Positions 1 to 64,000 of a stretch of 64,000 nucleotides of DNA are shown here, piece by piece. The notes below the pieces were generated by a model. That model made no database searches, was not told the DNA's origin, and was given only the letters and a program-made list of their open reading frames with translations. The position numbers and the translations under genes are program-made. Numbering within the stretch: the stretch's first letter is position 1; each line of letters starts with the position of its first letter. This DNA comes from Microvenator marinus (GTDB lineage: Bacteria > Myxococcota_A > Bradymonadia > Bradymonadales > Bradymonadaceae), in the NCBI RefSeq assembly GCF_007993755.1, contig NZ_CP042467.1:1960001-2024000 (forward strand), read 5' to 3'.

Positions 1-2127
<2,127 letters not shown>

Positions 2128-2135
2128 GAAGTTAC

Positions 2136-3386
2136 ATGCTTAAAGTAGTTTCATACAATGATGTCTCCCGTGTTCGGCGCGACCCCGTGGACGCCCAAAC
2201 CCTGACGCATGCTGCAAAGATTGTGGAGGCTGTGCGTGACGAGGGCGACGCCGCACTCTCGCGCTTTGCGACCAATTTTGGAGACCTCGAGGCTGGAGCA
2301 CCCCTGGTTATCTCGAAGGAAGAGTGCGAGTCCGCATTTGCCCAACTTTCTGTGGAAGATCAGGGCCTTTTGACACGCACGGCGGAACGAATCCGCGTGT
2401 TTGCGAATGCGCAGCGTCGAACCATTTCGGCAATGACCATGGAGATTCCCGGCGGCGAGGCCGGCCACGACGTGAGCCCGATGGAGGTGGCGGGTTGTTA
2501 TGCGCCTGGCGGGCGCTTTCCGCTCCCATCCTCGGTTTTGATGACGGCCGTGACGGCCCGAGTCGCTGGTGTTCAGACGGTGTGGGTCGCATCACCCAAG
2601 CCTACCCAAATCACGAAGGCCGCAGCGTTTGTAGCTGGCGCAGACGCGCTTCTGGCCGTGGGCGGCGCGCAAGCTATTGCTGCGTTGGCGTACGGAACCG
2701 AGAGTGTTCCCGCGTGTGACGCCATCGTGGGGCCTGGCAATCGCTGGGTGACCGCGGCGAAACAGCTTGTAGCTGGACGGGTGGCGATAGACATGCTCGC
2801 TGGGCCTTCGGAGCTTCTGGTTCTGGCCGATGATTCTGCAGACGCTGTGACCGTGGCGGCGGACCTTTTGGCTCAGGCTGAGCACGATCCAGACGCGAGT
2901 GTGGTTTTGGTATCAACGAGCTCCGAGCTCATCGATGCCACGAACACGGAGTTGGCGGCCCAATTGGAGACTTTGCCTACTCATGAGACCGCCCGTGAGG
3001 CGCTGAAGAATAGCTACTCAGTCCACGTAAGATCTATTGCCCACGGCATTGAGTTGGCCAATCGCGTGGCCCCAGAACATCTTGAGGTGATGACCAGGGA
3101 TGCGGGCAAGGTTGCAAGACAACTCAGGCATTATGGTGGGTTGTTCATCGGACATCATTCTGCCGAGGTACTGGGCGATTATGGGGCTGGCCCAAATCAC
3201 GTGTTGCCCACGGGCGGAACCGCACGTTCTACCGGTGGATTAAGCGTGGCCACGTTCTTGAGAATGAGAACCTGGATGCGCATCGACAACCCTGAAGCTG
3301 CGCAAGGTCTGGTGGAAGACGCCATCACACTCGCGCGCCACGAGGGGCTTGAGGCCCACGCACGCTCAGCCGAACGACGTAAGTGA
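2136..3386 (+). CDS. hisD: Histidinol dehydrogenase HisD
   Basis: This 416-residue protein oxidises histidinol to histidine in two NAD-dependent steps, the last reactions of the pathway. The family blocks are all present: CYAPGGRFPLPSS, GGAQAIAALAYGT, VGPGN, AGPSELLVLAD, AEHDP, the catalytic APEHLEV block with its His, and GPNHVLPTGGTAR near the end. Length is normal for the family. A GGAAG ribosome-binding site precedes the ATG, and the upstream Clp gene ends 8 nt away. The 3' end overlaps the convergent SDR gene by 21 bp. HisD sits apart from the other his genes of this window, which are on the opposite strand or further downstream. Confidence 0.97.
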   Translation: MLKVVSYNDVSRVRRDPVDAQTLTHAAKIVEAVRDEGDAALSRFATNFGDLEAGAPLVISKEECESAFAQLSVEDQGLLTRTAERIRVFANAQRRTISAMTMEIPGGEAGHDVSPMEVAGCYAPGGRFPLPSSVLMTAVTARVAGVQTVWVASPKPTQITKAAAFVAGADALLAVGGAQAIAALAYGTESVPACDAIVGPGNRWVTAAKQLVAGRVAIDMLAGPSELLVLADDSADAVTVAADLLAQAEHDPDASVVLVSTSSELIDATNTELAAQLETLPTHETAREALKNSYSVHVRSIAHGIELANRVAPEHLEVMTRDAGKVARQLRHYGGLFIGHHSAEVLGDYGAGPNHVLPTGGTARSTGGLSVATFLRMRTWMRIDNPEAAQGLVEDAITLARHEGLEAHARSAERRK

Positions 3387-4199
3387 ACACCACTCCATGG
3401 AGAGGTCCCAGAGGCGCTTTTCAAGGTCTGGCGTGACGACCTTGGACACGGATTTAGTGCGGCATTTGTCGTAGTAGAGCCCGTTGTCTTTGGCACATTC
3501 AGGGCTTCTCGCGCAGTAAATGGACGTCTTTGCTCCGTCCTCATTCGAGAGCATAAAGAGCTTCACAAATGACTCAATGGGGCCGGGAAGCCTACTCCAG
3601 ATATTAGAGGCGACTACGCCTGGGTGCAGCGCGTAGGTATGAATACCTCTCTCGGCCACGATAGGTGCGAGCGAGCGGTTGAAACAGACATTTGCAAGTT
3701 TGGACTCACAGTACTCCGGGAACCCCGAGGTGGTTCGGGTCCGCTCTTGAAGATGGTCAAAGGAAATCCCTTTCACCCTCGTATGAGCCCGACTCGCCAC
3801 GTTCACAATCCTCGCCCCTTGGTCCTTCTTCAGGTGGGGCAACAAGAGGTGTGTTAAGTAAAAATGGCCAAGATGGTTAACTCCAAAATGAAGTTCAAAA
3901 CCATCCGTCGTAATACCCTGCTGCCCTGCTAGGCCGGCGTTGTTGATCAAGATGTCAATTTCCTGACCTTTAGCTGCCCACGCATCACCGAATTCTTTTA
4001 CACTTTGGAGAGAGCCAAGGTCCAGGGGCTCGAAGCTGAGTTGGGCGTCCGGAAGTTCCGACTTTAGCGCCTCCATGGCCTCTTCGTTGCGCTCTCTGGA
4101 ACGTCCGGCAAAGACGATATGGTGACCATCTTGGGCAAGTTCTTTTGCAGTGACATAGCCGATACCTGAATTCGCGCCGGTGATGATGATGGTTTTCAT
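3366..4199 (-). CDS. Short-chain dehydrogenase/reductase, retinol-dehydrogenase-like
   Basis: This 277-residue Rossmann-fold oxidoreductase starts at the ATG that opens directly into the nucleotide-binding strand (MKTIIITGANSGIG). TGxxxGIG at residues 8-14, NNAG in the middle, and the catalytic Tyr-x-x-x-Lys in YCESKLAN define a classical SDR. The segment LHPGVVASNIW resembles the retinol-dehydrogenase and WWOX-like subgroup. The substrate cannot be told. The gene lies 99 nt downstream of the hisA-hisIE fusion in the same direction. The gap holds a perfect 18-bp palindrome plus a repeated half-site, which suggests its own repressor-controlled promoter. The tail overlaps hisD by 21 bp. Confidence 0.9.
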   Translation of the reverse strand: MKTIIITGANSGIGYVTAKELAQDGHHIVFAGRSRERNEEAMEALKSELPDAQLSFEPLDLGSLQSVKEFGDAWAAKGQEIDILINNAGLAGQQGITTDGFELHFGVNHLGHFYLTHLLLPHLKKDQGARIVNVASRAHTRVKGISFDHLQERTRTTSGFPEYCESKLANVCFNRSLAPIVAERGIHTYALHPGVVASNIWSRLPGPIESFVKLFMLSNEDGAKTSIYCARSPECAKDNGLYYDKCRTKSVSKVVTPDLEKRLWDLSMEWCSLTSFG

Positions 4200-4230
4200 A
4201 TGAACTCTCTGACCTTTAATTGCGACACAG

Positions 4231-4286
4231 TACGTTTCGTACCGCATTAGACACAGGAACGTTGAAGTACGAAACGTTTCGTACCG
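4231..4286 (-). promoter_or_regulatory. Palindromic operator pair upstream of the SDR gene
   Basis: Bases 4267-4284 read GTACGAAACGTTTCGTAC, a perfect 18-bp palindrome. A 13-bp piece of it, ACGTTTCGTACCG, recurs as a direct repeat at 4232-4244 and 4274-4286, start to start 42 bp, about four helical turns. The pair lies just upstream of the SDR start codon. This arrangement is typical of TetR/AcrR-type operators. No TetR gene is in the window, so the regulator is unknown. Confidence 0.7.
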
Positions 4287-4298
4287 TAATGATAAGTT

Positions 4299-5552
4299 CT
4301 ACTTCGCATTCCCAGGACGCCTCGTAATCTTGAGCGCGCGCTTATCTAGGACTCGCTCTACTTCAGCAAAGTCCACACCATGTCTAGCCAGAGCCACACT
4401 CAGGAAATAGATTAGGTCCGCGGCCTCTTGAGCCACGTGGTCGGCCTCCTGAGCATCCGCAAGCTCCCCTGCCTCCTCGACGAGCTTCGCTCTCAACAAG
4501 GCATCGTCTTCCAGAAGACGTTTGGTATAAGAACCCTCAGGCGCGCGCTCCAACCTCTCCTGAGTGGTCTTGAGCAGCCCCGAAAGCCCGCGGTAATCCC
4601 CGAAACAGGTGTCAGTCCCGAGATGGCAAAAACCCTCACCCTGCTGGCGCACCACAAATTTCAACGCGTCCCGGTCACAATCCAAGACGATCTCCAGAAG
4701 CTCCTGAGTGTTCCCGCTCGACTCCCCCTTTATCCATAGTCCCCGCTTTCTGCTCTGATACACACCCTGGCCGAGTTCCAAGGCCTTCTTAATGCTATCG
4801 AGAGATGAGTACGCAAGGCCGAGGCTTTGCCCTCGCTCGTCGGTCACCACAGTTGGCCAAAGACCATCAGGACGGTCTGACTTCAAAGGCGCGGCAATCG
4901 CAGCACCTAAGTCCATTGAGCCCGAGTAGAGAGCCATTCCCACTTGGGCGTGCACACCCAACCTATCTAGCTCCGCAATCTCTTCCACCGTGGTCACGCC
5001 TCCAGCGATGGTCAGTTCTCGCCCCTGGGCTGCCTCGATCAAGCCGGCCACGCGCCCCATATCCGTTCCCTGCATCCTCCCCTCTTTCTCCACAAAAGTG
5101 ACAAGGAAGCCCGATACATAAGGGGCGAGTTCGGCCATTTTGTCGGTGATACTGGCGCCGGTCTTGGTTCTCCAACCGTCGACCACCACCTCCCCTTCCA
5201 CGGCATCAAGGGCGGCAATCACCCTCTCTGCAGGGAGCTGACTCAGAATTTCTGGCGTTGCAGCAGTCCCCAATACGATTCGATCCGCGCCCAGATCTAA
5301 CCACTTACGCGCGGTCTCTACGTCCCGGATACCACCACCCACACGGGCACGCACAATCTTCAACAACTCTAAGATGGTCTCAGTATTGTCTCCCTGCCTA
5401 AGAGCCGCGTCTAAGTCCACGATGGCAATCTCTCCAGCCATGGCAAACTTGCGCGCGATCGGTCGTGGGTCCCCTGCATCTATTTTGAGCTCTTTTCCGC
5501 CCACCAACTGGACGGCGTTTCCGCCCATGAGGTCAATACTCGGCACGATCAT
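4299..5552 (-). CDS. hisA-hisIE: Trifunctional histidine biosynthesis fusion HisA-HisI-HisE
   Basis: One 417-residue chain joins three enzymes. Residues 1 to about 225 are a HisA ProFAR isomerase barrel, with the first catalytic Asp in PSIDLMGG (D7) and the second in ALDAVEG (D116). Residues about 228-325 are HisI PRA-CH cyclohydrolase, with SRKRGLWIKGESSGN, the metal-binding DCDRD, and zinc cysteines C292, C309 and C316. Residues about 330-417 are HisE PRA-PH, with KLVEEAGEL and EAADLIYF. It would convert PR-ATP to PRFAR substrate for HisHF, so three consecutive steps sit on one polypeptide. HisI-HisE fusions are common; adding HisA in front is unusual. An AGGAG site precedes the ATG. The divergent phosphatase-like gene begins 122 bp away. 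Confidence 0.95.
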   Translation of the reverse strand: MIVPSIDLMGGNAVQLVGGKELKIDAGDPRPIARKFAMAGEIAIVDLDAALRQGDNTETILELLKIVRARVGGGIRDVETARKWLDLGADRIVLGTAATPEILSQLPAERVIAALDAVEGEVVVDGWRTKTGASITDKMAELAPYVSGFLVTFVEKEGRMQGTDMGRVAGLIEAAQGRELTIAGGVTTVEEIAELDRLGVHAQVGMALYSGSMDLGAAIAAPLKSDRPDGLWPTVVTDERGQSLGLAYSSLDSIKKALELGQGVYQSRKRGLWIKGESSGNTQELLEIVLDCDRDALKFVVRQQGEGFCHLGTDTCFGDYRGLSGLLKTTQERLERAPEGSYTKRLLEDDALLRAKLVEEAGELADAQEADHVAQEAADLIYFLSVALARHGVDFAEVERVLDKRALKITRRPGNAK

Positions 5553-5674
5553 TTCATCAACTCCTGCTCTCGGGATACCGATGCCGCGAATCTATGCCCA
5601 ATTAGACACGGCTTCAAGCATCGGCTGGAAGTTAGCCGCTTGCGTCTTGCCTCACGAGACGAGACTATACACCA

Positions 5675-6469
5675 ATGATTCACCACCGACTCATCGCCCC
5701 CAATTTTCATGTCGGACCCTATCCCCACTCCGGCATAGAAGTGGCGCCGACACTCTTCGTTGACCTCACTCTCCCTGATGAACGACCCGGGTACGCTGAA
5801 CTACTTAGCTCAACAGGTGCCCAACACCGACGGTTCCCCATCCCTCCGGCGGAAGAAGACTTCGATACTCGAATGATCCGACGGGCAATTGACACGATTG
5901 AGGCCGAACTCAACGATGGGGGAAGTGTCTATCTCCACTCCTCGGACGAGAGGCGAACGGGCTTCTTGATGTCATGTTGGCTCGTGGTTCGGGACGAATC
6001 GGAACTTGCTCTCAAGTCCGCTCCCGCAGAACTTGTGGGCCAAGTTCAAAAGTGGTGTCAAATCTGGAACCTTGAAGAGACCGTCCGGTCCCTACTTCCT
6101 GCACAAGAGACGGAAGATACGGACGATGCCATCGACGACCTACTCGCCTCTACCATTGACGAGTTCATAGACATCAAGAACCAACTGCTTATCTCGCCCG
6201 ACCACCAAAGACATCAGGCGGTGGCACGCGGGCTTCAACGCATAGGCCACCCAGACTCGATCCCTTATATTGAGACGGTATTCGAACAAGGCTTCGACTT
6301 CCTTGCCTATACGTGCTCAGACCACGATGTGATTGCGAAATGGTTTAGCTGGCTCTTGTTTGATATCGGCACGCCTGAGGCACGAGCTCTTTTGGTAAAG
6401 CTTTCTAACTCTCAGAACCCTGATATCGCCAGGGAGATGACTTATCGCCTCTCAAAGTGGCCTACGTGA
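5675..6469 (+). CDS. Degenerate tyrosine/dual-specificity phosphatase-like protein with helical C-terminus
   Basis: The 264-residue product starts like a cysteine-phosphatase fold: a strand with FVDLTLPDE, a helix with a run of charged residues, then VYLHSSDERRTG where the family has VHCxxGxxRTG. The arginine-Thr-Gly end of the P-loop is present, but no Cys is available at the nucleophile position and the loop is one residue short. Catalysis by the usual mechanism is therefore unlikely. The C-terminal 100 residues (about 160-264) are helical and HEAT-like. It may be a phosphate-binding or scaffold pseudophosphatase. The gene diverges from hisA-hisIE and its stop touches the stop of the DUF4336 gene with no spacer. 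Confidence 0.6.
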   Translation: MIHHRLIAPNFHVGPYPHSGIEVAPTLFVDLTLPDERPGYAELLSSTGAQHRRFPIPPAEEDFDTRMIRRAIDTIEAELNDGGSVYLHSSDERRTGFLMSCWLVVRDESELALKSAPAELVGQVQKWCQIWNLEETVRSLLPAQETEDTDDAIDDLLASTIDEFIDIKNQLLISPDHQRHQAVARGLQRIGHPDSIPYIETVFEQGFDFLAYTCSDHDVIAKWFSWLLFDIGTPEARALLVKLSNSQNPDIAREMTYRLSKWPT

Positions 6470-7156
6470 TCAGTTGGAAAACCACTTGAGAACGTCTTGA
6501 ACTCTCGGCCTCGCGTCCGCCCCTTGGAATGGCTGGCCATGCGCCATCACGAAGTTCTCAAAGGGCATCTCAAGAAAGGCCTTTACAGCCACGGACGCTG
6601 CGGCCCGATCTTTGACGGCAAACTTCACCAGACGACTTAGCGCAAGACGCCCACGCGTTCCCGTCAAGGTGGTCACAAACGCTGAGAATAGGTCCATCTC
6701 GGTGCCCAAATTGAAGACAATATCGCAGACAAGACCAGTCTTTGTGGGTTCGTGATAAAAGAGCCACTCATCCATAAGAGGTGCGCCTTTGACAGCAAAC
6801 GCTTTGATGCCCAGGTCCTCAAACGCGTCCTCGCGGAGCTCCTCGTCAATTCGAAGGTCTGGTCGCTTTTTCTTGAGCCGTCTCGGTGCCCAAACCACCG
6901 CGTCTGGAAAGGCTTCCTGGGCTGCACCCATGAAAAGGTGGTGCATCAAGCTCGGTGAAACCAGTACATCCACGGAACCCAGAGCTTTGACCGCTTCGAT
7001 GGTTTCAGCATCCATTCTGACCGGCGACCACATCCAGAGGTGTCCGGGACTCGTCTCGAAGATCACGGCTCGACAAGGGAGCGTGAAGCCCGCTGCTTTC
7101 ACGGTTCCAGGTATCTCCCAGAGGCCCGGGACATCTTCAAAAATCTGCTTCAACAT
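6470..7156 (-). CDS. DUF4336 family protein
   Basis: The 228-residue product matches the DUF4336 layout, a metallo-beta-lactamase-fold relative of unknown function: a GHLWMWSPVRM segment near residue 45, LVSPSLMHHLFMG, WAPRRLKKKRPDL, then LVCDIVFNLG and a C-terminal helical part. I chose the ATG at 7156, preceded by GGAG at good spacing, over an in-frame TTG 18 nt upstream. It follows hisF by 31 nt on the same strand, so it is probably the last gene of the hisB-hisH-hisF operon. Nothing in it suggests a histidine-pathway role. Confidence 0.8.
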   Translation of the reverse strand: MLKQIFEDVPGLWEIPGTVKAAGFTLPCRAVIFETSPGHLWMWSPVRMDAETIEAVKALGSVDVLVSPSLMHHLFMGAAQEAFPDAVVWAPRRLKKKRPDLRIDEELREDAFEDLGIKAFAVKGAPLMDEWLFYHEPTKTGLVCDIVFNLGTEMDLFSAFVTTLTGTRGRLALSRLVKFAVKDRAAASVAVKAFLEMPFENFVMAHGQPFQGADARPRVQDVLKWFSN

Positions 7157-7187
7157 TTTAGGCTCCAGTTCCAATATTCAATAGGCT

Positions 7188-7940
7188 TCAGAGGCGCATC
7201 GCTACGCCCTGAGCCGCCATCGACTCTTTGACTTGCCTCACCGTCATATCACCATCGTGGAAGATTGAGGCGGCTAAAACCGCGCTGGCGCCTGCGTTAA
7301 GTCCATCCACAAAGTGCTCGGGACCATTGGCACCACCCGAGGCGATGATCGGCAAATGCGTGACTCGTGCGACCGCTTGAATCAACTCCAAATCGTAGCC
7401 TTCTCGCGTGCCGTCTTGGTCCCAGCTCGTGAGGAGACATTCGCCTGCCCCGAACTCTTCGGCACGACGAATCCACTCAATGGCATCGATTTCGAGCATC
7501 TCACGGCCACCTTTGATGACCACTTTCCACGAGTCTCCATCGCGTTTCGCGTCCACGGCAACAACCGTGCATTGCCGCCCGAAACTCTCGGAGATTTCAC
7601 GAATCAGCTCGGGTCTTAGCACCGCCGCGGTATTCATGGTGACTTTGTCGGCCCCGGCTTCCAGGAGTTGCCGCGCATGGGTAACTTCTCGGACACCGCC
7701 CCCAATCGTGACCGGAATGGAGACCGCTTTGCGAACCTTTCGGACCGTCTCTAACTGGTTATCGCGCCCCTCGACGCTCGCGGAAACATCCAGAAAAACA
7801 AGCTCGTCTGCCCCTTGTTCCTCGTAGCGTTGAGCCATTTCGTCGGGGGCGCCTACATCACGCAGACCCTGAAACTTCACGCCTTTGACCACTCTGCCAT
7901 GGCTGACATCCAAGCATGGAATGACTCGAACTCTTAGCAT
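7188..7940 (-). CDS. hisF: Imidazole glycerol phosphate synthase cyclase subunit HisF
   Basis: HisF takes ammonia from HisH and converts PRFAR to imidazole glycerol phosphate and AICAR. The 250-residue barrel opens with MLRVRVIPCLDV, whose Asp is the first catalytic residue. It has VTIGGGVRE and the second catalytic Asp region in LLTSWDQDGTREGYD, and ends with IIASGGANG and a normal HisF tail. The start at 7940 fits the family, and it overlaps the end of hisH by 7 nt (ATGCTAA). That implies translational coupling of the two subunits of one enzyme. Confidence 0.97.
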   Translation of the reverse strand: MLRVRVIPCLDVSHGRVVKGVKFQGLRDVGAPDEMAQRYEEQGADELVFLDVSASVEGRDNQLETVRKVRKAVSIPVTIGGGVREVTHARQLLEAGADKVTMNTAAVLRPELIREISESFGRQCTVVAVDAKRDGDSWKVVIKGGREMLEIDAIEWIRRAEEFGAGECLLTSWDQDGTREGYDLELIQAVARVTHLPIIASGGANGPEHFVDGLNAGASAVLAASIFHDGDMTVRQVKESMAAQGVAMRL

Positions 7941-8545
7941 GATGCCTCCAGCCAACGCTTGATGAGGGCAAGTCCCCACGGTCCGGATAGTTCGGGGTGA
8001 AACTGGCAGGCTAGCAGATTGCCGCTCTCGACCGCGCTGTAGAAGATTGAATCATAGGTGGTAGTCGCCACCAGACTCGACTTCCCGTCGATACACTTGG
8101 GCACGTCAGTCCAACGGTAGGAGTTCGCAAAATACGCAAAACCAGTCTCCAGAAACCTTGCGCCTTCGGGAGCAACGACTTCGTTCCAGCCAAAATGCGG
8201 CACACGCACTGTGTCCGGAAATCTCTGAGCATGAGCCTCGAACACCCCGAGTCCGCCCACGCCGGGCGTCTCTTCACTTGTTTGCCCCAGGAGCTGCAGC
8301 CCGAGACAAATGGACATGGTGGGTCTATCTTCCGCCACTCTACTCACGAGGGCGTCCACTAGCTGGTGGTCGCGCAAGGCCTTCATGCCCGGGCCAAACG
8401 CCCCAACACCTGGCAGCATCACATGACTAGCCGATTCGACTTCGCTACCACTATGAGTGAGAAAACTCTCAGCGCCGCAACGGTCAAAAGCTGCCTTGAC
8501 GGAAGCCACGTTCGCAACGCCCGTCGAAACGATTGCGACACGCAT
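7934..8545 (-). CDS. hisH: Imidazole glycerol phosphate synthase glutaminase subunit HisH
   Basis: HisH hydrolyses glutamine and passes ammonia to HisF. The 203-residue class I amidotransferase has PGVGAFGPGM, the nucleophile Cys in SICLGLQLL, VPHFGWNEV, and the His-Glu pair in CQFHPELSG. The residue before the nucleophile-elbow Ile is Ser rather than the more common Gly. The start overlaps the hisB stop by one base (TGATG) and the end overlaps hisF by 7 nt, so hisB-hisH-hisF is a tightly coupled operon. Confidence 0.97.
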   Translation of the reverse strand: MRVAIVSTGVANVASVKAAFDRCGAESFLTHSGSEVESASHVMLPGVGAFGPGMKALRDHQLVDALVSRVAEDRPTMSICLGLQLLGQTSEETPGVGGLGVFEAHAQRFPDTVRVPHFGWNEVVAPEGARFLETGFAYFANSYRWTDVPKCIDGKSSLVATTTYDSIFYSAVESGNLLACQFHPELSGPWGLALIKRWLEASC

Positions 8546-9126
8546 CAGAGCACACCCTTGGTACTTGGTATTCCGGCGCCACCGTCGGACCTCACGGCAC
8601 CCTTGAGAGCAATAGCTACCGCCTTAAAGGCTGCCTCAGCGCGGTGATGGTCATTGTTTCCCTTGAGTACATCTACGTGCAAAGACATCTTGGAGGTCAT
8701 CGCAAAGGACTCGAAAAAATGCCCGATATTCTCACATGAGAGTTCACCGATCTTCTCGCGCTTTAGCCCAAGGTCGATACTTGGCCACGGACGTCCTGAA
8801 AGGTCCACAACCGCACGAGCAAGCGCCTCATCAAGGGGCGCATAGGCGTGCGCAAACCGCACGATTCCTCGCCGATCCCCCAACGCCTCAGCCACTGCTT
8901 GCCCCAAGGCGAGCCCACAATCCTCAACGGTGTGGTGGTCGTCTACGTGTAGATCGCCTTTGCACTCAAGCTCGATGTCAAAGCCGGAATGCTTGGTCAA
9001 GGCGTTAAGCATATGGTCAAAAAACCCGATGCCCGTATTGATATTTGATAACCCCTGCCCATCCAGATTCAACTCAAGCCGAATCTCGGTCTCTAAGGTC
9101 TTTCGTTCGATAGATGCTTTCCTCAC
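8545..9126 (-). CDS. hisB: Imidazoleglycerol-phosphate dehydratase HisB (monofunctional)
   Basis: HisB dehydrates imidazole glycerol phosphate to imidazole acetol phosphate. The protein has the paired metal-binding motifs of the family, [18 protein letters not shown] and [13 protein letters not shown], and FFDHMLNAL near the start. It carries no N-terminal phosphatase domain. Start choice is uncertain. A GTG at 9126 fits the family N-terminus ([14 protein letters not shown]) but an AGGAGG lies only 2 nt away; a TTG at 9141 is the alternative. It is the first gene of the hisB-hisH-hisF operon, divergent from the lipoprotein gene at 9247. Confidence 0.95.
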
Positions 9127-9246
9127 ACGGCCTCCTAACAAGGGCGCCTAGTTGTACAGCTTTTTGCATCGGAGTACACTTGGGAACTGATGACTTGATT
9201 CGCGAGACCGCAGAGCGTTCTCATTGGCCTAGATGGAATTTATACA

Positions 9247-9975
9247 ATGATATTTCAAAGACTTGCACCTCTGTCCGCATTATTGCTTACCGCTTGTATC
9301 GAGGCGCCACCCGCGACCTCACCACCAGACGTTCGCGATTCGGGTATCCCGATCGATATTGGAAATGATTTCAGTAGCGACCTCGCAACCGACCTCAACG
9401 TAGAAGACGCAACTCCTGACTCCAACACGCCGGACCAAAGCCAAGAAGCGGACGCAGAGTCAGACATTGCAACAGATATCGACCCACCCGAGTGTAGCGA
9501 TGACACCACATGTGACGACGGAATCAGTTGCAATGGTGAGGAAACATGCGTGGAGGGTGTTTGCCAGCCGGGTACTCCCGCCGCGTGCTCTCCCCCTTTT
9601 ATGCCAGTGCCCTGTCAAGAAATCGTATGCGACCCGGAGGCAGGACTTGACTGCGAGTTCGCTCTACTACCCGAAAATACGATGTGTGACGATGGCAATG
9701 CCTGCACCATGAACGACAAGTGCCGCGCAGGAGTATGCGCAGGATCGGCCCAACTCTGTACTGGAGGTCGAGTCTGCGTGGGCGGAAGTTGCACCTGCCC
9801 TGAAGGTTCTTTTTTATGTGACGGTTCGTGTACGTCTCAGTGTTGTTCAAGCCATCCTGAGAGCAACTGCAACCGAGGAGAGACAGACGCAACCGGCTGC
9901 CAAGAAGGCACCTATAAGCGGTGCCAGGCCGCCGTGAACAATCCACAACGTTGCGCATGGTCTGGATGCTATTGA
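9247..9975 (+). CDS. Cys-rich secreted lipoprotein
   Basis: The 242-residue product has a signal peptide ending in a lipobox (LLLTAC, Cys17), so it should be anchored to a membrane. A 60-residue acidic, Pro/Ser/Asp-rich linker follows. Residues from about 80 are Cys-rich with spaced pairs such as CDDGISCNGEETCVEGVC and CDDGNACTMNDKCRAGVC. This is the style of the large Cys-rich lipoproteins of Myxococcota. No enzyme domain is visible and the function is unknown. The stop lies 3 nt from the end of the convergent gene at 9979. Confidence 0.8.
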   Translation: MIFQRLAPLSALLLTACIEAPPATSPPDVRDSGIPIDIGNDFSSDLATDLNVEDATPDSNTPDQSQEADAESDIATDIDPPECSDDTTCDDGISCNGEETCVEGVCQPGTPAACSPPFMPVPCQEIVCDPEAGLDCEFALLPENTMCDDGNACTMNDKCRAGVCAGSAQLCTGGRVCVGGSCTCPEGSFLCDGSCTSQCCSSHPESNCNRGETDATGCQEGTYKRCQAAVNNPQRCAWSGCY

Positions 9976-9978
9976 AGC

Positions 9979-10755
9979 CTATCGAAGGCCTTGACAGGCT
10001 GTGATGGCGTCTTGGTCGAGCGAGGTTTCGTAGAGGTAGAGTCCGTTTACCTGGCTTCCGGCTAGCACGTAGAGATCGTTGCCCAGTGTTTCTGCACGCA
10101 CAAAATTCATACCGGGGGTGATCTCGATCTGCGTCTCATCGAGGACTACGCCAAGCGGGCCCGCGTTGGGCGCCAAGTCCAAAACGTATGCCAAGAGGTT
10201 TTGGTCCTCCAGGTAGTCGATACTCTTGACCTTTCCGTCGAGGAGCTTCGTGGGTGAGGTGCAGTTCGTGACCCGAACAGCGCTCCCGGTGTACAACACG
10301 TTGTCCGACCCTCGAATCCCCTGAGGAATTCCCTGTCCACACTCCTCAAACTGAGGCGAAGCAGCGCCGGAAACGAGGTCGCGAGAAAACTTAGGAAGGA
10401 GCACAGGGGACCAAAGACCGAGGATCGTGGGACCACTCTCGGCGTTGACGAGGTCTGCGAAGAACCAGTCTACGTCCTCGCGAGGCTCAATATTCGTCAC
10501 GCTCTCGGCATATTCAGCGTTTGGCGCTATGCGGATAATCCTAAACTCATCACTCGTCTTCAGAGCCAGAATCATGCTCCCGTCATCCTCAACGGCCGCG
10601 AAATTGGGTTGTTGCCCAGCGTAGGTCTTGATCTGCGTACACTCAGTTGGAGTGCACTTCAGAAGCTCCACTTCCTCTCCCAAATCGGCTCGAAAAACGT
10701 GAAACTCCAAAGGTTCTTCGGAAGTCAATGCCATGGACCCCGGCCGGCGCCTCAT
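9979..10755 (-). CDS. Hypothetical protein
   Basis: The 258-residue product is not recognised. It is rich in short beta-strand-like stretches (for example YVLDLAPNAGPLGVVLDE and LYVLAGSQVNGLYLYET), which suggests a beta-propeller or other all-beta fold. No signal peptide or lipobox is apparent at this start. The ATG overlaps the stop of the upstream CDF transporter by 4 nt (ATGA), so translation is probably coupled to it. A second Met 7 codons in is an alternative start. Confidence 0.7.
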   Translation of the reverse strand: MRRRPGSMALTSEEPLEFHVFRADLGEEVELLKCTPTECTQIKTYAGQQPNFAAVEDDGSMILALKTSDEFRIIRIAPNAEYAESVTNIEPREDVDWFFADLVNAESGPTILGLWSPVLLPKFSRDLVSGAASPQFEECGQGIPQGIRGSDNVLYTGSAVRVTNCTSPTKLLDGKVKSIDYLEDQNLLAYVLDLAPNAGPLGVVLDETQIEITPGMNFVRAETLGNDLYVLAGSQVNGLYLYETSLDQDAITACQGLR

Positions 10756-11738
10756 TTATGCCTGACGCTCAGCGCGATCCGTTCTCCGGTCCACGCATCG
10801 CGGCCTGAGAACTCGGACTCACGCAACGGGCATTCACTCATGTCGCAGCTCGCGCAACCTTGAGGCCGACACGCTTCCATATGCACCATGAGCTCCGCCT
10901 TGGCCCCAAACCGGCGGCGAATAGCGCGCTCCATAATCACGCTCGCCTCGTGCGTCTCCTCGATCGTCCAATAGCGTGGGAAGACCATGTGAAGGTCGAT
11001 ATGGATCGTCTGTCCAAGGCGATGCACTTTGGCGTGGTGCGGGGCCGTCCAGCCTTCTTCTCGCACCTCCTCTAAGACCTCTGCGATTTCGTTCAAGAGG
11101 TCGGGCGAGGCCTCGTCTAGGATGCCGCCAACCGCGCGCCGGACCACGCCAAAGCCTTCCCAGAGAAGCCAAATCGCCAGCAATCCCGCCACGATTGCGT
11201 CAATCACCACGATATCCGTGATGAAAACCAAGAAGACTCCGAGCGTGGCCCCGAGGCTTGTGACGGCGTCGGAGCGCAAGTGCACGCCATCAGCTTCCAA
11301 CGATGGCGACTCCAACACTCGGCCAACCTTCATCAAATACGCGCCTACCGCGCCCGAAATCACCGCTGAGATCAACGTCAAGGCTGCACCGAGTCCGAGC
11401 GAGTGCAGCTCCGGAGGGTTTAAGATGCGCCAGCCCGAAACCGCCATGATGACGATCCCCGCCACGATCACCAAGATCCCTTCGATTCCCGCACTTAGAT
11501 ATTCGATTTTCCCGTGCCCGTAAGGGTGTTCGCGATCACGCGGTTGAGCACTCAGCCACACGGCGAAGAGCGCAAAACCGCTCGTCACGATATTGACCAG
11601 CGATTCCAGGGCATCCGAGAGAATGGCGGAGCTGCCCGTAAGAAAGAATGCCACCATTTTTGCAGCCACAAGCCCCACGCTCACAAGGAGCGCAAATACC
11701 GCCCACTGCAGCGCGCTATAGCGTTGGTTTGACGCCAT
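10752..11738 (-). CDS. Cation diffusion facilitator (CDF) metal transporter
   Basis: This 328-residue inner-membrane antiporter has the CDF layout of six helices followed by a cytoplasmic domain. TM2 has SDALESLVN (D42, E45, N49), the loop has HPYGHGK, and TM5 has the transport-site pair H153 and D157 in DGVHLRSDA. Relative to YiiP-type Zn transporters, the two TM2 ligands read Glu and Asn rather than Asp and Asp, so the metal may differ. The C-terminus ends in a Cys cluster (CRPQGCASCDMSEC), a possible metal sensor. It overlaps the downstream gene by 4 nt and diverges from the hisC fusion across 68 bp. Confidence 0.93.
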   Translation of the reverse strand: MASNQRYSALQWAVFALLVSVGLVAAKMVAFFLTGSSAILSDALESLVNIVTSGFALFAVWLSAQPRDREHPYGHGKIEYLSAGIEGILVIVAGIVIMAVSGWRILNPPELHSLGLGAALTLISAVISGAVGAYLMKVGRVLESPSLEADGVHLRSDAVTSLGATLGVFLVFITDIVVIDAIVAGLLAIWLLWEGFGVVRRAVGGILDEASPDLLNEIAEVLEEVREEGWTAPHHAKVHRLGQTIHIDLHMVFPRYWTIEETHEASVIMERAIRRRFGAKAELMVHMEACRPQGCASCDMSECPLRESEFSGRDAWTGERIALSVRHK

Positions 11739-11806
11739 CTTTTCTCACTTCGGCTTGCACCTTCGGGTTTGCTCGGCCATACCTAGCGGGCACGAATGAG
11801 GAAACC

Positions 11807-13519
11807 ATGCCCAAATCACGTCTAACACAGTCCTCCTATAAAGTCCCTCGCGCACAGGCACCAATCGATCTGAGACTCGACGCCAACGAGGGCCGAGCAC
11901 TCATCAGTGCGGCCGAACTCGGGGAGAGCGGGCCGCTGAACCGGTACCCCGATAGACGCGTGCTTGAAGAGATGATTGCGCACAGGCATGGGCTGAGCCC
12001 CGATGAAGTGGTCGTTACCAACGGCGGCGACGACGCCATCGACCGTATTTGCCGAGCCTATTTAGACTCGTCGTCGAATCTCGTCATGACCCTTCCGGGC
12101 TTCGAAATGATCGCCAAATACGCAAGCCTCTCTGGTGCCGAAGTCCGCCATCTCGAGTGGTGGAGCGGCCCATTGAATGCGGCGCGTCTGCTTGAGCTTT
12201 GCGACGCAGACACGCGTGTGCTGGCGCTGGTCACACCCAATAATCCAACGGGTGCGACCATCGAGGCTACGACTGTTTTGGAGTTGGCAGAGGCGCTGCC
12301 CGAGGCTGTGATTCTGCTCGACTTAGCGTACACAGAATTTGCGAATCAAGACCTTGAAAAGCTCGTTAGCCAGCGCGCTAATATCGTAGCCACCAAAACC
12401 TTCTCCAAGGCGTGGGGGCTTGCTGGATTGCGTGTCGGATACGCCATTGGAAGTCCCGAAATCGTTGGCACGATTCGGGCCGCCGGAGGACCCTACCCTA
12501 CGTCTTCGCTGTCCATTTTCGCGGCGGAACAGGCACTCGGGAAGGCCGAGGACATGCGCGCCAATGTTGAACGCGTAAAGATGGAGCGAGCAGCCCTGGC
12601 GCTGCAGCTCAAAGAACTAGGGCTTCAAACCCTACCTTCACAGGCGAATTTCTTGCTCGCAGACGTCTCCTCCGCAGGTCAAAACGGGGCATGGCTTCGC
12701 GATGCGCTGAGCGGATTCGGAATAGGAATCCGCGCGTGGCCAGATAAGTCGGGACCCGTAGACTTGAGACCGTGGAGCCGCATCAGCCTACCCTGCGATG
12801 CAAACGACTTTGAGCGCCTTCTCCACGCCCTTGGTTGCGCGCTCAGCCCCGAAGCACTGCTCTTCGATGTTGATGGGGTATTGGTGGACGTCTCCGCATC
12901 GTATCGATCGGCCATCATCGAGACCGCCAGACATTTTGGAGTAGAGATCTCCGTTGAGGATATTGCCGCCATCAAGGCGCGTGGCAACGCCAACAACGAC
13001 TGGGTCGTAACCCACGAACTTTTGGGTGCTGCAGGCACGCAGGTTGACTTTGAACGCGTCAAGGCGGTCTTTGAGGGGCTCTATCATGGCGACCAAGATA
13101 CGCCCGGCCTCTGGACTCGAGAAAAGCTTCTGGTGGAGCTCGAGTTTCTCAAAACGCTCAAGACCGGATTCCGGCTTGCTGCCGTCACTGGGAGACCCAG
13201 AAGAGATGCTGAGCGTTTTGTAGCTCAGTTCGGTCTCGAAGGTGTCTTTGAGACCCTGGTGTGTATGGAAGATGCACCTTTGAAACCTAATCCAGCTCCG
13301 GTAAAACTCGCGCTGGAACGCCTCGGCGTAGAGAGGGGATGGATGTTTGGTGACACCCCAGACGATATGCGAGCCGCACGTTCTGCGGGCGTGCTCCCAG
13401 TGGGCGTCAAAGCGCCCGGAGAACAATCCGAGTCACACCTCTTTGGAGCCGGCGCTGCCTGGGTCTTAGAGAATGCCATGCACGTTTCGCTACCTTCCCG
13501 ACCTGTGGAGAAAAGATGA
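11807..13519 (+). CDS. hisC: Histidinol-phosphate aminotransferase fused to HAD phosphatase
   Basis: Residues 1 to about 345 are a HisC-type PLP aminotransferase: LRLDANEG, NRYPD, TPNNPTG (143-149), and the PLP lysine in TKTFSKAWG (K201). Residues about 350-570 are a HAD phosphatase, with the DxD motif in LLFDVDGVLVD (D354, D356), motif II in AVTGRPRRD, the Lys in LKPNPAP, and FGDTPDDM. The aminotransferase makes histidinol phosphate, and the phosphatase half could dephosphorylate it to histidinol, the substrate of HisD. That second assignment is inferred from the fusion and from HisB lacking such a domain. I used the ATG with a GAGG site at 11807. The next gene overlaps by 4 nt. Confidence 0.92.
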   Translation: MPKSRLTQSSYKVPRAQAPIDLRLDANEGRALISAAELGESGPLNRYPDRRVLEEMIAHRHGLSPDEVVVTNGGDDAIDRICRAYLDSSSNLVMTLPGFEMIAKYASLSGAEVRHLEWWSGPLNAARLLELCDADTRVLALVTPNNPTGATIEATTVLELAEALPEAVILLDLAYTEFANQDLEKLVSQRANIVATKTFSKAWGLAGLRVGYAIGSPEIVGTIRAAGGPYPTSSLSIFAAEQALGKAEDMRANVERVKMERAALALQLKELGLQTLPSQANFLLADVSSAGQNGAWLRDALSGFGIGIRAWPDKSGPVDLRPWSRISLPCDANDFERLLHALGCALSPEALLFDVDGVLVDVSASYRSAIIETARHFGVEISVEDIAAIKARGNANNDWVVTHELLGAAGTQVDFERVKAVFEGLYHGDQDTPGLWTREKLLVELEFLKTLKTGFRLAAVTGRPRRDAERFVAQFGLEGVFETLVCMEDAPLKPNPAPVKLALERLGVERGWMFGDTPDDMRAARSAGVLPVGVKAPGEQSESHLFGAGAAWVLENAMHVSLPSRPVEKR

Positions 13520-14973
13520 AGTCCTTGAGTGCACAAGACAGAGAGTTTTTCGAGCTGGTCGAATCCGCTGGATTCTCCAACCCCTTTAGCGCTCAGCGGC
13601 ATAACGTGGATCTGGCGATTGCAGGACTCGAGGCCAACGCGTCCCGCGAGAAGGCCATCCAAAGCATGTTGGCACAGGTCAATAAACGCATGCACCGGCT
13701 TGGCGATTTTAAGCTTCGTGACTTTGCACCCGAGGACAGACAACCGCTCAAGATGGCGGTGCTCTTTCAACTTTTCCACCAGTTTGCCGACCACTTTGAC
13801 ACCCATATCAAGGCCCAGGCCGAGGCCGGGCACAAGCCATTGAAACTCGCCTGCGGACCTGAAATTATCAGGGCGCTAGACAGGTATGGGTACACCGAAG
13901 TCAACGCGGGTAGAGTCATCAGCTTCTTCTTCCAGATTCGGCGCGCGTTTACTTTTTTGTCGCGCAACTTGGTCGGAGAGTCTCGCGTGATGCGCAACCT
14001 TAGAGAGCGCGCTTGGGGAACCGTCTTTACTCAAGACCTCGCCCTCTACGAGAGACTCTTGTGGAACCGACTCGAGGATTTCAGCACGTTCTTGATCGGC
14101 GAAACAGGCACCGGTAAAGGGGTAGTCGCCAAGGCGCTTGGCCAGTCGGGCTGGATCGAATACGACGTAGCCAACTCAAGATTTGAACATTCGTTCACGA
14201 GCGCGTTTGTGCCCGTCAATCTCTCCCAATTTGCGGAAACGCTCTTGGAATCAGAGCTTTTTGGCCACGTGAAAGGCGCGTTCACCGGCGCCGAGGAGTC
14301 GCGGGAGGGCGTGTTCAAGCAATGCCAAACTCACGGAACCATCTTCCTCGACGAACTCGGCGAGGTGAGCATTCCCATTCAAATCAAGCTCCTCAGGGTC
14401 CTTCAGGAGCGCGTCTTCTCACCCGTTGGAAGCCGAGAACAACTAGCCTTTCAGGGGCGAGTGATTGCCGCGACGAATCAGCCAGTGCATGAGCTGAGGG
14501 CAGATGGGCGGTTTAGAGATGATTTCTACTACCGCCTTTGCAGCGACGTCATCGAAATCCCGCCGCTGCGCGAACGTATTGCACAAGATCCGGACGAGCT
14601 CACAAATCTCGTTGAACATCTGGTGACCCGCATTGTAGGCGGAGCCGAGAAAGTGCTTTCCGACCAAGTCTTCGCTGCGATTGACCGCTTAGGCCCCGAC
14701 TACGCCTGGCCGGGAAATGTGCGAGAATTAGAACAATGCATTCGGCAGGTCGTTGTGCGTGGGACGTATGACGGAGATCGCAAACCCAGGACTCAGAACC
14801 CATTGACTCTCTCCTTGTTGGAAGACGAGCTCGATGCCAACCAGCTCCTGAGCCACTATTGCCATGCGATGTACCAAAAGTACGCGTCTTACGAAGAAGT
14901 TGGGCGACGACTTGGCCTCGACCGGAGAACCGTAAAGAAGTACGTAGTTGAGTTCGAAGAGATAAACCCATGA
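13516..14973 (+). CDS. Sigma-54-dependent transcriptional activator (bEBP)
   Basis: The 485-residue protein has a central AAA+ domain with Walker A GETGTGKG (195-202), the sigma-54 contact loop GAFTGA (254-259) and Walker B FLDE (277-280), with RFRDDFYYRL and WPGNVRELE further on. A C-terminal helix-turn-helix (about 455-480, GRRLGLDRRTVKKYV) would bind DNA. The N-terminal 180 residues are not a receiver, GAF or FHA domain that I recognise; they are helical and may be a novel input domain. The start overlaps hisC-HAD by ATGA. Coupling of a bEBP to a histidine gene is odd and the target promoters are unknown. Confidence 0.92.
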   Translation: MKSLSAQDREFFELVESAGFSNPFSAQRHNVDLAIAGLEANASREKAIQSMLAQVNKRMHRLGDFKLRDFAPEDRQPLKMAVLFQLFHQFADHFDTHIKAQAEAGHKPLKLACGPEIIRALDRYGYTEVNAGRVISFFFQIRRAFTFLSRNLVGESRVMRNLRERAWGTVFTQDLALYERLLWNRLEDFSTFLIGETGTGKGVVAKALGQSGWIEYDVANSRFEHSFTSAFVPVNLSQFAETLLESELFGHVKGAFTGAEESREGVFKQCQTHGTIFLDELGEVSIPIQIKLLRVLQERVFSPVGSREQLAFQGRVIAATNQPVHELRADGRFRDDFYYRLCSDVIEIPPLRERIAQDPDELTNLVEHLVTRIVGGAEKVLSDQVFAAIDRLGPDYAWPGNVRELEQCIRQVVVRGTYDGDRKPRTQNPLTLSLLEDELDANQLLSHYCHAMYQKYASYEEVGRRLGLDRRTVKKYVVEFEEINP

Positions 14974-14986
14974 AAATGGAGACATT

Positions 14987-15610
14987 TTGACCTATCAAGA
15001 CATACTGGACTTCTGGTTTATGGGTCTCGACCCCGACCAACATTCACCATCCAAAGAGCAGATGGGTAAATGGTTTCGTGGAGGCCCCGAGCTCGACCAA
15101 ATCTTGAGAGACGACTACTCGGGAACTTTGGAGAAAGCTAAGTCGGGTGAACTCGACGCTTGGGCTCAAACGCCAGAAGGTCTTGGGGCGCTCATCATCG
15201 TGTTAGACCAATTTCCGCGAAACATCTTTCGTGGAAAGCCAGAGGCGTTTTCTTATGACCCCATCGCCCTGAAGTGGGCCAAACACGGCATTCAGAATGG
15301 GTTCTCGCTCAAGGTACATCCGCTCTTGACCACGTTCATGTACCTTCCGCTAGAGCACTCTGAATCGCTTGAGGATCAGGAGCTCTGCGTAAAGCTGATG
15401 CGTGAGCTCTGCGAGAAGGCCAACCCGGACGCCCGTGAGACATACGAAGGCTTCGTGGACTACGCCGTAAAGCATCACGAAATCATCGCCGAGTTCGGCA
15501 GGTTCCCGCATCGCAACCACATTCTGGGGCGTGAAAACACACCGGCCGAGACTGAGTTCCTAAAGCGAGACGACGTGCATTTTGGGCAGAAGGTCTCAAC
15601 CTCCAGATAA
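14987..15610 (+). CDS. DUF924 family protein
   Basis: The 207-residue product matches DUF924, a helical TPR-like family of unknown function. It has ILDFWF at the start, the conserved LDQFPRNIFRG block near residue 73, MYLPLEHSE, and the closing FGRFPHRNHILGR. Length is as expected. The start is TTG with a GGAG site at suitable spacing, 13 nt after the activator's stop, so it is probably in the hisC-bEBP transcript. No functional link to its neighbours is apparent. Confidence 0.9.
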   Translation: MTYQDILDFWFMGLDPDQHSPSKEQMGKWFRGGPELDQILRDDYSGTLEKAKSGELDAWAQTPEGLGALIIVLDQFPRNIFRGKPEAFSYDPIALKWAKHGIQNGFSLKVHPLLTTFMYLPLEHSESLEDQELCVKLMRELCEKANPDARETYEGFVDYAVKHHEIIAEFGRFPHRNHILGRENTPAETEFLKRDDVHFGQKVSTSR

Positions 15611-15676
15611 GGTTTTTGTTTAACCTATCGGACGGTTTCGTCTAAGATTCGCCGAACAACTCAAGACGAGCTCCAT

Positions 15677-17047
15677 ATGAAGTCGCGAATCATCGGTCCT
15701 GCCCTACTATTTATCAGCGCCTTAATCGGCACAGGCTGTCAGGGCGAAGCAAATACAAATAGGGAATGCACGCCCGAGTGCGGTGGCAAAGAATGTGGCA
15801 CGGACGGCTGCGGAGGTATTTGCGGCATCTGTGGTCCTGGGAACGCATGCAACACGGATTTCCAATGCGAGTCGAGCTTTTGTGGGAACGGCAACGTAGA
15901 CCCTGGCGAGACCTGTGATTCGGCCATCGAGTCGGGAGATGGCGCGTGCCCAAGCGCCTGCGAAGACGATGGAAACGCATGCACGCAACAAAACTTCTTT
16001 GGCGCGCCGCTCGACTGCGACGCACGATGCGCGAGCTTTGTGATCATCAACTGCGTCGATGACGACGGGTGCTGCCCGGAGGGCTGTACACCAAGCAACG
16101 ACTTGGACTGCTCGCAAAATTGCAATAACGGCGTGGTAGATGAGGGCGAGTCGTGCGACCCGCCCGATACGTGCCCGACTGAGGCGGATTGTGATGACGG
16201 TGACGCATGTACCGTGGACACGCTGACCGGGAGCGCATCAAATTGCTCAGCCCAATGCTCCAACGCCCAGATCACCGAGTGCGTAAACGACGATGGATGT
16301 TGCGCCCCCGGATGCACACTGGAAGACGATAATGACTGTGAGTCCACTTGCGGTGATGCGCAGGTCACGGGCCAGGAGACCTGCGATAACGCCATCGAGG
16401 CAGGTATGGACGGCGCATGTCCGGACGAAGCCGCGTGCAACGATAGCGACGCCTGCACCGTGGACACGCTTGAGGGCGATCCCGACCTCTGCAACGCAAG
16501 GTGTGCCAACGCCGCAATCACAGCGTGCGTAGACGACGACGGTTGTTGCCCGGCCACCTGCACACCCGACAACGACAATGATTGCGATGCCGTCTGTGAT
16601 AACGGAACCATCGAAACTGGCGAAACGTGTGACCCGATCGCAACGTGCCCCACGGCATGCGATGATAACGACGCGTGTACCACGGACACGTTGATGGGAG
16701 ACGCGCAGATGTGTACGGCTGAGTGCTCGTTTGCACCTGTGACCTCGTGCTCAGCTACAGCTGATCAGTGCTGCCCGTCCAACTGCCGCCCCGACAACGA
16801 CGCCGATTGCGCCGATCTCTGCCAGACCTACTGCACCCTGGCAGCCACCAATTGCACGGCTGAATACGAGCTCTATGCCGATACTCCAGCGTGCGAAGCC
16901 GCCTGCCAAGCCATGGTTGTGGGACTTCCAACGGATGATTCGGGCAACACTCTCTACTGCCGCATCACCAACCTAAACCTTGCAGAGAATGATGCTGCAA
17001 CCTACTGCCCGAACGCCGCAGCCGATGGCGGCGCCACGTGTATCTAG
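15677..17047 (+). CDS. Lipoprotein with four tandem Cys-rich repeats
   Basis: The 456-residue protein has a signal peptide with lipobox LIGTGC. After a CGGKECGTDGC-type segment come four tandem units of about 75-80 residues. Each runs: C-(G/N)-N-G-x-V-(D/E)-x-G-E-x-C-D, an acidic DDxDACT segment, a Cys pair, then VDDDGCCPxxC and a DNDxDC end. The acidic DxDxDxD stretches look metal- or calcium-binding. Repeats of this general kind occur in secreted Myxococcota proteins. The last 80 residues form a different Cys-rich module. The function is unknown; it is likely a surface or matrix protein. The stop overlaps the photolyase stop by 4 bp. Confidence 0.85.
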   Translation: MKSRIIGPALLFISALIGTGCQGEANTNRECTPECGGKECGTDGCGGICGICGPGNACNTDFQCESSFCGNGNVDPGETCDSAIESGDGACPSACEDDGNACTQQNFFGAPLDCDARCASFVIINCVDDDGCCPEGCTPSNDLDCSQNCNNGVVDEGESCDPPDTCPTEADCDDGDACTVDTLTGSASNCSAQCSNAQITECVNDDGCCAPGCTLEDDNDCESTCGDAQVTGQETCDNAIEAGMDGACPDEAACNDSDACTVDTLEGDPDLCNARCANAAITACVDDDGCCPATCTPDNDNDCDAVCDNGTIETGETCDPIATCPTACDDNDACTTDTLMGDAQMCTAECSFAPVTSCSATADQCCPSNCRPDNDADCADLCQTYCTLAATNCTAEYELYADTPACEAACQAMVVGLPTDDSGNTLYCRITNLNLAENDAATYCPNAAADGGATCI

Positions 17048-18513
17048 AGAAGCGAGCCCTGGCGCGCGGTGTACCTCTTGACGTACTCCTTCATCCGTAG
17101 CTTCGACATGGCACTTTCGCTGGTCATGTAGCGAATCTTCCCAAAAATCTCACGCTCCGGCCCCCAGGCGCGATCGTAGCGGCCAAGAACCCAGAAAATC
17201 CCGGAGTAGGAATTGGGGTCGCGGCCATCCACCGCGTACTTGTTGTTGAGCTCAACCATGATTTCGAGCGCCACTTGAGGGGATTCGCTCCAATGGAGGA
17301 TCTTCTTTCCCCAGAGCATCCTGAGGTAATTGTGGATGCGACCTTCCCGGATTAGCTGATTCTGTGCGGCGTTCCAGACATCGTCGTGCGTCTGGGCCTT
17401 CTCAAACTCTTCTAGGGAGTAGACCCATTCTCGTGGGTCACTCGCGTGTTCCTCCAGCGTTTGTTGGGCCCAATCGGGCAACGACTCGTATTTGTAGTAA
17501 TCGTCCGGCCGAAGCGCGCACATATTAAAGCCTAGCTCGCGCCAGGTGATCAGTTCGTCGAGGAAAGACTCGGCGTGTTCGTCCATGCCCCACCAACCCG
17601 CGCGCGCGCCGTTCGCTTTGGCAGCAAGCTGCGACACCTTAAAGTTCGGTACGAGCTCCCGAAAGATCTCATGCGTTGAGATATGCCCAAAGTGTAGCCA
17701 AACCGAGAGTCCGCTCGCCACATCGTCGTCAGGGTGATTTCGGTCTTCGCCATAGCGTTTGAACCTAGACTTAAACGCGCTCAGGGCTTCCAGCGCAGCT
17801 TGCCTCCCACCTCTATAATCCACGGGCTTGACGGTGTGATCGAGGTCCAGCTCTTTGACCAGGGAACGGGCGTCTTCCAGACCTACCTCGTCCATCATGG
17901 GCCAATGACCGGTGTCCACTTCAGCTTGGCCGAGCTTGAGTCCCTCGAGCGGAGCCGGCTCTGGAAAGTCGTCAAAATGAGGTTTGAGCTCTTTCTGTAG
18001 GTGTCGGCGAAAATCATAGGCACGGAGGAAGACCTGAGGCGCAATCCGCATGGGGTAGAGCCCGTTAGAATCCACCATCTCCATCTTTACGTTGACCTTT
18101 GATGCCGCGGCGGCCGTCATTTTCGGAAGCATAAAACACGGGAAGTCGTCGGTGACGATGGCGCACGCATTTTTAGCCAGATGTTCCAGGAGCCCCTTTC
18201 CCTTGGGAATCTCTTTTTCAACGTAGGCCAGATAGGTCAAATCGGTGTCAGCGCCCGCAACATCTCGCATATTATCGAGCATACCTTCGAGGATAAACGC
18301 GTGAAGCCTTTCGCTCGCCCACTGGTAGCCCAGACGAAGGGCTTCGAGCACAACCAGCGGCTTGTTTTGCGCCTTCGCCAACTCAATCGCACGATCTAGC
18401 GAAAAATTATGCGACATCCGACGGTTGGCAATCATCCAGTACAAGACATAGTTGCCTTGCGTGTTTAGACCTTTGTCGTTCAAAGAGGTGATTCGAGATT
18501 GTGGTACGCCCAA
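17044..18513 (-). CDS. phr: Class II deoxyribodipyrimidine photolyase
   Basis: This repairs cyclobutane pyrimidine dimers using blue light and FADH. The 489-residue protein has the class II hallmarks: YVLYWMIANRR near the start, the FAD-binding C-terminal half with SGLSVWLHFGHIS, FLDELITWRELGFN, HNYLRMLWGKKILHW, and the closing YSGIFWVLGRYDRAW. Length is typical. The start is a TTG with a GGAG site 7 nt upstream. The gene stands alone on the minus strand, tail-to-tail with the repeat lipoprotein. Whether an antenna cofactor binds cannot be told. Confidence 0.95.
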   Translation of the reverse strand: MGVPQSRITSLNDKGLNTQGNYVLYWMIANRRMSHNFSLDRAIELAKAQNKPLVVLEALRLGYQWASERLHAFILEGMLDNMRDVAGADTDLTYLAYVEKEIPKGKGLLEHLAKNACAIVTDDFPCFMLPKMTAAAASKVNVKMEMVDSNGLYPMRIAPQVFLRAYDFRRHLQKELKPHFDDFPEPAPLEGLKLGQAEVDTGHWPMMDEVGLEDARSLVKELDLDHTVKPVDYRGGRQAALEALSAFKSRFKRYGEDRNHPDDDVASGLSVWLHFGHISTHEIFRELVPNFKVSQLAAKANGARAGWWGMDEHAESFLDELITWRELGFNMCALRPDDYYKYESLPDWAQQTLEEHASDPREWVYSLEEFEKAQTHDDVWNAAQNQLIREGRIHNYLRMLWGKKILHWSESPQVALEIMVELNNKYAVDGRDPNSYSGIFWVLGRYDRAWGPEREIFGKIRYMTSESAMSKLRMKEYVKRYTARQGSLL

Positions 18514-18646
18514 TTTTTAGCTCCGCTTGGTCGGCCTTAGGATGCACGAGAGGCCGCAAAGGAACTCACGCAAAGACAGAGAAGCTTGTTTTTTTTCAGG
18601 GCGTCCGGTAGACCGTCCGCGCCCCATTGACTTTAGAAGAGAATGT

Positions 18647-19729
18647 ATGAAGAAGCCGACCCTTCAAGAGATGAAAGACGACGCCAACGAGATTTATGAG
18701 ACGTATCGCGCAAGATTTGCTGGTCAGCCACGAGCGACCCGCAACCTGCAAGAGCTCAACGACCTCATTGCACGCCTTAGCAAACTCATCTCGAACGCAC
18801 GTGAAATGGGTACCAATCCAGCCGTTGTGACGTTGATCGACACCGCTCAGGAAAACCTGACGCGTTATCGCGAAGAGCAAAAAGAGATTCGCGCAGCGCA
18901 AGAGAATCCCTACGTTATCGAAGGGGCGAGGCTCGCGAGTCAGGCGAACCGGGTGTTTGACATGTACACGCGGCACTACGCGGGACAAGACCGTGGAACT
19001 CGGGACGTACTCTTGCTCAAAGAGTTGGTCCAAGAACTCAACGAGATCGAGCGTGAGATGAACTTCATCGCTGACCACGGCGTCAAAGCGACTATTGAAG
19101 ACCTCAAGACCGTGAAGACCCAGAAACAAGCCTACGAGACCGAGGTCGTGCAGATCGAGCGAGCTCGCGAGACGGGCACCCAGGAGGAGCAGGCGAGTCG
19201 TCTGGCTACTTTGGCCAACAACCAGTTCTCTCTCTACAACAGCCATTTCGCCGGGAAGCGCCGCCTTAGCCGCCGCCCCGAGCTCATCCAGCGCATGATC
19301 TCCAACCTTGAAGATTATCAGCGTCGGATGGAGCAGCTCGATAAAGATGGCTACTCCTCGGACGTGAACAAGCGAAACATGGAAATCGTTCGACAGAACC
19401 TTGAGATGTACCGCGGCGAGATCGTCGAAATCCGCAAAGCGCGTGAAGAAGTAACGCTCCAAGACCTCGCCGGCGTGCTCGGTGGAGCGGCCAATGACGT
19501 GATGGGCGAGTACCGCGAGCATTTCGCGGGGAAAGACCGCAAGACTCGAGAGCTTCAAAAACTCAGCACAATGTGCGATGAGTTGCGCGATATCGCGCTG
19601 CAGATGAATGCGATTGCACGAACAGTCGATATCGACTTCAATGAGAAGAACTTCGAAATCGTCAGCGAGTCACGCGCGATGTACGAAGCCGAGTACAAAG
19701 AGATCAAGACGGCGCAATCGGCGTCCTGA
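18647..19729 (+). CDS. Four-repeat all-helical protein with [FY]AG signature
   Basis: The 360-residue product has four units of about 90 residues. Each begins near an N-x3-Y segment followed by [HR][FY]AG-x2-R-x2-R: the FAG/YAG triplets fall at residues 24, 111, 201 and 293. Each unit continues with a Leu-rich helix, an N-x3-V/I segment, and ends near Y-x2-E-x2-E-I-x2-A(R/Q). Predicted content is almost entirely helix with coiled-coil character and there is no signal peptide, so it should be cytoplasmic. I do not recognise the family. I chose the ATG at 18647 with an upstream AGAAGAGA site. The rubredoxin-like gene follows 10 nt later. Confidence 0.8.
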   Translation: MKKPTLQEMKDDANEIYETYRARFAGQPRATRNLQELNDLIARLSKLISNAREMGTNPAVVTLIDTAQENLTRYREEQKEIRAAQENPYVIEGARLASQANRVFDMYTRHYAGQDRGTRDVLLLKELVQELNEIEREMNFIADHGVKATIEDLKTVKTQKQAYETEVVQIERARETGTQEEQASRLATLANNQFSLYNSHFAGKRRLSRRPELIQRMISNLEDYQRRMEQLDKDGYSSDVNKRNMEIVRQNLEMYRGEIVEIRKAREEVTLQDLAGVLGGAANDVMGEYREHFAGKDRKTRELQKLSTMCDELRDIALQMNAIARTVDIDFNEKNFEIVSESRAMYEAEYKEIKTAQSAS

Positions 19730-19739
19730 GGAGTAGCTC

Positions 19740-20048
19740 ATGTCCCAATACGATACTTTCGTTCATGCCATGATTTGGACGTGTCGCACGTGCGGTTTCG
19801 CCTATTTTGGGGGCCAACCCAAGATGGAATGCCCCGTTTGTGAGTCGTACAAAACGAATTTTGTGGACATTCCACAGCATATCGAAGCCAAGATTCGCGA
19901 AGAACTTCCAGACAACCCGCCGAACCACCGAGACAACCGTGCTCGAAGGGTGGAGTTGATGGCCGAAGAGACCGTCAAACCCCGTGCAGCGGGCCGCATT
20001 CTTCCCGCCGCATCCGGCAACCATATGGACCCCTCCACGCCCGATTGA
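19740..20048 (+). CDS. Rubredoxin-like zinc/iron-binding protein
   Basis: The 102-residue protein has one rubredoxin-type metal site near its start: WTCRTCG and ECPVCES, two CxxC pairs spaced as in rubrerythrin tails, followed by a 50-residue charged segment. It would bind Fe or Zn in an electron-transfer or structural role. A strong GAGGAG site precedes the ATG. It starts 10 nt after the repeat protein and its stop overlaps the rarA start by 4 nt, so the three form one transcript. Confidence 0.8.
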   Translation: MSQYDTFVHAMIWTCRTCGFAYFGGQPKMECPVCESYKTNFVDIPQHIEAKIREELPDNPPNHRDNRARRVELMAEETVKPRAAGRILPAASGNHMDPSTPD

Positions 20049-21367
20049 ACCCGAACCAGACACCACTTGCCGAACGCATGCGGCCTCGCTCTCTCGCAGA
20101 GTTCGTAGGTCAGGGTCATCTTTTGGACCAGGGCAAGTTTCTGGACAATGCGATCAAATCCAAACGGCTGCCGAGCATTATTCTCTGGGGACCTCCAGGA
20201 ACCGGCAAGACCACTCTCGCGGGGCTGCTCGCGCGTGAATTCGACGCACATTTTGTGATGCTTTCCGCTGTCCTGAGCGGCGTGAAGGATATTCGCGAGT
20301 CCGTAGAGACGGCGCGCCGAAACCAACAAGGCCTCTTTAAGAAGCCGACCATCCTTTTTGTGGATGAGGTTCATCGCTTCAACAAGGCCCAGCAAGACGC
20401 CTTGCTCCCTCATGTTGAGCGCGGAGATGTCACGCTCATTGGTGCAACTACTGAGAATCCCGCCTTTGAGGTTAATTCTGCGCTTCTCTCTCGCACACGG
20501 GTCTTGGTGCTCGAATCGCTTTCAGACGAAGCGATCAAGGGGATTGTTCTAAGGGCTTTGAGCGATGCTGAACACGGGCTTGGTGCGCTCCAACTTCGGA
20601 TGAGTGATGAGGCTTTGGAAGCATTAACACATCACGCATCGGGCGATGCACGGTCGGCGCTAAACACCTTGGAAGTCGCGGCACAAGCGGCCAATCCTAA
20701 AGGCACCGCCGGACATATTGAGATCACCAAGGCGCATATCGAAAGCGCCGCACAACGTGTGATCGTCAACTACGACAAGGCCGGAGAGCAGCACTACAAC
20801 ATCGTCTCGGCGTTCATCAAAAGTCTTCGCGGAAGCGACCCCGACGCAGCCATGCACTATATGGTCAGAATGTTGGAAGGCGGCGAGGACCCTCTTTTTA
20901 TCTTGCGACGCATGGTGATCTTCGCTTCCGAGGATATCGGGAATGCTGATCCGGCGGCGTTGCGTGTGGCGCTCGACGCTACGGATGCCTTCCGGCTCAT
21001 GGGGCTTCCTGAGGGTGTACTCCCGATGACTCAGGCCGTGACCTACCTCGCGTGTGCTCCAAAATCTAACGCTGTTCTCACGGCGTATCGCGACGCTCGG
21101 CGCGATGTGATGCAGCACCCCAATGCGCCCCTTCCTAAGCATCTTCTGAACGCCCCCACCAAGCTGCACAAAGAGCTCGGGCACGGCAGAGGCTACAAAT
21201 ACCCACATAATTTCGAGGGGAATTACGTGGTCGAAAATTATCTGCCCGTGCCGCTCTCCAAGGCCATCTACTACCAACCCAGCGATCAGGGCGACGAAGC
21301 CAAGATCCGAGTCCGACTCGAGGAGCTTCGACAAGCGCGCTCCAACATTGCCCAAGGTGAGGATTAG
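20045..21367 (+). CDS. rarA: Replication-associated recombination ATPase RarA (MgsA)
   Basis: This 440-residue AAA+ protein acts at stalled replication forks in bacteria. It shows [17 protein letters not shown] at the start, Walker [10 protein letters not shown], sensor region [15 protein letters not shown] with Walker [20 protein letters not shown], and the C-terminal tetramerisation part with [25 protein letters not shown] and GYKYPHNF, all characteristic of RarA. The start is TTG, overlapping the previous stop (TTGA). Length is normal. Confidence 0.96.
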
Positions 21368-21409
21368 CGGTAAACCGCCTCTAGTTTATGAATTGATTTG
21401 AGGTGTTCA

Positions 21410-22138
21410 ATGATAAAGCGGGCGATTATTGCCGGCATCTTAAGTGCCGTCATCTTACCACTTTCTGCTCAGGCTCAGACCAAGCCGGTTCGAGTCTCCG
21501 CCAAGGCCATCGTCGGGTTTAATCATATGGCGCCGCCTAACGATCCGGCCGGCGAGCCTACGCTCCTAAGTGGCGCAGGCTATTCCGGACTCGGGTTCGG
21601 CGGCGGTTTGGGTGCTATGGCAACCGTGGCGAATCTTAGCGTCGGGGATCTCTATGTGGCGCTAGACTTTCTTTGGGTTTCACATAGCGGTGAAGGCTCG
21701 GCGAGCAGCCCTTCCACCGGTCAAAGTCGCACGGTGGTCTTTGATGCGAACACCATTCATCTTCCGATGATGGTAGGGATTTCCAACAAGTCAAAGAGCC
21801 TGAGTTACCGATTCTCACTTGGTCCAGAAGTCCTTCTAGGAATGGGCACCACATCGACGATCACCGAAGAGAATCTACCGGGCGATCCTCAACCATTGCT
21901 CACTACGCCGGTCACCCACGTGGGTGTTGGCGCGGTGATCGGGTTCGATTGGCAAGCCTCCGAAAGCCTCATCGTCCCAGTTGACCTCAGAATCACCTGG
22001 GACCCTAGCGTGGCCACAACCACGCGCGAGCGATTTGATAATTATCGTTCCGCAGCAGAGCCTGGGGCATATCAAGTGGCTTGGGACTGGTTCTTTGCTC
22101 TTAGCGTGGGCCTCGATTACCTGGTCCGAAACGAGTAG
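21410..22138 (+). CDS. Predicted outer-membrane beta-barrel protein
   Basis: The 242-residue product has a signal peptide (MIKRAIIAGILSAVILPLS, cleavage near AQAQ) and then alternating short strands rich in Gly, Tyr and aromatic residues, such as YSGLGFGGGLGAMATV, LYVALDFLWVSHSG and YQVAWDWFFALSVGLDYLV. This pattern fits an outer-membrane barrel of about eight strands. No specific family is recognised. The ATG at 21410 has a GAGG site at good distance; an upstream TTG is unlikely. It is followed after 2 nt by the membrane protein at 22141. Confidence 0.7.
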   Translation: MIKRAIIAGILSAVILPLSAQAQTKPVRVSAKAIVGFNHMAPPNDPAGEPTLLSGAGYSGLGFGGGLGAMATVANLSVGDLYVALDFLWVSHSGEGSASSPSTGQSRTVVFDANTIHLPMMVGISNKSKSLSYRFSLGPEVLLGMGTTSTITEENLPGDPQPLLTTPVTHVGVGAVIGFDWQASESLIVPVDLRITWDPSVATTTRERFDNYRSAAEPGAYQVAWDWFFALSVGLDYLVRNE

Positions 22139-22140
22139 CC

Positions 22141-22638
22141 ATGAGCGAGAAGAAAGACAAAGAGTTTGTGTCCCAGAACGAATTTGAAGAGATGTGGACC
22201 CAGGCACGGCACCGCGCAGGCCTTCAGGGCAAGTCGGGCCCGAGCCGAGAGCTCTTTATCTATCCCATCCTTGTGCTCTACGCCGGATTCTTCTTCGGCC
22301 CCTTCGGCACGGCGCTGATGGCGATGGCCACGTTAAAATGGCGCGTTCCGTTGCGGCAGGCTGCCATTTTCACGGGGCTAGCCGGCACGACATGGTTCAT
22401 TATTCTTGGGGTTACCGAGTACTATTTGGGACGTTGGTCGGCGTTCGAGCTACAATTTGCGCGCTCGACGCTAAACTTCCTCTGCGGCATGTCCATCTAC
22501 ACGATTCTAAGGCTCTACATTCGTGAGACGCACTCGGCGTCGAAGCTCACTCTGCACCGTACAATCGCCGCCACCATCGTCTTGGTCGCCCTATTCTTCA
22601 TCATCTCGCCGACCATGCACATCACGCTTGGTCGCTAA
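22141..22638 (+). CDS. Hypothetical multi-pass membrane protein
   Basis: The 165-residue protein has a charged N-terminus (about 38 residues) and then about four hydrophobic helices around residues 40-62, 70-92, 105-125 and 142-160. The ATG lies 2 nt after the barrel gene's stop, so the two are probably translated together. I do not recognise the family. The short C-terminus ends four residues after the last helix. Confidence 0.7.
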   Translation: MSEKKDKEFVSQNEFEEMWTQARHRAGLQGKSGPSRELFIYPILVLYAGFFFGPFGTALMAMATLKWRVPLRQAAIFTGLAGTTWFIILGVTEYYLGRWSAFELQFARSTLNFLCGMSIYTILRLYIRETHSASKLTLHRTIAATIVLVALFFIISPTMHITLGR

Positions 22639-22641
22639 GAT

Positions 22642-23502
22642 TCAAGACACTACAAGGACGGGAATCTCGGAGTTTCTCAAGACGCGCTCCGCCGTGCTTC
22701 CGAGGAACCAACGCGCAAAGCCTTTTCGGCCGTGCGTTCCCATCACGATGAGGTCGGCGTCGAGTTTGGCCGCCAATTTCTTGATCGCAGCATCCGGACG
22801 CCCAACTTCAACGTACGAATGCTCAACCCCGAGGGCGGCGAGCTCTTCCTTTTGGCTGGCGACAAGGGCGTCTACGTGCGGGCGAATATCAGCCATCAAC
22901 GCACCAAGTGAAGGACGCACGACTTCGTGATCCACGTCCACAGCGTGCATCACGTGGAGCTCAGCCCCAAACCGATCCGCGAGGGATTTCGCGTGTTTCA
23001 ATGCGGCCTCGGAGCCGGCACTAAAATCGGTGGCGAAGAGAATGCGCTTGAAAGGCTCCACACTTTTAAGGGGTGGAACCGCCAAAACGGGGACTTTGGT
23101 CTCACGAACCAAATGGTTTGTCGTCCGCCCAAAGAACAAGTGCTGCAAACGGCTCTCGCCAACTGTTCCAGCCACGATAAAGCTTGGCTTGCGCGCCTCT
23201 GCTTCCTCGATGATCGCTTCGGCAGGCTGTCCAAATCGCACCACGGTGGTGTAGCTCGTTCGCTCAGACTCAGGCACGGCCGCCTCGTAGGTCTTTTTGA
23301 GCTCTTCGTTTGCTTCTTTGGAAGCGGCCGATTCGATCTCGTCTGCAGTCTCGTAGAGTACACGCCAGGCGTTATCATCGCCGGCGAAGTCTACGGCATG
23401 CATAAGCGTTAGAGGCTCGTCAAAGCGTTGAGATAGTAGCGACGCTACCCTTACCGCAGACTTGGCGTTTTCTGAGAAATCTGTTGCAACTAAAATCGTC
23501 AT
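22642..23502 (-). CDS. Tandem-domain universal stress protein
   Basis: The 286-residue protein has two UspA domains. Domain 1 starts at ILVATDFSENAK and ends near VPVLAVP; domain 2 starts RILFATDFSAGSE and ends at VPVLVVS. The second domain has an intact ATP-binding signature, GTHGRKGFARWFLGST. In the first the equivalent reads GTVGESRLQHLFFGRT, which departs from the usual GxHG and GS. I chose the ATG at 23502, which has a GAGG site. The upstream 221-bp region is shared with the divergent vWA lipoprotein gene and contains a perfect 12-bp palindrome. Confidence 0.93.
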   Translation of the reverse strand: MTILVATDFSENAKSAVRVASLLSQRFDEPLTLMHAVDFAGDDNAWRVLYETADEIESAASKEANEELKKTYEAAVPESERTSYTTVVRFGQPAEAIIEEAEARKPSFIVAGTVGESRLQHLFFGRTTNHLVRETKVPVLAVPPLKSVEPFKRILFATDFSAGSEAALKHAKSLADRFGAELHVMHAVDVDHEVVRPSLGALMADIRPHVDALVASQKEELAALGVEHSYVEVGRPDAAIKKLAAKLDADLIVMGTHGRKGFARWFLGSTAERVLRNSEIPVLVVS

Positions 23503-23580
23503 GACAACCTCACCTTTGAAAATTTCTTGGTCACGGTAATTGAGCGTAACCCGCGCATCAATCGCCACACTCAAATCTCC

Positions 23581-23592
23581 TCACAATTGTGA
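23581..23592. promoter_or_regulatory. 12-bp palindrome in divergent intergenic region
   Basis: TCACAATTGTGA is a perfect inverted repeat in the 221-bp gap between the universal stress protein gene and the vWA lipoprotein gene. It could be an operator for either promoter, but it is short enough to be chance. Confidence 0.4.
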
Positions 23593-23623
23593 CAATTCCA
23601 AGCTCAAATCGACATCTAGCAGT

Positions 23624-23651
23624 TTGACCCTCCCTTACATGTAGGTATCAT
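23624..23651 (+). promoter_or_regulatory. Predicted sigma-70-type promoter of the vWA lipoprotein gene
   Basis: TTGACC (23624-23629) and TATCAT (23646-23651) are separated by 16 bp, a near-consensus pair. The start codon at 23724 would leave a leader of about 65 nt containing a GGGAG ribosome-binding site. Confidence 0.5.
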
Positions 23652-23723
23652 GCGCGTGAGATATTGTATCCGCGGCTCGGAATCTGTACTCTTTGTGTGG
23701 ATGAGCTTTACTCGGGAGAAACC

Positions 23724-25532
23724 ATGACGCGAAAACTTTACGTTGCAGCCCTGGCGCTGTTGATGATTTCCTGTTCTGACACGGATGGACCGTCGGGCAA
23801 GAAGACCGAATGCCCCTCTGGTCAGTCTTTTAATCCGGTAACTGGCCAGTGCTCGGTCGGTGGCGGAACCAACAACAACACGATTGGTGGGACGAACAAC
23901 ACCAATAATAATTCAACGGGCGGTAATACAGACCCGTTTGCGGACACAGACGGCGACGGATTCCTAGATCGCTTTGATAACTGCCCGGGAATTGCAAATC
24001 CCGATCAGGCGGACTCAGAGGGCGACGGAATCGGTGACCCTTGTGATAACTGCCCTGATATTGCGAACTTCGATCAGGCAGATTCCGACAACGATGGCGT
24101 CGGGGACGCTTGCGACCCTGATACCGTGGACCCGGGTTCACTCTACAACCCAAATCGTGATGATGACGGCGATGGTGTGCCTGATAGCGTGGATAATTGT
24201 GGAGGCGTAGCAAATCCTGATCAGGCGGACGCCGATGGAGACTCCCTCGGAGACGCCTGTGATAACTGCCCTAATGTGGCAAACTACGACCAAACCGACA
24301 CTTCCGGTAACGGCGTGGGTGATGCCTGCTCGCCTCAGCCTGTCGGCCAGGTTTGCGGAAATCAGGAATCTGAGTTCACGCTCGTTGAGCCGAACATTTA
24401 CGTGCTCCTCGACCGCTCTGGCTCCATGGGATTTGGTGGCGGCTCAGGGATCAATGCGGAGCCCATGCGAAGTGCCCGTCAAGCACTGGACCAAATCGCG
24501 GACCAACTTTCGGGCGATATCCGATTTGGTTTCGGAACCTACCAAACGGGTTCATGCCCAGGACTCGAGCACCGTCTCGATATGGGACTCCACGCACCTG
24601 CAACTCTGAAAGCATCGTGGTCAGGCGTCACGCCGGGCGGCGGAACGCCAACCGCAGGTGCACTTGATGCGCTTCGTACACAGAATCGTCTCGCTGAAGC
24701 TGGTGACCCGAACGACGCTGTCCGTACAAAAGCGGTTGTTCTGATCACCGACGGTGATCCGAATGACTGTGGCGGGCAGACCGGCTCGGTCAGCGCTGCT
24801 GCGGCCTTGTTTGCGCAAAACATCCCGGTCTACGTGGTGGCCTACAACTTTGGCGGTTTCGAAGGAAACCTCAATAACGTGGCACAAGCCGGCGGAACAG
24901 ACGCTCCCGGTAACGACCGATTCTACACGGCCAATAGCCAGGCAGCCCTCGTAACGGCGCTTCAGAATATCGCAAGTGCCGCGATCTCGTGCTCGTACAC
25001 GCTCAACCCAGTTCCGCCAGACGGAAACAAGATCTGGGTTGAAGTTGGTGGCAACTACATCCAGCGCGACCCTGCAAACGGCTACAGCTACGACGCGAAC
25101 AACAACACGTTGACCATTCACGGCCAGTCTTGCACCACGCTTCGTTCACTCGATCCAAACGGTCCTGTGACGCCGCTACGCATTACGATGGGCTGCGCAA
25201 CGCCTTGCGTACCGGGCGAGGAAGTCTGCGACTACCAGGACAACGACTGCGACGGCGAGATCGATGAAGGTTGCGAAGAGTGCAGCCCAGAAATCTGCGA
25301 CGGCATCGACAATAACTGTAACGGTGTGATCGACGAGGGATGCCCAGACTGTAAGTTTGACGGAGAGTCCTGTACTGACGCCGCGGAATGCTGCAACAAC
25401 TCGTGTGAGAACGGCGTTTGTGGTCCTCCATGCCGTCCGATTAACTCGACTTGCCTTGTTGATGACGATTGCTGCGGTGGCGTTTGCGCCAAGGGCCCGA
25501 ACGACACTGTCGGTGTCTGTATCGGCCAGTAA
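23724..25532 (+). CDS. vWA lipoprotein with TSP3 and MopE-like repeats
   Basis: The 602-residue protein has a signal peptide with lipobox (LLMISC, Cys17), then an Asn/Gly/Thr linker. Thrombospondin type 3 calcium-binding repeats follow (several DxDxDGxxDxxDNCP units, roughly residues 70-210). A von Willebrand A domain has the MIDAS motif LDRSGSM and the downstream ITDGDPND. The C-terminal part has two Put_metal_bind-type motifs, [16 protein letters not shown] and [16 protein letters not shown], and then a Cys-rich module. It should be surface-exposed and calcium-binding, perhaps in adhesion. The ATG at 23724 has a GGGAG site. A hairpin and T-run follow the stop. Confidence 0.9.
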
Positions 25533-25558
25533 TGCCGGTCTAAAATTTGGCTAGAAGC

Positions 25559-25604
25559 GGCCCTTTCTGTCACGCAAAGTGCGTGGCATAAAGGGCCATG
25601 TTTT
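25559..25604 (+). terminator. Near-perfect hairpin with T-run overlapping the helicase start
   Basis: Bases 25559-25576 pair with 25580-25597 around an AAG loop, with one mismatch and one G-T wobble in 18 bp (GGCCCTTT pairs with AAAGGGCC, CACGCA with TGCGTG). TTTTT follows at 25600-25604. It looks like an intrinsic terminator for the vWA gene. The helicase ATG at 25598 abuts the stem with no Shine-Dalgarno sequence. Confidence 0.7.
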
Positions 25605-28600
25605 TGCTACCCGACCTCAACGAAATCCCCCACCTTTACTCGTCGCCTCTAGGGCGAGTATGGCGCCTTGAAGCCGAAGAACTCGGACTCCAAGACACCT
25701 TGCATTCTCATTTTTTGGTGCGGAAATTGCCGGCATCTGGCTCGTTTCTGACCACGTCTGCGATGCTTGGGTTGGCAGCAACCACTGAGTCGAGAGTTGG
25801 ACGCCCCGCAACACACTGGCTGCAGGATAAAGGCGGTGTCTACATCGCCACGCCCAGTACTCCTCATCAGGTTCCGATCTTGGAATCGAGCGCTCCATTG
25901 ACCTTTCACGACGCGGTCGAATCATGGCGCCCGATTGCGCTTGCCGTTCAGCATTGCCACTCGAAGGGGCTCACGCATGGAAACGTCAATCCATGGTCGG
26001 TGCACCGAGATAGAGAGCTCATACTGCTGGATGCGGGCACATGGATCGCGGACGCCCCGGGCGTTTCTCAATGGTGGCCACAGAGTGTGAGGCGCGCGGA
26101 GAGTCACCTTAGAGAATGCGGCACCAAAGATGATGTCTTAAACCTCGCACGCCTGCTTGTCTGGCTGACACGACCTGGCGATCCCGAGGCCGCACCAAGT
26201 CTTGAGCACCTGCCTGCATGGGCCATTGCGCCGCTCGCAAGTGTGCTCAATGACGAAGGGCATATCACGCGTGTTTCAGACCTACTCAAAGCGCTCGCAC
26301 CAGCTCCCATCCTGAGTGAGTCCAACACCGAGGCTACGAATTCGGTGCTCTTTGCGCGCGTCTCACACGTGGAAGATATTCAACATCCGACCAAGGGGCC
26401 CGGCATCAAGTTCTGGCTGCTTCACCCGAGACCCGAGGCTGAAAACTCGGCAACCAGGGCCCAGGGCGCCTTTTTCTACAAAGCGTCTCACGGAGATGTT
26501 TACAATAGCATCGCCCATATCTGGGAGGGCGCTGAGGTCAATATCCTCGATGCTCTCGAGGTCGAGGACTCCAAAGGCCGCGTATTCTTGAGCGCGAAAC
26601 CCGAGACGCTTCCGGTGATTGAGCCACATTGGCCAGTTACGGTCACTAATGTTCTCAAGGCCGACGGCTGCGTAAGTCGCATGCTCGTCGACACCCGAGA
26701 AGACGAGCTGCCGAATATCCACCTGATCTTCGGGTCCTTGGTCCACGAGTTCCTGGAGTACACGCGCCGAGATCCTGAGCTCGACTTCTACTCGCTATGG
26801 GAGCAGGTCCTTCCGAGGTACCGCGTAGGACTTCTGGCAGCCGGACTCGGCGAGTCGGACATGGAGAAGTTTGAAGAAGATGCTCGGGCTCATTTTAATA
26901 ATATCGTGGCGTTTGCGAGGGGGCGCTCACGCGAAAGAAGCGTCGAGAATCCCACTTGGACAGGCGATTATGTGGAGGTGAGCCGGTACTCTTCGATCTT
27001 CGGACTCGAGGGCCGTATTGACCTTGTGACCGAGCACGAGCGCGACGGTTTGCAGATCGTGGAGCTCAAGACAGGGAGCGCACGTGAAGAGCATTTGACC
27101 CAGCTTCGCTCCTACAAGCTCCTCTGGGACCCGTTGGTCCAGGAACAGAAGAAGGAGGTCTCGGGATACCTGCTCTACTCCAAGGATGCGTCTATGCGCT
27201 CGGCTCCGCTCGAGGACCCGATGCGGGAGCGCAGGTTGCTTCGCGCCCGAAACGCGCTCGTCGCATGGCACCGAAGTTCGGCGCGCGATCCTACCATCAT
27301 TCCGCAATATTTCATGGAAGTCCCGGAGGACTGTAATGCGCGGGCTTGCCGCTGGCGTAAAGAGACGTGCAAACGACAGACGGCCATTCTCGGTTTTGGA
27401 CAGGTAGAGCCGGAACCTAAGACTTGGAAAGGCTTCGAGCCCGAGCTTGTGGCCCGCGCACAGACTTGGTGGGCGCACTTTAATCATCTCCTCGAGATGG
27501 AGAACTGGGTCGAAGGCGAAGAACTAGGCCTGATGCTTCAAACGGGACGGCTCCGTGAACGCATCGATGGCTTCAGAGCCGCTCCAGGGCTGGAACTAGG
27601 CGGCTTTGATCGTGCGTCTGGTCGTGTGAATTTCACCGGAGATCACCGAAACATTTTCCATATCGGTCAGACGGTGATTGCACATCGCAACGACTTCCAC
27701 GGCTCTCATATTGTGCGGGCCCAGGTTGAGTCCGTTGGGCCCAATCACATCGAACTGGCCACTCAGGGAATGCCGGCCCCTGAGCAACTTCCGAGGTCAA
27801 ACTGGATCTTGGACGTTCTCCCGATGCGCATTGGTTATCGAAGCGCGCAGAGGTCCATCTATCGAATTCTAGATCAGCAACGCCCTGAAATTTTCGAGGT
27901 TCTCTTTAGGCCCGAATCAGCCCAGGCCGCCTCATTGATGGAGGCCCAAGATTGTGACGATACTCTTGAGACTCTGGACGTAGAGCTCAATGCTGACCAG
28001 ATGAATGCCGTGGTGCACGGGCTCAATGCACCTGTGGGGGCTCTGATTCAGGGGCCGCCCGGCACCGGCAAGACAACAGTGATTGCGCACCTTGCTCATG
28101 AACTCGCGCGCCAGGGTCAGTACGTCTTGGTGGCGGCCCAAACCAACACCGCCGTAGACACCATGCTTTCTCGAATCCTGGATGTAGGCTGGGTCGATTT
28201 TATCCGCGTGGGTACCCCTGAAAGGCACCCTCAACTCGCCGCGCGGCTGACCGCTCGTGGGCTTGCTGCGGACGAGTATTTTAGCGATTCGCTCGGACAG
28301 GTGACCCCGAAACTCGAACAACTCAAGAGACGGCTTCTCGAGGCGCCTATCACAGGAGTTACGGCCCACCGAGCTGCATCGAGCGACCTGATGTCCATCG
28401 CGACTCGAGCGCGAGGCCCCGTGCCTTGGGACGTGGTCATTGTGGACGAGGCCACTCAACTCACCGAGCCTATGACCCTTGCGGCCATTTCGCGTGCCAA
28501 GCGCTTCATCCTTGTGGGTGACCATCGCCAACTTCCTCCGGTAGTCCGGCACGAGAGCCTGATGACACCTTTTCATGAGGAGCTTTCCCGGCAACGCCTG

Positions 28601-29320
28601 AGTTCGAACGCCCCTCAACTTGACCTCTTTGGTGCCCCTGTGGTTCAGGAGCGGCCGATGGAGCTCAGAGGGCTTGACCAAAGCCTCTTTGAACGCCTCA
28701 TCAATGCGGGGCTAAGTTACACCATGCTCCGCGAGCAATATCGTATGAACGAAGAGATTATGGCGTTCTCAAACCGTCATTTCTACGATTCTGAACTCTT
28801 GGCCCATCCGTCCGTGGCAAAGAGGCGACTTGAGATTGAGGAAAGCTCTCCAAATCCGATTCTTGCGCCCAACAATCCCGTTGTTTTCGTCAATGTGGAG
28901 CCCAGTGAAGTTACCCAGGGACGCGACAATCCCGACGAGGCGAAAGCCAGCGCTGAATTGGTGGACGCGTTGATTCAAGCCGGTGTGGAGCCTCGAGAAA
29001 TAGGCGTTATCTCACCGTTTCGAGCTCAAGTTCACGCGATTCGAAAACTGCTCTTTGAGCGGCAGATTGCGGACGTGGACGTGGACACGGTGGAGCGGTA
29101 TCAGGGCAGTGAACGCGACGTGATTCTCGTCAGCCTGGTCAAGACAGAGCGTGCCGGCGAGTTCATCTCAGACGCGAGACGACTCAACGTAACGTTGACG
29201 CGAGCGCGCAAGAAGCTAATCATCCTCGGCTATCGAAGTTGCTTGATCGGCGACCCTTTGATGCGAGCACTCATCGAGCAAGACGAAACCCTATGCGTAG
29301 ATTGGCCACAACATTCCTGA
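25598..29320 (+). CDS. Pseudokinase-like/Dna2-like Fe-S nuclease/SF1 helicase fusion
   Basis: This is a 1240-residue DNA-processing protein. Residues about 1-240 resemble a degenerate protein kinase lobe: LTHGNVNPWSV (125-135) in place of HRDxKxxN, and LLDAGTW in place of DFG. Residues about 350-600 form a PD-(D/E)xK nuclease of the Cas4/Dna2 group, with H383, D475, and E489/K491 in VELKTG. A Cys before the core (C358) and three after it (C579, C584, C591) fit a 4Fe-4S cluster. Residues about 790-1215 are an SF1 helicase: Walker A GPPGTGKT (819-826), VDEATQ (949-954), GDHRQLPP (974-981), LREQYRM (1044-1050) and VTLTRARKK (1198-1206). The nuclease and helicase match Dna2. The kinase-like N-terminus is unusual and by eye. 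Confidence 0.85.
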   Translation: MFLLPDLNEIPHLYSSPLGRVWRLEAEELGLQDTLHSHFLVRKLPASGSFLTTSAMLGLAATTESRVGRPATHWLQDKGGVYIATPSTPHQVPILESSAPLTFHDAVESWRPIALAVQHCHSKGLTHGNVNPWSVHRDRELILLDAGTWIADAPGVSQWWPQSVRRAESHLRECGTKDDVLNLARLLVWLTRPGDPEAAPSLEHLPAWAIAPLASVLNDEGHITRVSDLLKALAPAPILSESNTEATNSVLFARVSHVEDIQHPTKGPGIKFWLLHPRPEAENSATRAQGAFFYKASHGDVYNSIAHIWEGAEVNILDALEVEDSKGRVFLSAKPETLPVIEPHWPVTVTNVLKADGCVSRMLVDTREDELPNIHLIFGSLVHEFLEYTRRDPELDFYSLWEQVLPRYRVGLLAAGLGESDMEKFEEDARAHFNNIVAFARGRSRERSVENPTWTGDYVEVSRYSSIFGLEGRIDLVTEHERDGLQIVELKTGSAREEHLTQLRSYKLLWDPLVQEQKKEVSGYLLYSKDASMRSAPLEDPMRERRLLRARNALVAWHRSSARDPTIIPQYFMEVPEDCNARACRWRKETCKRQTAILGFGQVEPEPKTWKGFEPELVARAQTWWAHFNHLLEMENWVEGEELGLMLQTGRLRERIDGFRAAPGLELGGFDRASGRVNFTGDHRNIFHIGQTVIAHRNDFHGSHIVRAQVESVGPNHIELATQGMPAPEQLPRSNWILDVLPMRIGYRSAQRSIYRILDQQRPEIFEVLFRPESAQAASLMEAQDCDDTLETLDVELNADQMNAVVHGLNAPVGALIQGPPGTGKTTVIAHLAHELARQGQYVLVAAQTNTAVDTMLSRILDVGWVDFIRVGTPERHPQLAARLTARGLAADEYFSDSLGQVTPKLEQLKRRLLEAPITGVTAHRAASSDLMSIATRARGPVPWDVVIVDEATQLTEPMTLAAISRAKRFILVGDHRQLPPVVRHESLMTPFHEELSRQRLSSNAPQLDLFGAPVVQERPMELRGLDQSLFERLINAGLSYTMLREQYRMNEEIMAFSNRHFYDSELLAHPSVAKRRLEIEESSPNPILAPNNPVVFVNVEPSEVTQGRDNPDEAKASAELVDALIQAGVEPREIGVISPFRAQVHAIRKLLFERQIADVDVDTVERYQGSERDVILVSLVKTERAGEFISDARRLNVTLTRARKKLIILGYRSCLIGDPLMRALIEQDETLCVDWPQHS

Positions 29321-30477
29321 TCCCTTTGGTGCTCCTGATTGGAGCGTGCGATGAGGAAAAACCCCAAAAACCAGTCCCGTACGAACCTCTGAAGCCCAAG
29401 CCCATTGAGGCCAAGCGCGTTGAGCCCTTGGACGTAGAGAACGCCCCTCAACGTACCTTGAAGCTCGGCCCATCTGAGCGTTTTGAAAGTTGTACCGAGA
29501 TCGCGCAAAAGGACGAACGCGTCATCTCGACCCTCGAATGGCGTGAGAATTTTCAAGCCTGGGCTTTAGCCTGCGACGCTGAAGTTGCTCAAAGGGGCGA
29601 GGATGGGCGCTATTACCTAGCGTGGATGGTGAGCCCGAACTCAGCGAACAAAGATCTGCGCGTAGCCGCATGGGATAAAGACGGCGCGTACCTATGGTCT
29701 TTCTTGCTCGATCGCTCGCGTGAGGCCGATGGTTTTCTGGCGAACTTCCGGAAGTCATTTGTCACGGAGCTCGGCCAAAAACATGTGTGCGCGGGAACGC
29801 TTTACGAAGGCGGGACTGACGCCGCATGCGTGGATTGGAAGTCCGGTGAGGTGGAGTGGAGCGGACGCATGCCATTTTGGGCAGGTATGGCGCCTCAAGG
29901 CGTGGGAGGAAGCCTCGTCGTCGCTGACTTGAGCGGAATCTCCGAGCGCTACCCGTACTCGGGGGCTGAGATGCGCCATCGTGCGCTCGACGCATCGGGA
30001 GGCCGCTCTGCGCTTTACGCGAGCAACGACTCTCACCTCTTCTTCTCGCCTCCACGAACCGAAGAACCTCGCCTGATCAAATACGACCTTAAGACTTTCG
30101 AACCACTTTGGATGGTGCCATTGGAGGCTGATGCAGCGCCTGGCCTCGGCACCGTAAGCTCCAAACACAATCTGGTGATCTTCAAGGTAGCCCGAGACTT
30201 GGTCGCCATGAGCACCGAGAATGGGAATGAAGTTTGGCGACTTGAAGTTGGTGAAGATCGACCTTCAATCGCGGAATTCGAAAACGGAATTCTTGTCCTT
30301 AATCGCCATCCAGAGCGAAACAACTCGCTCATCGCAATCTCGGGTGATGGAAAACTGCTCTGGCGCGCTGAGGTGCCGGCCGGAATTCTCTCGGTCCACA
30401 CAGACTCCTCAACCATCCTCTTGCGAAGTGTCCGGGCGTCTCAAAGCATTCTAGAAATCGCCGAGGATTCAGAGTGA
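29293..30477 (+). CDS. PQQ-type beta-propeller lipoprotein
   Basis: The 394-residue protein has a signal peptide with lipobox (LLIGAC) and a Pro-rich linker. It then carries repeated blade motifs ending in a Trp, such as GAYLWSFLLD, GEVEWSGRMP, GNEVWRLEVG and GKLLWRAEVP, typical of PQQ-like propellers such as BamB. It is probably a periplasmic scaffold. I chose the ATG at 29293, which opens directly into the signal peptide; it overlaps the helicase end by 28 nt. The CPBP gene overlaps its stop (GTGA). Confidence 0.85.
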   Translation: MRRLATTFLIPLVLLIGACDEEKPQKPVPYEPLKPKPIEAKRVEPLDVENAPQRTLKLGPSERFESCTEIAQKDERVISTLEWRENFQAWALACDAEVAQRGEDGRYYLAWMVSPNSANKDLRVAAWDKDGAYLWSFLLDRSREADGFLANFRKSFVTELGQKHVCAGTLYEGGTDAACVDWKSGEVEWSGRMPFWAGMAPQGVGGSLVVADLSGISERYPYSGAEMRHRALDASGGRSALYASNDSHLFFSPPRTEEPRLIKYDLKTFEPLWMVPLEADAAPGLGTVSSKHNLVIFKVARDLVAMSTENGNEVWRLEVGEDRPSIAEFENGILVLNRHPERNNSLIAISGDGKLLWRAEVPAGILSVHTDSSTILLRSVRASQSILEIAEDSE

Positions 30478-31571
30478 ATCTGACGAGCCGCGAAATCTTT
30501 CGAGAGGTGCTGAGCACCTTTGGATATGTGCTCGTCGCGATCATCGCTTTCGCCGTGTTGGCGGGATTCATCCCTTTCATCTCGGAGTTGCTCTACGCCA
30601 TCGTCGCATTCATCTTTATCAAGGCCGCTCAGCGCATGATGGACAAGCGTGAGCTGCCAAGCGAGGCCTGTGGAATCACGCATCACGGTATGCTCTCGGG
30701 AATTGCATGGGGGCTCGGCGCAACCCTTATCACCCTGCCCTTTTTCTGGGTCGGATACGTGGTCTGGGAAACCAAGGTCATGGAACGCGAGTACCAATTC
30801 GACCTCGAGAACTACTGGCATTGGCCCATCACGATGGAGGGTGAACCCAAAGGCTGGGGAGAGAGGCCCGGGGTGTGGGTATGGTCGCAAGAGAAGACGC
30901 TTCAGATTGGCCTAAAAAGGGCAGAATCGCCGCATTCATTGACTTTGACATCGACTTCACCCTTCGTCCCTGGGGTCGTGGGGCCAGTGGTTATCAAACC
31001 AGACGCAGCTTTCACATCCAAAACCCCTCAAACCGAATGGCAAATCATCCCTCGTGGCACATCACGAGCGCGGGTCTGGGTGACCCATACCCGTGATTTG
31101 AGCTTGGAGATAAAGCCCACGATCGGCACCGAAGTCTCTTGGACAATCTTCAAGGGCCGCGGAGCCAGTGAGGTCGACGGAGCACTTTTTGAGGCGTCCA
31201 AGGGCCTGTGGTGGATTCTTCTCTGGGTAGCGACTCAGTTTCTTTTGATCGCGTATCCAGAAGAGTATTTCTACCGCGGCTGGATGCAATCGCGGCTTGA
31301 GCTCGCGTGGGAAAAGCGCGCTGAGGAAAGAGGGACGACTGCCAAAGAGTGGTTCGGATTTACGCCGGCTATCTTCTTGACGAGTTTCCTTTTTGGCATC
31401 GGCCATCTGCTGGTTCCCATCGGCGGTGTGTGGATGGTGCAGCGAATGAGCGTGTTCTTCCCGTCGCTGATTTTTGGCTGGCTTCGCCGAAAAACAGGAA
31501 GCATTACAGCCCCAATCGTCTATCACGCGTTTGCCAATCTGATGGTTATCTTCCTGGCTGTCCACTTCTAG
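30474..31571 (+). CDS. CPBP-family intramembrane glutamic protease with extracytoplasmic insert
   Basis: The 365-residue membrane protein has the Rce1/CPBP active-site motifs: EExxxR in PEEYFYRGW (E263, E264, R268), the His in FGIGHLL (H311) and HxxxN in HAFAN (H351, N355). Three hydrophobic helices come first. Residues about 100-240 are a soluble segment with WHWP, Ser/Thr-rich and beta-like stretches inserted before the catalytic core, longer than is typical. It could cleave or sort membrane proteins. The start is GTG overlapping the propeller lipoprotein stop, so the two are coupled. Confidence 0.88.
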   Translation: MNLTSREIFREVLSTFGYVLVAIIAFAVLAGFIPFISELLYAIVAFIFIKAAQRMMDKRELPSEACGITHHGMLSGIAWGLGATLITLPFFWVGYVVWETKVMEREYQFDLENYWHWPITMEGEPKGWGERPGVWVWSQEKTLQIGLKRAESPHSLTLTSTSPFVPGVVGPVVIKPDAAFTSKTPQTEWQIIPRGTSRARVWVTHTRDLSLEIKPTIGTEVSWTIFKGRGASEVDGALFEASKGLWWILLWVATQFLLIAYPEEYFYRGWMQSRLELAWEKRAEERGTTAKEWFGFTPAIFLTSFLFGIGHLLVPIGGVWMVQRMSVFFPSLIFGWLRRKTGSITAPIVYHAFANLMVIFLAVHF

Positions 31572-31600
31572 GGGTGCGGAAGTTTGATCTTCCACTTTTA

Positions 31601-32551
31601 ATGGCAACTCCACCTGCCACTTGCCACTCAAAACCCAAATGGGTCACACATTTAGGGGGGGCCGCGCTGGCACTGGCAAACACCGCCACATTTGAGCAGC
31701 TCGACGACGACGCTCGGCTCGACAAGCGAGGCGCAAAGGCAATCGTAGAGAAGCGGCCGCTGACCTCTCTCGCACAACTCGACAGCCTGCCGTACGTCAA
31801 CGCAGCACAGTTTGAGACCATGCTGACCCTCTCAAAATCTCTCGGCGTCTACGAAGAGATCAAGGTGGACTACCAGTACAACACCCGTGCGGAACGGTTC
31901 ATCGAAGTCAAGACCACCACCGACTGGATCACGGAATCACACGCTTCGACCTCGCCGATGACACCAGATGTTGACCGCTATACTCGACATGACCACTACC
32001 ACTACATCCTCGAGCTGGACAAAGAAGGCAATATCATTGGCGGTGAGTGGGTCGGTGCCTCCAAGACAAGCCACCCAGACTTCTTCTGGTTGCCAACGCG
32101 CGCTATCAGTGGAAACCCACATATTAGCCTCGAAGAAGTTCGCGAAATGGTCAAAGAGAGCCGTGGCGAAGTCTCGGACGGCACTGGCTACAAGAGCTTC
32201 ACCAACACCAATCGCATCGCGATTCCGGACAACGACCCTGTGGGCGCGACTTCGGTTCTCGAGATTGCCGAAGCTGGCGCGGTGCGTGACCTCACCATCG
32301 ACATCGACATTGCGCATACCTACCGCGGCGACCTCGTCATCGAGCTTCAGAAAGATAACGTGAAAGTCTTGATTTGGGACGGAAGCAAAGAAGCCAATGG
32401 CTGGGAAGACAACGTTGTCATCACCTCCGAGTCCGTGGACGGATTCCTTGGCGCCCCGATCACCGGAAACTGGACCTTGACGGTGCGCGACACGGCGGGA
32501 GCTGACGTGGGTGAAGTTGTAAGCTGGGGATTGAACGTCCTCGCGAACTAG
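31601..32551 (+). CDS. HhH-like and P-domain protein
   Basis: The product is about 316 residues. Residues about 15-75 resemble a ComEA/HhH-type segment (LDKRGAKAIVEKRPL, LDSLPYVNAAQFETML). Residues about 80-195 include HYHYILELDKEGNIIGGEW and SHPDFFWLP, reminiscent of the transglutaminase-elicitor family. The C-terminal 110 residues match the proprotein-convertase P-domain: IPDNDPVGATSVLEI, IAHTYRGDLVIEL, GNWTLTVRDTAGAD. P-domain proteins are normally secreted, but the signal peptide here is weak. The start is uncertain: ATG at 31601 or GTG at 31574. It follows the CPBP gene by about 30 nt. Confidence 0.7.
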   Translation: MATPPATCHSKPKWVTHLGGAALALANTATFEQLDDDARLDKRGAKAIVEKRPLTSLAQLDSLPYVNAAQFETMLTLSKSLGVYEEIKVDYQYNTRAERFIEVKTTTDWITESHASTSPMTPDVDRYTRHDHYHYILELDKEGNIIGGEWVGASKTSHPDFFWLPTRAISGNPHISLEEVREMVKESRGEVSDGTGYKSFTNTNRIAIPDNDPVGATSVLEIAEAGAVRDLTIDIDIAHTYRGDLVIELQKDNVKVLIWDGSKEANGWEDNVVITSESVDGFLGAPITGNWTLTVRDTAGADVGEVVSWGLNVLAN

Positions 32552-32565
32552 CTCAAGCAACAATA

Positions 32566-32633
32566 AACCCTGATTCGAGAGTCAGAATGCAAGCAGTCTC
32601 GCTTGCATATCTGGCTCTTCGTGTTTTAGGGTT
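32566..32633. repeat. Long imperfect hairpin downstream of the P-domain gene
   Basis: An 8-bp perfect inner stem, ATGCAAGC (32587-32594) and GCTTGCAT (32601-32608), sits inside an extended stem to about 32577/32619 with a bulge and wobbles. An outer AACCCT/AGGGTT pair lies at 32566-32571 and 32628-32633. No T-run follows, so it is not a clean intrinsic terminator. It could be an RNA structure between the P-domain gene and the acyl-CoA synthetase gene. Confidence 0.5.
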
Positions 32634-32667
32634 CTGCCGCAAACGTGATGACTAAAAGGAGTGCCGC

Positions 32668-34449
32668 ATGGCTAAAGAATTTACAAATCTGGTCGAAATG
32701 TATGAGTCGAGCATCAAGGCTTTTGGACCGAACCCATTGTTCGGAACCAAACGCGACGGCGCCTACAAATGGATGACGTACCAAAAATTTGGTGAGATTA
32801 CAGATTCATTTCGCGGGGCCCTTGCTACGCTCGGTGTCACAAAAGGGGATACCGTAGCCATCATCGCAAACAATCGCGTTGAATGGGCGGTTGCGGCGCA
32901 CGCAACCTACGGACTTGGAGCGCGCTTCTGCCCTATGTACGAGGCGCAGATGCCCAAGGATTGGAAGTACATCTTGAACGACTCCGAGGCCAAAGTCCTC
33001 CTGGTTGCGAACGAGGAAATCTACAAGAAAACGCTTCCCTTTGTGGACGAAATCTCGACCCTTGAAAGGGTGATTTATTTCGACGGCAAGCCCGACCATA
33101 ATGACGCCTACGACGCTCTATTAGAGCATGGCAAACACAACCCGGCAGACCTCGTCTACCCTGAATCCGAGGATATCTGCGGGTTCATCTACACCTCCGG
33201 CACCACCGGAAACCCAAAGGGAGTGCTGCTCTCACACGGTAACATCTGCTCGAACATCAACGGAGTTCAGTCGTTGTTGGACATCGACTCCAATGATGTG
33301 AGCCTCTCATTCCTTCCGTGGGCCCACTCGTTCGGTCAAACCGTTGAGCTGCACGTACTCTTCTCAAAAGGCGCCTCTATGGGCCTTGCGGAGAGCGTGA
33401 ATACCATTCTGCAAAACCTCTCTGAGGTCCGACCTACCCTGCTCTTCAGTGTGCCGCGAATCTTCAACCGAATTTACGACGGCGTTCACAAAAAGATGGA
33501 GGCTGAGGGCGGTATCAAGCACACGCTCTTCACCGCGGGAATGGAGAACTCCGAAAGGCTCCGTGCGGCAGCTGACGCGGGCAAAGACGCGGGCTTCATG
33601 GTGAACCTCAAAGACAAGCTCTTTGATAAAGTTGTTTTCTCGAAGGTTAGAGATCGTTTTGGTGGCCGGCTTCGCTACGCTTTCAGCGGCGGTGCGGCTC
33701 TTGCGCCCGACGTGGCCAAGTTCATCGACAACCTTCACATCACGGTTTACGAGGGGTATGGCCTGACTGAGACTTCGCCCATCGTGACCTGCAACCGGCC
33801 CGGCGCACGTCGCATCGGTTCGGTTGGAAAGCCGCTTCCAGGCGTTGAGGTCATCCTTCAACACGTGGAGGGCTATGACGACCCGAACGTGGGTGAAGTC
33901 TGCGTGAAAGGCCCCAATATCATGAAGGGCTATCATAACTTGCCCGAACAAACGGCGGAAGTTATCGACGAGGATGGCACGTTCCATACCGGCGACCTCG
34001 GCCGCCTGGATGCTGATGGGTTCCTCTACATCATTGGTCGCGTCAAGGAGCAGTACAAACTTGAGAACGGGAAGTACGTGGTTCCTGCGCCGCTTGAGGA
34101 AGAGCTCAAACTCTCACCTTACGTCAATCAAATCATGATTGAAGGCACCAACAAGCCCTACAACGTGGCTTTGGTTGTGCTCGACCAGGACACACTCAAA
34201 GAGTGGTGTGCGGCTAATAATGTAGGTGAGTCGGAAGCCCTTAATCATCCTAAACTTCATGAGACCATGAAGTCCGAGGTCGACCGTGTGGGACACAGCT
34301 TTAAAGGTTATGAAAAGCCCAAGAAGTTCTTGCTCGTTTCCGAAGAGTTCTCCACCGAGAACGATATGCTAACGCCCAAGATGAGCGTGAAGCGACGCGT
34401 GGTGATGGAGAAGTACGGCGAAGCCCTGATGGCGCTCTACAACGAATAA
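32668..34449 (+). CDS. Long-chain acyl-CoA synthetase (FadD-type)
   Basis: This activates fatty acids to acyl-CoA through an acyl-AMP intermediate. The 593-residue protein has the AMP-binding signature YTSGTTGNPKGVLLSHGN, FLPWAHSF, the YGLTETSPI block, RIGSVGKPLPG, FHTGDLGRLDADGFL and a C-terminal GRVKEQYKLENGKYV with the catalytic-loop Lys context. These are the marks of long-chain synthetases. An AAGGAG site precedes the ATG. The small gene at 34449 overlaps its stop by TAATG. Confidence 0.95.
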   Translation: MAKEFTNLVEMYESSIKAFGPNPLFGTKRDGAYKWMTYQKFGEITDSFRGALATLGVTKGDTVAIIANNRVEWAVAAHATYGLGARFCPMYEAQMPKDWKYILNDSEAKVLLVANEEIYKKTLPFVDEISTLERVIYFDGKPDHNDAYDALLEHGKHNPADLVYPESEDICGFIYTSGTTGNPKGVLLSHGNICSNINGVQSLLDIDSNDVSLSFLPWAHSFGQTVELHVLFSKGASMGLAESVNTILQNLSEVRPTLLFSVPRIFNRIYDGVHKKMEAEGGIKHTLFTAGMENSERLRAAADAGKDAGFMVNLKDKLFDKVVFSKVRDRFGGRLRYAFSGGAALAPDVAKFIDNLHITVYEGYGLTETSPIVTCNRPGARRIGSVGKPLPGVEVILQHVEGYDDPNVGEVCVKGPNIMKGYHNLPEQTAEVIDEDGTFHTGDLGRLDADGFLYIIGRVKEQYKLENGKYVVPAPLEEELKLSPYVNQIMIEGTNKPYNVALVVLDQDTLKEWCAANNVGESEALNHPKLHETMKSEVDRVGHSFKGYEKPKKFLLVSEEFSTENDMLTPKMSVKRRVVMEKYGEALMALYNE

Positions 34450-34793
34450 TGAGTCAACGAGTCCTCACATTTACCTTAATCGCGCTGGCCACCTTCTACG
34501 GTGGCCTCGCCTTTTTGGAGGCTCGGCAGGATGAGAGTTTCCGCAAACCCTCCATTGTGCTCAGCGAGGCGTGCGTGCTTGGATGGGCGGACGAGCCACC
34601 TCAGCCGCTTGTGCATTGCGCTTCGAATCCGGACGACCTCTGGCCGGAGAATCCCGATCTACAACGCGAGTATTTACTGAGGGTGGACAGGGCTGCGTGG
34701 ATGTGCCCAGGCAAAGCGGAGCGACTTGCAGAGTGTGCGAGTTATTCTACTCGAACCAAGACAGCATCTCCGAACGTTCCGTCGCCCGAATAG
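34449..34793 (+). CDS. Small membrane-anchored hypothetical protein
   Basis: The 114-residue product starts with a hydrophobic stretch (VLTFTLIALATFYGGLAFL), one membrane anchor or an uncleaved signal. A soluble part with three Cys follows. Its ATG overlaps the synthetase stop (TAATG), which supports translation. It is not a recognised family. The last 52 nt overlap the convergent lipoprotein gene. Confidence 0.55.
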   Translation: MSQRVLTFTLIALATFYGGLAFLEARQDESFRKPSIVLSEACVLGWADEPPQPLVHCASNPDDLWPENPDLQREYLLRVDRAAWMCPGKAERLAECASYSTRTKTASPNVPSPE

Positions 34794-35293
34794 TTCCATG
34801 TTCCGCGGACGCGATTATCGTCACCGTCTCGTTTTCCTTCTGCGATACCGTAGGTCACAGTTTGGTTGTCGACACGGAACTCCCAGCTCGTTGCGAACGT
34901 GTTGTCGAGCCATTGAGTACCACCCAATTGACCACCACCGGCCGGAGTGGTCATAGCCCAGGTACCCGTTGCGTCTTCCGCGTTGACGCGATGCTGAATG
35001 GTGAGCACGGCCACTACGTCTGAGATTTCACCGCCTCCGAGATCCTTTCGGAACTCCCACCGGCCGTTCATGAAGCCAGGGTCATCAATGTTGAGGTCGG
35101 GCTCATCGATATCTGGAGAGTCCATATCGACTTGTTCACCCATGTCCTCGACGGTCGTGGCGTTATTCGAGTTATTGTTATTGTTCGACATATTCACGTT
35201 ATTTTCAGTGAATACGGGTGGGGGAGTACTTTCTTCTTCGCACGCCGTCATGAGTGGCAAAGACACGAGCACCAAACACAGCAATCTTTTCAT
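34742..35293 (-). CDS. Hypothetical lipoprotein with Asn-rich linker
   Basis: The 183-residue product starts at the ATG after an AGAGG site. It has a signal peptide with lipobox (LMTAC), an Asn-rich linker (MSNNNNNSNN) and an acidic Asp-rich stretch. A C-terminal domain of about 90 residues, with GRWEFRKDLGGG, ATGTWAMTTPAGG and VRGTWNYSGDG, has the look of a small beta-barrel or lipocalin-like fold. Function unknown. It is convergent with, and overlaps, the small membrane gene at 34449. Confidence 0.75.
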   Translation of the reverse strand: MKRLLCLVLVSLPLMTACEEESTPPPVFTENNVNMSNNNNNSNNATTVEDMGEQVDMDSPDIDEPDLNIDDPGFMNGRWEFRKDLGGGEISDVVAVLTIQHRVNAEDATGTWAMTTPAGGGQLGGTQWLDNTFATSWEFRVDNQTVTYGIAEGKRDGDDNRVRGTWNYSGDGTFGDAVLVRVE

Positions 35294-35330
35294 TTCTGAC
35301 CTCTTTTTGACTTTACTCATTCTAGCGCCC

Positions 35331-36119
35331 TTAGAAGTTTGTGCCAAATCCAACGCTCGCGCCCCCGCGTTGAGGGGATACGTAGATCTGGGCTTGCTCT
35401 TCTTCGGAACCAAGCAATTCGATGATGATTAGGGTGAGCCCGACTGCGCCCGCACCGGCACCCGCATAGAGCAGAATCTTGCCCGTGGATTGATCGGATT
35501 CAATCTGGTTCTTAAGCTCCGAGAACCGGGCAGGGTCACCGCCTGCGGCCTCGGCCTCTAGTTGGTCGATTTGGTCGGCAAGTGGCGCGTTGACAAGGAG
35601 TGCACCGACGCCGAGGCCTGCCCCAATCGCTGTCAGGCCGACACCCGTCCAACCCAAGGCACCAAAACCACCGCCTTTTGCAGGTTCCACCGGGTCGGGC
35701 TCCACAATCGACTTCTCTTCGACTTTCGCGATCTGACTCATTTGAGTGGCATTTTGATCGGAGTTTAGGCGGATGCGAAACGCGTTCATTCTGGCGTAGT
35801 TTCTAATCGCCACCTCGTCAGGCAAACCACCTTCTCGCTCCGCTCTCTCCGCGGCTTTGAGAGCCTCTTCGATATTGTCCATCTTCGCGTAAGAGAGTGA
35901 GATATTGTAGAGAAACATCGGGTTCGGGGCGAGGTTATACCCCTTGAGGAACTCCACGATGGCCTTGGAGTACTCGCCCTGAGTGTACCATTCGGCGCCC
36001 TTCTCGAAGTGCTTCTGAGCGATGGCAACCGGGTCATCCTGGGCCATCGATACGCTCGGAATCGCCAACGAAATCAGGAGCGCGAGTGAGAGTTTGCGTA
36101 GGTGATGAGTCACGTTCAA
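35331..36119 (-). CDS. Exported TPR protein with transmembrane segments
   Basis: The 262-residue product has a signal peptide (ending near SVSMAQD), TPR-like helices (residues about 30-110, AIAQKHFEKGAEWYTQGEYSKAIVEF and MFLYNISLSYAKMDN-type repeats), a linker, and two Gly-rich hydrophobic stretches around 150-175 and 215-235. The C-terminus is basic and Gly-rich. Its TTG start overlaps the kinase stop by 4 nt (TTGA); a GTG two codons later is an alternative. Coupling suggests that it works with the PEGA kinase, perhaps at the envelope. Confidence 0.75.
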   Translation of the reverse strand: MNVTHHLRKLSLALLISLAIPSVSMAQDDPVAIAQKHFEKGAEWYTQGEYSKAIVEFLKGYNLAPNPMFLYNISLSYAKMDNIEEALKAAERAEREGGLPDEVAIRNYARMNAFRIRLNSDQNATQMSQIAKVEEKSIVEPDPVEPAKGGGFGALGWTGVGLTAIGAGLGVGALLVNAPLADQIDQLEAEAAGGDPARFSELKNQIESDQSTGKILLYAGAGAGAVGLTLIIIELLGSEEEQAQIYVSPQRGGASVGFGTNF

Positions 36120-37879
36120 AGATCCAATGCAGGAAGGTTGATCTTGGTTTTGGGCTTTTCTTTTTCAGGTTCTGGAGCCTTCTCAACTGTCTTCTTAGGC
36201 TCCGGGCGTTTTTCTACTCTTCGTGTCGGCTGAGTCTTTTTCGGCTCTGGCTCCTCAACGACTTTGGGCGCCGGCTCCAGAGAAGCCACGAACGTAGAAG
36301 CATCTACCCAAACTTCGGGTTGGAAAGACTGAAACTCGAAAGGATCAGAGGTTTTGCCGTCGCGCACCACACGGATAGTCAGCGGGAACTTGACCTCATC
36401 CTCGTTGATATTCAAAGGCGCAAGACCCATCTGTTTGCCGTTGACCATGAGCGCTAGCCCTTCTGGCTTGGTCTGAATTCTGTACCGACGGCTCATCTTG
36501 GCCACTTCTTGGGCCTTTTCGATCGCAGGCTCAGGAGTTGGCTCGGCGGTGGCGATCGCGGGTTCACTGGTTGTTTCTGGAGGCTCTTCAACGGCGACTT
36601 CGTCGGGCCCTTGGAAAGCCGAATACGTTGCCATCGCGATGATGAGCACAAGCAAGAAGGAGATACCGCCGATGACGACTTTCTTGGAATCAGAAGGGGC
36701 GTCCTGAATTCCAGACGGGTCGCGGTAGAACTCTCGACTCCCCGTGATATCACGGGGGTTTGTGAAAGTTCCGGAAATCTCCCTGCTAGGCTCACCATTA
36801 GGGGAAATGTCTGCTTGAGTACGGCTCACCGCCGAAATCTGCGGTGTCGTGTGCCGAGGCGGACGGTCGTGTGTGGCATCGACAGGCATGATTTCGTCGG
36901 AGACGTCGACCATATCGTCATATCGGGGCGCCTCTTCGAAGACATGAGTGGGCTCCGAGGGCTCAAAAAGCCCCTTGATGCCAGCCTCATCCCATGTTTC
37001 CAGAGCTTCAAGCACTTCAGAGCAAGTAGTAAAGCGCTGTTCAACGTCCTTTGCCATCATCTTGTTAACCACGCGACGAAGCCCCTCGGGGACATTCGTC
37101 ATGGGTGGAAGGGCAAACGACGTCGGGTCCAATTGCTTGCCGATAATCGTGACGCTGCTGTTGGACTCGATGGCCTTTCGTCCCATCAAGAGCTCGTAGG
37201 CCACAAGCCCCATGCTGTAGACATCACTGCGTGGGCTGAGGTCTTCGCCACGAATCTGCTCAGGAGACATATAGCGAGGTGTACCAATGAGAGCGCCGTC
37301 AGCCGTGAGATCTGCCTTGACTTGCGAGCCCGTCATCTTCGCGATCCCGAAGTCCAGGAGCTTGACTTGGTCCGGGCGTCCCACGTGCTCGAAGACCATG
37401 ATATTTCCAGGCTTGATGTCGCGGTGCAACATCCCAAGAGCGTGGGCTTCTTCCAGACTTGAGAGAACCTGGCGCAAAATCTTAACGGCGCGGGCGGGCG
37501 CAAGGGGCGCCTCGGTCGCGATGAGCTTTGAGAGGCTAACACCGTTGACGTACTCAAAGACCATGTAGAGTAGGCCCGTGTTGGTCCGCCCATAATCAAA
37601 CATCGTGATGGTATGAGGGTCGCGAAGCTTGGAGACCACACGAGCCTCCTGATTGAAACGCTCGACGAGTTTCTCGTCGTAATTGCCCTCTTCGCCCGGT
37701 GTAAGAATCTTCAGCGCTACTTCGCGTCCAAGGTCCTCTTGGTGAGCCTTGTAAACGCGCGCGAAGCCACCCGCCCCGATCATGGGCCCCACTCGGTAAC
37801 GCCCCTCAAAAAGCTCTCCACTCTTAGGGAACGTAGCTCCTGAGGTGCTTTTCAGGCGTGTGTTCGAATCTTCGCCCAT
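36116..37879 (-). CDS. Hanks-type Ser/Thr protein kinase with PEGA domain
   Basis: The 587-residue kinase has a Gly loop (IGAGGFARVYKA), ATP Lys K57, HRDIKPGN (152-159), DFG (176-178) and activation segment GTPRYMSPEQ, so it should be active. After a 100-residue linker comes one membrane helix (about 405-425), then a PEGA-type extracytoplasmic domain (about 465-545, with PEGLALMVNGKQMGLAPL) and a Pro/Lys/Glu-rich tail. It would sense or bind at the envelope. The TPR gene follows with a 4-nt overlap. The gene diverges from the methyltransferase-like gene across 78 bp. Confidence 0.93.
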   Translation of the reverse strand: MGEDSNTRLKSTSGATFPKSGELFEGRYRVGPMIGAGGFARVYKAHQEDLGREVALKILTPGEEGNYDEKLVERFNQEARVVSKLRDPHTITMFDYGRTNTGLLYMVFEYVNGVSLSKLIATEAPLAPARAVKILRQVLSSLEEAHALGMLHRDIKPGNIMVFEHVGRPDQVKLLDFGIAKMTGSQVKADLTADGALIGTPRYMSPEQIRGEDLSPRSDVYSMGLVAYELLMGRKAIESNSSVTIIGKQLDPTSFALPPMTNVPEGLRRVVNKMMAKDVEQRFTTCSEVLEALETWDEAGIKGLFEPSEPTHVFEEAPRYDDMVDVSDEIMPVDATHDRPPRHTTPQISAVSRTQADISPNGEPSREISGTFTNPRDITGSREFYRDPSGIQDAPSDSKKVVIGGISFLLVLIIAMATYSAFQGPDEVAVEEPPETTSEPAIATAEPTPEPAIEKAQEVAKMSRRYRIQTKPEGLALMVNGKQMGLAPLNINEDEVKFPLTIRVVRDGKTSDPFEFQSFQPEVWVDASTFVASLEPAPKVVEEPEPKKTQPTRRVEKRPEPKKTVEKAPEPEKEKPKTKINLPALDL

Positions 37880-37957
37880 GTACGGTCTTGCTCTTAAATT
37901 GGATTTCTTATTCTCCCGTCACCTTAGCAATACACTCGAACCTGCGCAAGATTCCCA

Positions 37958-39223
37958 ATGAGTCATGAAATCACCCTCAACACTGCAGAAAGTCTAGAGC
38001 AAATCGAAGTCGTAATCGATAAGAACGGCTGGAGGGAAGAAGGGCTCGTCAAGCTCAAGGACGGCTGGTTGATCGTTCATGGGGCTTTGGCGTCTGAGCG
38101 AGTACTGGTGCGGGTGGAGCCACGTCGACACCCAAGAGATAGGCGCCTCTATGCACAGGTTCTGGAGGTCATAGAGCCCTCCTCGGAGCGACACCCTGCA
38201 GCGTGTCATAAGTTTTTTAAGTGTCAGGGCTGCCAAACAAGAATGATTTCCTGGGAAAAAGAAAACAAAGCCAAAGAACAAAAGGTCGAAGAAATTCTCG
38301 AAAAGTTCGCTGGTGTTGTGGTGAATTGTCAGACCATTGCCCTGGATAACCACGCGCGACGAGGCGTCCGTATGAGAGGAAACCTCGTACACGACGGAGA
38401 GCGGCTTGGATTGAGGAGTTTTTCTAAAATCCAATCGATGTCCGATTGTGCGGCACTTACCCCAAAAGCCATTCAAGTTGTGAATTACTTCGAAGCGCAA
38501 TTGCTCCGCGATGAGAGGCTCGAGTTCATGGCGCCTGAGTACGGGCCCTCGCTCGCGACCATCCACGTCAGTGAGATCGACGACGATCGACTGAAACGTT
38601 TTGAGGAAAACTCCATCGGCACCGGACTATCTATTATCAAAGACGGCGAAGAAGTTGTTCAATTCGGCCCAACCCAAACTACGATTGATTTTGCTGGTTC
38701 GCGACTCCTTGCGACGCGCCATTCGTGGGTTCCAGCGTCCGAAGAAGCGTCCGCTCCACTCTACGCCTGGATTCGAGAACGGTGCCCATCCGGCCACGTT
38801 GCGGTAGATCTCGGTTCAGCGATCGGCGGCGTCAGCGCTCAGATCGCGGCGAATTACCAGACGGTTTTTGGCATCGATCAAGATCGACATGCGATCGAAA
38901 TCTATAAGGAGAATCTCAAGAGTTTCAACGCGCATGCCATTGCCGGAAAGTTCGAAAATGGGCTGCGGAAACTCGTTGAAATGGGCGTGGAACCCGACTG
39001 GATGTCCATCAATCCCATGCGTGAGCCGCTCGGTGACGCGGTCATCCGATGGATCAAACACCTGAGACCAAAAAACCTACTCTATCTTGCGCCCTCCCCT
39101 ACTTCCGGCGCAAAGGATCTGGTGCAGCTGCTCGACACATGGACGCTCCAGGACGTCTGGCAAGCCAATGTGCACCCTCACTCGCACCACACGATGATGG
39201 TGGTCTCCCTCGTGACCACTTGA
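37958..39223 (+). CDS. RlmD/TrmA-like protein with Fe-S cysteines but degenerate catalytic site
   Basis: The 421-residue product has the family order: TRAM-like N-terminus, an Fe-S Cys set (C83, C89, C92, C164, spaced as in E. coli RlmD/RumA), and a SAM-binding fold with DLGSAIGGVSAQIA (284-297). The conserved catalytic residues of the family are not where expected. The Asp of the DPxRxG block is replaced by Asn (INPMREP, N352), the Cys of YVSCNPATLARD falls at Pro (YLAPSPTSGAKD, P379), and the Glu of the final PHTxHxE block is lost (VHPHSHHTMMV). It is probably not an active uridine C5-methyltransferase. Residue numbers for RlmD are from memory. Confidence 0.75.
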   Translation: MSHEITLNTAESLEQIEVVIDKNGWREEGLVKLKDGWLIVHGALASERVLVRVEPRRHPRDRRLYAQVLEVIEPSSERHPAACHKFFKCQGCQTRMISWEKENKAKEQKVEEILEKFAGVVVNCQTIALDNHARRGVRMRGNLVHDGERLGLRSFSKIQSMSDCAALTPKAIQVVNYFEAQLLRDERLEFMAPEYGPSLATIHVSEIDDDRLKRFEENSIGTGLSIIKDGEEVVQFGPTQTTIDFAGSRLLATRHSWVPASEEASAPLYAWIRERCPSGHVAVDLGSAIGGVSAQIAANYQTVFGIDQDRHAIEIYKENLKSFNAHAIAGKFENGLRKLVEMGVEPDWMSINPMREPLGDAVIRWIKHLRPKNLLYLAPSPTSGAKDLVQLLDTWTLQDVWQANVHPHSHHTMMVVSLVTT

Positions 39224-39377
39224 GTTCTGAGCTGAAGTCCCAGAAATTTGCTTGGAATTTATCATTTGTGAGGTTAAAGGTGGCGTAGAGGGAATCAAGC
39301 GAATGAATCACACCAAAATTGCGCGCATCCAACTCGCGGTGCATACTGTTAAGCGTAACCCAAACGTATCGGAAGAC

Positions 39378-40367
39378 ATGGAAGGTGCCCAGTTGTTGCT
39401 CATGGGGGCAGAGATCGAGATGCTCGAATTGCTCCAAGAGGTCCTGAGTGATTCAGGCTTTAAGTGTAAAATCCTTGAATCCCTTGACGATCTAGACGCT
39501 AGTGACGCCCCTCGGCTATTGATTTGTGACGAGCTCCAAGGGGCGCTCAATGGCGAGTCCGTGTTCGCTCAAGTCAAAGACGACTCCCAGCTTGGGTTCC
39601 TCCTGCTCGCCGACGATATCGCGGGTGAAAGGCTAGCTTCCTGTCTAAATATGGGGATGCACGAAGTCGTGGCAAAACCCTTTGACGTCCTGGAATTGCA
39701 CGCTCGTATTTTAAGGGCGTTGAAGTACCTAGAGATGGCCGAAAAACCATTTTCATCCGAGGATTTGAGCCCTCCGGAGCAGGTCTCTGAGGTTTTTGAA
39801 CTTCGCCCCTCTTTTGAAGGCGACCTAGAGTACTTGGGCCTGCCCGACCTTTTGTTGAACTTAAAACAAAACTCTAGAACCGGTGAGCTCACTGCAAATG
39901 TGACTGACGGTGATTATGTGTTCTCGTTTAAGAAGGGCGAGCTTGTTCGTGTAGCCGGTCCACGCGGCCTTAAGCACCGCAAAGCCATGTTTCGAGCACT
40001 ACGAGAGACCGTGGGGCGATTCTCTTTTCAGGCGATGGACGACGTCAACGCTTCGAAGAGCACCAAGTTCGAGAACTTGGATAATTTGATCCTTCAGGCC
40101 ATGCAAGAGGCCGACGAATATCCACTCTATCGGGAACGCCTACCGGCGGATCCCACGCCCGTTACTCTCACCGCCAAGGTCGAGAGTGTGAAGCTTCCAG
40201 ATAGTACCGTGATTCAACCTCTTCTCGAGGGCCTGATTCAATCCACCACTGTGGACATTTTGATCCACGCGAGCCCCAAGACAGACCTTCATGCTGCCAA
40301 GGAGCTCAAAGAGTTGATGGATCAAGAGGTTATCGTGGAATCTGGGAGCGCTGAGGCTGCTTCCTGA
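39378..40367 (+). CDS. Receiver-like and DUF4388 domain protein
   Basis: The 329-residue product starts at MEGAQLLLMG. A receiver-like fold (about 1-120) has LLICDEL, LLADD and KPFDVLELHARILRAL, but the usual phosphoacceptor is uncertain. A DUF4388 domain (about 145-230, with FEGDLEYLGLPDLLLNLKQN and GEL, SFKKGELVRVAG) follows, then a helical tail. DUF4388 proteins occur beside signalling genes in Myxococcota. Start choice is uncertain: ATG at 39303 or 39378. The gene lies 154 nt downstream of the methyltransferase-like gene. Confidence 0.75.
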   Translation: MEGAQLLLMGAEIEMLELLQEVLSDSGFKCKILESLDDLDASDAPRLLICDELQGALNGESVFAQVKDDSQLGFLLLADDIAGERLASCLNMGMHEVVAKPFDVLELHARILRALKYLEMAEKPFSSEDLSPPEQVSEVFELRPSFEGDLEYLGLPDLLLNLKQNSRTGELTANVTDGDYVFSFKKGELVRVAGPRGLKHRKAMFRALRETVGRFSFQAMDDVNASKSTKFENLDNLILQAMQEADEYPLYRERLPADPTPVTLTAKVESVKLPDSTVIQPLLEGLIQSTTVDILIHASPKTDLHAAKELKELMDQEVIVESGSAEAAS

Positions 40368-40387
40368 GCCCAGCTTTTCAGCTGATT

Positions 40388-40441
40388 TGACAATTTGTCA
40401 CGGGGATTTTCTCAGGCTTCTCCTGAAATGACAATTTGGCA
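40388..40441. promoter_or_regulatory. Two inverted-repeat copies upstream of the gsp operon
   Basis: TGACAATTTGTCA at 40388-40400 is a 6+1+6 inverted repeat. A diverged copy, TGACAATTTGGCA, is at 40429-40441, start to start 41 bp. A small 5-bp hairpin (TCAGG/CCTGA) lies between them. They sit about 55-110 bp upstream of a sigma-54-like promoter and could be activator sites. Confidence 0.45.
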
Positions 40442-40493
40442 AAACACGGGCACCCAACAAAGAACAAACGCCATCAAAACAACAACTTACAAA

Positions 40494-40511
40494 AAGGCAC
40501 GAAAAATGCAT
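40494..40511 (+). promoter_or_regulatory. Sigma-54-like promoter of the type II secretion operon
   Basis: GGCACG at 40496-40501 and TGCA at 40507-40510 give the invariant GG (-24) and GC (-12) exactly 10 bp apart, as in sigma-54 promoters; the surrounding bases fit partly. The gspC start is 76 nt downstream. This is a pattern match only. Confidence 0.5.
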
Positions 40512-40586
40512 CAGAGATAAATGATGATGATGCAATAAATCCCGTTGAAGGGGTTGTTTAGGCCTCGTCAGTTTGACAGGAAGATG

Positions 40587-41627
40587 ATGGAACAAGCACT
40601 TCAGAAATACAGTCGCGTGATAGCTCTTGGCCTCATCGCTATCTTTTCGTTACTGCTCGCGATGGGAGCGAACGAATTGATCGCGATTCAACTCGCACCG
40701 TTTACAGTCCCGGACCTGCCGGAAACTGTGACTGAAAAGCAGCCAACCAAGAGACCGACCGCCACGCCAACTTCAAATTTCAAGCGCGCGATCGCGGACC
40801 GGTGCTTCTTCGGCTGCCCGGACGAAGTCGACCCGAACGTATGTGAAGAAGAATGTGCCGAAGGCGAAGTATGTCAGTCCGGAAAATGTGTGGCGGTTGA
40901 GCCGAGCGAAGAAGTCAGCTCGGATTTTGCGACTCTTAGTGACCTCAACGTAAAGCTCATCGGCTGTATGGTGGCTAAGAAGCCCGAGTACTCTCTCGCG
41001 CTTGTCACTGAGACAGCAGCCAACGCCACCTTCATCGTAGGAGTTGGAGACAGCCTGCTCGAGGCGGAAGTAATTGAGATTCGGCGCGACCGTGTGATTT
41101 TGAAGCGCAATGGTCGCCTCGAATATATCTCAATCGTAGATGCGCTTGCCGGCGCGCCTGCACCGTCTAGTTCCCCGTTAATTAATCGCCCTGCGAGCAC
41201 CAACACCTCGAAACCTCAACAACTCTCTCCCTCCATCGCTGCGGCTGCTGAACTGATTGAAAAGGAGGAGGCGATGGCCAAGGAGGGCGTCAGAAGCCTG
41301 GGCAATAATCGCTACGAGATTGATCGCGCTGCAATCAACGAGCAGCTCGCCAATCCCGAAGTCCTGGCTAAACAGGCGCAGATCGTCCCCAATTACACTA
41401 AAGACGGGAAGAATAGCGGCATCAAGTTGATCGGCATCCAACCCTCAAGTGTCTATAGCAAGATCGGCATCAAGAACGGCGATGTGATTATGGGAATAGG
41501 CGGCGAGAAAATCGATTCGCAAGCCAAGGCCCTTAAGCTCCTCGACGGGATGCGCTCTCAAAGTAACGTAAAGATAGAAATCGAGCGACAGGGTCGGACC
41601 CAGTCGATCGAATACTCAGTAAAATAA
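40587..41627 (+). CDS. gspC: Type II secretion inner-membrane protein GspC
   Basis: GspC bridges the inner-membrane platform and the GspD secretin. The 346-residue protein has an N-terminal membrane helix (about 12-33), a linker, the HR domain region (about 118-200, LSDLNVKLIGCMVA and FIVGVGDSLLEAEVIEIRRDRVIL), and a C-terminal PDZ domain (about 265-346, SSVYSKIGIKNGDVIMGIGGEKI). A six-Cys segment (C73-C101: RCFFGC, VCEEEC, EVC, GKC) is inserted between the membrane helix and the HR domain, which is unusual for GspC. A GGA site precedes the ATG at 40587. Confidence 0.9.
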   Translation: MEQALQKYSRVIALGLIAIFSLLLAMGANELIAIQLAPFTVPDLPETVTEKQPTKRPTATPTSNFKRAIADRCFFGCPDEVDPNVCEEECAEGEVCQSGKCVAVEPSEEVSSDFATLSDLNVKLIGCMVAKKPEYSLALVTETAANATFIVGVGDSLLEAEVIEIRRDRVILKRNGRLEYISIVDALAGAPAPSSSPLINRPASTNTSKPQQLSPSIAAAAELIEKEEAMAKEGVRSLGNNRYEIDRAAINEQLANPEVLAKQAQIVPNYTKDGKNSGIKLIGIQPSSVYSKIGIKNGDVIMGIGGEKIDSQAKALKLLDGMRSQSNVKIEIERQGRTQSIEYSVK

Positions 41628-41665
41628 GCCTTTTTTGACCTCCAGAACTGACGAAGTTGTGTCCA

Positions 41666-44110
41666 ATGTCTAAGTTTTTGAAAACCTCGAAATTCCAGCT
41701 GGCGAGTGCCGCTCTCGCGCTTTCGTGCATTTTTGGCACTCCTATCGGAGCCCAGGCGCAGGACGCGGGCGAAGATCCGGTTGAGAAGTTTAATCTTCCG
41801 CCAAACTTTGACCCGAATTACCGGCCAAAACGCACACCGAGCAACACGCGAGTCACGATCGACTTTCGGCAGGCACAGCTCGAAGAGGTCGTGAAATTCT
41901 TCTCGGGAACGATGAATCAGAACTTCATCATCTCGGACAGCATCAATACCAGCAAGACCATCACCATCATCTCTCCGAAGGAGGTGAGTCTTGCAGAAGC
42001 TTACCGCGCATTCCTGGCGGCCCTTCAAATGAACGGCCTTACGATTGTGCCCTTCGGTTCGTTCTACAAGATCGTTGAGAGTAGTAAAGCGATCGTTGAG
42101 CCTCAGAAAGCCTACGGACCGGATGACCGCGTCCCGAACGAGGCGCGGATGGTCACCGCCATCATACCTATCGAGAATTCGGCGGTTGATGAAATCCAGC
42201 CCGTGATTCAGTCATTCTTGACGCCGGAAGCGAAAGTTATCCCGTTTGGTTCAAGCCTCATCATCACCGAGAACGGCTCAAACCTGCGCCGAATCCAGGA
42301 CCTCGTCATCCGGCTCGACCGCGGAGACGCTGCGAACAAACTCTACGTCTACAAGGTCCAACATGCGGATGCTCCAGAAGTAGCACAGCGAATCGAAGAA
42401 ATTTTCAATGCGCAAAAGGGTGGCACGGCCGCGACCAACCGACGCAACGCTCAGTCAAAAGAAGCAGCGACTGGCAGCGGAAGCGAACTCCAAGTCTCGA
42501 TCTCCGATATCATCGCTGATGAGCGAACGAACCAGTTGATCATCATTTCGGACAAGAAGTCATTCGACCGAATTCGAGAGATGGTCGAGATCTTGGACGT
42601 TCCGACCGAAGTCGGGGGTCAAGTACACGTCAAAACCCTAGAGTACGCCGATGCGGAGGAGCTCGCGAGTACACTCTCGAGCCTCGCTCAGGGGGTTCAG
42701 CGTGCTAGTTCGCGCACGAATCCTTCGCGAAACGTCCGAGGCCAGCCCGCGGCCGCCGCGACTGGTGGCGACGTTGCAACCTTGCTCGCCGGGGAAGTTC
42801 AGATCACCGCATATAAGCCTACCAACTCGTTGGTAGTGGTGGCTGCTCCCCGGGACTATATGGCCCTTGAGTCAGTGATCGACCTCTTGGATCTGCCTCG
42901 ACGTCAGGTCTATGTCGAAGCCGTTATCATGGAGATCGGGCTCGATACGAATCGACAACTTGGACTGGGCTTCAGTCTGGGCGCGGGGCAGGATTTCGAT
43001 GCCCTCATCCCAGATAGCGCGGTGGAAGATGGTTTGATCACAGATACCCGTGGCCTCGCGATTGGACGTTCGAACTTCAACGGACTGGAAGGCGCGGCGT
43101 CTTCTGCGGGCGTCTTGGGATTGCTTGGACCGCAGGTGACCATCCCTGGTACCAGCATCTCTCTGCCAGCCTTTGCGCTTCTGCTTCAGGCCACTCAAAC
43201 CGATAACTCGGTCAATATCCTCTCCACACCGGCTATTTTGACGATGGACAACGAAGAGGCTGAAATCGTGGTCGGTGAGCGCGTTCCGTTTCTTCGAGGC
43301 CTTGCAGCTGGAGCTGGAGGCATCGGCGGACTTCTTGGGTCTCTAGGTGGCGGTGCGGATGCCGCGACCACAGCAGCAGCTTCAGCGGCAGCCTCTTTGA
43401 GCGGCCTAGGTGGTCTCGGTGGACTCGTTTCTCCTATTGAGTATGAGGATATCGGTATCACGCTCAGGATTAAGCCTCAGGTCAATGAGAGCGAGTACGT
43501 GCGCCTCGAAGTGGACCAAGAGGTCAGCGATATCAAAGGAGCGGGCGGTCTTGGTGCCGGTGCTCCCACCACAACGCAACGAAAGATAAAGTCGGTGGTC
43601 CTGGTCAAAGACCAGGCCACGGTGGTCATTGGTGGACTTATCCGCGAGGTCGAGAACGAGACTGTGGAGAAAGTGCCCTTCCTTGGCGACATTCCTCTGG
43701 TTGGCGTGCTCTTCCGGAACACGAGCGTAATCAAGAACAAGCAGAACCTCGTTCTTATGCTCACCCCCTATATCATCGAGAACGAGGCCGACCTTCAGAA
43801 GATTCAGAAGCGCAAAATGGAAGAGCGAGAAGAGTTGTTGAAACTCTTCGGCCGCCGCGATCTTCAATACGTAAAGACGGTCAATTTCCAGAAAAAAACT
43901 GGTCTCTTGGACCGCATGAAGTCTACGATTGGTAGCGCGGTTGAAGAAGAAAATGCGCGGCAAGAGGCACTCAAGGCGTTCGAAAACCTCGGGCCTCGTT
44001 ACCAGATTCTTGGTGAAGAGCCGATCGAGCCGGCAGCTGAGGACGCCCAACCAGAGAGTCAGACTCCTCCCGCCGAAGAACCAGCCCCTGAAGCGCCCGA
44101 GGCCCAGTAA
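41666..44110 (+). CDS. gspD: Type II secretion outer-membrane secretin GspD
   Basis: The 814-residue secretin has a signal peptide (ending near AQAQD). The N0 domain (about 55-125) and three N domains follow (for example ERTNQLIIISDKKSFDRI and YKPTNSLVVVAAP). The secretin channel domain then has ILSTPAILTMDNEEAEIVVGERVPF, the VEYED-like segment EYEDIGITLRIKPQV, and VPFLGDIPLVGVLFRNTS. A Gly/Ala-rich stretch of about 45 residues sits inside the channel domain after VGERVPF. The tail is Pro/Glu-rich. It forms the outer-membrane pore. The start of gspE overlaps its stop (TAATG). Confidence 0.95.
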   Translation: MSKFLKTSKFQLASAALALSCIFGTPIGAQAQDAGEDPVEKFNLPPNFDPNYRPKRTPSNTRVTIDFRQAQLEEVVKFFSGTMNQNFIISDSINTSKTITIISPKEVSLAEAYRAFLAALQMNGLTIVPFGSFYKIVESSKAIVEPQKAYGPDDRVPNEARMVTAIIPIENSAVDEIQPVIQSFLTPEAKVIPFGSSLIITENGSNLRRIQDLVIRLDRGDAANKLYVYKVQHADAPEVAQRIEEIFNAQKGGTAATNRRNAQSKEAATGSGSELQVSISDIIADERTNQLIIISDKKSFDRIREMVEILDVPTEVGGQVHVKTLEYADAEELASTLSSLAQGVQRASSRTNPSRNVRGQPAAAATGGDVATLLAGEVQITAYKPTNSLVVVAAPRDYMALESVIDLLDLPRRQVYVEAVIMEIGLDTNRQLGLGFSLGAGQDFDALIPDSAVEDGLITDTRGLAIGRSNFNGLEGAASSAGVLGLLGPQVTIPGTSISLPAFALLLQATQTDNSVNILSTPAILTMDNEEAEIVVGERVPFLRGLAAGAGGIGGLLGSLGGGADAATTAAASAAASLSGLGGLGGLVSPIEYEDIGITLRIKPQVNESEYVRLEVDQEVSDIKGAGGLGAGAPTTTQRKIKSVVLVKDQATVVIGGLIREVENETVEKVPFLGDIPLVGVLFRNTSVIKNKQNLVLMLTPYIIENEADLQKIQKRKMEEREELLKLFGRRDLQYVKTVNFQKKTGLLDRMKSTIGSAVEEENARQEALKAFENLGPRYQILGEEPIEPAAEDAQPESQTPPAEEPAPEAPEAQ

Positions 44111-45843
44111 TGTATAATCGACTTCGCATCGGAGAAATCCTGGCTCGGATGGGGAAAGTCACGCCGGAGCAGATCCAGGCGGCGCTAAAGCTGCAAAGGG
44201 ATAAAGGGCTGAGGATTGGCGAAGCTCTGATGACCATGGAAGTCATCACGGATGCGGACCTCGCCGAAGCTCTCTCGGAGCAGCTCGACTATCCGTACGC
44301 AAAAGAGATTCCTCTCGACTCGATCGATCTGACTCTGCTCGAAGGCTTGTCTCTCGGTTTCTGCAGGGATAACGGTGTGTTGCCTTATCGACGAGACGAC
44401 GAGTTCGTCTATGTGGCCACCGATGACCCTCTGCGCCTCGACGTTTTGGACGAGATCAGGATGCTGGTTGGGACGCACACCGAACCGGTGATCATGCCGC
44501 GCTCAGTGCTCGCGAATATCATCAACTCCGCATTCGACCGAAAGAGCCGCCAGCTCGGCTCAGATCTTGACCAACTCGAGGAAGCTGAAACACCGTATGC
44601 TGAGGAAGCAAGCCTCGATATCAACGACTTGCTCGAAGCCGGCGACGATGATGAAGCACCGGTTATTCGCTTTGTGAACAGTCTCTTCGTGCAGTCCGTT
44701 CGCGAACGAGCGAGTGATATTCATATCGAACCAGGGGAACGTGAAATCACGGTAAGATTCCGAATCGACGGCGTTCTCAAAGAAATCGCTAGCCCTCCCA
44801 AGAGATTTGCTTCGAGTATCGTGACCCGCGTCAAGATCATGGCCGGCCTCAATATTGCGGAGAAACGACTCCCACAAGATGGAAGAATCCGAATCAAGAT
44901 GGCCGGAAAGGATATCGATATTCGCGTCGCCACGGCACCGATGGTGCACGGCGAGCGCATCACGATGCGTTTGTTGGACAAGTCGTCGGTTCTCCTGAAT
45001 ATCCGCGACATCGGCTTCTCTGAGGACGACCTCAAGAGCCTCGTCAAACTCATCTATCGTCCGCACGGCATCATCCTTGTGACCGGCCCTACAGGTAGCG
45101 GTAAGACCACAACGCTCTATTCGGCGCTGAGTGAGATCAACAGCCCGGACAAGAATATCCTCACGATTGAGGATCCGGTTGAGTATCAGCTGCAAGGCAT
45201 CTCACAGATGCAGGTGAATCCTAAGATTAGCCTTACATTCGCGACGGGTTTGAGAAGCTATCTACGCCACGACCCAGACGTGATCATGGTGGGTGAGATT
45301 CGTGACGTAGAGACCGCGGAGATGGCTATTCAGGCTTCATTGACGGGTCACCTTGTGTTTTCAACCCTACACACCAATGACGCCGCGGGTGCTTTCACGC
45401 GTCTGACGGATATGGGTGTAGAACCCTTCCTCGTGAGCTCCACGGTGATTGCATCACTTGCGCAGCGCCTTGTGCGACGCCTTTGTCCGACGTGCCGGGA
45501 GCCCTATCGACCGCTCGATGCAGACCTTCAAGAGGTCGGCCTGACCCCTGATGATCTTGAAAAATTTGCCAATGGACACGTCTTTAGGCCCAAGGAAGGC
45601 GGCTGCGATGCGTGTAACAACCTTGGCTACCGAGGACGTACGGGTATCTACGAATTGCTCTCCATGGAGGACAACGTTCGAAGCTTGGTCATGCAGCGGG
45701 CAGACGGCGGAACCATCAAGAAGGTCGCGACGAGCAACGGTATGAAGTCGCTGCGAGACGACGGCGCGCTCAAAGTACTCAAGGGCGTCACCAGTATTGA
45801 AGAAGTTATGCGTGTCACCCAAGAAGATGCGCATCTGGAATAA
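44110..45843 (+). CDS. gspE: Type II secretion ATPase GspE
   Basis: The 577-residue protein powers pseudopilus assembly. It has an N-terminal MshEN-like domain (LRIGEILARMGKV repeats), Walker A GPTGSGKTTT, the Asp box SLTFATGLRSYLRHDPD, Walker B MVGEIRD, the His box LTGHLVFSTLHTNDA, and a zinc tetracysteine set (CPTC and CDAC) near the end. All marks of an active secretion ATPase are present. Start is ATG overlapping the gspD stop. Confidence 0.97.
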   Translation: MYNRLRIGEILARMGKVTPEQIQAALKLQRDKGLRIGEALMTMEVITDADLAEALSEQLDYPYAKEIPLDSIDLTLLEGLSLGFCRDNGVLPYRRDDEFVYVATDDPLRLDVLDEIRMLVGTHTEPVIMPRSVLANIINSAFDRKSRQLGSDLDQLEEAETPYAEEASLDINDLLEAGDDDEAPVIRFVNSLFVQSVRERASDIHIEPGEREITVRFRIDGVLKEIASPPKRFASSIVTRVKIMAGLNIAEKRLPQDGRIRIKMAGKDIDIRVATAPMVHGERITMRLLDKSSVLLNIRDIGFSEDDLKSLVKLIYRPHGIILVTGPTGSGKTTTLYSALSEINSPDKNILTIEDPVEYQLQGISQMQVNPKISLTFATGLRSYLRHDPDVIMVGEIRDVETAEMAIQASLTGHLVFSTLHTNDAAGAFTRLTDMGVEPFLVSSTVIASLAQRLVRRLCPTCREPYRPLDADLQEVGLTPDDLEKFANGHVFRPKEGGCDACNNLGYRGRTGIYELLSMEDNVRSLVMQRADGGTIKKVATSNGMKSLRDDGALKVLKGVTSIEEVMRVTQEDAHLE

Positions 45844-45848
45844 GAATT

Positions 45849-47072
45849 ATGCCTGTTTACGAATACAAAGGACTGAACTCCACCGGCAAGGCTGTCAAAG
45901 GCATTGCGGACGCTGAGAGCAAAGTAAATTTGCGGCAGTCTTTGCAGGCCAAGGGAATCTTTGTCACTGAGATTCTCGAGGGAAAGGCCGCGAAGTCGCG
46001 AGCGAGCAGCGATATCGACATCAAGAAGATGCTCGAGAGGGTTTCGCTTCGCGATATCGCGCTGATTACCCGTCAGCTCGCCACCCTTCTTCGCGCCGGA
46101 ATTCCGCTGGTTGAATCGCTCAATGCGTTGACCGATCAGGCGGACAAAGAAGAGCTCAAGAAGGTGCTTTCTGACGTGCGTCGCCAGGTCAACGAAGGCT
46201 CGTCTCTGGCGAATTCGCTTCGAGACCACCCAAAACTCTTCAGCGATCTCTACATCAATATGGTTCGTGCGGGCGAGTCGTCGGGTAACCTCGACACCGT
46301 CTTGGAAAGACTGACTGAGTTCATCGAAGCTCAGATTGAGCTGCGAGCCAAGATTATTGGAGCGATGGTCTATCCGATCATCATGATGTTCGTGGGCCTG
46401 GTCATCATGACCTTGCTCTTCACGTTCGTGATTCCCAAGGTTACCGCGATCTTCAAGGATCAAGGGGCAGCGCTCCCGATCCTGACCCGCTTCTTGATTT
46501 GGTCGAGTGAGATGTTCGCGAACTGGTGGTTCATCCTCATCCCTGGCGCCGTGGGTATGGTCGTTGGGTTCTTCAAGTGGAAAGGCTCAGACAAGGGGAA
46601 ACCCATTTGGGACCGATTCATTCTGAAGGTTCCAGTGGCAGGTGGTCTGGTGCGAATGATCGCGATTTCGCGTTTTGCCCGAACACTCGGCACCTTGCTC
46701 TCAAGCGGTGTTCCACTCCTCCAGGCTCTAGATATCGTCAAAGATATTCTGGGGAACACACGCCTTGAGGAAGTTGTAGAAGATGCGCGCGTCAATATCC
46801 GAGAAGGTGAAAGCATCGCGCAACCACTGAAGCGTTCTGGGGAGTTTCCGCCGCTTGTGACCCATATGATCGCCATCGGTGAGAAGAGCGGCCAGCTCGA
46901 GGATATGCTCGAGAACGTGGCGATCTCTTATAACCAACAAGTCGATGTGAGGATTCAGGCACTTACGACCATGCTTGAACCCTTGATGATTATCTTGATG
47001 GGCATTGGCGCGGCGATCATCGTCTTCGCGATCATGCTTCCAATACTTCAGTTGAACCAAATGGTGGGCTAG
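45849..47072 (+). CDS. gspF: Type II secretion inner-membrane platform protein GspF
   Basis: The 407-residue protein has two repeated cytoplasmic helical domains (about 65-175 and 275-385, each with F or S A-R-x-L-x-x-L-L-x-x-G-[IV]-P-L motifs such as ITRQLATLLRAGIPL and FARTLGTLLSSGVPL). Three membrane helices follow the first domain and the end. This is the standard T2SF fold. It starts 5 nt after gspE. Confidence 0.97.
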   Translation: MPVYEYKGLNSTGKAVKGIADAESKVNLRQSLQAKGIFVTEILEGKAAKSRASSDIDIKKMLERVSLRDIALITRQLATLLRAGIPLVESLNALTDQADKEELKKVLSDVRRQVNEGSSLANSLRDHPKLFSDLYINMVRAGESSGNLDTVLERLTEFIEAQIELRAKIIGAMVYPIIMMFVGLVIMTLLFTFVIPKVTAIFKDQGAALPILTRFLIWSSEMFANWWFILIPGAVGMVVGFFKWKGSDKGKPIWDRFILKVPVAGGLVRMIAISRFARTLGTLLSSGVPLLQALDIVKDILGNTRLEEVVEDARVNIREGESIAQPLKRSGEFPPLVTHMIAIGEKSGQLEDMLENVAISYNQQVDVRIQALTTMLEPLMIILMGIGAAIIVFAIMLPILQLNQMVG

Positions 47073-47126
47073 GAATTTAGTCCCGCCTCCGGCGCGTTAC
47101 GTGCCACAGAAAACGAGAGGAACGAA

Positions 47127-47546
47127 ATGTTAGAACAAAAGAAAATCCGAAAGACATCTCTTCGACGCACCCTTGCCGAAGCTCGAGGTATGACCATCGT
47201 CGAGCTCATGATCGTGCTCACCATTATCGCCTCGATCATGGGTGTGGTTGGATTCTACGTCTTTGGTGCCATCGACCGCGCCAATGTCAAAGAAGCCCAA
47301 ATCGAAATCGCGAACCTGACACAAATGGTTGAGTCCTACTACCTGACGTCGGACCCAAAGCAGTTTCCAAATGAGCTTGAAGACCTCGCAAAAGGCCCGT
47401 CAAAGCTGACGGAAAAGGTTCCTCAGGATCCATGGGGCCAGCCTTATATCTACAAGAAGACCGGAACGCGTGACTTCGAGATTTACTCCGTCGGTGCCGA
47501 TGGTGTCGAAGGAAACGAAGACGACGTACGTGCCGCTGGAAAGTAA
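47127..47546 (+). CDS. gspG: Type II secretion major pseudopilin GspG
   Basis: The 139-residue pseudopilin has an N-methylation/cleavage site RGMTIVELMIVLTIIA, with Glu at +5, and the C-terminal calcium-loop pattern DPWGQPYIYKK plus FEIYSVGADG, both typical of GspG. The cleavage junction is Gly-Met rather than Gly-Phe. A GAGGAAC site precedes the ATG. Confidence 0.95.
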   Translation: MLEQKKIRKTSLRRTLAEARGMTIVELMIVLTIIASIMGVVGFYVFGAIDRANVKEAQIEIANLTQMVESYYLTSDPKQFPNELEDLAKGPSKLTEKVPQDPWGQPYIYKKTGTRDFEIYSVGADGVEGNEDDVRAAGK

Positions 47547-47557
47547 GGAATACCAAC

Positions 47558-48244
47558 GTGAGACGCTTGCCCCATAGTCGACACGGAATGACCGTGGTCG
47601 AAATCATCGTGGTGATGGCCATCGTGGCCAGCATTATGGGGTTGGGTGCGTCCATGCTCGGCATGGTGGGTAACAACGACATGAAGAAGGATGCAAACCG
47701 TCTTTCTTCGGTCATGAACTACACTTACTCCAACGCGGGGATCAATAACTCGAGATACCGGTTGGTGCTGGACCTCGACACCGGCACTTATTATTCGGAA
47801 GTCACAGACCAAGCCCTGATTACGCAGAGTGAACGCGATGCCGACCTCGAGATGTTGACCGAGGAGGCCCGCGAGGCCGGAAGGCAGAAAGACCGCGACT
47901 CAGATCTCTTTGATGAAGAGGAAGAGAATCCGTTCGGTGTTAATCGCCGAGTGACGTTTGAGCGAGTCCAGAACGCACTCGTCAAAGACGAGAAGCTCTC
48001 AGAGGGGATTCGCTTCGACAAGATTTACTCGCCTAGATTTCCTGATGGCCCGGTCACCGAAGGCAAGATGGCCATAAGCTTCTTTCCCAACGGATATGTG
48101 GAACCTGTGCTCATCATCCTTCGAGACGACGATGACGGAGTTTATAGCTTGATCACCGAGCCTATGACGGGGCGTGTGAAGCTCTACGGGCGCGAGATTG
48201 AGGTTCCGGAAGACTTTGGAGAAGCGGAGGTAGACGATGACTAA
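47558..48244 (+). CDS. gspH: Type II secretion minor pseudopilin GspH
   Basis: The 228-residue protein starts at GTG and has a pseudopilin N-terminus HGMTVVEIIVVMAIVA with Glu at +5, again Gly-Met at the cleavage site. The C-terminal part is beta-rich with a charged middle (DRDSDLFDEEEENPFG). It overlaps the start of gspI by 8 nt. Assignment as GspH rests on position and fold. Confidence 0.85.
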   Translation: MRRLPHSRHGMTVVEIIVVMAIVASIMGLGASMLGMVGNNDMKKDANRLSSVMNYTYSNAGINNSRYRLVLDLDTGTYYSEVTDQALITQSERDADLEMLTEEAREAGRQKDRDSDLFDEEEENPFGVNRRVTFERVQNALVKDEKLSEGIRFDKIYSPRFPDGPVTEGKMAISFFPNGYVEPVLIILRDDDDGVYSLITEPMTGRVKLYGREIEVPEDFGEAEVDDD

Positions 48245-48809
48245 ACCCCGCGGATTTACGCTTTTGGAAGTACTCCTCGCGCTGGCTATTTTGGCGTCAG
48301 CCTTGACGGTGCTCCTCGGCACGGCAGCGAACTCGAGCCAACAGGCGGTCTTTGCCAACGACCTCACGATTGCCTCACAACTCGCTCGGTCCAAGATGAT
48401 CGACATCGAGTACGAGATCATGGAAGAGGGATTTGATAGCACCGATCAGCAGCTCAGAGGGGATTTCTCTCGTGAAGGTCAACCCGACTACACTTGGGAA
48501 GCTAATATACAGGTGGTCGAAATCCCAGAATCGGCAAAAGAGGAGTTTTTGGCTCAAATCAACACCCAACTTTTTGGCGGTGACCAGGGCGCTCTGCAAG
48601 GAAATGCCGCGTTTAGCGCGATGTTGCCGATGCTCATCGCTGAGCTACCGACCATGATCAACAACATCGGAAAGAAGGTTCGCAAAGTTGATCTCGTGAT
48701 CGAATTCTCGCGAGGATCGGGCAGGTTCCCTCTCAAAGTTTCCCAGTATGTAATCGATCCCAAACTCAACGAATTTAACGTCTTTGACGACTCCCCTGCA
48801 TTGCAATGA
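48237..48809 (+). CDS. gspI: Type II secretion minor pseudopilin GspI
   Basis: The 190-residue protein has PRGFTLLEVLLALAILA, a classic Gly-Phe prepilin cleavage site with Glu at +5, then a globular part. Position between gspH and gspJ and short overlaps on both sides support GspI. It overlaps gspJ by 4 nt. Confidence 0.85.
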   Translation: MTKPRGFTLLEVLLALAILASALTVLLGTAANSSQQAVFANDLTIASQLARSKMIDIEYEIMEEGFDSTDQQLRGDFSREGQPDYTWEANIQVVEIPESAKEEFLAQINTQLFGGDQGALQGNAAFSAMLPMLIAELPTMINNIGKKVRKVDLVIEFSRGSGRFPLKVSQYVIDPKLNEFNVFDDSPALQ

Positions 48810-49576
48810 CTAAGAGAAGATTGCCATTGAGGGGTCGACCAAAGGGATTCACCATCGTTGAGGTGATGATCGCGATTGCCTTGCTGGCGGCTTTGACCGG
48901 CATGGTGTGGTCGAGCATTTCGGCGCTCTATCGAACTCGCGACATTGTGGAGGAACGCTCGGCGCGGATGCAGGCCGTGCGCATCACTATGGACCGTCTC
49001 ACTAAGGAAGTCGCGAGTGCCTTCGTTGCCGGCCCTGAATTTGGCGGAGAAGAACTTCCAGGTGAGGAAGACCCAGAGGCCTCAACCGACCCGAGCTCCG
49101 AGATGCCCAAGGTATTTGGCATGTTCGGTGAAGAAGACAACATTCACTTCACGGGCTTTGCACACCAACGCACCGTAGAAGGCGAGCGCGCAGGATATGG
49201 CGCGGAAATTGGCTACTTCATTCGCGAAGATCGCGACGAGGAAGGCGAAAGTGTTCGCTACTTGATGCGGCGCGTCGACACCTCGTTTGATGAACGACTT
49301 GAACGAGGCGGCATTCTTCAGAAGGTCTTAAGAGACGTGGAGGAGATCGAGTTTGAGTATTGGGATCCCGGTGCCACCCAGATTGGCTCTCTCGAGGAGA
49401 TTGCAGCAGAAGGAAAGTGGGTCGACCGATGGGATACGACGCGACGTGAGTTCGCGGGCAGACTGCCTACCCGCGTGCGCATCACTCTGACCCTTGCCCC
49501 GCTGGGTCCCATGAAGAACTCTCAGGTGTTCATGACCCAGGTTCAGACCGGAATGTCCGAGGTCTTGGAGTACTGA
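48806..49576 (+). CDS. gspJ: Type II secretion minor pseudopilin GspJ
   Basis: The 256-residue protein has the cleavage site PKGFTIVEVMIAIALLAAL with Glu at +5. Its C-terminal half contains Tyr/Trp-rich strands (IEFEYWDPGATQIG) as in GspJ. The start overlaps gspI by 4 nt and the stop overlaps gspK by one base (TGATG). Confidence 0.88.
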   Translation: MTKRRLPLRGRPKGFTIVEVMIAIALLAALTGMVWSSISALYRTRDIVEERSARMQAVRITMDRLTKEVASAFVAGPEFGGEELPGEEDPEASTDPSSEMPKVFGMFGEEDNIHFTGFAHQRTVEGERAGYGAEIGYFIREDRDEEGESVRYLMRRVDTSFDERLERGGILQKVLRDVEEIEFEYWDPGATQIGSLEEIAAEGKWVDRWDTTRREFAGRLPTRVRITLTLAPLGPMKNSQVFMTQVQTGMSEVLEY

Positions 49577-51150
49577 TGTTGATGAAAATGATCAGCTTGG
49601 GGACTCTTAAGGCGTTGCGCGCGCTCGAGCAGCCGGCCAAACGCCCCACGAACAATCGTGGTGTCGCCATGCTCATCGGACTGATCACCATCGTGTTGCT
49701 TTCGGCCAGCGTGGTTGAATACACGTACGCAAATCGCATTCACCTGGCCCTCGCCACGAACGAGCGCGACCAACTCAAGAGCTACTTCCTCGCGAGGTCT
49801 TCACTCAACATCACAAAATTGTTGCTCTCGTTTCAATTTGCGCTCCAAAGTGAGTCTCGAGAGACCGAAGACGATATGGGGCAGCTGATCGGCCGAGCAA
49901 TGCGGCGCTCCAACTTCCAGATGTATCAATACGTGGACCTTTTCATGGGACCGTTCAATTCTGGAAAAATTGAGAGTCCTGTTGGCGGAATCAATCTGAG
50001 CGACACTGGGGTGGAGGGTTTTGGAGACTTCACCGGCGAAATGGCAGTACGTGTCGTGCCGGAGGATGGCCGAATCAACATCAATAACTTTGCGAAGGAC
50101 GAACTCGACGAAGGCGATTTGGCTCAGCTTTGCGCCATGGTTCTGGACCCAAGATACGACGAGATATTCGAACAAGAAGACGAGTTTGGCGAACTGATGG
50201 ATCGGGCAGCCGTACTTCAGAATATCATCGACTTCATCGACCCTGACGAAGAAGGAATCATCCTCAACACAGATTGCACCATTCGCGGAAAATCCGGCGA
50301 TGAACGCCGCCCTTATGATCGAGCGGGCGACCGAAAGATTCGCCCTCGAAATGCAAGATTGGTGGACGTATCCGAATTGCACATGGTGCACGGCGTTTCA
50401 GAAGCGTTCATGGAGACTTTCAAAGACCAGTTGACCACCTTCAATATCGGCAAACCCAATTTGAACGTGGCCCAAGCGCCGGTCTTCTACTCCGTTCTCT
50501 GCCAAAACATGGCTGTTCAAGGCAAACGACTTAGTCCGGGCGAAGCTCTCACACTTTGCTCAACGAGCCCGACGATCTCGTCTCAAGTCCTTTTACTGGC
50601 TATGGCACTCGATGGAATACGAGCCTTCTTTGAAAATCCTCTCTCGGTACTGCTGGCGTATGTTGGGTCCACCGAGAGCACGCTTCTACCCTCGGCTAAG
50701 AAGGGTCAGCCTGTGGCGTTTTTGAGTGTCAGCCAGTTCCCGGCTTATATCGAGGACTTGAAACAGAATCCGCTTTTGGTCGGCCAATTTATACAGTACT
50801 CGCCGCTTTACCAGCAATTGGTTCTGGCAAATCCCGGCATGATGCTCGACCCACTCAACCCTGCCGTTCCCGCATGGACAGTGGAGTTTGACCGCGCGGG
50901 ACTCATGCGGTCGGTTACAACAACAACGCCCAAGATTTATCGAATTTACGCTTCTGGTCGTTACGGGTCGACCGAGAGCACAATCGAAGCCGTGATCGAC
51001 TTCGACAAGACGGTGAGGCGTTTGCCGTCGGAAAAAGCGCTAGAAGAACAAGAATCAGATGCAGAGATTCTAAAAGAACTCAAAGATGCCCGCCGAGAGC
51101 AATTTAAAGAGAGCCCTAAAGGGCGCGTATTGCATTGGCGCGAATATTAG
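49576..51150 (+). CDS. gspK: Type II secretion tip pseudopilin GspK
   Basis: The 524-residue protein is the large pseudopilin of the tip complex. It has NRGVAMLIGLITIVLLSA at the prepilin site, lacking the +5 Glu as is normal for GspK, followed by the long GspK helical domain with DGRININNFAKDELD and IIDFIDPDEEG. The stop lies 36 nt before gspL. Confidence 0.93.
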   Translation: MLMKMISLGTLKALRALEQPAKRPTNNRGVAMLIGLITIVLLSASVVEYTYANRIHLALATNERDQLKSYFLARSSLNITKLLLSFQFALQSESRETEDDMGQLIGRAMRRSNFQMYQYVDLFMGPFNSGKIESPVGGINLSDTGVEGFGDFTGEMAVRVVPEDGRININNFAKDELDEGDLAQLCAMVLDPRYDEIFEQEDEFGELMDRAAVLQNIIDFIDPDEEGIILNTDCTIRGKSGDERRPYDRAGDRKIRPRNARLVDVSELHMVHGVSEAFMETFKDQLTTFNIGKPNLNVAQAPVFYSVLCQNMAVQGKRLSPGEALTLCSTSPTISSQVLLLAMALDGIRAFFENPLSVLLAYVGSTESTLLPSAKKGQPVAFLSVSQFPAYIEDLKQNPLLVGQFIQYSPLYQQLVLANPGMMLDPLNPAVPAWTVEFDRAGLMRSVTTTTPKIYRIYASGRYGSTESTIEAVIDFDKTVRRLPSEKALEEQESDAEILKELKDARREQFKESPKGRVLHWREY

Positions 51151-51186
51151 ATACTGAGACAGATTTGCTAGGTAGTTGGAAAAAGC

Positions 51187-52782
51187 ATGGCTAAACGAAT
51201 CATCGCAATAGACATTGGAGCCTGGTCGGTGAAGGCCCGGGTCATGGATGTCAAAGACAACCTCGAGATTTACCGGGATGAAATCCGATTGGCGAGTTTC
51301 GGGAGTACGGTGAGTCCCGAGGAGGCTGACACTCAAACCGAGGCACCTGATGGCGCTGAAGCCGTTGAGGAAGCGGCTGAGGTCGAAATCGACTTATCGC
51401 CACTCGCGCAAGCCTTTGAGGCTATGGCTATTCATATCCAACCCTCCAAGGACGACGCCTGGGTCGTTACGATGGCAGGCACTCAAGCGATGTTGCTCTT
51501 CGTCGGGGTTCCTTTCGGTGAAAAACCTAAAGTGGCCAGTGTTCTTCCAAACATCCTCGTGGATCTTCTGCCATTTCCAATCGCGGAAGTTATTAGCGAT
51601 TTCTTCGTTGAAACCATCGGAGAGACGCACCAAGCGGTTGTTGGAATCACAAGGCGCTCACAACTTTCGGCCTTCTTGGAGGATTTAAAATCGGGTGGAG
51701 TCGACCCGGCTAAAGTTGTCCCTCCCGAGCTGGCCATGGCGGTGGGCGCAAAGCAGTTTGTCGGCACCACCGATGTGGTTGCCGTGCTCGACATCGGTCA
51801 TCAACACACGCGGGTTGTCGTGCTTCAGGAGCGGCGACTCCTGCACGCGAACACAATTCTCATCGGCGGCCAGCGGATCACAGCTGAGATTGCGAAGGCT
51901 TTTCGAGCTTCGACAGAAGAAGCGGAGAACGCCAAACATCAATACGCTCAGGTCGTACAAGGCCCCCAAGAGAACCCGCAGGTTGAGATCATCAGTCGTG
52001 CCGTCACAGACGCCCTTCGCCCGATGGTCCGAGACTTACGAAGGTCGCTACAGGCGCTTTACGCAAAGTCAGGAGCCGAGGTTCAAACTGTCTTCATCAC
52101 CGGGGGTACGGCGAAGATTCGAGGCCTTGATGCGTGGTTAACGCGTGAATTGGGAGTAGAAGCACGAAAACTCCCCCTCCCCTCCAACCCAGTTTCATTG
52201 CCACTATACGGCGCAAGCCTTGCCCTCAACGATAAAGAAAAGCTGCTCAACCTCAGACAAGGCGCATTCGCGTTCAAAGGGAGTTCGCCCTATCTGAGAA
52301 AACAGGCGGCGATCTTTGGATTTGCTGCAGTGATTTTCGCTATCTTGATCGCGGCAAATCTCTTCCTCCAAAAAGCATCGCAAGAAGCCCGACGTGACGC
52401 CATGAAGGCAACTCTTGAGGCCCAGACTAAGAAAGTCTTTGGCGAGGCTCTCTCATCCCAGTCTGATATTCAGTCACGGATTGAGGGTGGGGCCGCGTCC
52501 GGTCAAGCTTTCATTCCCAAGATGAGCGCCTTTGAATTGCTCTATCAAGTCACAAACTCGGTCTCTCCTGAGATCGAAATGAACTTGACCCGGCTCGAAG
52601 TGGATATCGACAGAAAGATCATCCAGCTCATGGGCGAGACTTCGGATGCTCAGGCCGTTGACCAAATTGTGTCCGACCTAGAAAGACTCGAGTGTTTGCA
52701 AAACATCAAGAAAGACAAGCTCAGGGTCAAAAATGACGGCAAAGCAGATTTTGAACTTCAGATTGCGTCGGAGTGTTCATGA
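51187..52782 (+). CDS. gspL: Type II secretion protein GspL with PilM-like cytoplasmic domain
   Basis: The 531-residue protein has an actin-like, PilM-like cytoplasmic half (IAIDIGAWSVKARV at the start, VVAVLDIGHQHTRVVV, VFITGGTAKIRGLDAW), an acidic insert (EEADTQTEAPDGAEAVEE), one membrane helix near 380 and a periplasmic GspL-like domain. It links GspE to the platform. The stop overlaps gspM (ATGA). Confidence 0.9.
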   Translation: MAKRIIAIDIGAWSVKARVMDVKDNLEIYRDEIRLASFGSTVSPEEADTQTEAPDGAEAVEEAAEVEIDLSPLAQAFEAMAIHIQPSKDDAWVVTMAGTQAMLLFVGVPFGEKPKVASVLPNILVDLLPFPIAEVISDFFVETIGETHQAVVGITRRSQLSAFLEDLKSGGVDPAKVVPPELAMAVGAKQFVGTTDVVAVLDIGHQHTRVVVLQERRLLHANTILIGGQRITAEIAKAFRASTEEAENAKHQYAQVVQGPQENPQVEIISRAVTDALRPMVRDLRRSLQALYAKSGAEVQTVFITGGTAKIRGLDAWLTRELGVEARKLPLPSNPVSLPLYGASLALNDKEKLLNLRQGAFAFKGSSPYLRKQAAIFGFAAVIFAILIAANLFLQKASQEARRDAMKATLEAQTKKVFGEALSSQSDIQSRIEGGAASGQAFIPKMSAFELLYQVTNSVSPEIEMNLTRLEVDIDRKIIQLMGETSDAQAVDQIVSDLERLECLQNIKKDKLRVKNDGKADFELQIASECS

Positions 52783-53375
52783 AAAAGCCAGTTCAAAAGC
52801 CGAAAGGCTCCGTGCTTAGTTCGATGTCCGAACGCGATCGCAAGCTTCTGATGCTCTTCCCGGTCATCATTGGCGTAGCCCTCATGGCGATTTTGGGCAT
52901 CAAGTACTCTCAGTCGATTGACGCGATAGAGGCCGAAACCCAACGGCATCGAGCCGCGCTTGATTACCTCTCTCAAGAGGTTCCGGCTTACCTTGAGAGA
53001 CAGTCTGGCGCGAAGGTCGCACGAAGTCATAAGGAAATGACCGAGGAGCAACTCAAGACGAACGATATCAAGCTCACGAGTTTCGTGGCCGAACACGCCT
53101 CCAAAGCCGAGATCACCATCACGAGTTACGACGAAGATGAGATGCCGTTTGGAGGCAGCGCCAAAGGTGAGGGCCCAATCATCACTGAGAGACAACTCAG
53201 GATTGAGATTCGCGAAGCAGAAATGGCTAAGCTTTTGGACCTTCTGGATCGAATCGAGAAATCAGACCAGCCCGTGTTCATCAAACGCTTGGATATTCGA
53301 GATGTTCGGGCAAAAGGGAGCGTCCGAGCCATCGTGACGGTCTCGACGTTCATTCAGAAAGAGAAGGCGACCTGA
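52779..53375 (+). CDS. gspM: Type II secretion protein GspM
   Basis: The 198-residue product has a short cytoplasmic N-terminus, one membrane helix (about 25-45), a coiled-coil stretch and a C-terminal ferredoxin-like periplasmic domain. Position after gspL and size support GspM; sequence identity alone is weak. I chose the ATG at 52779 with a GGAG site. It ends in TGATG with gspN. Confidence 0.85.
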   Translation: MKKPVQKPKGSVLSSMSERDRKLLMLFPVIIGVALMAILGIKYSQSIDAIEAETQRHRAALDYLSQEVPAYLERQSGAKVARSHKEMTEEQLKTNDIKLTSFVAEHASKAEITITSYDEDEMPFGGSAKGEGPIITERQLRIEIREAEMAKLLDLLDRIEKSDQPVFIKRLDIRDVRAKGSVRAIVTVSTFIQKEKAT

Positions 53376-54400
53376 TGATTTTAAGTTCCTTGGAAAAACC
53401 TATTGTCAGATTCCCGGTATATCTCTTCACCGGATTTGTGGTCTTTGCACTATCCATGGCACTGACGTTTCCTGATGATGAGATTAAAGACATCATCAGC
53501 GTCCAAGCGGAGAAGCAACTCGGACACAAGTATCGTGTGTACATCGGCGAGCTCGATCTCTGGCGCCTATCTGGAATCGCGCTGGAGAGCGTCTCGATCG
53601 AAGAGCGCGTGGATGAAACCGAAGAGGTCAATCCAGATCTGCCTCCCGAATTGCCCACCAAGATTAGGCTTCAAAGCGTGCGAGCTCGCCTCGCCCCCCT
53701 GGCTTCCTTGATAAATCTTGCGCCAACCGTGGTCTTTGATGCCGATACAGGTGGCGGAATCATCACCGGCGAGTTCGCATACGGGCAAAGCGAGTCCAAG
53801 CTCGGAGTCGAAACCCAGAAGCTCGACCTACGGCAGGCAAACTTGCTGACGACGTTGACCGGAATGCCGTTTTTCGGCGAGTTCGACCTCGAGACCGAGT
53901 TCATCTTTGACTCCAAGTTTCAGCCGGTTGACGGCTACGTCAAAGCCCGCGGCCAACAAATCACGATCGGACCCGCGACGATTCAGACCGATAAGTTTCC
54001 GCCGATGAGCTATTTTGAGATTCCGCAGACCAACTTCGGAACCATTCTCATCGACCTAGACATGGCTGAACCAGTCAACGAGCGAGCTTCAGCCACACTT
54101 GACTTCAATCGTTTTGAGTCGAGTGGACGCGATATTCGGATGGAAATGTGGGGTGATATCGGCATGGCACCTAAGTTTGGACGGGCCCGACCCAAGCTGC
54201 AAATGCGACTCCAACTCGACGACACCTTCGTCAAGGACAACTCCCTTTCGCCGCTGCTAAACGTGGGCGAAGTCAGAAAGGGCAAGGGTCGAGATTGGTA
54301 CGGATTTACGTTGAACGGTACGTTTGACCGGATCCAGTTCAAAGGTTCCGCTGCCGCGTCGCAGGGCAACAAGGAAGCACCTGCTCAGCCCGAAGAATAG
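53375..54400 (+). CDS. gspN: Type II secretion protein GspN
   Basis: The 341-residue protein has an N-terminal membrane helix (about 10-30) followed by a beta-rich periplasmic domain with repeated LDxxQANLLxxL and ATLDFNRFESSG-type strands, as in Myxococcota-type GspN/AsmA-like proteins. It closes the gspC-N operon. The stop faces the convergent epmA gene across 2 nt. Confidence 0.8.
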   Translation: MILSSLEKPIVRFPVYLFTGFVVFALSMALTFPDDEIKDIISVQAEKQLGHKYRVYIGELDLWRLSGIALESVSIEERVDETEEVNPDLPPELPTKIRLQSVRARLAPLASLINLAPTVVFDADTGGGIITGEFAYGQSESKLGVETQKLDLRQANLLTTLTGMPFFGEFDLETEFIFDSKFQPVDGYVKARGQQITIGPATIQTDKFPPMSYFEIPQTNFGTILIDLDMAEPVNERASATLDFNRFESSGRDIRMEMWGDIGMAPKFGRARPKLQMRLQLDDTFVKDNSLSPLLNVGEVRKGKGRDWYGFTLNGTFDRIQFKGSAAASQGNKEAPAQPEE

Positions 54401-54402
54401 GT

Positions 54403-55560
54403 TCAATCAAACCCCGAAAGTGCGATTACATCGGCGATATCCTGTGTTCCCAGTTTCAACATCAAGAGCCGGTCTAGCCCTACGGCAACTCCGGCCGACG
54501 GCGGTAGTCCTTGAGACAAGTGGCGCAAGAACTCTTCGGGCATTGGAAGTTCTGGGTAGTTCAGTTCACGACGGCGCTCGATATCTTCGTTGAATCGTCT
54601 TCGCTGCTCTTCAGGATCGCAGAGTTCTTGAAACCCGTTGCAGAGTTCGAGGCCGTTCACATAGAGCTCAAACCGTTCCGCGGCGCGCGAATCATCCTCA
54701 CAAGCCGCCGCGAGAACCGCCTGTCGAACTGGCCACCTTGTCACAAAAACTGGGCCCATAGACTCTAAAAACGGATCCACGTACTCAACCATCAGCTCGA
54801 AGTAGATTTGGTCCCAAGCGCCGTCCAACCGCACTTTGAGACCACCTGCACTACACGCCGAAACCAGTGTCTCTCTTGTTTGAGCCGCGAGGATATCGAT
54901 TCCGCAGGACCGCAAAAAGAGCTCCTGCATGGTGATTCGTTCGATTGGACCTTCAAACTCCAAGAACGCCGAAACGATGTTCTCCACGTCTTGCATCACC
55001 GCCTCAACCGGCTCCCAGGCGCGATAGAACTCCAGAATCGAGAATTCTGGACGATGTCTCTTGGAGATTTCGCCATTTCGAAAGGCCTTGGTGACCTGAA
55101 AAATCCTCTCGTGCCCTGCTACCAGAAGGGCCTTCATCTTGAATTCAGGGGAAGTGTGTAGCCACTTTCGCGTCTCGCGACCGCCCGGCTCAGGAGAATA
55201 GATGGCGGGGAGAGGATCCAAGAAAACATCGGTGCCTGGTTCATCCACCAATTGAGGAGTCTCTACCTCCAAGAATCCGCGCTCTGCGAAGTAAGTTCGT
55301 ATCTGCCCGTAAAGCCGCTGACGAAGTTCAAGTCCTGGTGTCCACCCTACCCCAGCCTCACCCCTCGAAAACGACTCGTAGCGAGCAACGTTGAGCTTCT
55401 CGCCGTCAAAGTGCCCCTCCACGCGCACAAGTTGTCCGTTTTCGAGCGGTAGTGGTCCTATGAGCACCGCCCCGTAGGCATTCGTCAACCGTCCTTCATG
55501 ATACCGCCCTGCGGTGCACACAGAACCATTTTGAAGCTTGTGTAGGGGTTGATGCTCCAT
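54403..55560 (-). CDS. epmA: EF-P lysine lysyltransferase EpmA (class II LysRS-like)
   Basis: The 385-residue protein matches the lysyl-tRNA synthetase catalytic core without an anticodon domain: FLEVETPQLV, LHTSPEFKMK, FQVTKAFRNGEIS-RHRPEF, GLELCNGFQEL, and the closing GVAVGLDRLLMLKL. An N-terminal region of about 90 residues is a partial OB-like segment, longer than in E. coli EpmA. It would lysylate elongation factor P. I chose the ATG at 55560. The gene diverges from the lipoprotein at 55636. Confidence 0.9.
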   Translation of the reverse strand: MEHQPLHKLQNGSVCTAGRYHEGRLTNAYGAVLIGPLPLENGQLVRVEGHFDGEKLNVARYESFSRGEAGVGWTPGLELRQRLYGQIRTYFAERGFLEVETPQLVDEPGTDVFLDPLPAIYSPEPGGRETRKWLHTSPEFKMKALLVAGHERIFQVTKAFRNGEISKRHRPEFSILEFYRAWEPVEAVMQDVENIVSAFLEFEGPIERITMQELFLRSCGIDILAAQTRETLVSACSAGGLKVRLDGAWDQIYFELMVEYVDPFLESMGPVFVTRWPVRQAVLAAACEDDSRAAERFELYVNGLELCNGFQELCDPEEQRRRFNEDIERRRELNYPELPMPEEFLRHLSQGLPPSAGVAVGLDRLLMLKLGTQDIADVIALSGFD

Positions 55561-55635
55561 GATTCGACTTCTCCAGATGGCAAGCAAGACGGGAAATGGT
55601 ACAAGAGGTTCTGATTCGATTGAAGAGGAGTTCAC

Positions 55636-56058
55636 ATGAAGTTTGCCGCGTTTTTGGCCATACTTGCTTTAGTTTCAACAGGCTGCGGTGAAGACCTTGG
55701 GTTTGGGCCCGAGATCGTCTCGATGACCGTAAGTCCCGACACGCTTTCCACCACTGAAACCGGGATGACAGACCAGTTCTTCACCATCACCATCGAGGTT
55801 TCGGGGTTCACCGATGAAATCGACGTGGAGGCCACGCGCGCATTCATCCAGCCGGATGAGGTGGACGCTGTGTACGAGTCTGCCACACTCGTGGGCAACA
55901 CGATCACGCTCGATCGCATCGCAACTGGTTGGTTTCAAACTCTTCCCCCTGGCACCTATGATATCGGCGCGGAAGTCTCGACGGTCCCTGGCGACAACGG
56001 TCAACCCACTGAAGCCGTGGAGCGTCTGAACCTCACGACGGTAACGATCACGGAATGA
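55636..56058 (+). CDS. Small hypothetical lipoprotein
   Basis: The 140-residue product has a signal peptide with lipobox (LVSTGC), then an Ig-like beta-rich domain (FTITIEVSGFTDEIDVEATRAFIQ-type strands). A strong AGGAG site precedes the ATG. The stop overlaps the YqjE-like gene by 4 nt (ATGA). Function unknown. Confidence 0.8.
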   Translation: MKFAAFLAILALVSTGCGEDLGFGPEIVSMTVSPDTLSTTETGMTDQFFTITIEVSGFTDEIDVEATRAFIQPDEVDAVYESATLVGNTITLDRIATGWFQTLPPGTYDIGAEVSTVPGDNGQPTEAVERLNLTTVTITE

Positions 56059-56453
56059 AACGAACCGACGACCGAGCAAATTTAGTTCAGGCGTTTCAGG
56101 GACTCGTTGATGAGATTGTCCTGCTTGTCAGCGATCATTTGCGCCTCTTTCGGACGGAGCTCCGAAGAGACACATTGATCGCAGCCAAGTACGCGGCGGC
56201 TGCGCTCTTTTTCGGAGCTATCCTCTTCTTCTCGTATGCCATGCTAAATTTGAGCGTGGTGTTTTTCGCGGGGTGGGCAGCAGGACCTTTAGGGATGGCC
56301 GTCTCTTCATTGGTGCTTACATTGACCAATGTTGGATTTTCACTGAGGGCATTCAGATCTGTTGTGCAGAGGATTGAGCAAGATCAACTCGGCCCAAGAT
56401 TCTCGTCAGCCGAACTCACGAGGAGCAAGGAATGGATCACCCCACAGACTTAG
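56055..56453 (+). CDS. Phage-holin-like/YqjE-type membrane protein
   Basis: The 132-residue protein has an amphipathic N-terminus and two hydrophobic helices (about 43-65 and 70-95), the layout of the YqjE / holin III-like family. It overlaps the upstream lipoprotein by 4 nt and the next small gene by 22 nt, so it is in a small operon of membrane proteins. Confidence 0.75.
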   Translation: MKRTDDRANLVQAFQGLVDEIVLLVSDHLRLFRTELRRDTLIAAKYAAAALFFGAILFFSYAMLNLSVVFFAGWAAGPLGMAVSSLVLTLTNVGFSLRAFRSVVQRIEQDQLGPRFSSAELTRSKEWITPQT

Positions 56454-56662
56454 CGATACGACCCGACGATGACGTCTACGCCGATGAACTCGCCGAGATA
56501 CGAGAGTCTATCTCAGAAACTCGAACACGGATTTCTAGGCGATTAGAATCGATTCAAGAAGAAGTTGAAGAGAAGCTTGATTGGAAAGCGTGGGTTAAAG
56601 AAAACCCTTGGAAAGCGACAGGAATCGCTTTCTCCCTTGGATTATATCTTGGCATTCGATAA
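56432..56662 (+). CDS. Small DUF3618/YqjD-like membrane protein
   Basis: The 76-residue product has a charged coiled-coil stretch (EIRESISETRTRISRRLESIQ) and a C-terminal hydrophobic end (KATGIAFSLGLYLGIR). This is the layout of DUF3618 and YqjD-type small proteins. It overlaps the upstream gene by 22 nt. Confidence 0.65.
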   Translation: MDHPTDLAIRPDDDVYADELAEIRESISETRTRISRRLESIQEEVEEKLDWKAWVKENPWKATGIAFSLGLYLGIR

Positions 56663-56694
56663 CCAAGATCAGATTGTTGCAAAGGTAAACATCG

Positions 56695-56904
56695 ATGAGT
56701 GTAGAAAACACCGAGCCAAAACCGTCCATCGTGGAAAGCGTCCACATGATGGAGGAGCGTTATCATTCAACTCGTGAACAGCTCTACGAGGTCAATCGTC
56801 AGGCCCAGGTCATGATTCAAAAACACCCTGCCGCTTGCATTGCCGGAGCTTTCGCGGTGGGTTGGGTCATCGGCAAGTTGGCAAAACGACGTTGGCTCAT
56901 CTGA
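56695..56904 (+). CDS. Small ElaB/YqjD-like membrane protein
   Basis: The 69-residue product has a helical stretch and a C-terminal hydrophobic segment (AACIAGAFAVGWVIGKLAKRR). It resembles DUF883/ElaB-type proteins that bind ribosomes at the membrane. It lies 32 nt downstream of the previous gene. Confidence 0.6.
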   Translation: MSVENTEPKPSIVESVHMMEERYHSTREQLYEVNRQAQVMIQKHPAACIAGAFAVGWVIGKLAKRRWLI

Positions 56905-56914
56905 GGAAAACCAA

Positions 56915-57184
56915 ATGACTGAACAAGCAGAGATTACACAACGCGCTCAAGACCTCGCGGCTCAAGTGATTGATCCGGAAAAAGCCAAAGCGATCTGGGA
57001 AGAAAACCCGTACCTTATCCTCGGTGTTGCCGCTGGAGCGGGCTATCTCCTCGCTGGTGGGCTTGCAATGCCCTTCACGCGTCGTCTTGTGCGTATCGGC
57101 ATGAAGGCCCTCTTCGTGCCAATCGCGGCCTCACAACTTAAGTCGCTGGCCACGACCTCCCCTGAACAGGAAATGATCAAATGA
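56915..57184 (+). CDS. Small hypothetical membrane protein
   Basis: The 89-residue product has one hydrophobic helix (about 32-52, PYLILGVAAGAGYLLAGGLA) and a Ser/Thr tail. A GAGGAAA site precedes the ATG at 56915. It is followed by the YtxH-like gene, which starts just after its stop. Confidence 0.65.
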   Translation: MTEQAEITQRAQDLAAQVIDPEKAKAIWEENPYLILGVAAGAGYLLAGGLAMPFTRRLVRIGMKALFVPIAASQLKSLATTSPEQEMIK

Positions 57185-57195
57185 AAGGAGATAAT

Positions 57196-57531
57196 ATGGA
57201 CCTCAAACGACTACTCGACCAGGCTCAGCGCTCCGTTTCTTCCACCTATGATTCGGGCATGGAAGCTTTGCTCGACCGAATGGGACTCGAGCACAAAAAA
57301 TCCAATATGGAGAGTATGCTGCCAGTTCTAGGCGTATTCGGCGCAGGCATCGCAGTGGGCGCCGCACTCGGCCTTCTCTTCGCCCCTAAGCGCGGAGATG
57401 AGTTGAGAAACGATATCCGACACAGAATCGGCGATTTGCGTGACAGGAGTGTCGAACAAATCGACACCATTCGACACAAGAGCGAGACAATGCTCGACGC
57501 GGCGCCGAGAGTTACGCGGGAAGATGCTTGA
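57196..57531 (+). CDS. YtxH-domain small membrane protein
   Basis: The 111-residue product matches YtxH: a hydrophobic helix with VLGVFGAGIAVGAALGLLFAPKRG followed by a coiled-coil tail. These proteins are membrane and stress related. A strong AAAGGAG site precedes the ATG. The end overlaps the convergent kinase gene by 20 nt. Confidence 0.75.
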   Translation: MDLKRLLDQAQRSVSSTYDSGMEALLDRMGLEHKKSNMESMLPVLGVFGAGIAVGAALGLLFAPKRGDELRNDIRHRIGDLRDRSVEQIDTIRHKSETMLDAAPRVTREDA

Positions 57532-58891
57532 CCTCATCTGAGGCTAGCCGCTGCTGAACACTCTTGTTTTGCTCGACAGCCCATTTAGTGGGTACTGCAT
57601 ACATTACGTGTTCCTCGGGCTCTTCGGGCAAATAGATGACTCCCACGGGGTCGCCCGGGCCAAGCGTGGAATACGCCCCGTCTGTCGTAGAAATCGACCC
57701 GTGTCGAAAGCCTTCTCCAACTCGATATCGATAGGTGAGATTTGTTTGCTGGCCGGTATTATCACTCCAAAAAATACCCGTGATTTCGCCTAAAGTGTAG
57801 ATACCCCGCCGATAGACATCAATTTCTATCCGGGCCTTCTTGGTCACTACGTAGGCGAGTGTTCCACAGACAAAGACCGCGAAAAGGCCGGGGATCGCAA
57901 AGACCGCACCACCCGAAAGATAGAGCGCAATCGGGAATGTCGTGACAAGCACCACGCTCGCGAGCGCCATCAAGACGATAAACAGATGGCTCTTCCCGTG
58001 ATAGGCGTCGCGAAGGAAGAACCCAGGAAAAGGCCGAGGAGCAGGCAGGATCTCATGAGGAATCGGAAGCAATCCCGTGACCGACTTGGTCGGAACCATC
58101 AAGAAGCCCTCATCGAGGTCAGATTTCACTTCCTTCGCGCTCTGATAGCGGCGAGCCACCTCAGGCTCGGTTAGACGAAGCAGAATGCGCTCAAAACCCA
58201 CCGTAATCGGCATCCCCGCAGGAATCTTGAAATGGTGAAGGCCCTCAAACAACTCACCGGGTGCCTGCCGTGTAATCAGCTGCACAAGAGTGGCGCCGAG
58301 CGCGAAGAGATCGGTCGCTGGCGTAGATTGCCCAGCGTACTGCTCAGGAGGCATATAGCCAAAAGTTCCAACAATCGTTGAACCCACTCCATCAGCAGTC
58401 ACCGCCTCTCGCACAGCACCAAAATCGATCAAGACAATGCGCCCTTTAGAATTCAACATCAGGTTCGCAGGCTTGAGATCGCGATGGATCACCGGCGGAT
58501 TGAGGTTGTGGAGATAGTCTAAGATCTCCAACGTCTGTAGGGCGATATCTCGAGCACGCGCCTCGTCGAATTCTTCTCCCTCATCCAAAAGGTCCTGAAG
58601 CGACTTGCCGTCGATGAACTCCTGAACCAGAAAGAGCCGTGGAGGGGACTCGTCATCACTCTCGATCGTGAAATCATTTAGATACGAGGGAATCCCCGCA
58701 TGCTTCAAGGACTGAAGCGTTTGGCATTCTCGATGAAAGAGATCAAAGTCCTTCCACCGCTTCATTCGGCTCGGAAGTAGCTCCTTGATGGCCACATGAG
58801 CCTTAGTTGAGATATCTTGACCCAAGTAGGTTCGACCGAGAGCCCCCTCTCCCAGAACCTTGATGATCTCGTATTTTTCGTTATGCAACAT
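57512..58891 (-). CDS. Hanks-type Ser/Thr kinase with C-terminal DUF3592-like domain
   Basis: The 459-residue kinase has a Gly loop (LGEGALGRTYLG), ATP Lys K36, HRDLKPAN (136-143) and DFG (156-158), with GTFGYMPPEQY, so it should be active. Two or three membrane helices (about 300-350) follow, then a beta-rich domain of DUF3592 type (YTLGEITGIFW, YRYRVGEGFRHGS, GDPVGVIYLPEEPEEHVMY). It may sense an envelope signal. Its 3' end overlaps the convergent YtxH gene. Confidence 0.9.
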   Translation of the reverse strand: MLHNEKYEIIKVLGEGALGRTYLGQDISTKAHVAIKELLPSRMKRWKDFDLFHRECQTLQSLKHAGIPSYLNDFTIESDDESPPRLFLVQEFIDGKSLQDLLDEGEEFDEARARDIALQTLEILDYLHNLNPPVIHRDLKPANLMLNSKGRIVLIDFGAVREAVTADGVGSTIVGTFGYMPPEQYAGQSTPATDLFALGATLVQLITRQAPGELFEGLHHFKIPAGMPITVGFERILLRLTEPEVARRYQSAKEVKSDLDEGFLMVPTKSVTGLLPIPHEILPAPRPFPGFFLRDAYHGKSHLFIVLMALASVVLVTTFPIALYLSGGAVFAIPGLFAVFVCGTLAYVVTKKARIEIDVYRRGIYTLGEITGIFWSDNTGQQTNLTYRYRVGEGFRHGSISTTDGAYSTLGPGDPVGVIYLPEEPEEHVMYAVPTKWAVEQNKSVQQRLASDEVKHLPA

Positions 58892-58924
58892 ACTTTCACC
58901 CAGTATGCCGGAGAGTTATCACAG

Positions 58925-59191
58925 ATGTCTTGGTCAATCTACATGGACCGCCGTCGAACCAGCTACCAAGCCGTAGTCACCGAGTTGGAGAGCCTTGCTC
59001 GAAGCGTACCAGACTTAACGCTCACACTCGTACCCTTGGAAGCCGTCGAAGAGAGCTCCGACGCTGGGAAATTTCGAGATTTTGTGGAGATTGGGCAGGT
59101 CAAACACCCCTCCGATGAGGTCCTCAACTGGGTCGCGGAAGAGCTCGTCGATCAATTAGGGTGGGCTGTCGATATCAGACCCCTAGACTAG
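58925..59191 (+). CDS. Small hypothetical protein
   Basis: The 88-residue product (start MSWSIYMDRRR) has no recognised domain; its sequence is charged with an aromatic start and an acidic helical middle. A GGAGAG stretch lies about 9 nt upstream. Other starts upstream would overlap the divergent kinase start. It overlaps the mtnP end by 4 nt. Confidence is limited. Confidence 0.55.
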   Translation: MSWSIYMDRRRTSYQAVVTELESLARSVPDLTLTLVPLEAVEESSDAGKFRDFVEIGQVKHPSDEVLNWVAEELVDQLGWAVDIRPLD

Positions 59192-60054
59192 CCGATGTAC
59201 TTGCCCAAGATGATGTCGAGGTTTTGTCGAGTCCACTCGGGAATAGCCTCAGGCTTGGTCATGATGGCGTATTGAAGCGCTTGAGAGGCGTCGCACTCGG
59301 CTTCTTTACCGAGTGGAATTGCGGGGATCACTCGCTTCAGGACTCGGCGCACGTTTGAAACATTCTGCCGAATAATCTCCATCACCTTCGACACGTCCAC
59401 ATGGTCGTCTTCGTGCCATACGTCGTAGTCGGTAGGAAGCGCGATGGTCGCGTAACACATCTCAGCTTCACGAGCTAAGCGGGCCTCCGGCATCGCCGTC
59501 ATCCCGATTAGAGACGCTCCCCAGGCTCTATGAAGCTCGCTCTCCGCGATGGTGCTGAAGGCCGGCCCTTCCATACACACGTAGGTGCCGCCATCGTGAA
59601 CCGTGATTCCCTCTGCCTTGACGCATTCGAGCAACACATCGCGCAGCATAGGGTGGAATGGGCGGCTCAAACCTACATGGACCGCGATTTCGTCGAACAT
59701 CGAATTGGGTCGTTTGACCGTTTTGTCGATGATCTGGTCTGGAATAGCAAAATGCCCCGGAACAATCTCCTCTTTCAGAGATCCTACGGCACTCACGGTA
59801 ACCAACCAAAAGACTCCAATGCTCTTGAGCGCCCAGATATTAGCCCGATAGGGAACATGTGTCGGACTGTGCTGGTGGTGTTGCCCGTGGCGCGGAAGAA
59901 ACGCCACACGTCGTCCATCGATCTCGCCGATCACGATCGGAGCGCTGGGTTTTCCAAACGGTGTATCAATATCGAGCGTTTCAACGATATTGAGGCCCTC
60001 AATTTCATAGAGGCCGCTTCCACCGATAATTCCAATAGGGACGTTTTGTGACAT
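59188..60054 (-). CDS. mtnP: S-methyl-5'-thioadenosine phosphorylase MtnP
   Basis: The 288-residue protein phosphorolyses methylthioadenosine from polyamine and SAM metabolism. It has IGIIGGSGLYE at the start, LPRHGQHHQHSPTHVPYRANI, GGTYVCMEGPAFST, GMTAMPEARLAREAEMCYA and DYDVWHED, all family marks. The start is the ATG at 60054 with GGAG 8 nt upstream; that GGAG is the 3' arm of a short hairpin. Confidence 0.95.
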   Translation of the reverse strand: MSQNVPIGIIGGSGLYEIEGLNIVETLDIDTPFGKPSAPIVIGEIDGRRVAFLPRHGQHHQHSPTHVPYRANIWALKSIGVFWLVTVSAVGSLKEEIVPGHFAIPDQIIDKTVKRPNSMFDEIAVHVGLSRPFHPMLRDVLLECVKAEGITVHDGGTYVCMEGPAFSTIAESELHRAWGASLIGMTAMPEARLAREAEMCYATIALPTDYDVWHEDDHVDVSKVMEIIRQNVSNVRRVLKRVIPAIPLGKEAECDASQALQYAIMTKPEAIPEWTRQNLDIILGKYIG

Positions 60055-60060
60055 GGTCTT

Positions 60061-60082
60061 GACTCCGAAAGAAGGTGGAGTC
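60061..60082 (-). promoter_or_regulatory. Short hairpin enclosing the mtnP ribosome-binding site
   Basis: On the minus strand GACTCC (60082-60077) can pair with GGAGTC (60066-60061), whose GGAG is the Shine-Dalgarno sequence of mtnP. The 6-bp stem with a 10-nt loop could sequester it. Confidence 0.4.
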
Positions 60083-60100
60083 TTATTACCGTGAAGACAG

Positions 60101-60148
60101 CTTTTGGGCCAAGCCCCAAAAGAAAAACCCACGTTTTTCAACGTGGGT
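60101..60148 (-). terminator. Intrinsic terminator of the lipoprotein gene
   Basis: On the minus strand ACCCACGTT (60148-60140) and AACGTGGGT (60135-60127) form a perfect 9-bp stem with a 4-nt loop. TTTTTCTTTT follows. A second 8-bp hairpin (CTTTTGGG/CCCAAAAG) overlaps the T-tract. It lies just after the stop at 60172. Confidence 0.8.
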
Positions 60149-60171
60149 CTCAAAGACTCAAAGCGGCGGCT

Positions 60172-60882
60172 CTAGTTGGACTCAAGACACCGTGGGGTCG
60201 AAGCGATCGAGCAGTTCAGACACACATCAAATGGTACGTTGATGAGATTCGACTCGATCTCAGTACCGCTGGTGGTACGACCGGAAACTTGGATTTCAAC
60301 CGAACCCGGTACGACCGCGCTTGGGTTTGAACCTGTCACTTGAGAGACGACTTGCTCCCATGTCCGAATATCCGCAGGCGAAATAATCGGCACGTAAGCT
60401 GCAGACTCGCCTCCGCCGCTGTCAACCGTCACGATGAAGTCGAACGACTTATCCAACGCATTGAATCCAGGCTGATTGCTCCCACTTGGGAAAGAAAAAC
60501 TAACCTGCTCAACTTGGATTAAGTTTTGGTCGACGCGAAGGTTTTGGTTCTCGCCAATGGGAGAGTAGACGTCGCTGGGCTGCAAACGGTTTTGAAGCAC
60601 CACGCTCATATCGAACGAGTTCGGAATCGAGCCGATTCCGTAACGAGCCACGGACTGCCCTTGCGTCTTGATCTCTTCGAGATTGATCGAAAGTCTCGAC
60701 CACGCTCGTGACCGATCGGTGGAGATTGTGCAGCTCGCGCTCACAGTTCCTGCCTCTTCGTCTTCTGACACGGCGCCGTCAAATGTCACGGGTCCTGTCA
60801 AGAGTAGCGATGCGTCAGCATCAACACAGGCGGATGAGGTTAGCCCGACAAGCGCGGCTCCCAATATTAGGATTCGTTTCAT
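60172..60882 (-). CDS. Hypothetical lipoprotein
   Basis: The 236-residue product has a signal peptide with lipobox (LTSSAC) and then beta-rich sequence with alternating polar residues (for example IQVEQVSFSFPSG, DKSFDFIVTVDSG). The C-terminal Cys pair (CLNCSI, RCLES) may form a disulphide. An AGGAG site precedes the ATG at 60882. It lies 69 nt downstream of pilQ on the same strand, so it may be in the pil transcript. Function unknown. Confidence 0.8.
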   Translation of the reverse strand: MKRILILGAALVGLTSSACVDADASLLLTGPVTFDGAVSEDEEAGTVSASCTISTDRSRAWSRLSINLEEIKTQGQSVARYGIGSIPNSFDMSVVLQNRLQPSDVYSPIGENQNLRVDQNLIQVEQVSFSFPSGSNQPGFNALDKSFDFIVTVDSGGGESAAYVPIISPADIRTWEQVVSQVTGSNPSAVVPGSVEIQVSGRTTSGTEIESNLINVPFDVCLNCSIASTPRCLESN

Positions 60883-60951
60883 CTGAAACTCCTGCACGTT
60901 TCTAATTTCTTCTCTAATCATTATAGCGCCTTCGATTTTTCTTTCCACGTT

Positions 60952-63900
60952 TTACCTCGAAGCCGACGAACCACCGATGGACTCTGCTCGATTGACGATT
61001 TTCGGTGTGATGAAAATCAAGAGTTCAGTCCGCCTCTCGCTCTCCGATGTGGTTCTAAAGAAGAAGCCAAGGATCGGAATCTTGTGGAAGAATGGCACTG
61101 CAGAGACGCTCGTTCCTGCGTTTCGTGTGTAGATACCACCGATCACAGTGGTATCTCCGTCCTTGATCAGGAGTTCGGTCTCAGCCTGCTTACGAATGAT
61201 GGTTGGGTCTCCCCGTGCACCAGTGTTCTGGAAGTCGGGCTCGTTCTTAGATGCCGAGATCTGAAGCTGGATGTTGCCGTCAGGAGTTACCTGTGGCGTC
61301 ACCGTCAACTCAAGAGTCGCGTCCACGAACACAGTCTGAACACCTGCCGCACTCACCACGCTGATCGGGATACTCGTACCCTGAGAAATCGTGGCTGGCT
61401 TGTTGTTCAGTGTGAGGATCTTAGGCGAGCTCACGATTTTGGCGTGACCAGCGGATTCGAAGGCACTCAAACGCAGGTTCAAGTTAACCGCACCACCCAC
61501 ACTACCCATGGTCAAGCCCAACGAACCACCGGAACCTGTACCCACTGGAGCAGGCAGGTTGACGGCAAAGTTCGGATTCGACGACGTTCCTGCAGTTGGA
61601 GCCTGGGCGTCCGTTGCACCACCAGCAATTCCAAGCACGCTCGGGAAGAGCAGACCGGTTGGGTTACCGTTCGCCTGTGAGAAGCTTACATCACCACCCC
61701 ATTGGATACCCATCTGATGGGCGAAGGTGTCGTTCGTCTCAACAATTCGAGCTTCGATAAGGACCTGTGGGACTTGAGAGTCGAGACTCTCAACCAGTTG
61801 TCGAACAGCCGCAAGATTGTCCGGAATGTCCTTGATCACCAGGGTATTGGTTCGCTGGTCGATGGTCACCGTGCCTCGTGGGCTCAAGAGACCTGAAACC
61901 TGTGACTCCATTTCCGAAGCCTTGGCGTAGTTGACTGGCATCAAGAACACTTCGAGTGGTCGTGTCTGCTCAGCTGCAGCGCGCTGCTCAGCACGAGCAG
62001 TTTGCTCTTTGACAAGCGTGTCCTGAGGTGCAACGCGGATAACGTTTCCACGCTTCTCGAAGCCGAGTGAACGGGCCTGAAGCACAGTGAGGAACACCTC
62101 GTCGAGTGGAACACTGCGCAACCTCACTGTGACAGTACCCGAGACGCCCTGCCCCGACACAATGTTCACTCCACCTTCCTTTGCCAGAAGGCGAAGAACG
62201 TTTTGGATGTCTGCCTCGCGCAAATCGATGGTGATCCGCTTGCGGCTCATGCCAGGAACGGTGCTCACCTGAGTTGGGTCAGTGACAACGGATGGGTAAC
62301 GCGGAGGTGCCGACGTGAACGCCGGGTCTGCTGGACGCGACTGTTCAGTCACACCCCAATCAACCCGTGTGTTCTCGGTCTTTGCGAATTCCCAAACGAG
62401 CGTGTTGCCATCTTGACGGACCACATCTGTGGCGTTCTCGCCAAGTTCCGCCTCTAGCCTTACGCGACCCTGCTGGTCCCGGAAGCTCGATACAAATCGC
62501 ACTGCTCCCGATTCTCCTTTGTTGGCCACCGTGCGCTCAAGCGCTGGAGGAAGCTCAACATTGTTAAGAATCATGACAGCGCGACTCTCTTCCCAAGGAA
62601 GAGTCTCGAAGCTGCCCGGCTTCTCCATCTCGACGACGATTCGCGACTTCTGGCCTTCGTTCTCAAGTCGAATACCACGGACGTTATTTTCAACGTCGAC
62701 GGGCACCGCTTGAGCCACGATTCCGCGATTCTCATTAGAATTGGATTTGGCTTCGGCAAGTTCACCACGAAGTTTCGCGATTTCCGCATCTTTCGATGCA
62801 ATTGCCTGCTGAGCCCGTTCAAGGTCTGACTTAGCTCGGAGCATCGAAGCTTTGGAAGCCTCCATGTCCGCTTCGCGCTGAGCGAGTTCAGCTCTCACGC
62901 GCTGCTGCTCTTTCTCAAGTGACTTGAGTTCTGCAGCCACGTTTTGACCGGACTTCGACGAAGAAGCCAGAAGCTCCACTTGCTCACGCAGGCGGGTCTC
63001 ACGCTCTTTGGCAGCTTGAAGTTCGCGCTGGGCCTTCTGATGCTCGGACTCCGCCTTCACAGCCTTAGAGTTGGCCTTGTTGAGCTCACTCTCAAGCTTC
63101 GCAGATGCCATTGCGGCCTGCTTCAACTCAGCATCTGTACGTGCGCTAAGTGACTTGGTCGCAGCCAAGGCCTCATCACGTTCCTTTGCAAGTTGAACAA
63201 CCCGACGACGCTCGGCATCGCGCTCGCCTTCAAGCTTCGCAACTTGTCTCTCCAAACTCGAGACAATCGCTTCACGCTCTTGTACCTCTCGTTTGGTCGC
63301 TTCAAGTTCACGAGTTTTGGAAGCGATGGCATTGTTCAGCGCTTCACGCTGAGCACCTTGCGAACCTTCAACCTCTGCACGCAGAGCTCGAAGTTCTGAC
63401 TCGGCTTTGGTCAGACGCTCACGCGTCTGTCCGAGTTCACGGTTTGCGGCCGTCACTTCGTTTTGGCTGCGTGCAACTTCGGCCTGGTATCGGCGCTCAA
63501 GCTCTTCAACCTTTTGCGTGTCGACCTTAGCCATGGCTCCTGCGGCATGACGTTTGGCGCCATCCACAAAGACCACAACGTCGTTACCATCGGTACGCAC
63601 GTCGTAATGAGCAGCTTCGTCGAAGCCGATAATCACGCGTGTCACCGATTGGATGTTGTCCTTGAATTCAAGGAGGGCGACCTGTGAAATCACTCCGTTA
63701 TTCACGCGCTCAGATTGGGCATCGCCCTTGAGTTCGCTATTCGAAATGTCGATGAACAAACGAGCGGGGTCGTTGAGTCGAAAGACCGAAAAGGTCGGGG
63801 TCGCCGATCCGTTGATACGGATCAGTGTTCCATCCTTTTGCTCCTCAACTTTCAACGCACTCACGCCGTTGATTCGGGATTCTACTTTGGAGCCCTGAGA

Positions 63901-63975
63901 CTGCGCCATCGCCGGGCTCAACGGAGCACCGAGACCTATACACAGTGCCAGTGTGGCTAACTTCCATCTATTCAT
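60952..63975 (-). CDS. pilQ: Type IV pilus secretin PilQ with coiled-coil insertion
   Basis: The 1007-residue protein has a signal peptide, a first AMIN domain (about 33-138), a long coiled-coil (about 150-415, heptad-like Glu/Lys/Ala/Arg), a second AMIN-like domain (about 430-535), an STN domain (about 575-650), a secretin N domain and the secretin channel (about 760-995, HAKIVSSPKILTLNNKPATISQG, VPFFHKIPILGFFFRT). It forms the pilus pore in the outer membrane. The coiled coil between AMIN domains is unusual. The upstream genes lie beyond the right edge. Confidence 0.9.
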   Translation of the reverse strand: MNRWKLATLALCIGLGAPLSPAMAQSQGSKVESRINGVSALKVEEQKDGTLIRINGSATPTFSVFRLNDPARLFIDISNSELKGDAQSERVNNGVISQVALLEFKDNIQSVTRVIIGFDEAAHYDVRTDGNDVVVFVDGAKRHAAGAMAKVDTQKVEELERRYQAEVARSQNEVTAANRELGQTRERLTKAESELRALRAEVEGSQGAQREALNNAIASKTRELEATKREVQEREAIVSSLERQVAKLEGERDAERRRVVQLAKERDEALAATKSLSARTDAELKQAAMASAKLESELNKANSKAVKAESEHQKAQRELQAAKERETRLREQVELLASSSKSGQNVAAELKSLEKEQQRVRAELAQREADMEASKASMLRAKSDLERAQQAIASKDAEIAKLRGELAEAKSNSNENRGIVAQAVPVDVENNVRGIRLENEGQKSRIVVEMEKPGSFETLPWEESRAVMILNNVELPPALERTVANKGESGAVRFVSSFRDQQGRVRLEAELGENATDVVRQDGNTLVWEFAKTENTRVDWGVTEQSRPADPAFTSAPPRYPSVVTDPTQVSTVPGMSRKRITIDLREADIQNVLRLLAKEGGVNIVSGQGVSGTVTVRLRSVPLDEVFLTVLQARSLGFEKRGNVIRVAPQDTLVKEQTARAEQRAAAEQTRPLEVFLMPVNYAKASEMESQVSGLLSPRGTVTIDQRTNTLVIKDIPDNLAAVRQLVESLDSQVPQVLIEARIVETNDTFAHQMGIQWGGDVSFSQANGNPTGLLFPSVLGIAGGATDAQAPTAGTSSNPNFAVNLPAPVGTGSGGSLGLTMGSVGGAVNLNLRLSAFESAGHAKIVSSPKILTLNNKPATISQGTSIPISVVSAAGVQTVFVDATLELTVTPQVTPDGNIQLQISASKNEPDFQNTGARGDPTIIRKQAETELLIKDGDTTVIGGIYTRNAGTSVSAVPFFHKIPILGFFFRTTSESERRTELLIFITPKIVNRAESIGGSSASR

Positions 63976-64000
63976 GTGACTCCTCAGTTCCTATACGACT

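What the first reader, a model, noticed from the sequence alone, without database searches (positions are those of the whole stretch)
25598..29320. Pseudokinase-like domain fused to a Dna2-type Fe-S nuclease-helicase
The nuclease and helicase halves are Dna2-like with a plausible 4Fe-4S set (C358, C579, C584, C591). The N-terminal 240 residues carry kinase-like marks (HGNVNPW, LLDAG) without catalytic residues. Such a composition could couple DNA-end processing to signalling or anti-phage defence. It stands alone, with no adjacent defence genes recognised.
Basis: partly seen in the sequence, partly recalled or inferred. Interest (0 to 1): 0.75.

Follow-up and report, generated by a model that had tools for sequence, protein, structure and literature searches.

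The report
Dna2-like nuclease-helicase carrying a pseudokinase
The gene encodes a bacterial relative of the eukaryotic DNA-repair enzyme Dna2 with a decayed protein kinase fused to its front; close relatives still carry an intact kinase, so the domain seems to have turned from enzyme into a likely regulator during ordinary vertical descent, and the gene opens a small conserved operon rather than standing alone.

Summary
Residues 1-236 fold as a protein kinase (AlphaFold pLDDT 82 for residues 1-300, from an alignment without canonical kinases; best match M. tuberculosis PknI, Z 19.8). Residues 256-1240 match Dna2 over their whole length (profile E 1.5e-106). All four proposed Fe-S cysteines and the nuclease D...ExK residues are invariant in 22 homologues.

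The kinase decays in steps: intact in family f4, half-decayed in f2, dead in the window's family f1. The core gene tree follows GyrB (r 0.91), so this happened during vertical descent. Purifying selection still acts on the dead domain (dN/dS 0.12-0.17).

'Stands alone' is wrong. The protein is NCBIfam NF040671 ('PLuB system helicase-like'), first gene of an operon with a PQQ-repeat lipoprotein and the myxosortase MrtP; it occurs in 19 of 21 f1 genomes. No defence genes surround it and no plasmid or phage carries it in full length. Still, intact-kinase relatives match the Mokosh protein MkoA in kinase and helicase, so an immune role is not excluded. Best reading: a constitutive DNA-end or flap processing enzyme gated by its pseudokinase. 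Function untested; new variant of a known kind.

The parts
25598..29320 (+). Gene for the 1240-aa pseudokinase / Dna2-type nuclease-helicase (NCBIfam NF040671, PLuB_AAA)
   Evidence: ORF; 1241 bits, cut-off 999, residues 7-1236
25598..26305 (+). Residues 1-236: complete protein-kinase fold without beta3 Lys (Arg) or HRD Asp: pseudokinase
   Evidence: PknI Z 19.8, rmsd 3.1, 217 aligned; motif counts
26363..26617 (+). Residues 256-340: beta-rich domain that lies where Dna2's own N-terminal domain lies
   Evidence: secondary structure; alignment to Dna2 begins at model residue 1 = residue 256
26627..27412 (+). Residues 344-605: PD-(D/E)XK nuclease with H383, D475, E489-x-K491 and the four-Cys set
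26669..26671 (+). Codon of C358, upstream cysteine; aligns with Cys136 of mouse Dna2
27332..27370 (+). Codons of C579, C584, C591 (C-x4-C-x6-C); C584 and C591 align with Cys393 and Cys402 of Dna2
27965..29317 (+). Residues 790-1240: SF1B (Upf1/Dna2-type) helicase, motifs intact ([36 protein letters not shown])
29293..30477 (+). PQQ-repeat beta-propeller lipoprotein (NF040673, lipobox LIGAC), overlaps the end of the first gene by 28 nt
30474..31571 (+). Myxosortase MrtP (NF040674), intramembrane glutamic protease with EExxxR / FxxxH / HxxxN intact; overlaps the previous gene by 4 nt
25550..25607 (+). Strong hairpin over the ribosome-binding region and start codon, followed by U5; terminator of the upstream gene and/or translational control
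   Evidence: -33.7 kcal/mol, z -5.4

Best explanation
A chromosomal, vertically inherited Dna2-type enzyme whose N-terminal Hanks kinase has decayed into a pseudokinase. Shown by sequence and model: a kinase fold without beta3 Lys and HRD Asp; a complete Dna2-like core with intact nuclease and helicase motifs and four invariant cysteines; an operon with a PQQ-repeat lipoprotein and MrtP. Inferred: the core binds a 4Fe-4S cluster, loads on ssDNA at ends or flaps, translocates and cuts; the ancestral kinase phosphorylated itself or a partner, and in the window's family the dead domain stays as an allosteric or docking module that gates the nuclease, in the way the kinase-like domains of RNase L and Ire1 gate their nucleases (analogy from general knowledge). 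The most likely biological role is constitutive DNA-end or flap processing alongside RecBC(D). The operon partners act at the envelope, so the link to them is likely one of co-expression.
For: Fold. Dna2 core: (Dna2 is the only match along the whole model, 888 residues aligned). Invariant Cys and nuclease residues. Graded decay: Pkinase 132-154 bits in f4, 57-64 in f2, none in f1; motif counts. Vertical descent: core tree vs GyrB r 0.906, Mantel 0/2000, 11 of 18 splits shared. Retention: 19 of 21 f1 genomes, dN/dS 0.12-0.17 in the pseudokinase domain. Operon. No mobility, no defence neighbours.
Against: No experiment; gating is inferred. The genome already has two RecBC(D)-like sets, so the need for another end-processing enzyme is unclear. 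Genus g4 lacks the gene (G003, G015), so it is dispensable. The operon partners are a surface lipoprotein and a protein-sorting protease, which a pure repair role does not predict. Intact-kinase relatives resemble Mokosh MkoA.
Confidence: 0.5

Rival explanations
1. A fixed, chromosomal anti-phage effector related in design to Mokosh: kinase/pseudokinase senses or transmits, SF1 helicase surveys, and a cis PD-(D/E)XK nuclease replaces the separate PLD nuclease MkoB.
For: MkoA profile PDLC03920 matches intact-kinase homologues in kinase (MkoA 33-281) and helicase (about 538/605-1076), E 7e-98 and 1.2e-96; it is also the best PADLOC hit of the window copy.
Against: No other defence genes at 16 related loci scanned, apart from generic Ser/Thr kinases that hit kinase-containing PADLOC models; vertical descent; near-universal in f1; no full-length copy on plasmids or phages. 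In the window copy the best MkoA match lies in the helicase part, shared by all Upf1/Dna2 helicases, and its N-terminal domain alone matches no PADLOC model.
Confidence: 0.25
2. Part of envelope or predation biology: the operon couples breakdown of incoming or prey DNA to a surface lipoprotein and myxosortase-sorted proteins.
For: Overlapping operon with a lipoprotein and MrtP in most f1 genomes; f1 includes Lujinxingia, order Bradymonadales, and this order is described as facultative predators (PMC11509652, PMC7460792, abstracts).
Against: No secretion signal is evident on the first gene; MrtP occurs across the class without it, and in f2 and f4 the gene is not next to MrtP or PQQ. In G015 PQQ and MrtP lie together while the helicase is not found.
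Confidence: 0.1
3. The N-terminal domain is a relic without function: the kinase died and is being lost, and the protein works as plain Dna2.
For: The domain is less conserved than the nuclease (0.38 vs 0.53 mean identity) and has lost its catalytic residues.
Against: dN/dS 0.12-0.17, similar to the helicase (0.10-0.18); complete fold predicted; G19, W22, W74, H121, P132, D179, P206 invariant in 13 f1 sequences; no full-length f1 copy has lost it.
Confidence: 0.1

Closest known systems
PLuB_AAA, NCBIfam NF040671 ('PLuB system helicase-like protein') with NF040673 and MrtP NF040674
   Same: Full-length match at 1241 bits, over the cut-off of 999; same neighbours matching NF040673 and NF040674.
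   Different: This is the family itself. The NCBIfam name states no kinase domain, nuclease or mechanism; no paper in the library uses the name.
Dna2 nuclease-helicase (mouse, PDB 5ean/5eaw/5eax)
   Same: Order beta-domain, Fe-S nuclease, stalk/barrel, SF1 helicase; 888 residues aligned, Z 25.4; profile E 1.5e-106.
   Different: Kinase-fold domain in front; cysteine spacing C-x4-C-x6-C instead of C-x2-C-x5-C.
Mokosh MkoA (PADLOC PDLC03920)
   Same: Intact-kinase homologues match the profile in kinase and helicase in the same order.
   Different: A Dna2-type nuclease sits in cis; no MkoB match at E<=1e-20 among scanned neighbours; not in a defence context.
DLHK bacterial pseudokinases (O'Boyle et al. 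2025, PMC12599244)
   Same: Pseudokinases linked to DEAD-like helicase and DNA2 domains; lack the beta3 Lys.
   Different: DLHK keep the HRD Asp and have a degraded DFG; here the HRD Asp is lost in 13 of 13 f1 copies and the DFG Asp is kept in 11 of 13.

Membership tests
PLuB_AAA (NF040671) | Score over the curated cut-off, full length | tested here: met
   1241.3 bits vs 999, residues 7-1236
PLuB_AAA (NF040671) | Neighbours matching NF040673 and MrtP NF040674 | tested here: met
   540.6 and 357.2 bits
Dna2 family | PD-(D/E)XK nuclease fused N-terminally to an SF1 helicase, matching Dna2 along the chain | tested here: met
   E 1.5e-106, one stretch 77-963; 888 residues aligned, Z 25.4
Dna2 family | Four cysteines for a 4Fe-4S cluster, one before and three after the nuclease core | tested here: met
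   Invariant in 22 sequences; one of the three downstream positions is shifted relative to Dna2. Cluster binding itself was not tested.
Dna2 family | ssDNA cleavage and unwinding | not testable with these tools
   needs purified protein
Protein kinase fold / pseudokinase | Bilobal kinase fold | tested here: met
   PknI Z 19.8, 217 residues aligned, rmsd 3.1
Protein kinase fold / pseudokinase | Loss of catalytic residues (beta3 Lys, HRD Asp) | tested here: met
   f1: Lys 0/13 (Arg 11/13), HRD Asp 0/13
Active Hanks-type kinase (window copy) | beta3 Lys, HRD Asp and DFG Asp all present | tested here: not met
   intact only in the f4 homologues
DLHK pseudokinases | Retains the HRD aspartate | tested here: not met
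   0 of 13 f1 copies against the description in PMC12599244
Mokosh | Kinase plus SF1 helicase match to MkoA | tested here: inconclusive
   met by f4 homologues; the window copy matches best in the helicase part and its N-terminal domain alone does not match
Mokosh | Separate PLD nuclease partner MkoB | tested here: inconclusive
   no PADLOC match of that kind at E<=1e-20 among 116 scanned neighbours; not every neighbour was included and this definition of Mokosh is from memory
Anti-phage defence system | Association with defence islands or mobile elements | tested here: not met

The most novel reading that the evidence does not exclude
A lineage in which a kinase-gated, Mokosh-like Dna2 nuclease-helicase became a fixed core gene while its kinase turned, step by step and by vertical descent, into an allosteric pseudokinase switch: a bacterial counterpart of RNase L/Ire1-type control of a nuclease, with the intermediates still alive.
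Probability: 0.25. Interest if true: 0.75.

Novelty: new variant of a known kind. Interest (0 to 1): 0.5.

Why it matters
Living homologues span intact kinase, half-decayed kinase and dead kinase on one vertically inherited Dna2-like core, so swapping or removing N-terminal domains could test directly what a kinase domain does for a DNA nuclease-helicase and what remains when catalysis is lost. It also gives NCBIfam's unexplained 'PLuB' protein a domain structure and a testable function.

Tried and rejected
Stand-alone gene: rejected, overlapping operon. Defence island: no support in PADLOC scans of neighbours; the hits there are models such as PD-T4-6 and mad6 that also match ordinary Ser/Thr kinases. 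Sole end-resection enzyme: rejected, two RecBC(D)-like sets are present. Mobile origin: no full-length match in viral contigs, phages or plasmids. DLHK membership: the HRD Asp criterion fails. A first GyrB tree used antisense ORFs and was discarded (redone). The origin of the name PLuB could not be found; Persicimonas-Lujinxingia-Bradymonas is a guess. Literature searches for the name gave nothing.

Full report
Observation. The ORF at 25598-29320 (+) encodes 1240 aa. Pfam finds the PD-(D/E)XK nuclease (PF12705), a weak Dna2 nuclease match (PF08696, just under its cut-off) and the SF1 helicase (PF13086/PF13087), and nothing in residues 1-351. NCBIfam matches the whole protein to NF040671, 'PLuB system helicase-like protein', at 1241 bits against a cut-off of 999.

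The N-terminal domain is a kinase fold. AlphaFold2 was run on residues 1-300 with only 13 sequences of the window's own family (f1, none with canonical kinase motifs): pLDDT 82, pTM 0.74. Foldseek against the PDB gave 1,581 matches at E<=1e-3, the listed ones being protein kinases, and VIA-align gave PknI of M. tuberculosis at Z 19.8, 217 residues, rmsd 3.1, spanning residues 2-236.

It is catalytically dead in the window's family and looks alive in relatives. In 13 f1 sequences the beta3 Lys is Arg in 11 and never Lys, the HRD Asp is absent in all, the DFG Asp remains in 11, and the structural Asp of helix F (D179) remains in all. In 3 sequences of family f2 (same order) the Lys and DFG are kept but HRD has become H[LR]G. 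In 6 sequences of family f4 (same class) all motifs are intact. Pfam Pkinase scores follow: 132-154 bits in f4, 57-64 in f2, no match in f1.

The rest is a Dna2-type enzyme. A profile of residues 256-1240 finds mouse Dna2 at E 1.5e-106 in one stretch, ahead of Ighmbp2 and Upf1. Its AlphaFold model (pLDDT 84.8, pTM 0.87) matches Dna2 first in Foldseek (E 1.3e-50). In VIA-align Ighmbp2 (Z 27.0) scores slightly above Dna2 (Z 25.4), but Dna2 is the one aligned along the whole model (888 against 557 residues). C358, C579, C584, C591, H383, D475, E489 and K491 are invariant. C358 aligns with Dna2 Cys136, C584 with Cys393 and C591 with Cys402; the spacing differs (C-x4-C-x6-C here). Fe-S binding is therefore likely but untested.

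Surroundings. The gene overlaps a PQQ-repeat lipoprotein gene (29293-30477, NF040673), which overlaps myxosortase MrtP (30474-31571, NF040674; EExxxR, FxxxH and HxxxN present). By match coordinates, the PQQ gene follows directly in 18 of 19 f1 genomes that have the helicase gene, and the complete immediate trio is seen in 16. Exceptions: G006 (two genes in between, on a contig with adapter-like ends), G014 (about 1.1 kb before MrtP) and G019 (MrtP on another contig). In f2 and f4 the gene lacks these neighbours; MrtP itself is widespread in the class.

Distribution. Among 379 genomes of the phylum, 29 match at E<=1e-60: 19 of 21 f1, 3 of 5 f2 and 6 of 6 f4, plus one partial helicase elsewhere. 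In 84,980 species the nuclease-domain search returned 24 loci, including Lujinxingia vulgaris (order Bradymonadales) and one distant Flammeovirga protein without a Pfam kinase match. That scan uses short patterns and is not exhaustive. Viral contigs gave none, and plasmids and phages gave helicase-only matches.

Descent. The tree of the nuclease-helicase core agrees with GyrB: r 0.906, 0 of 2000 Mantel permutations as high, 11 of 18 splits shared, one supported conflict deep in f1. So the stepwise kinase loss most likely happened within vertical descent, assuming f4 is the outgroup, as the taxonomy implies. In three Lujinxingia-group genomes (genus g13) dN/dS of the pseudokinase is 0.12-0.17, of the nuclease 0.03-0.05 and of the helicase 0.10-0.18, so the dead domain is still constrained.

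Defence question. The MkoA (Mokosh) profile is the best PADLOC hit; in f4 homologues it covers kinase and helicase in the same order. MkoA is thus the closest known defence protein in design, but the nuclease here is a Dna2-type domain in cis. Neighbourhood scans found only models that also match ordinary Ser/Thr kinases. With vertical descent and near-fixation in f1, a constitutive role is favoured over mobile defence; defence stays possible at about one in four.

Mechanism. Shown: architecture, conservation, decay, operon. Inferred: 4Fe-4S binding, DNA-end or flap cleavage, and gating by the pseudokinase. The genome has two RecBC(D)-like sets, so this is not its only end-processing enzyme.

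Prior work. A 2025 review describes DLHK pseudokinases linked to DEAD-like helicase and DNA2 domains (PMC12599244), so pseudokinase-DNA2 fusions as a kind are known. DLHK keep the HRD Asp, which f1 lacks. No paper on the PLuB system was found in the library.

Noticed in passing
25550-25607: A strong hairpin (-33.7 kcal/mol, z -5.4) covers the ribosome-binding region and start codon of the gene and is followed by U5. It may be the terminator of the upstream gene, a translational switch, or both; upstream stretches of 12 relatives show no obvious match in the same place (read by eye).
   Followed up: partly
L111 (G000:C1:2604000-2620000) and L112 (G000:C1:4714000-4730000): The genome carries two RecBC-like sets, one with a RecD.
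   Followed up: partly
L115 (G006:C195): Contig ends encode adapter-like peptides (SPSPRDRQ, DVYKRQ); the contig also has two genes between helicase and PQQ gene, so it may be a chimaeric assembly.
   Followed up: partly
window 31349-32551: ORF downstream of MrtP with a transglutaminase-elicitor, a proprotein-convertase P-domain and a weak helix-hairpin-helix match; an odd mixture, not examined.
   Followed up: no
L107 (Flammeovirga pacifica): A 1160-aa Dna2-like protein without a Pfam kinase match in a Bacteroidota genome; possible kinase-less relative of the core.
   Followed up: partly
G003 and G015 (genus g4): The helicase gene is not found in this genus; G003 has about 10 contigs, so the loss is probably real there. 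In G003 the MrtP neighbour is a protein without Pfam matches and not the PQQ protein.
   Followed up: partly
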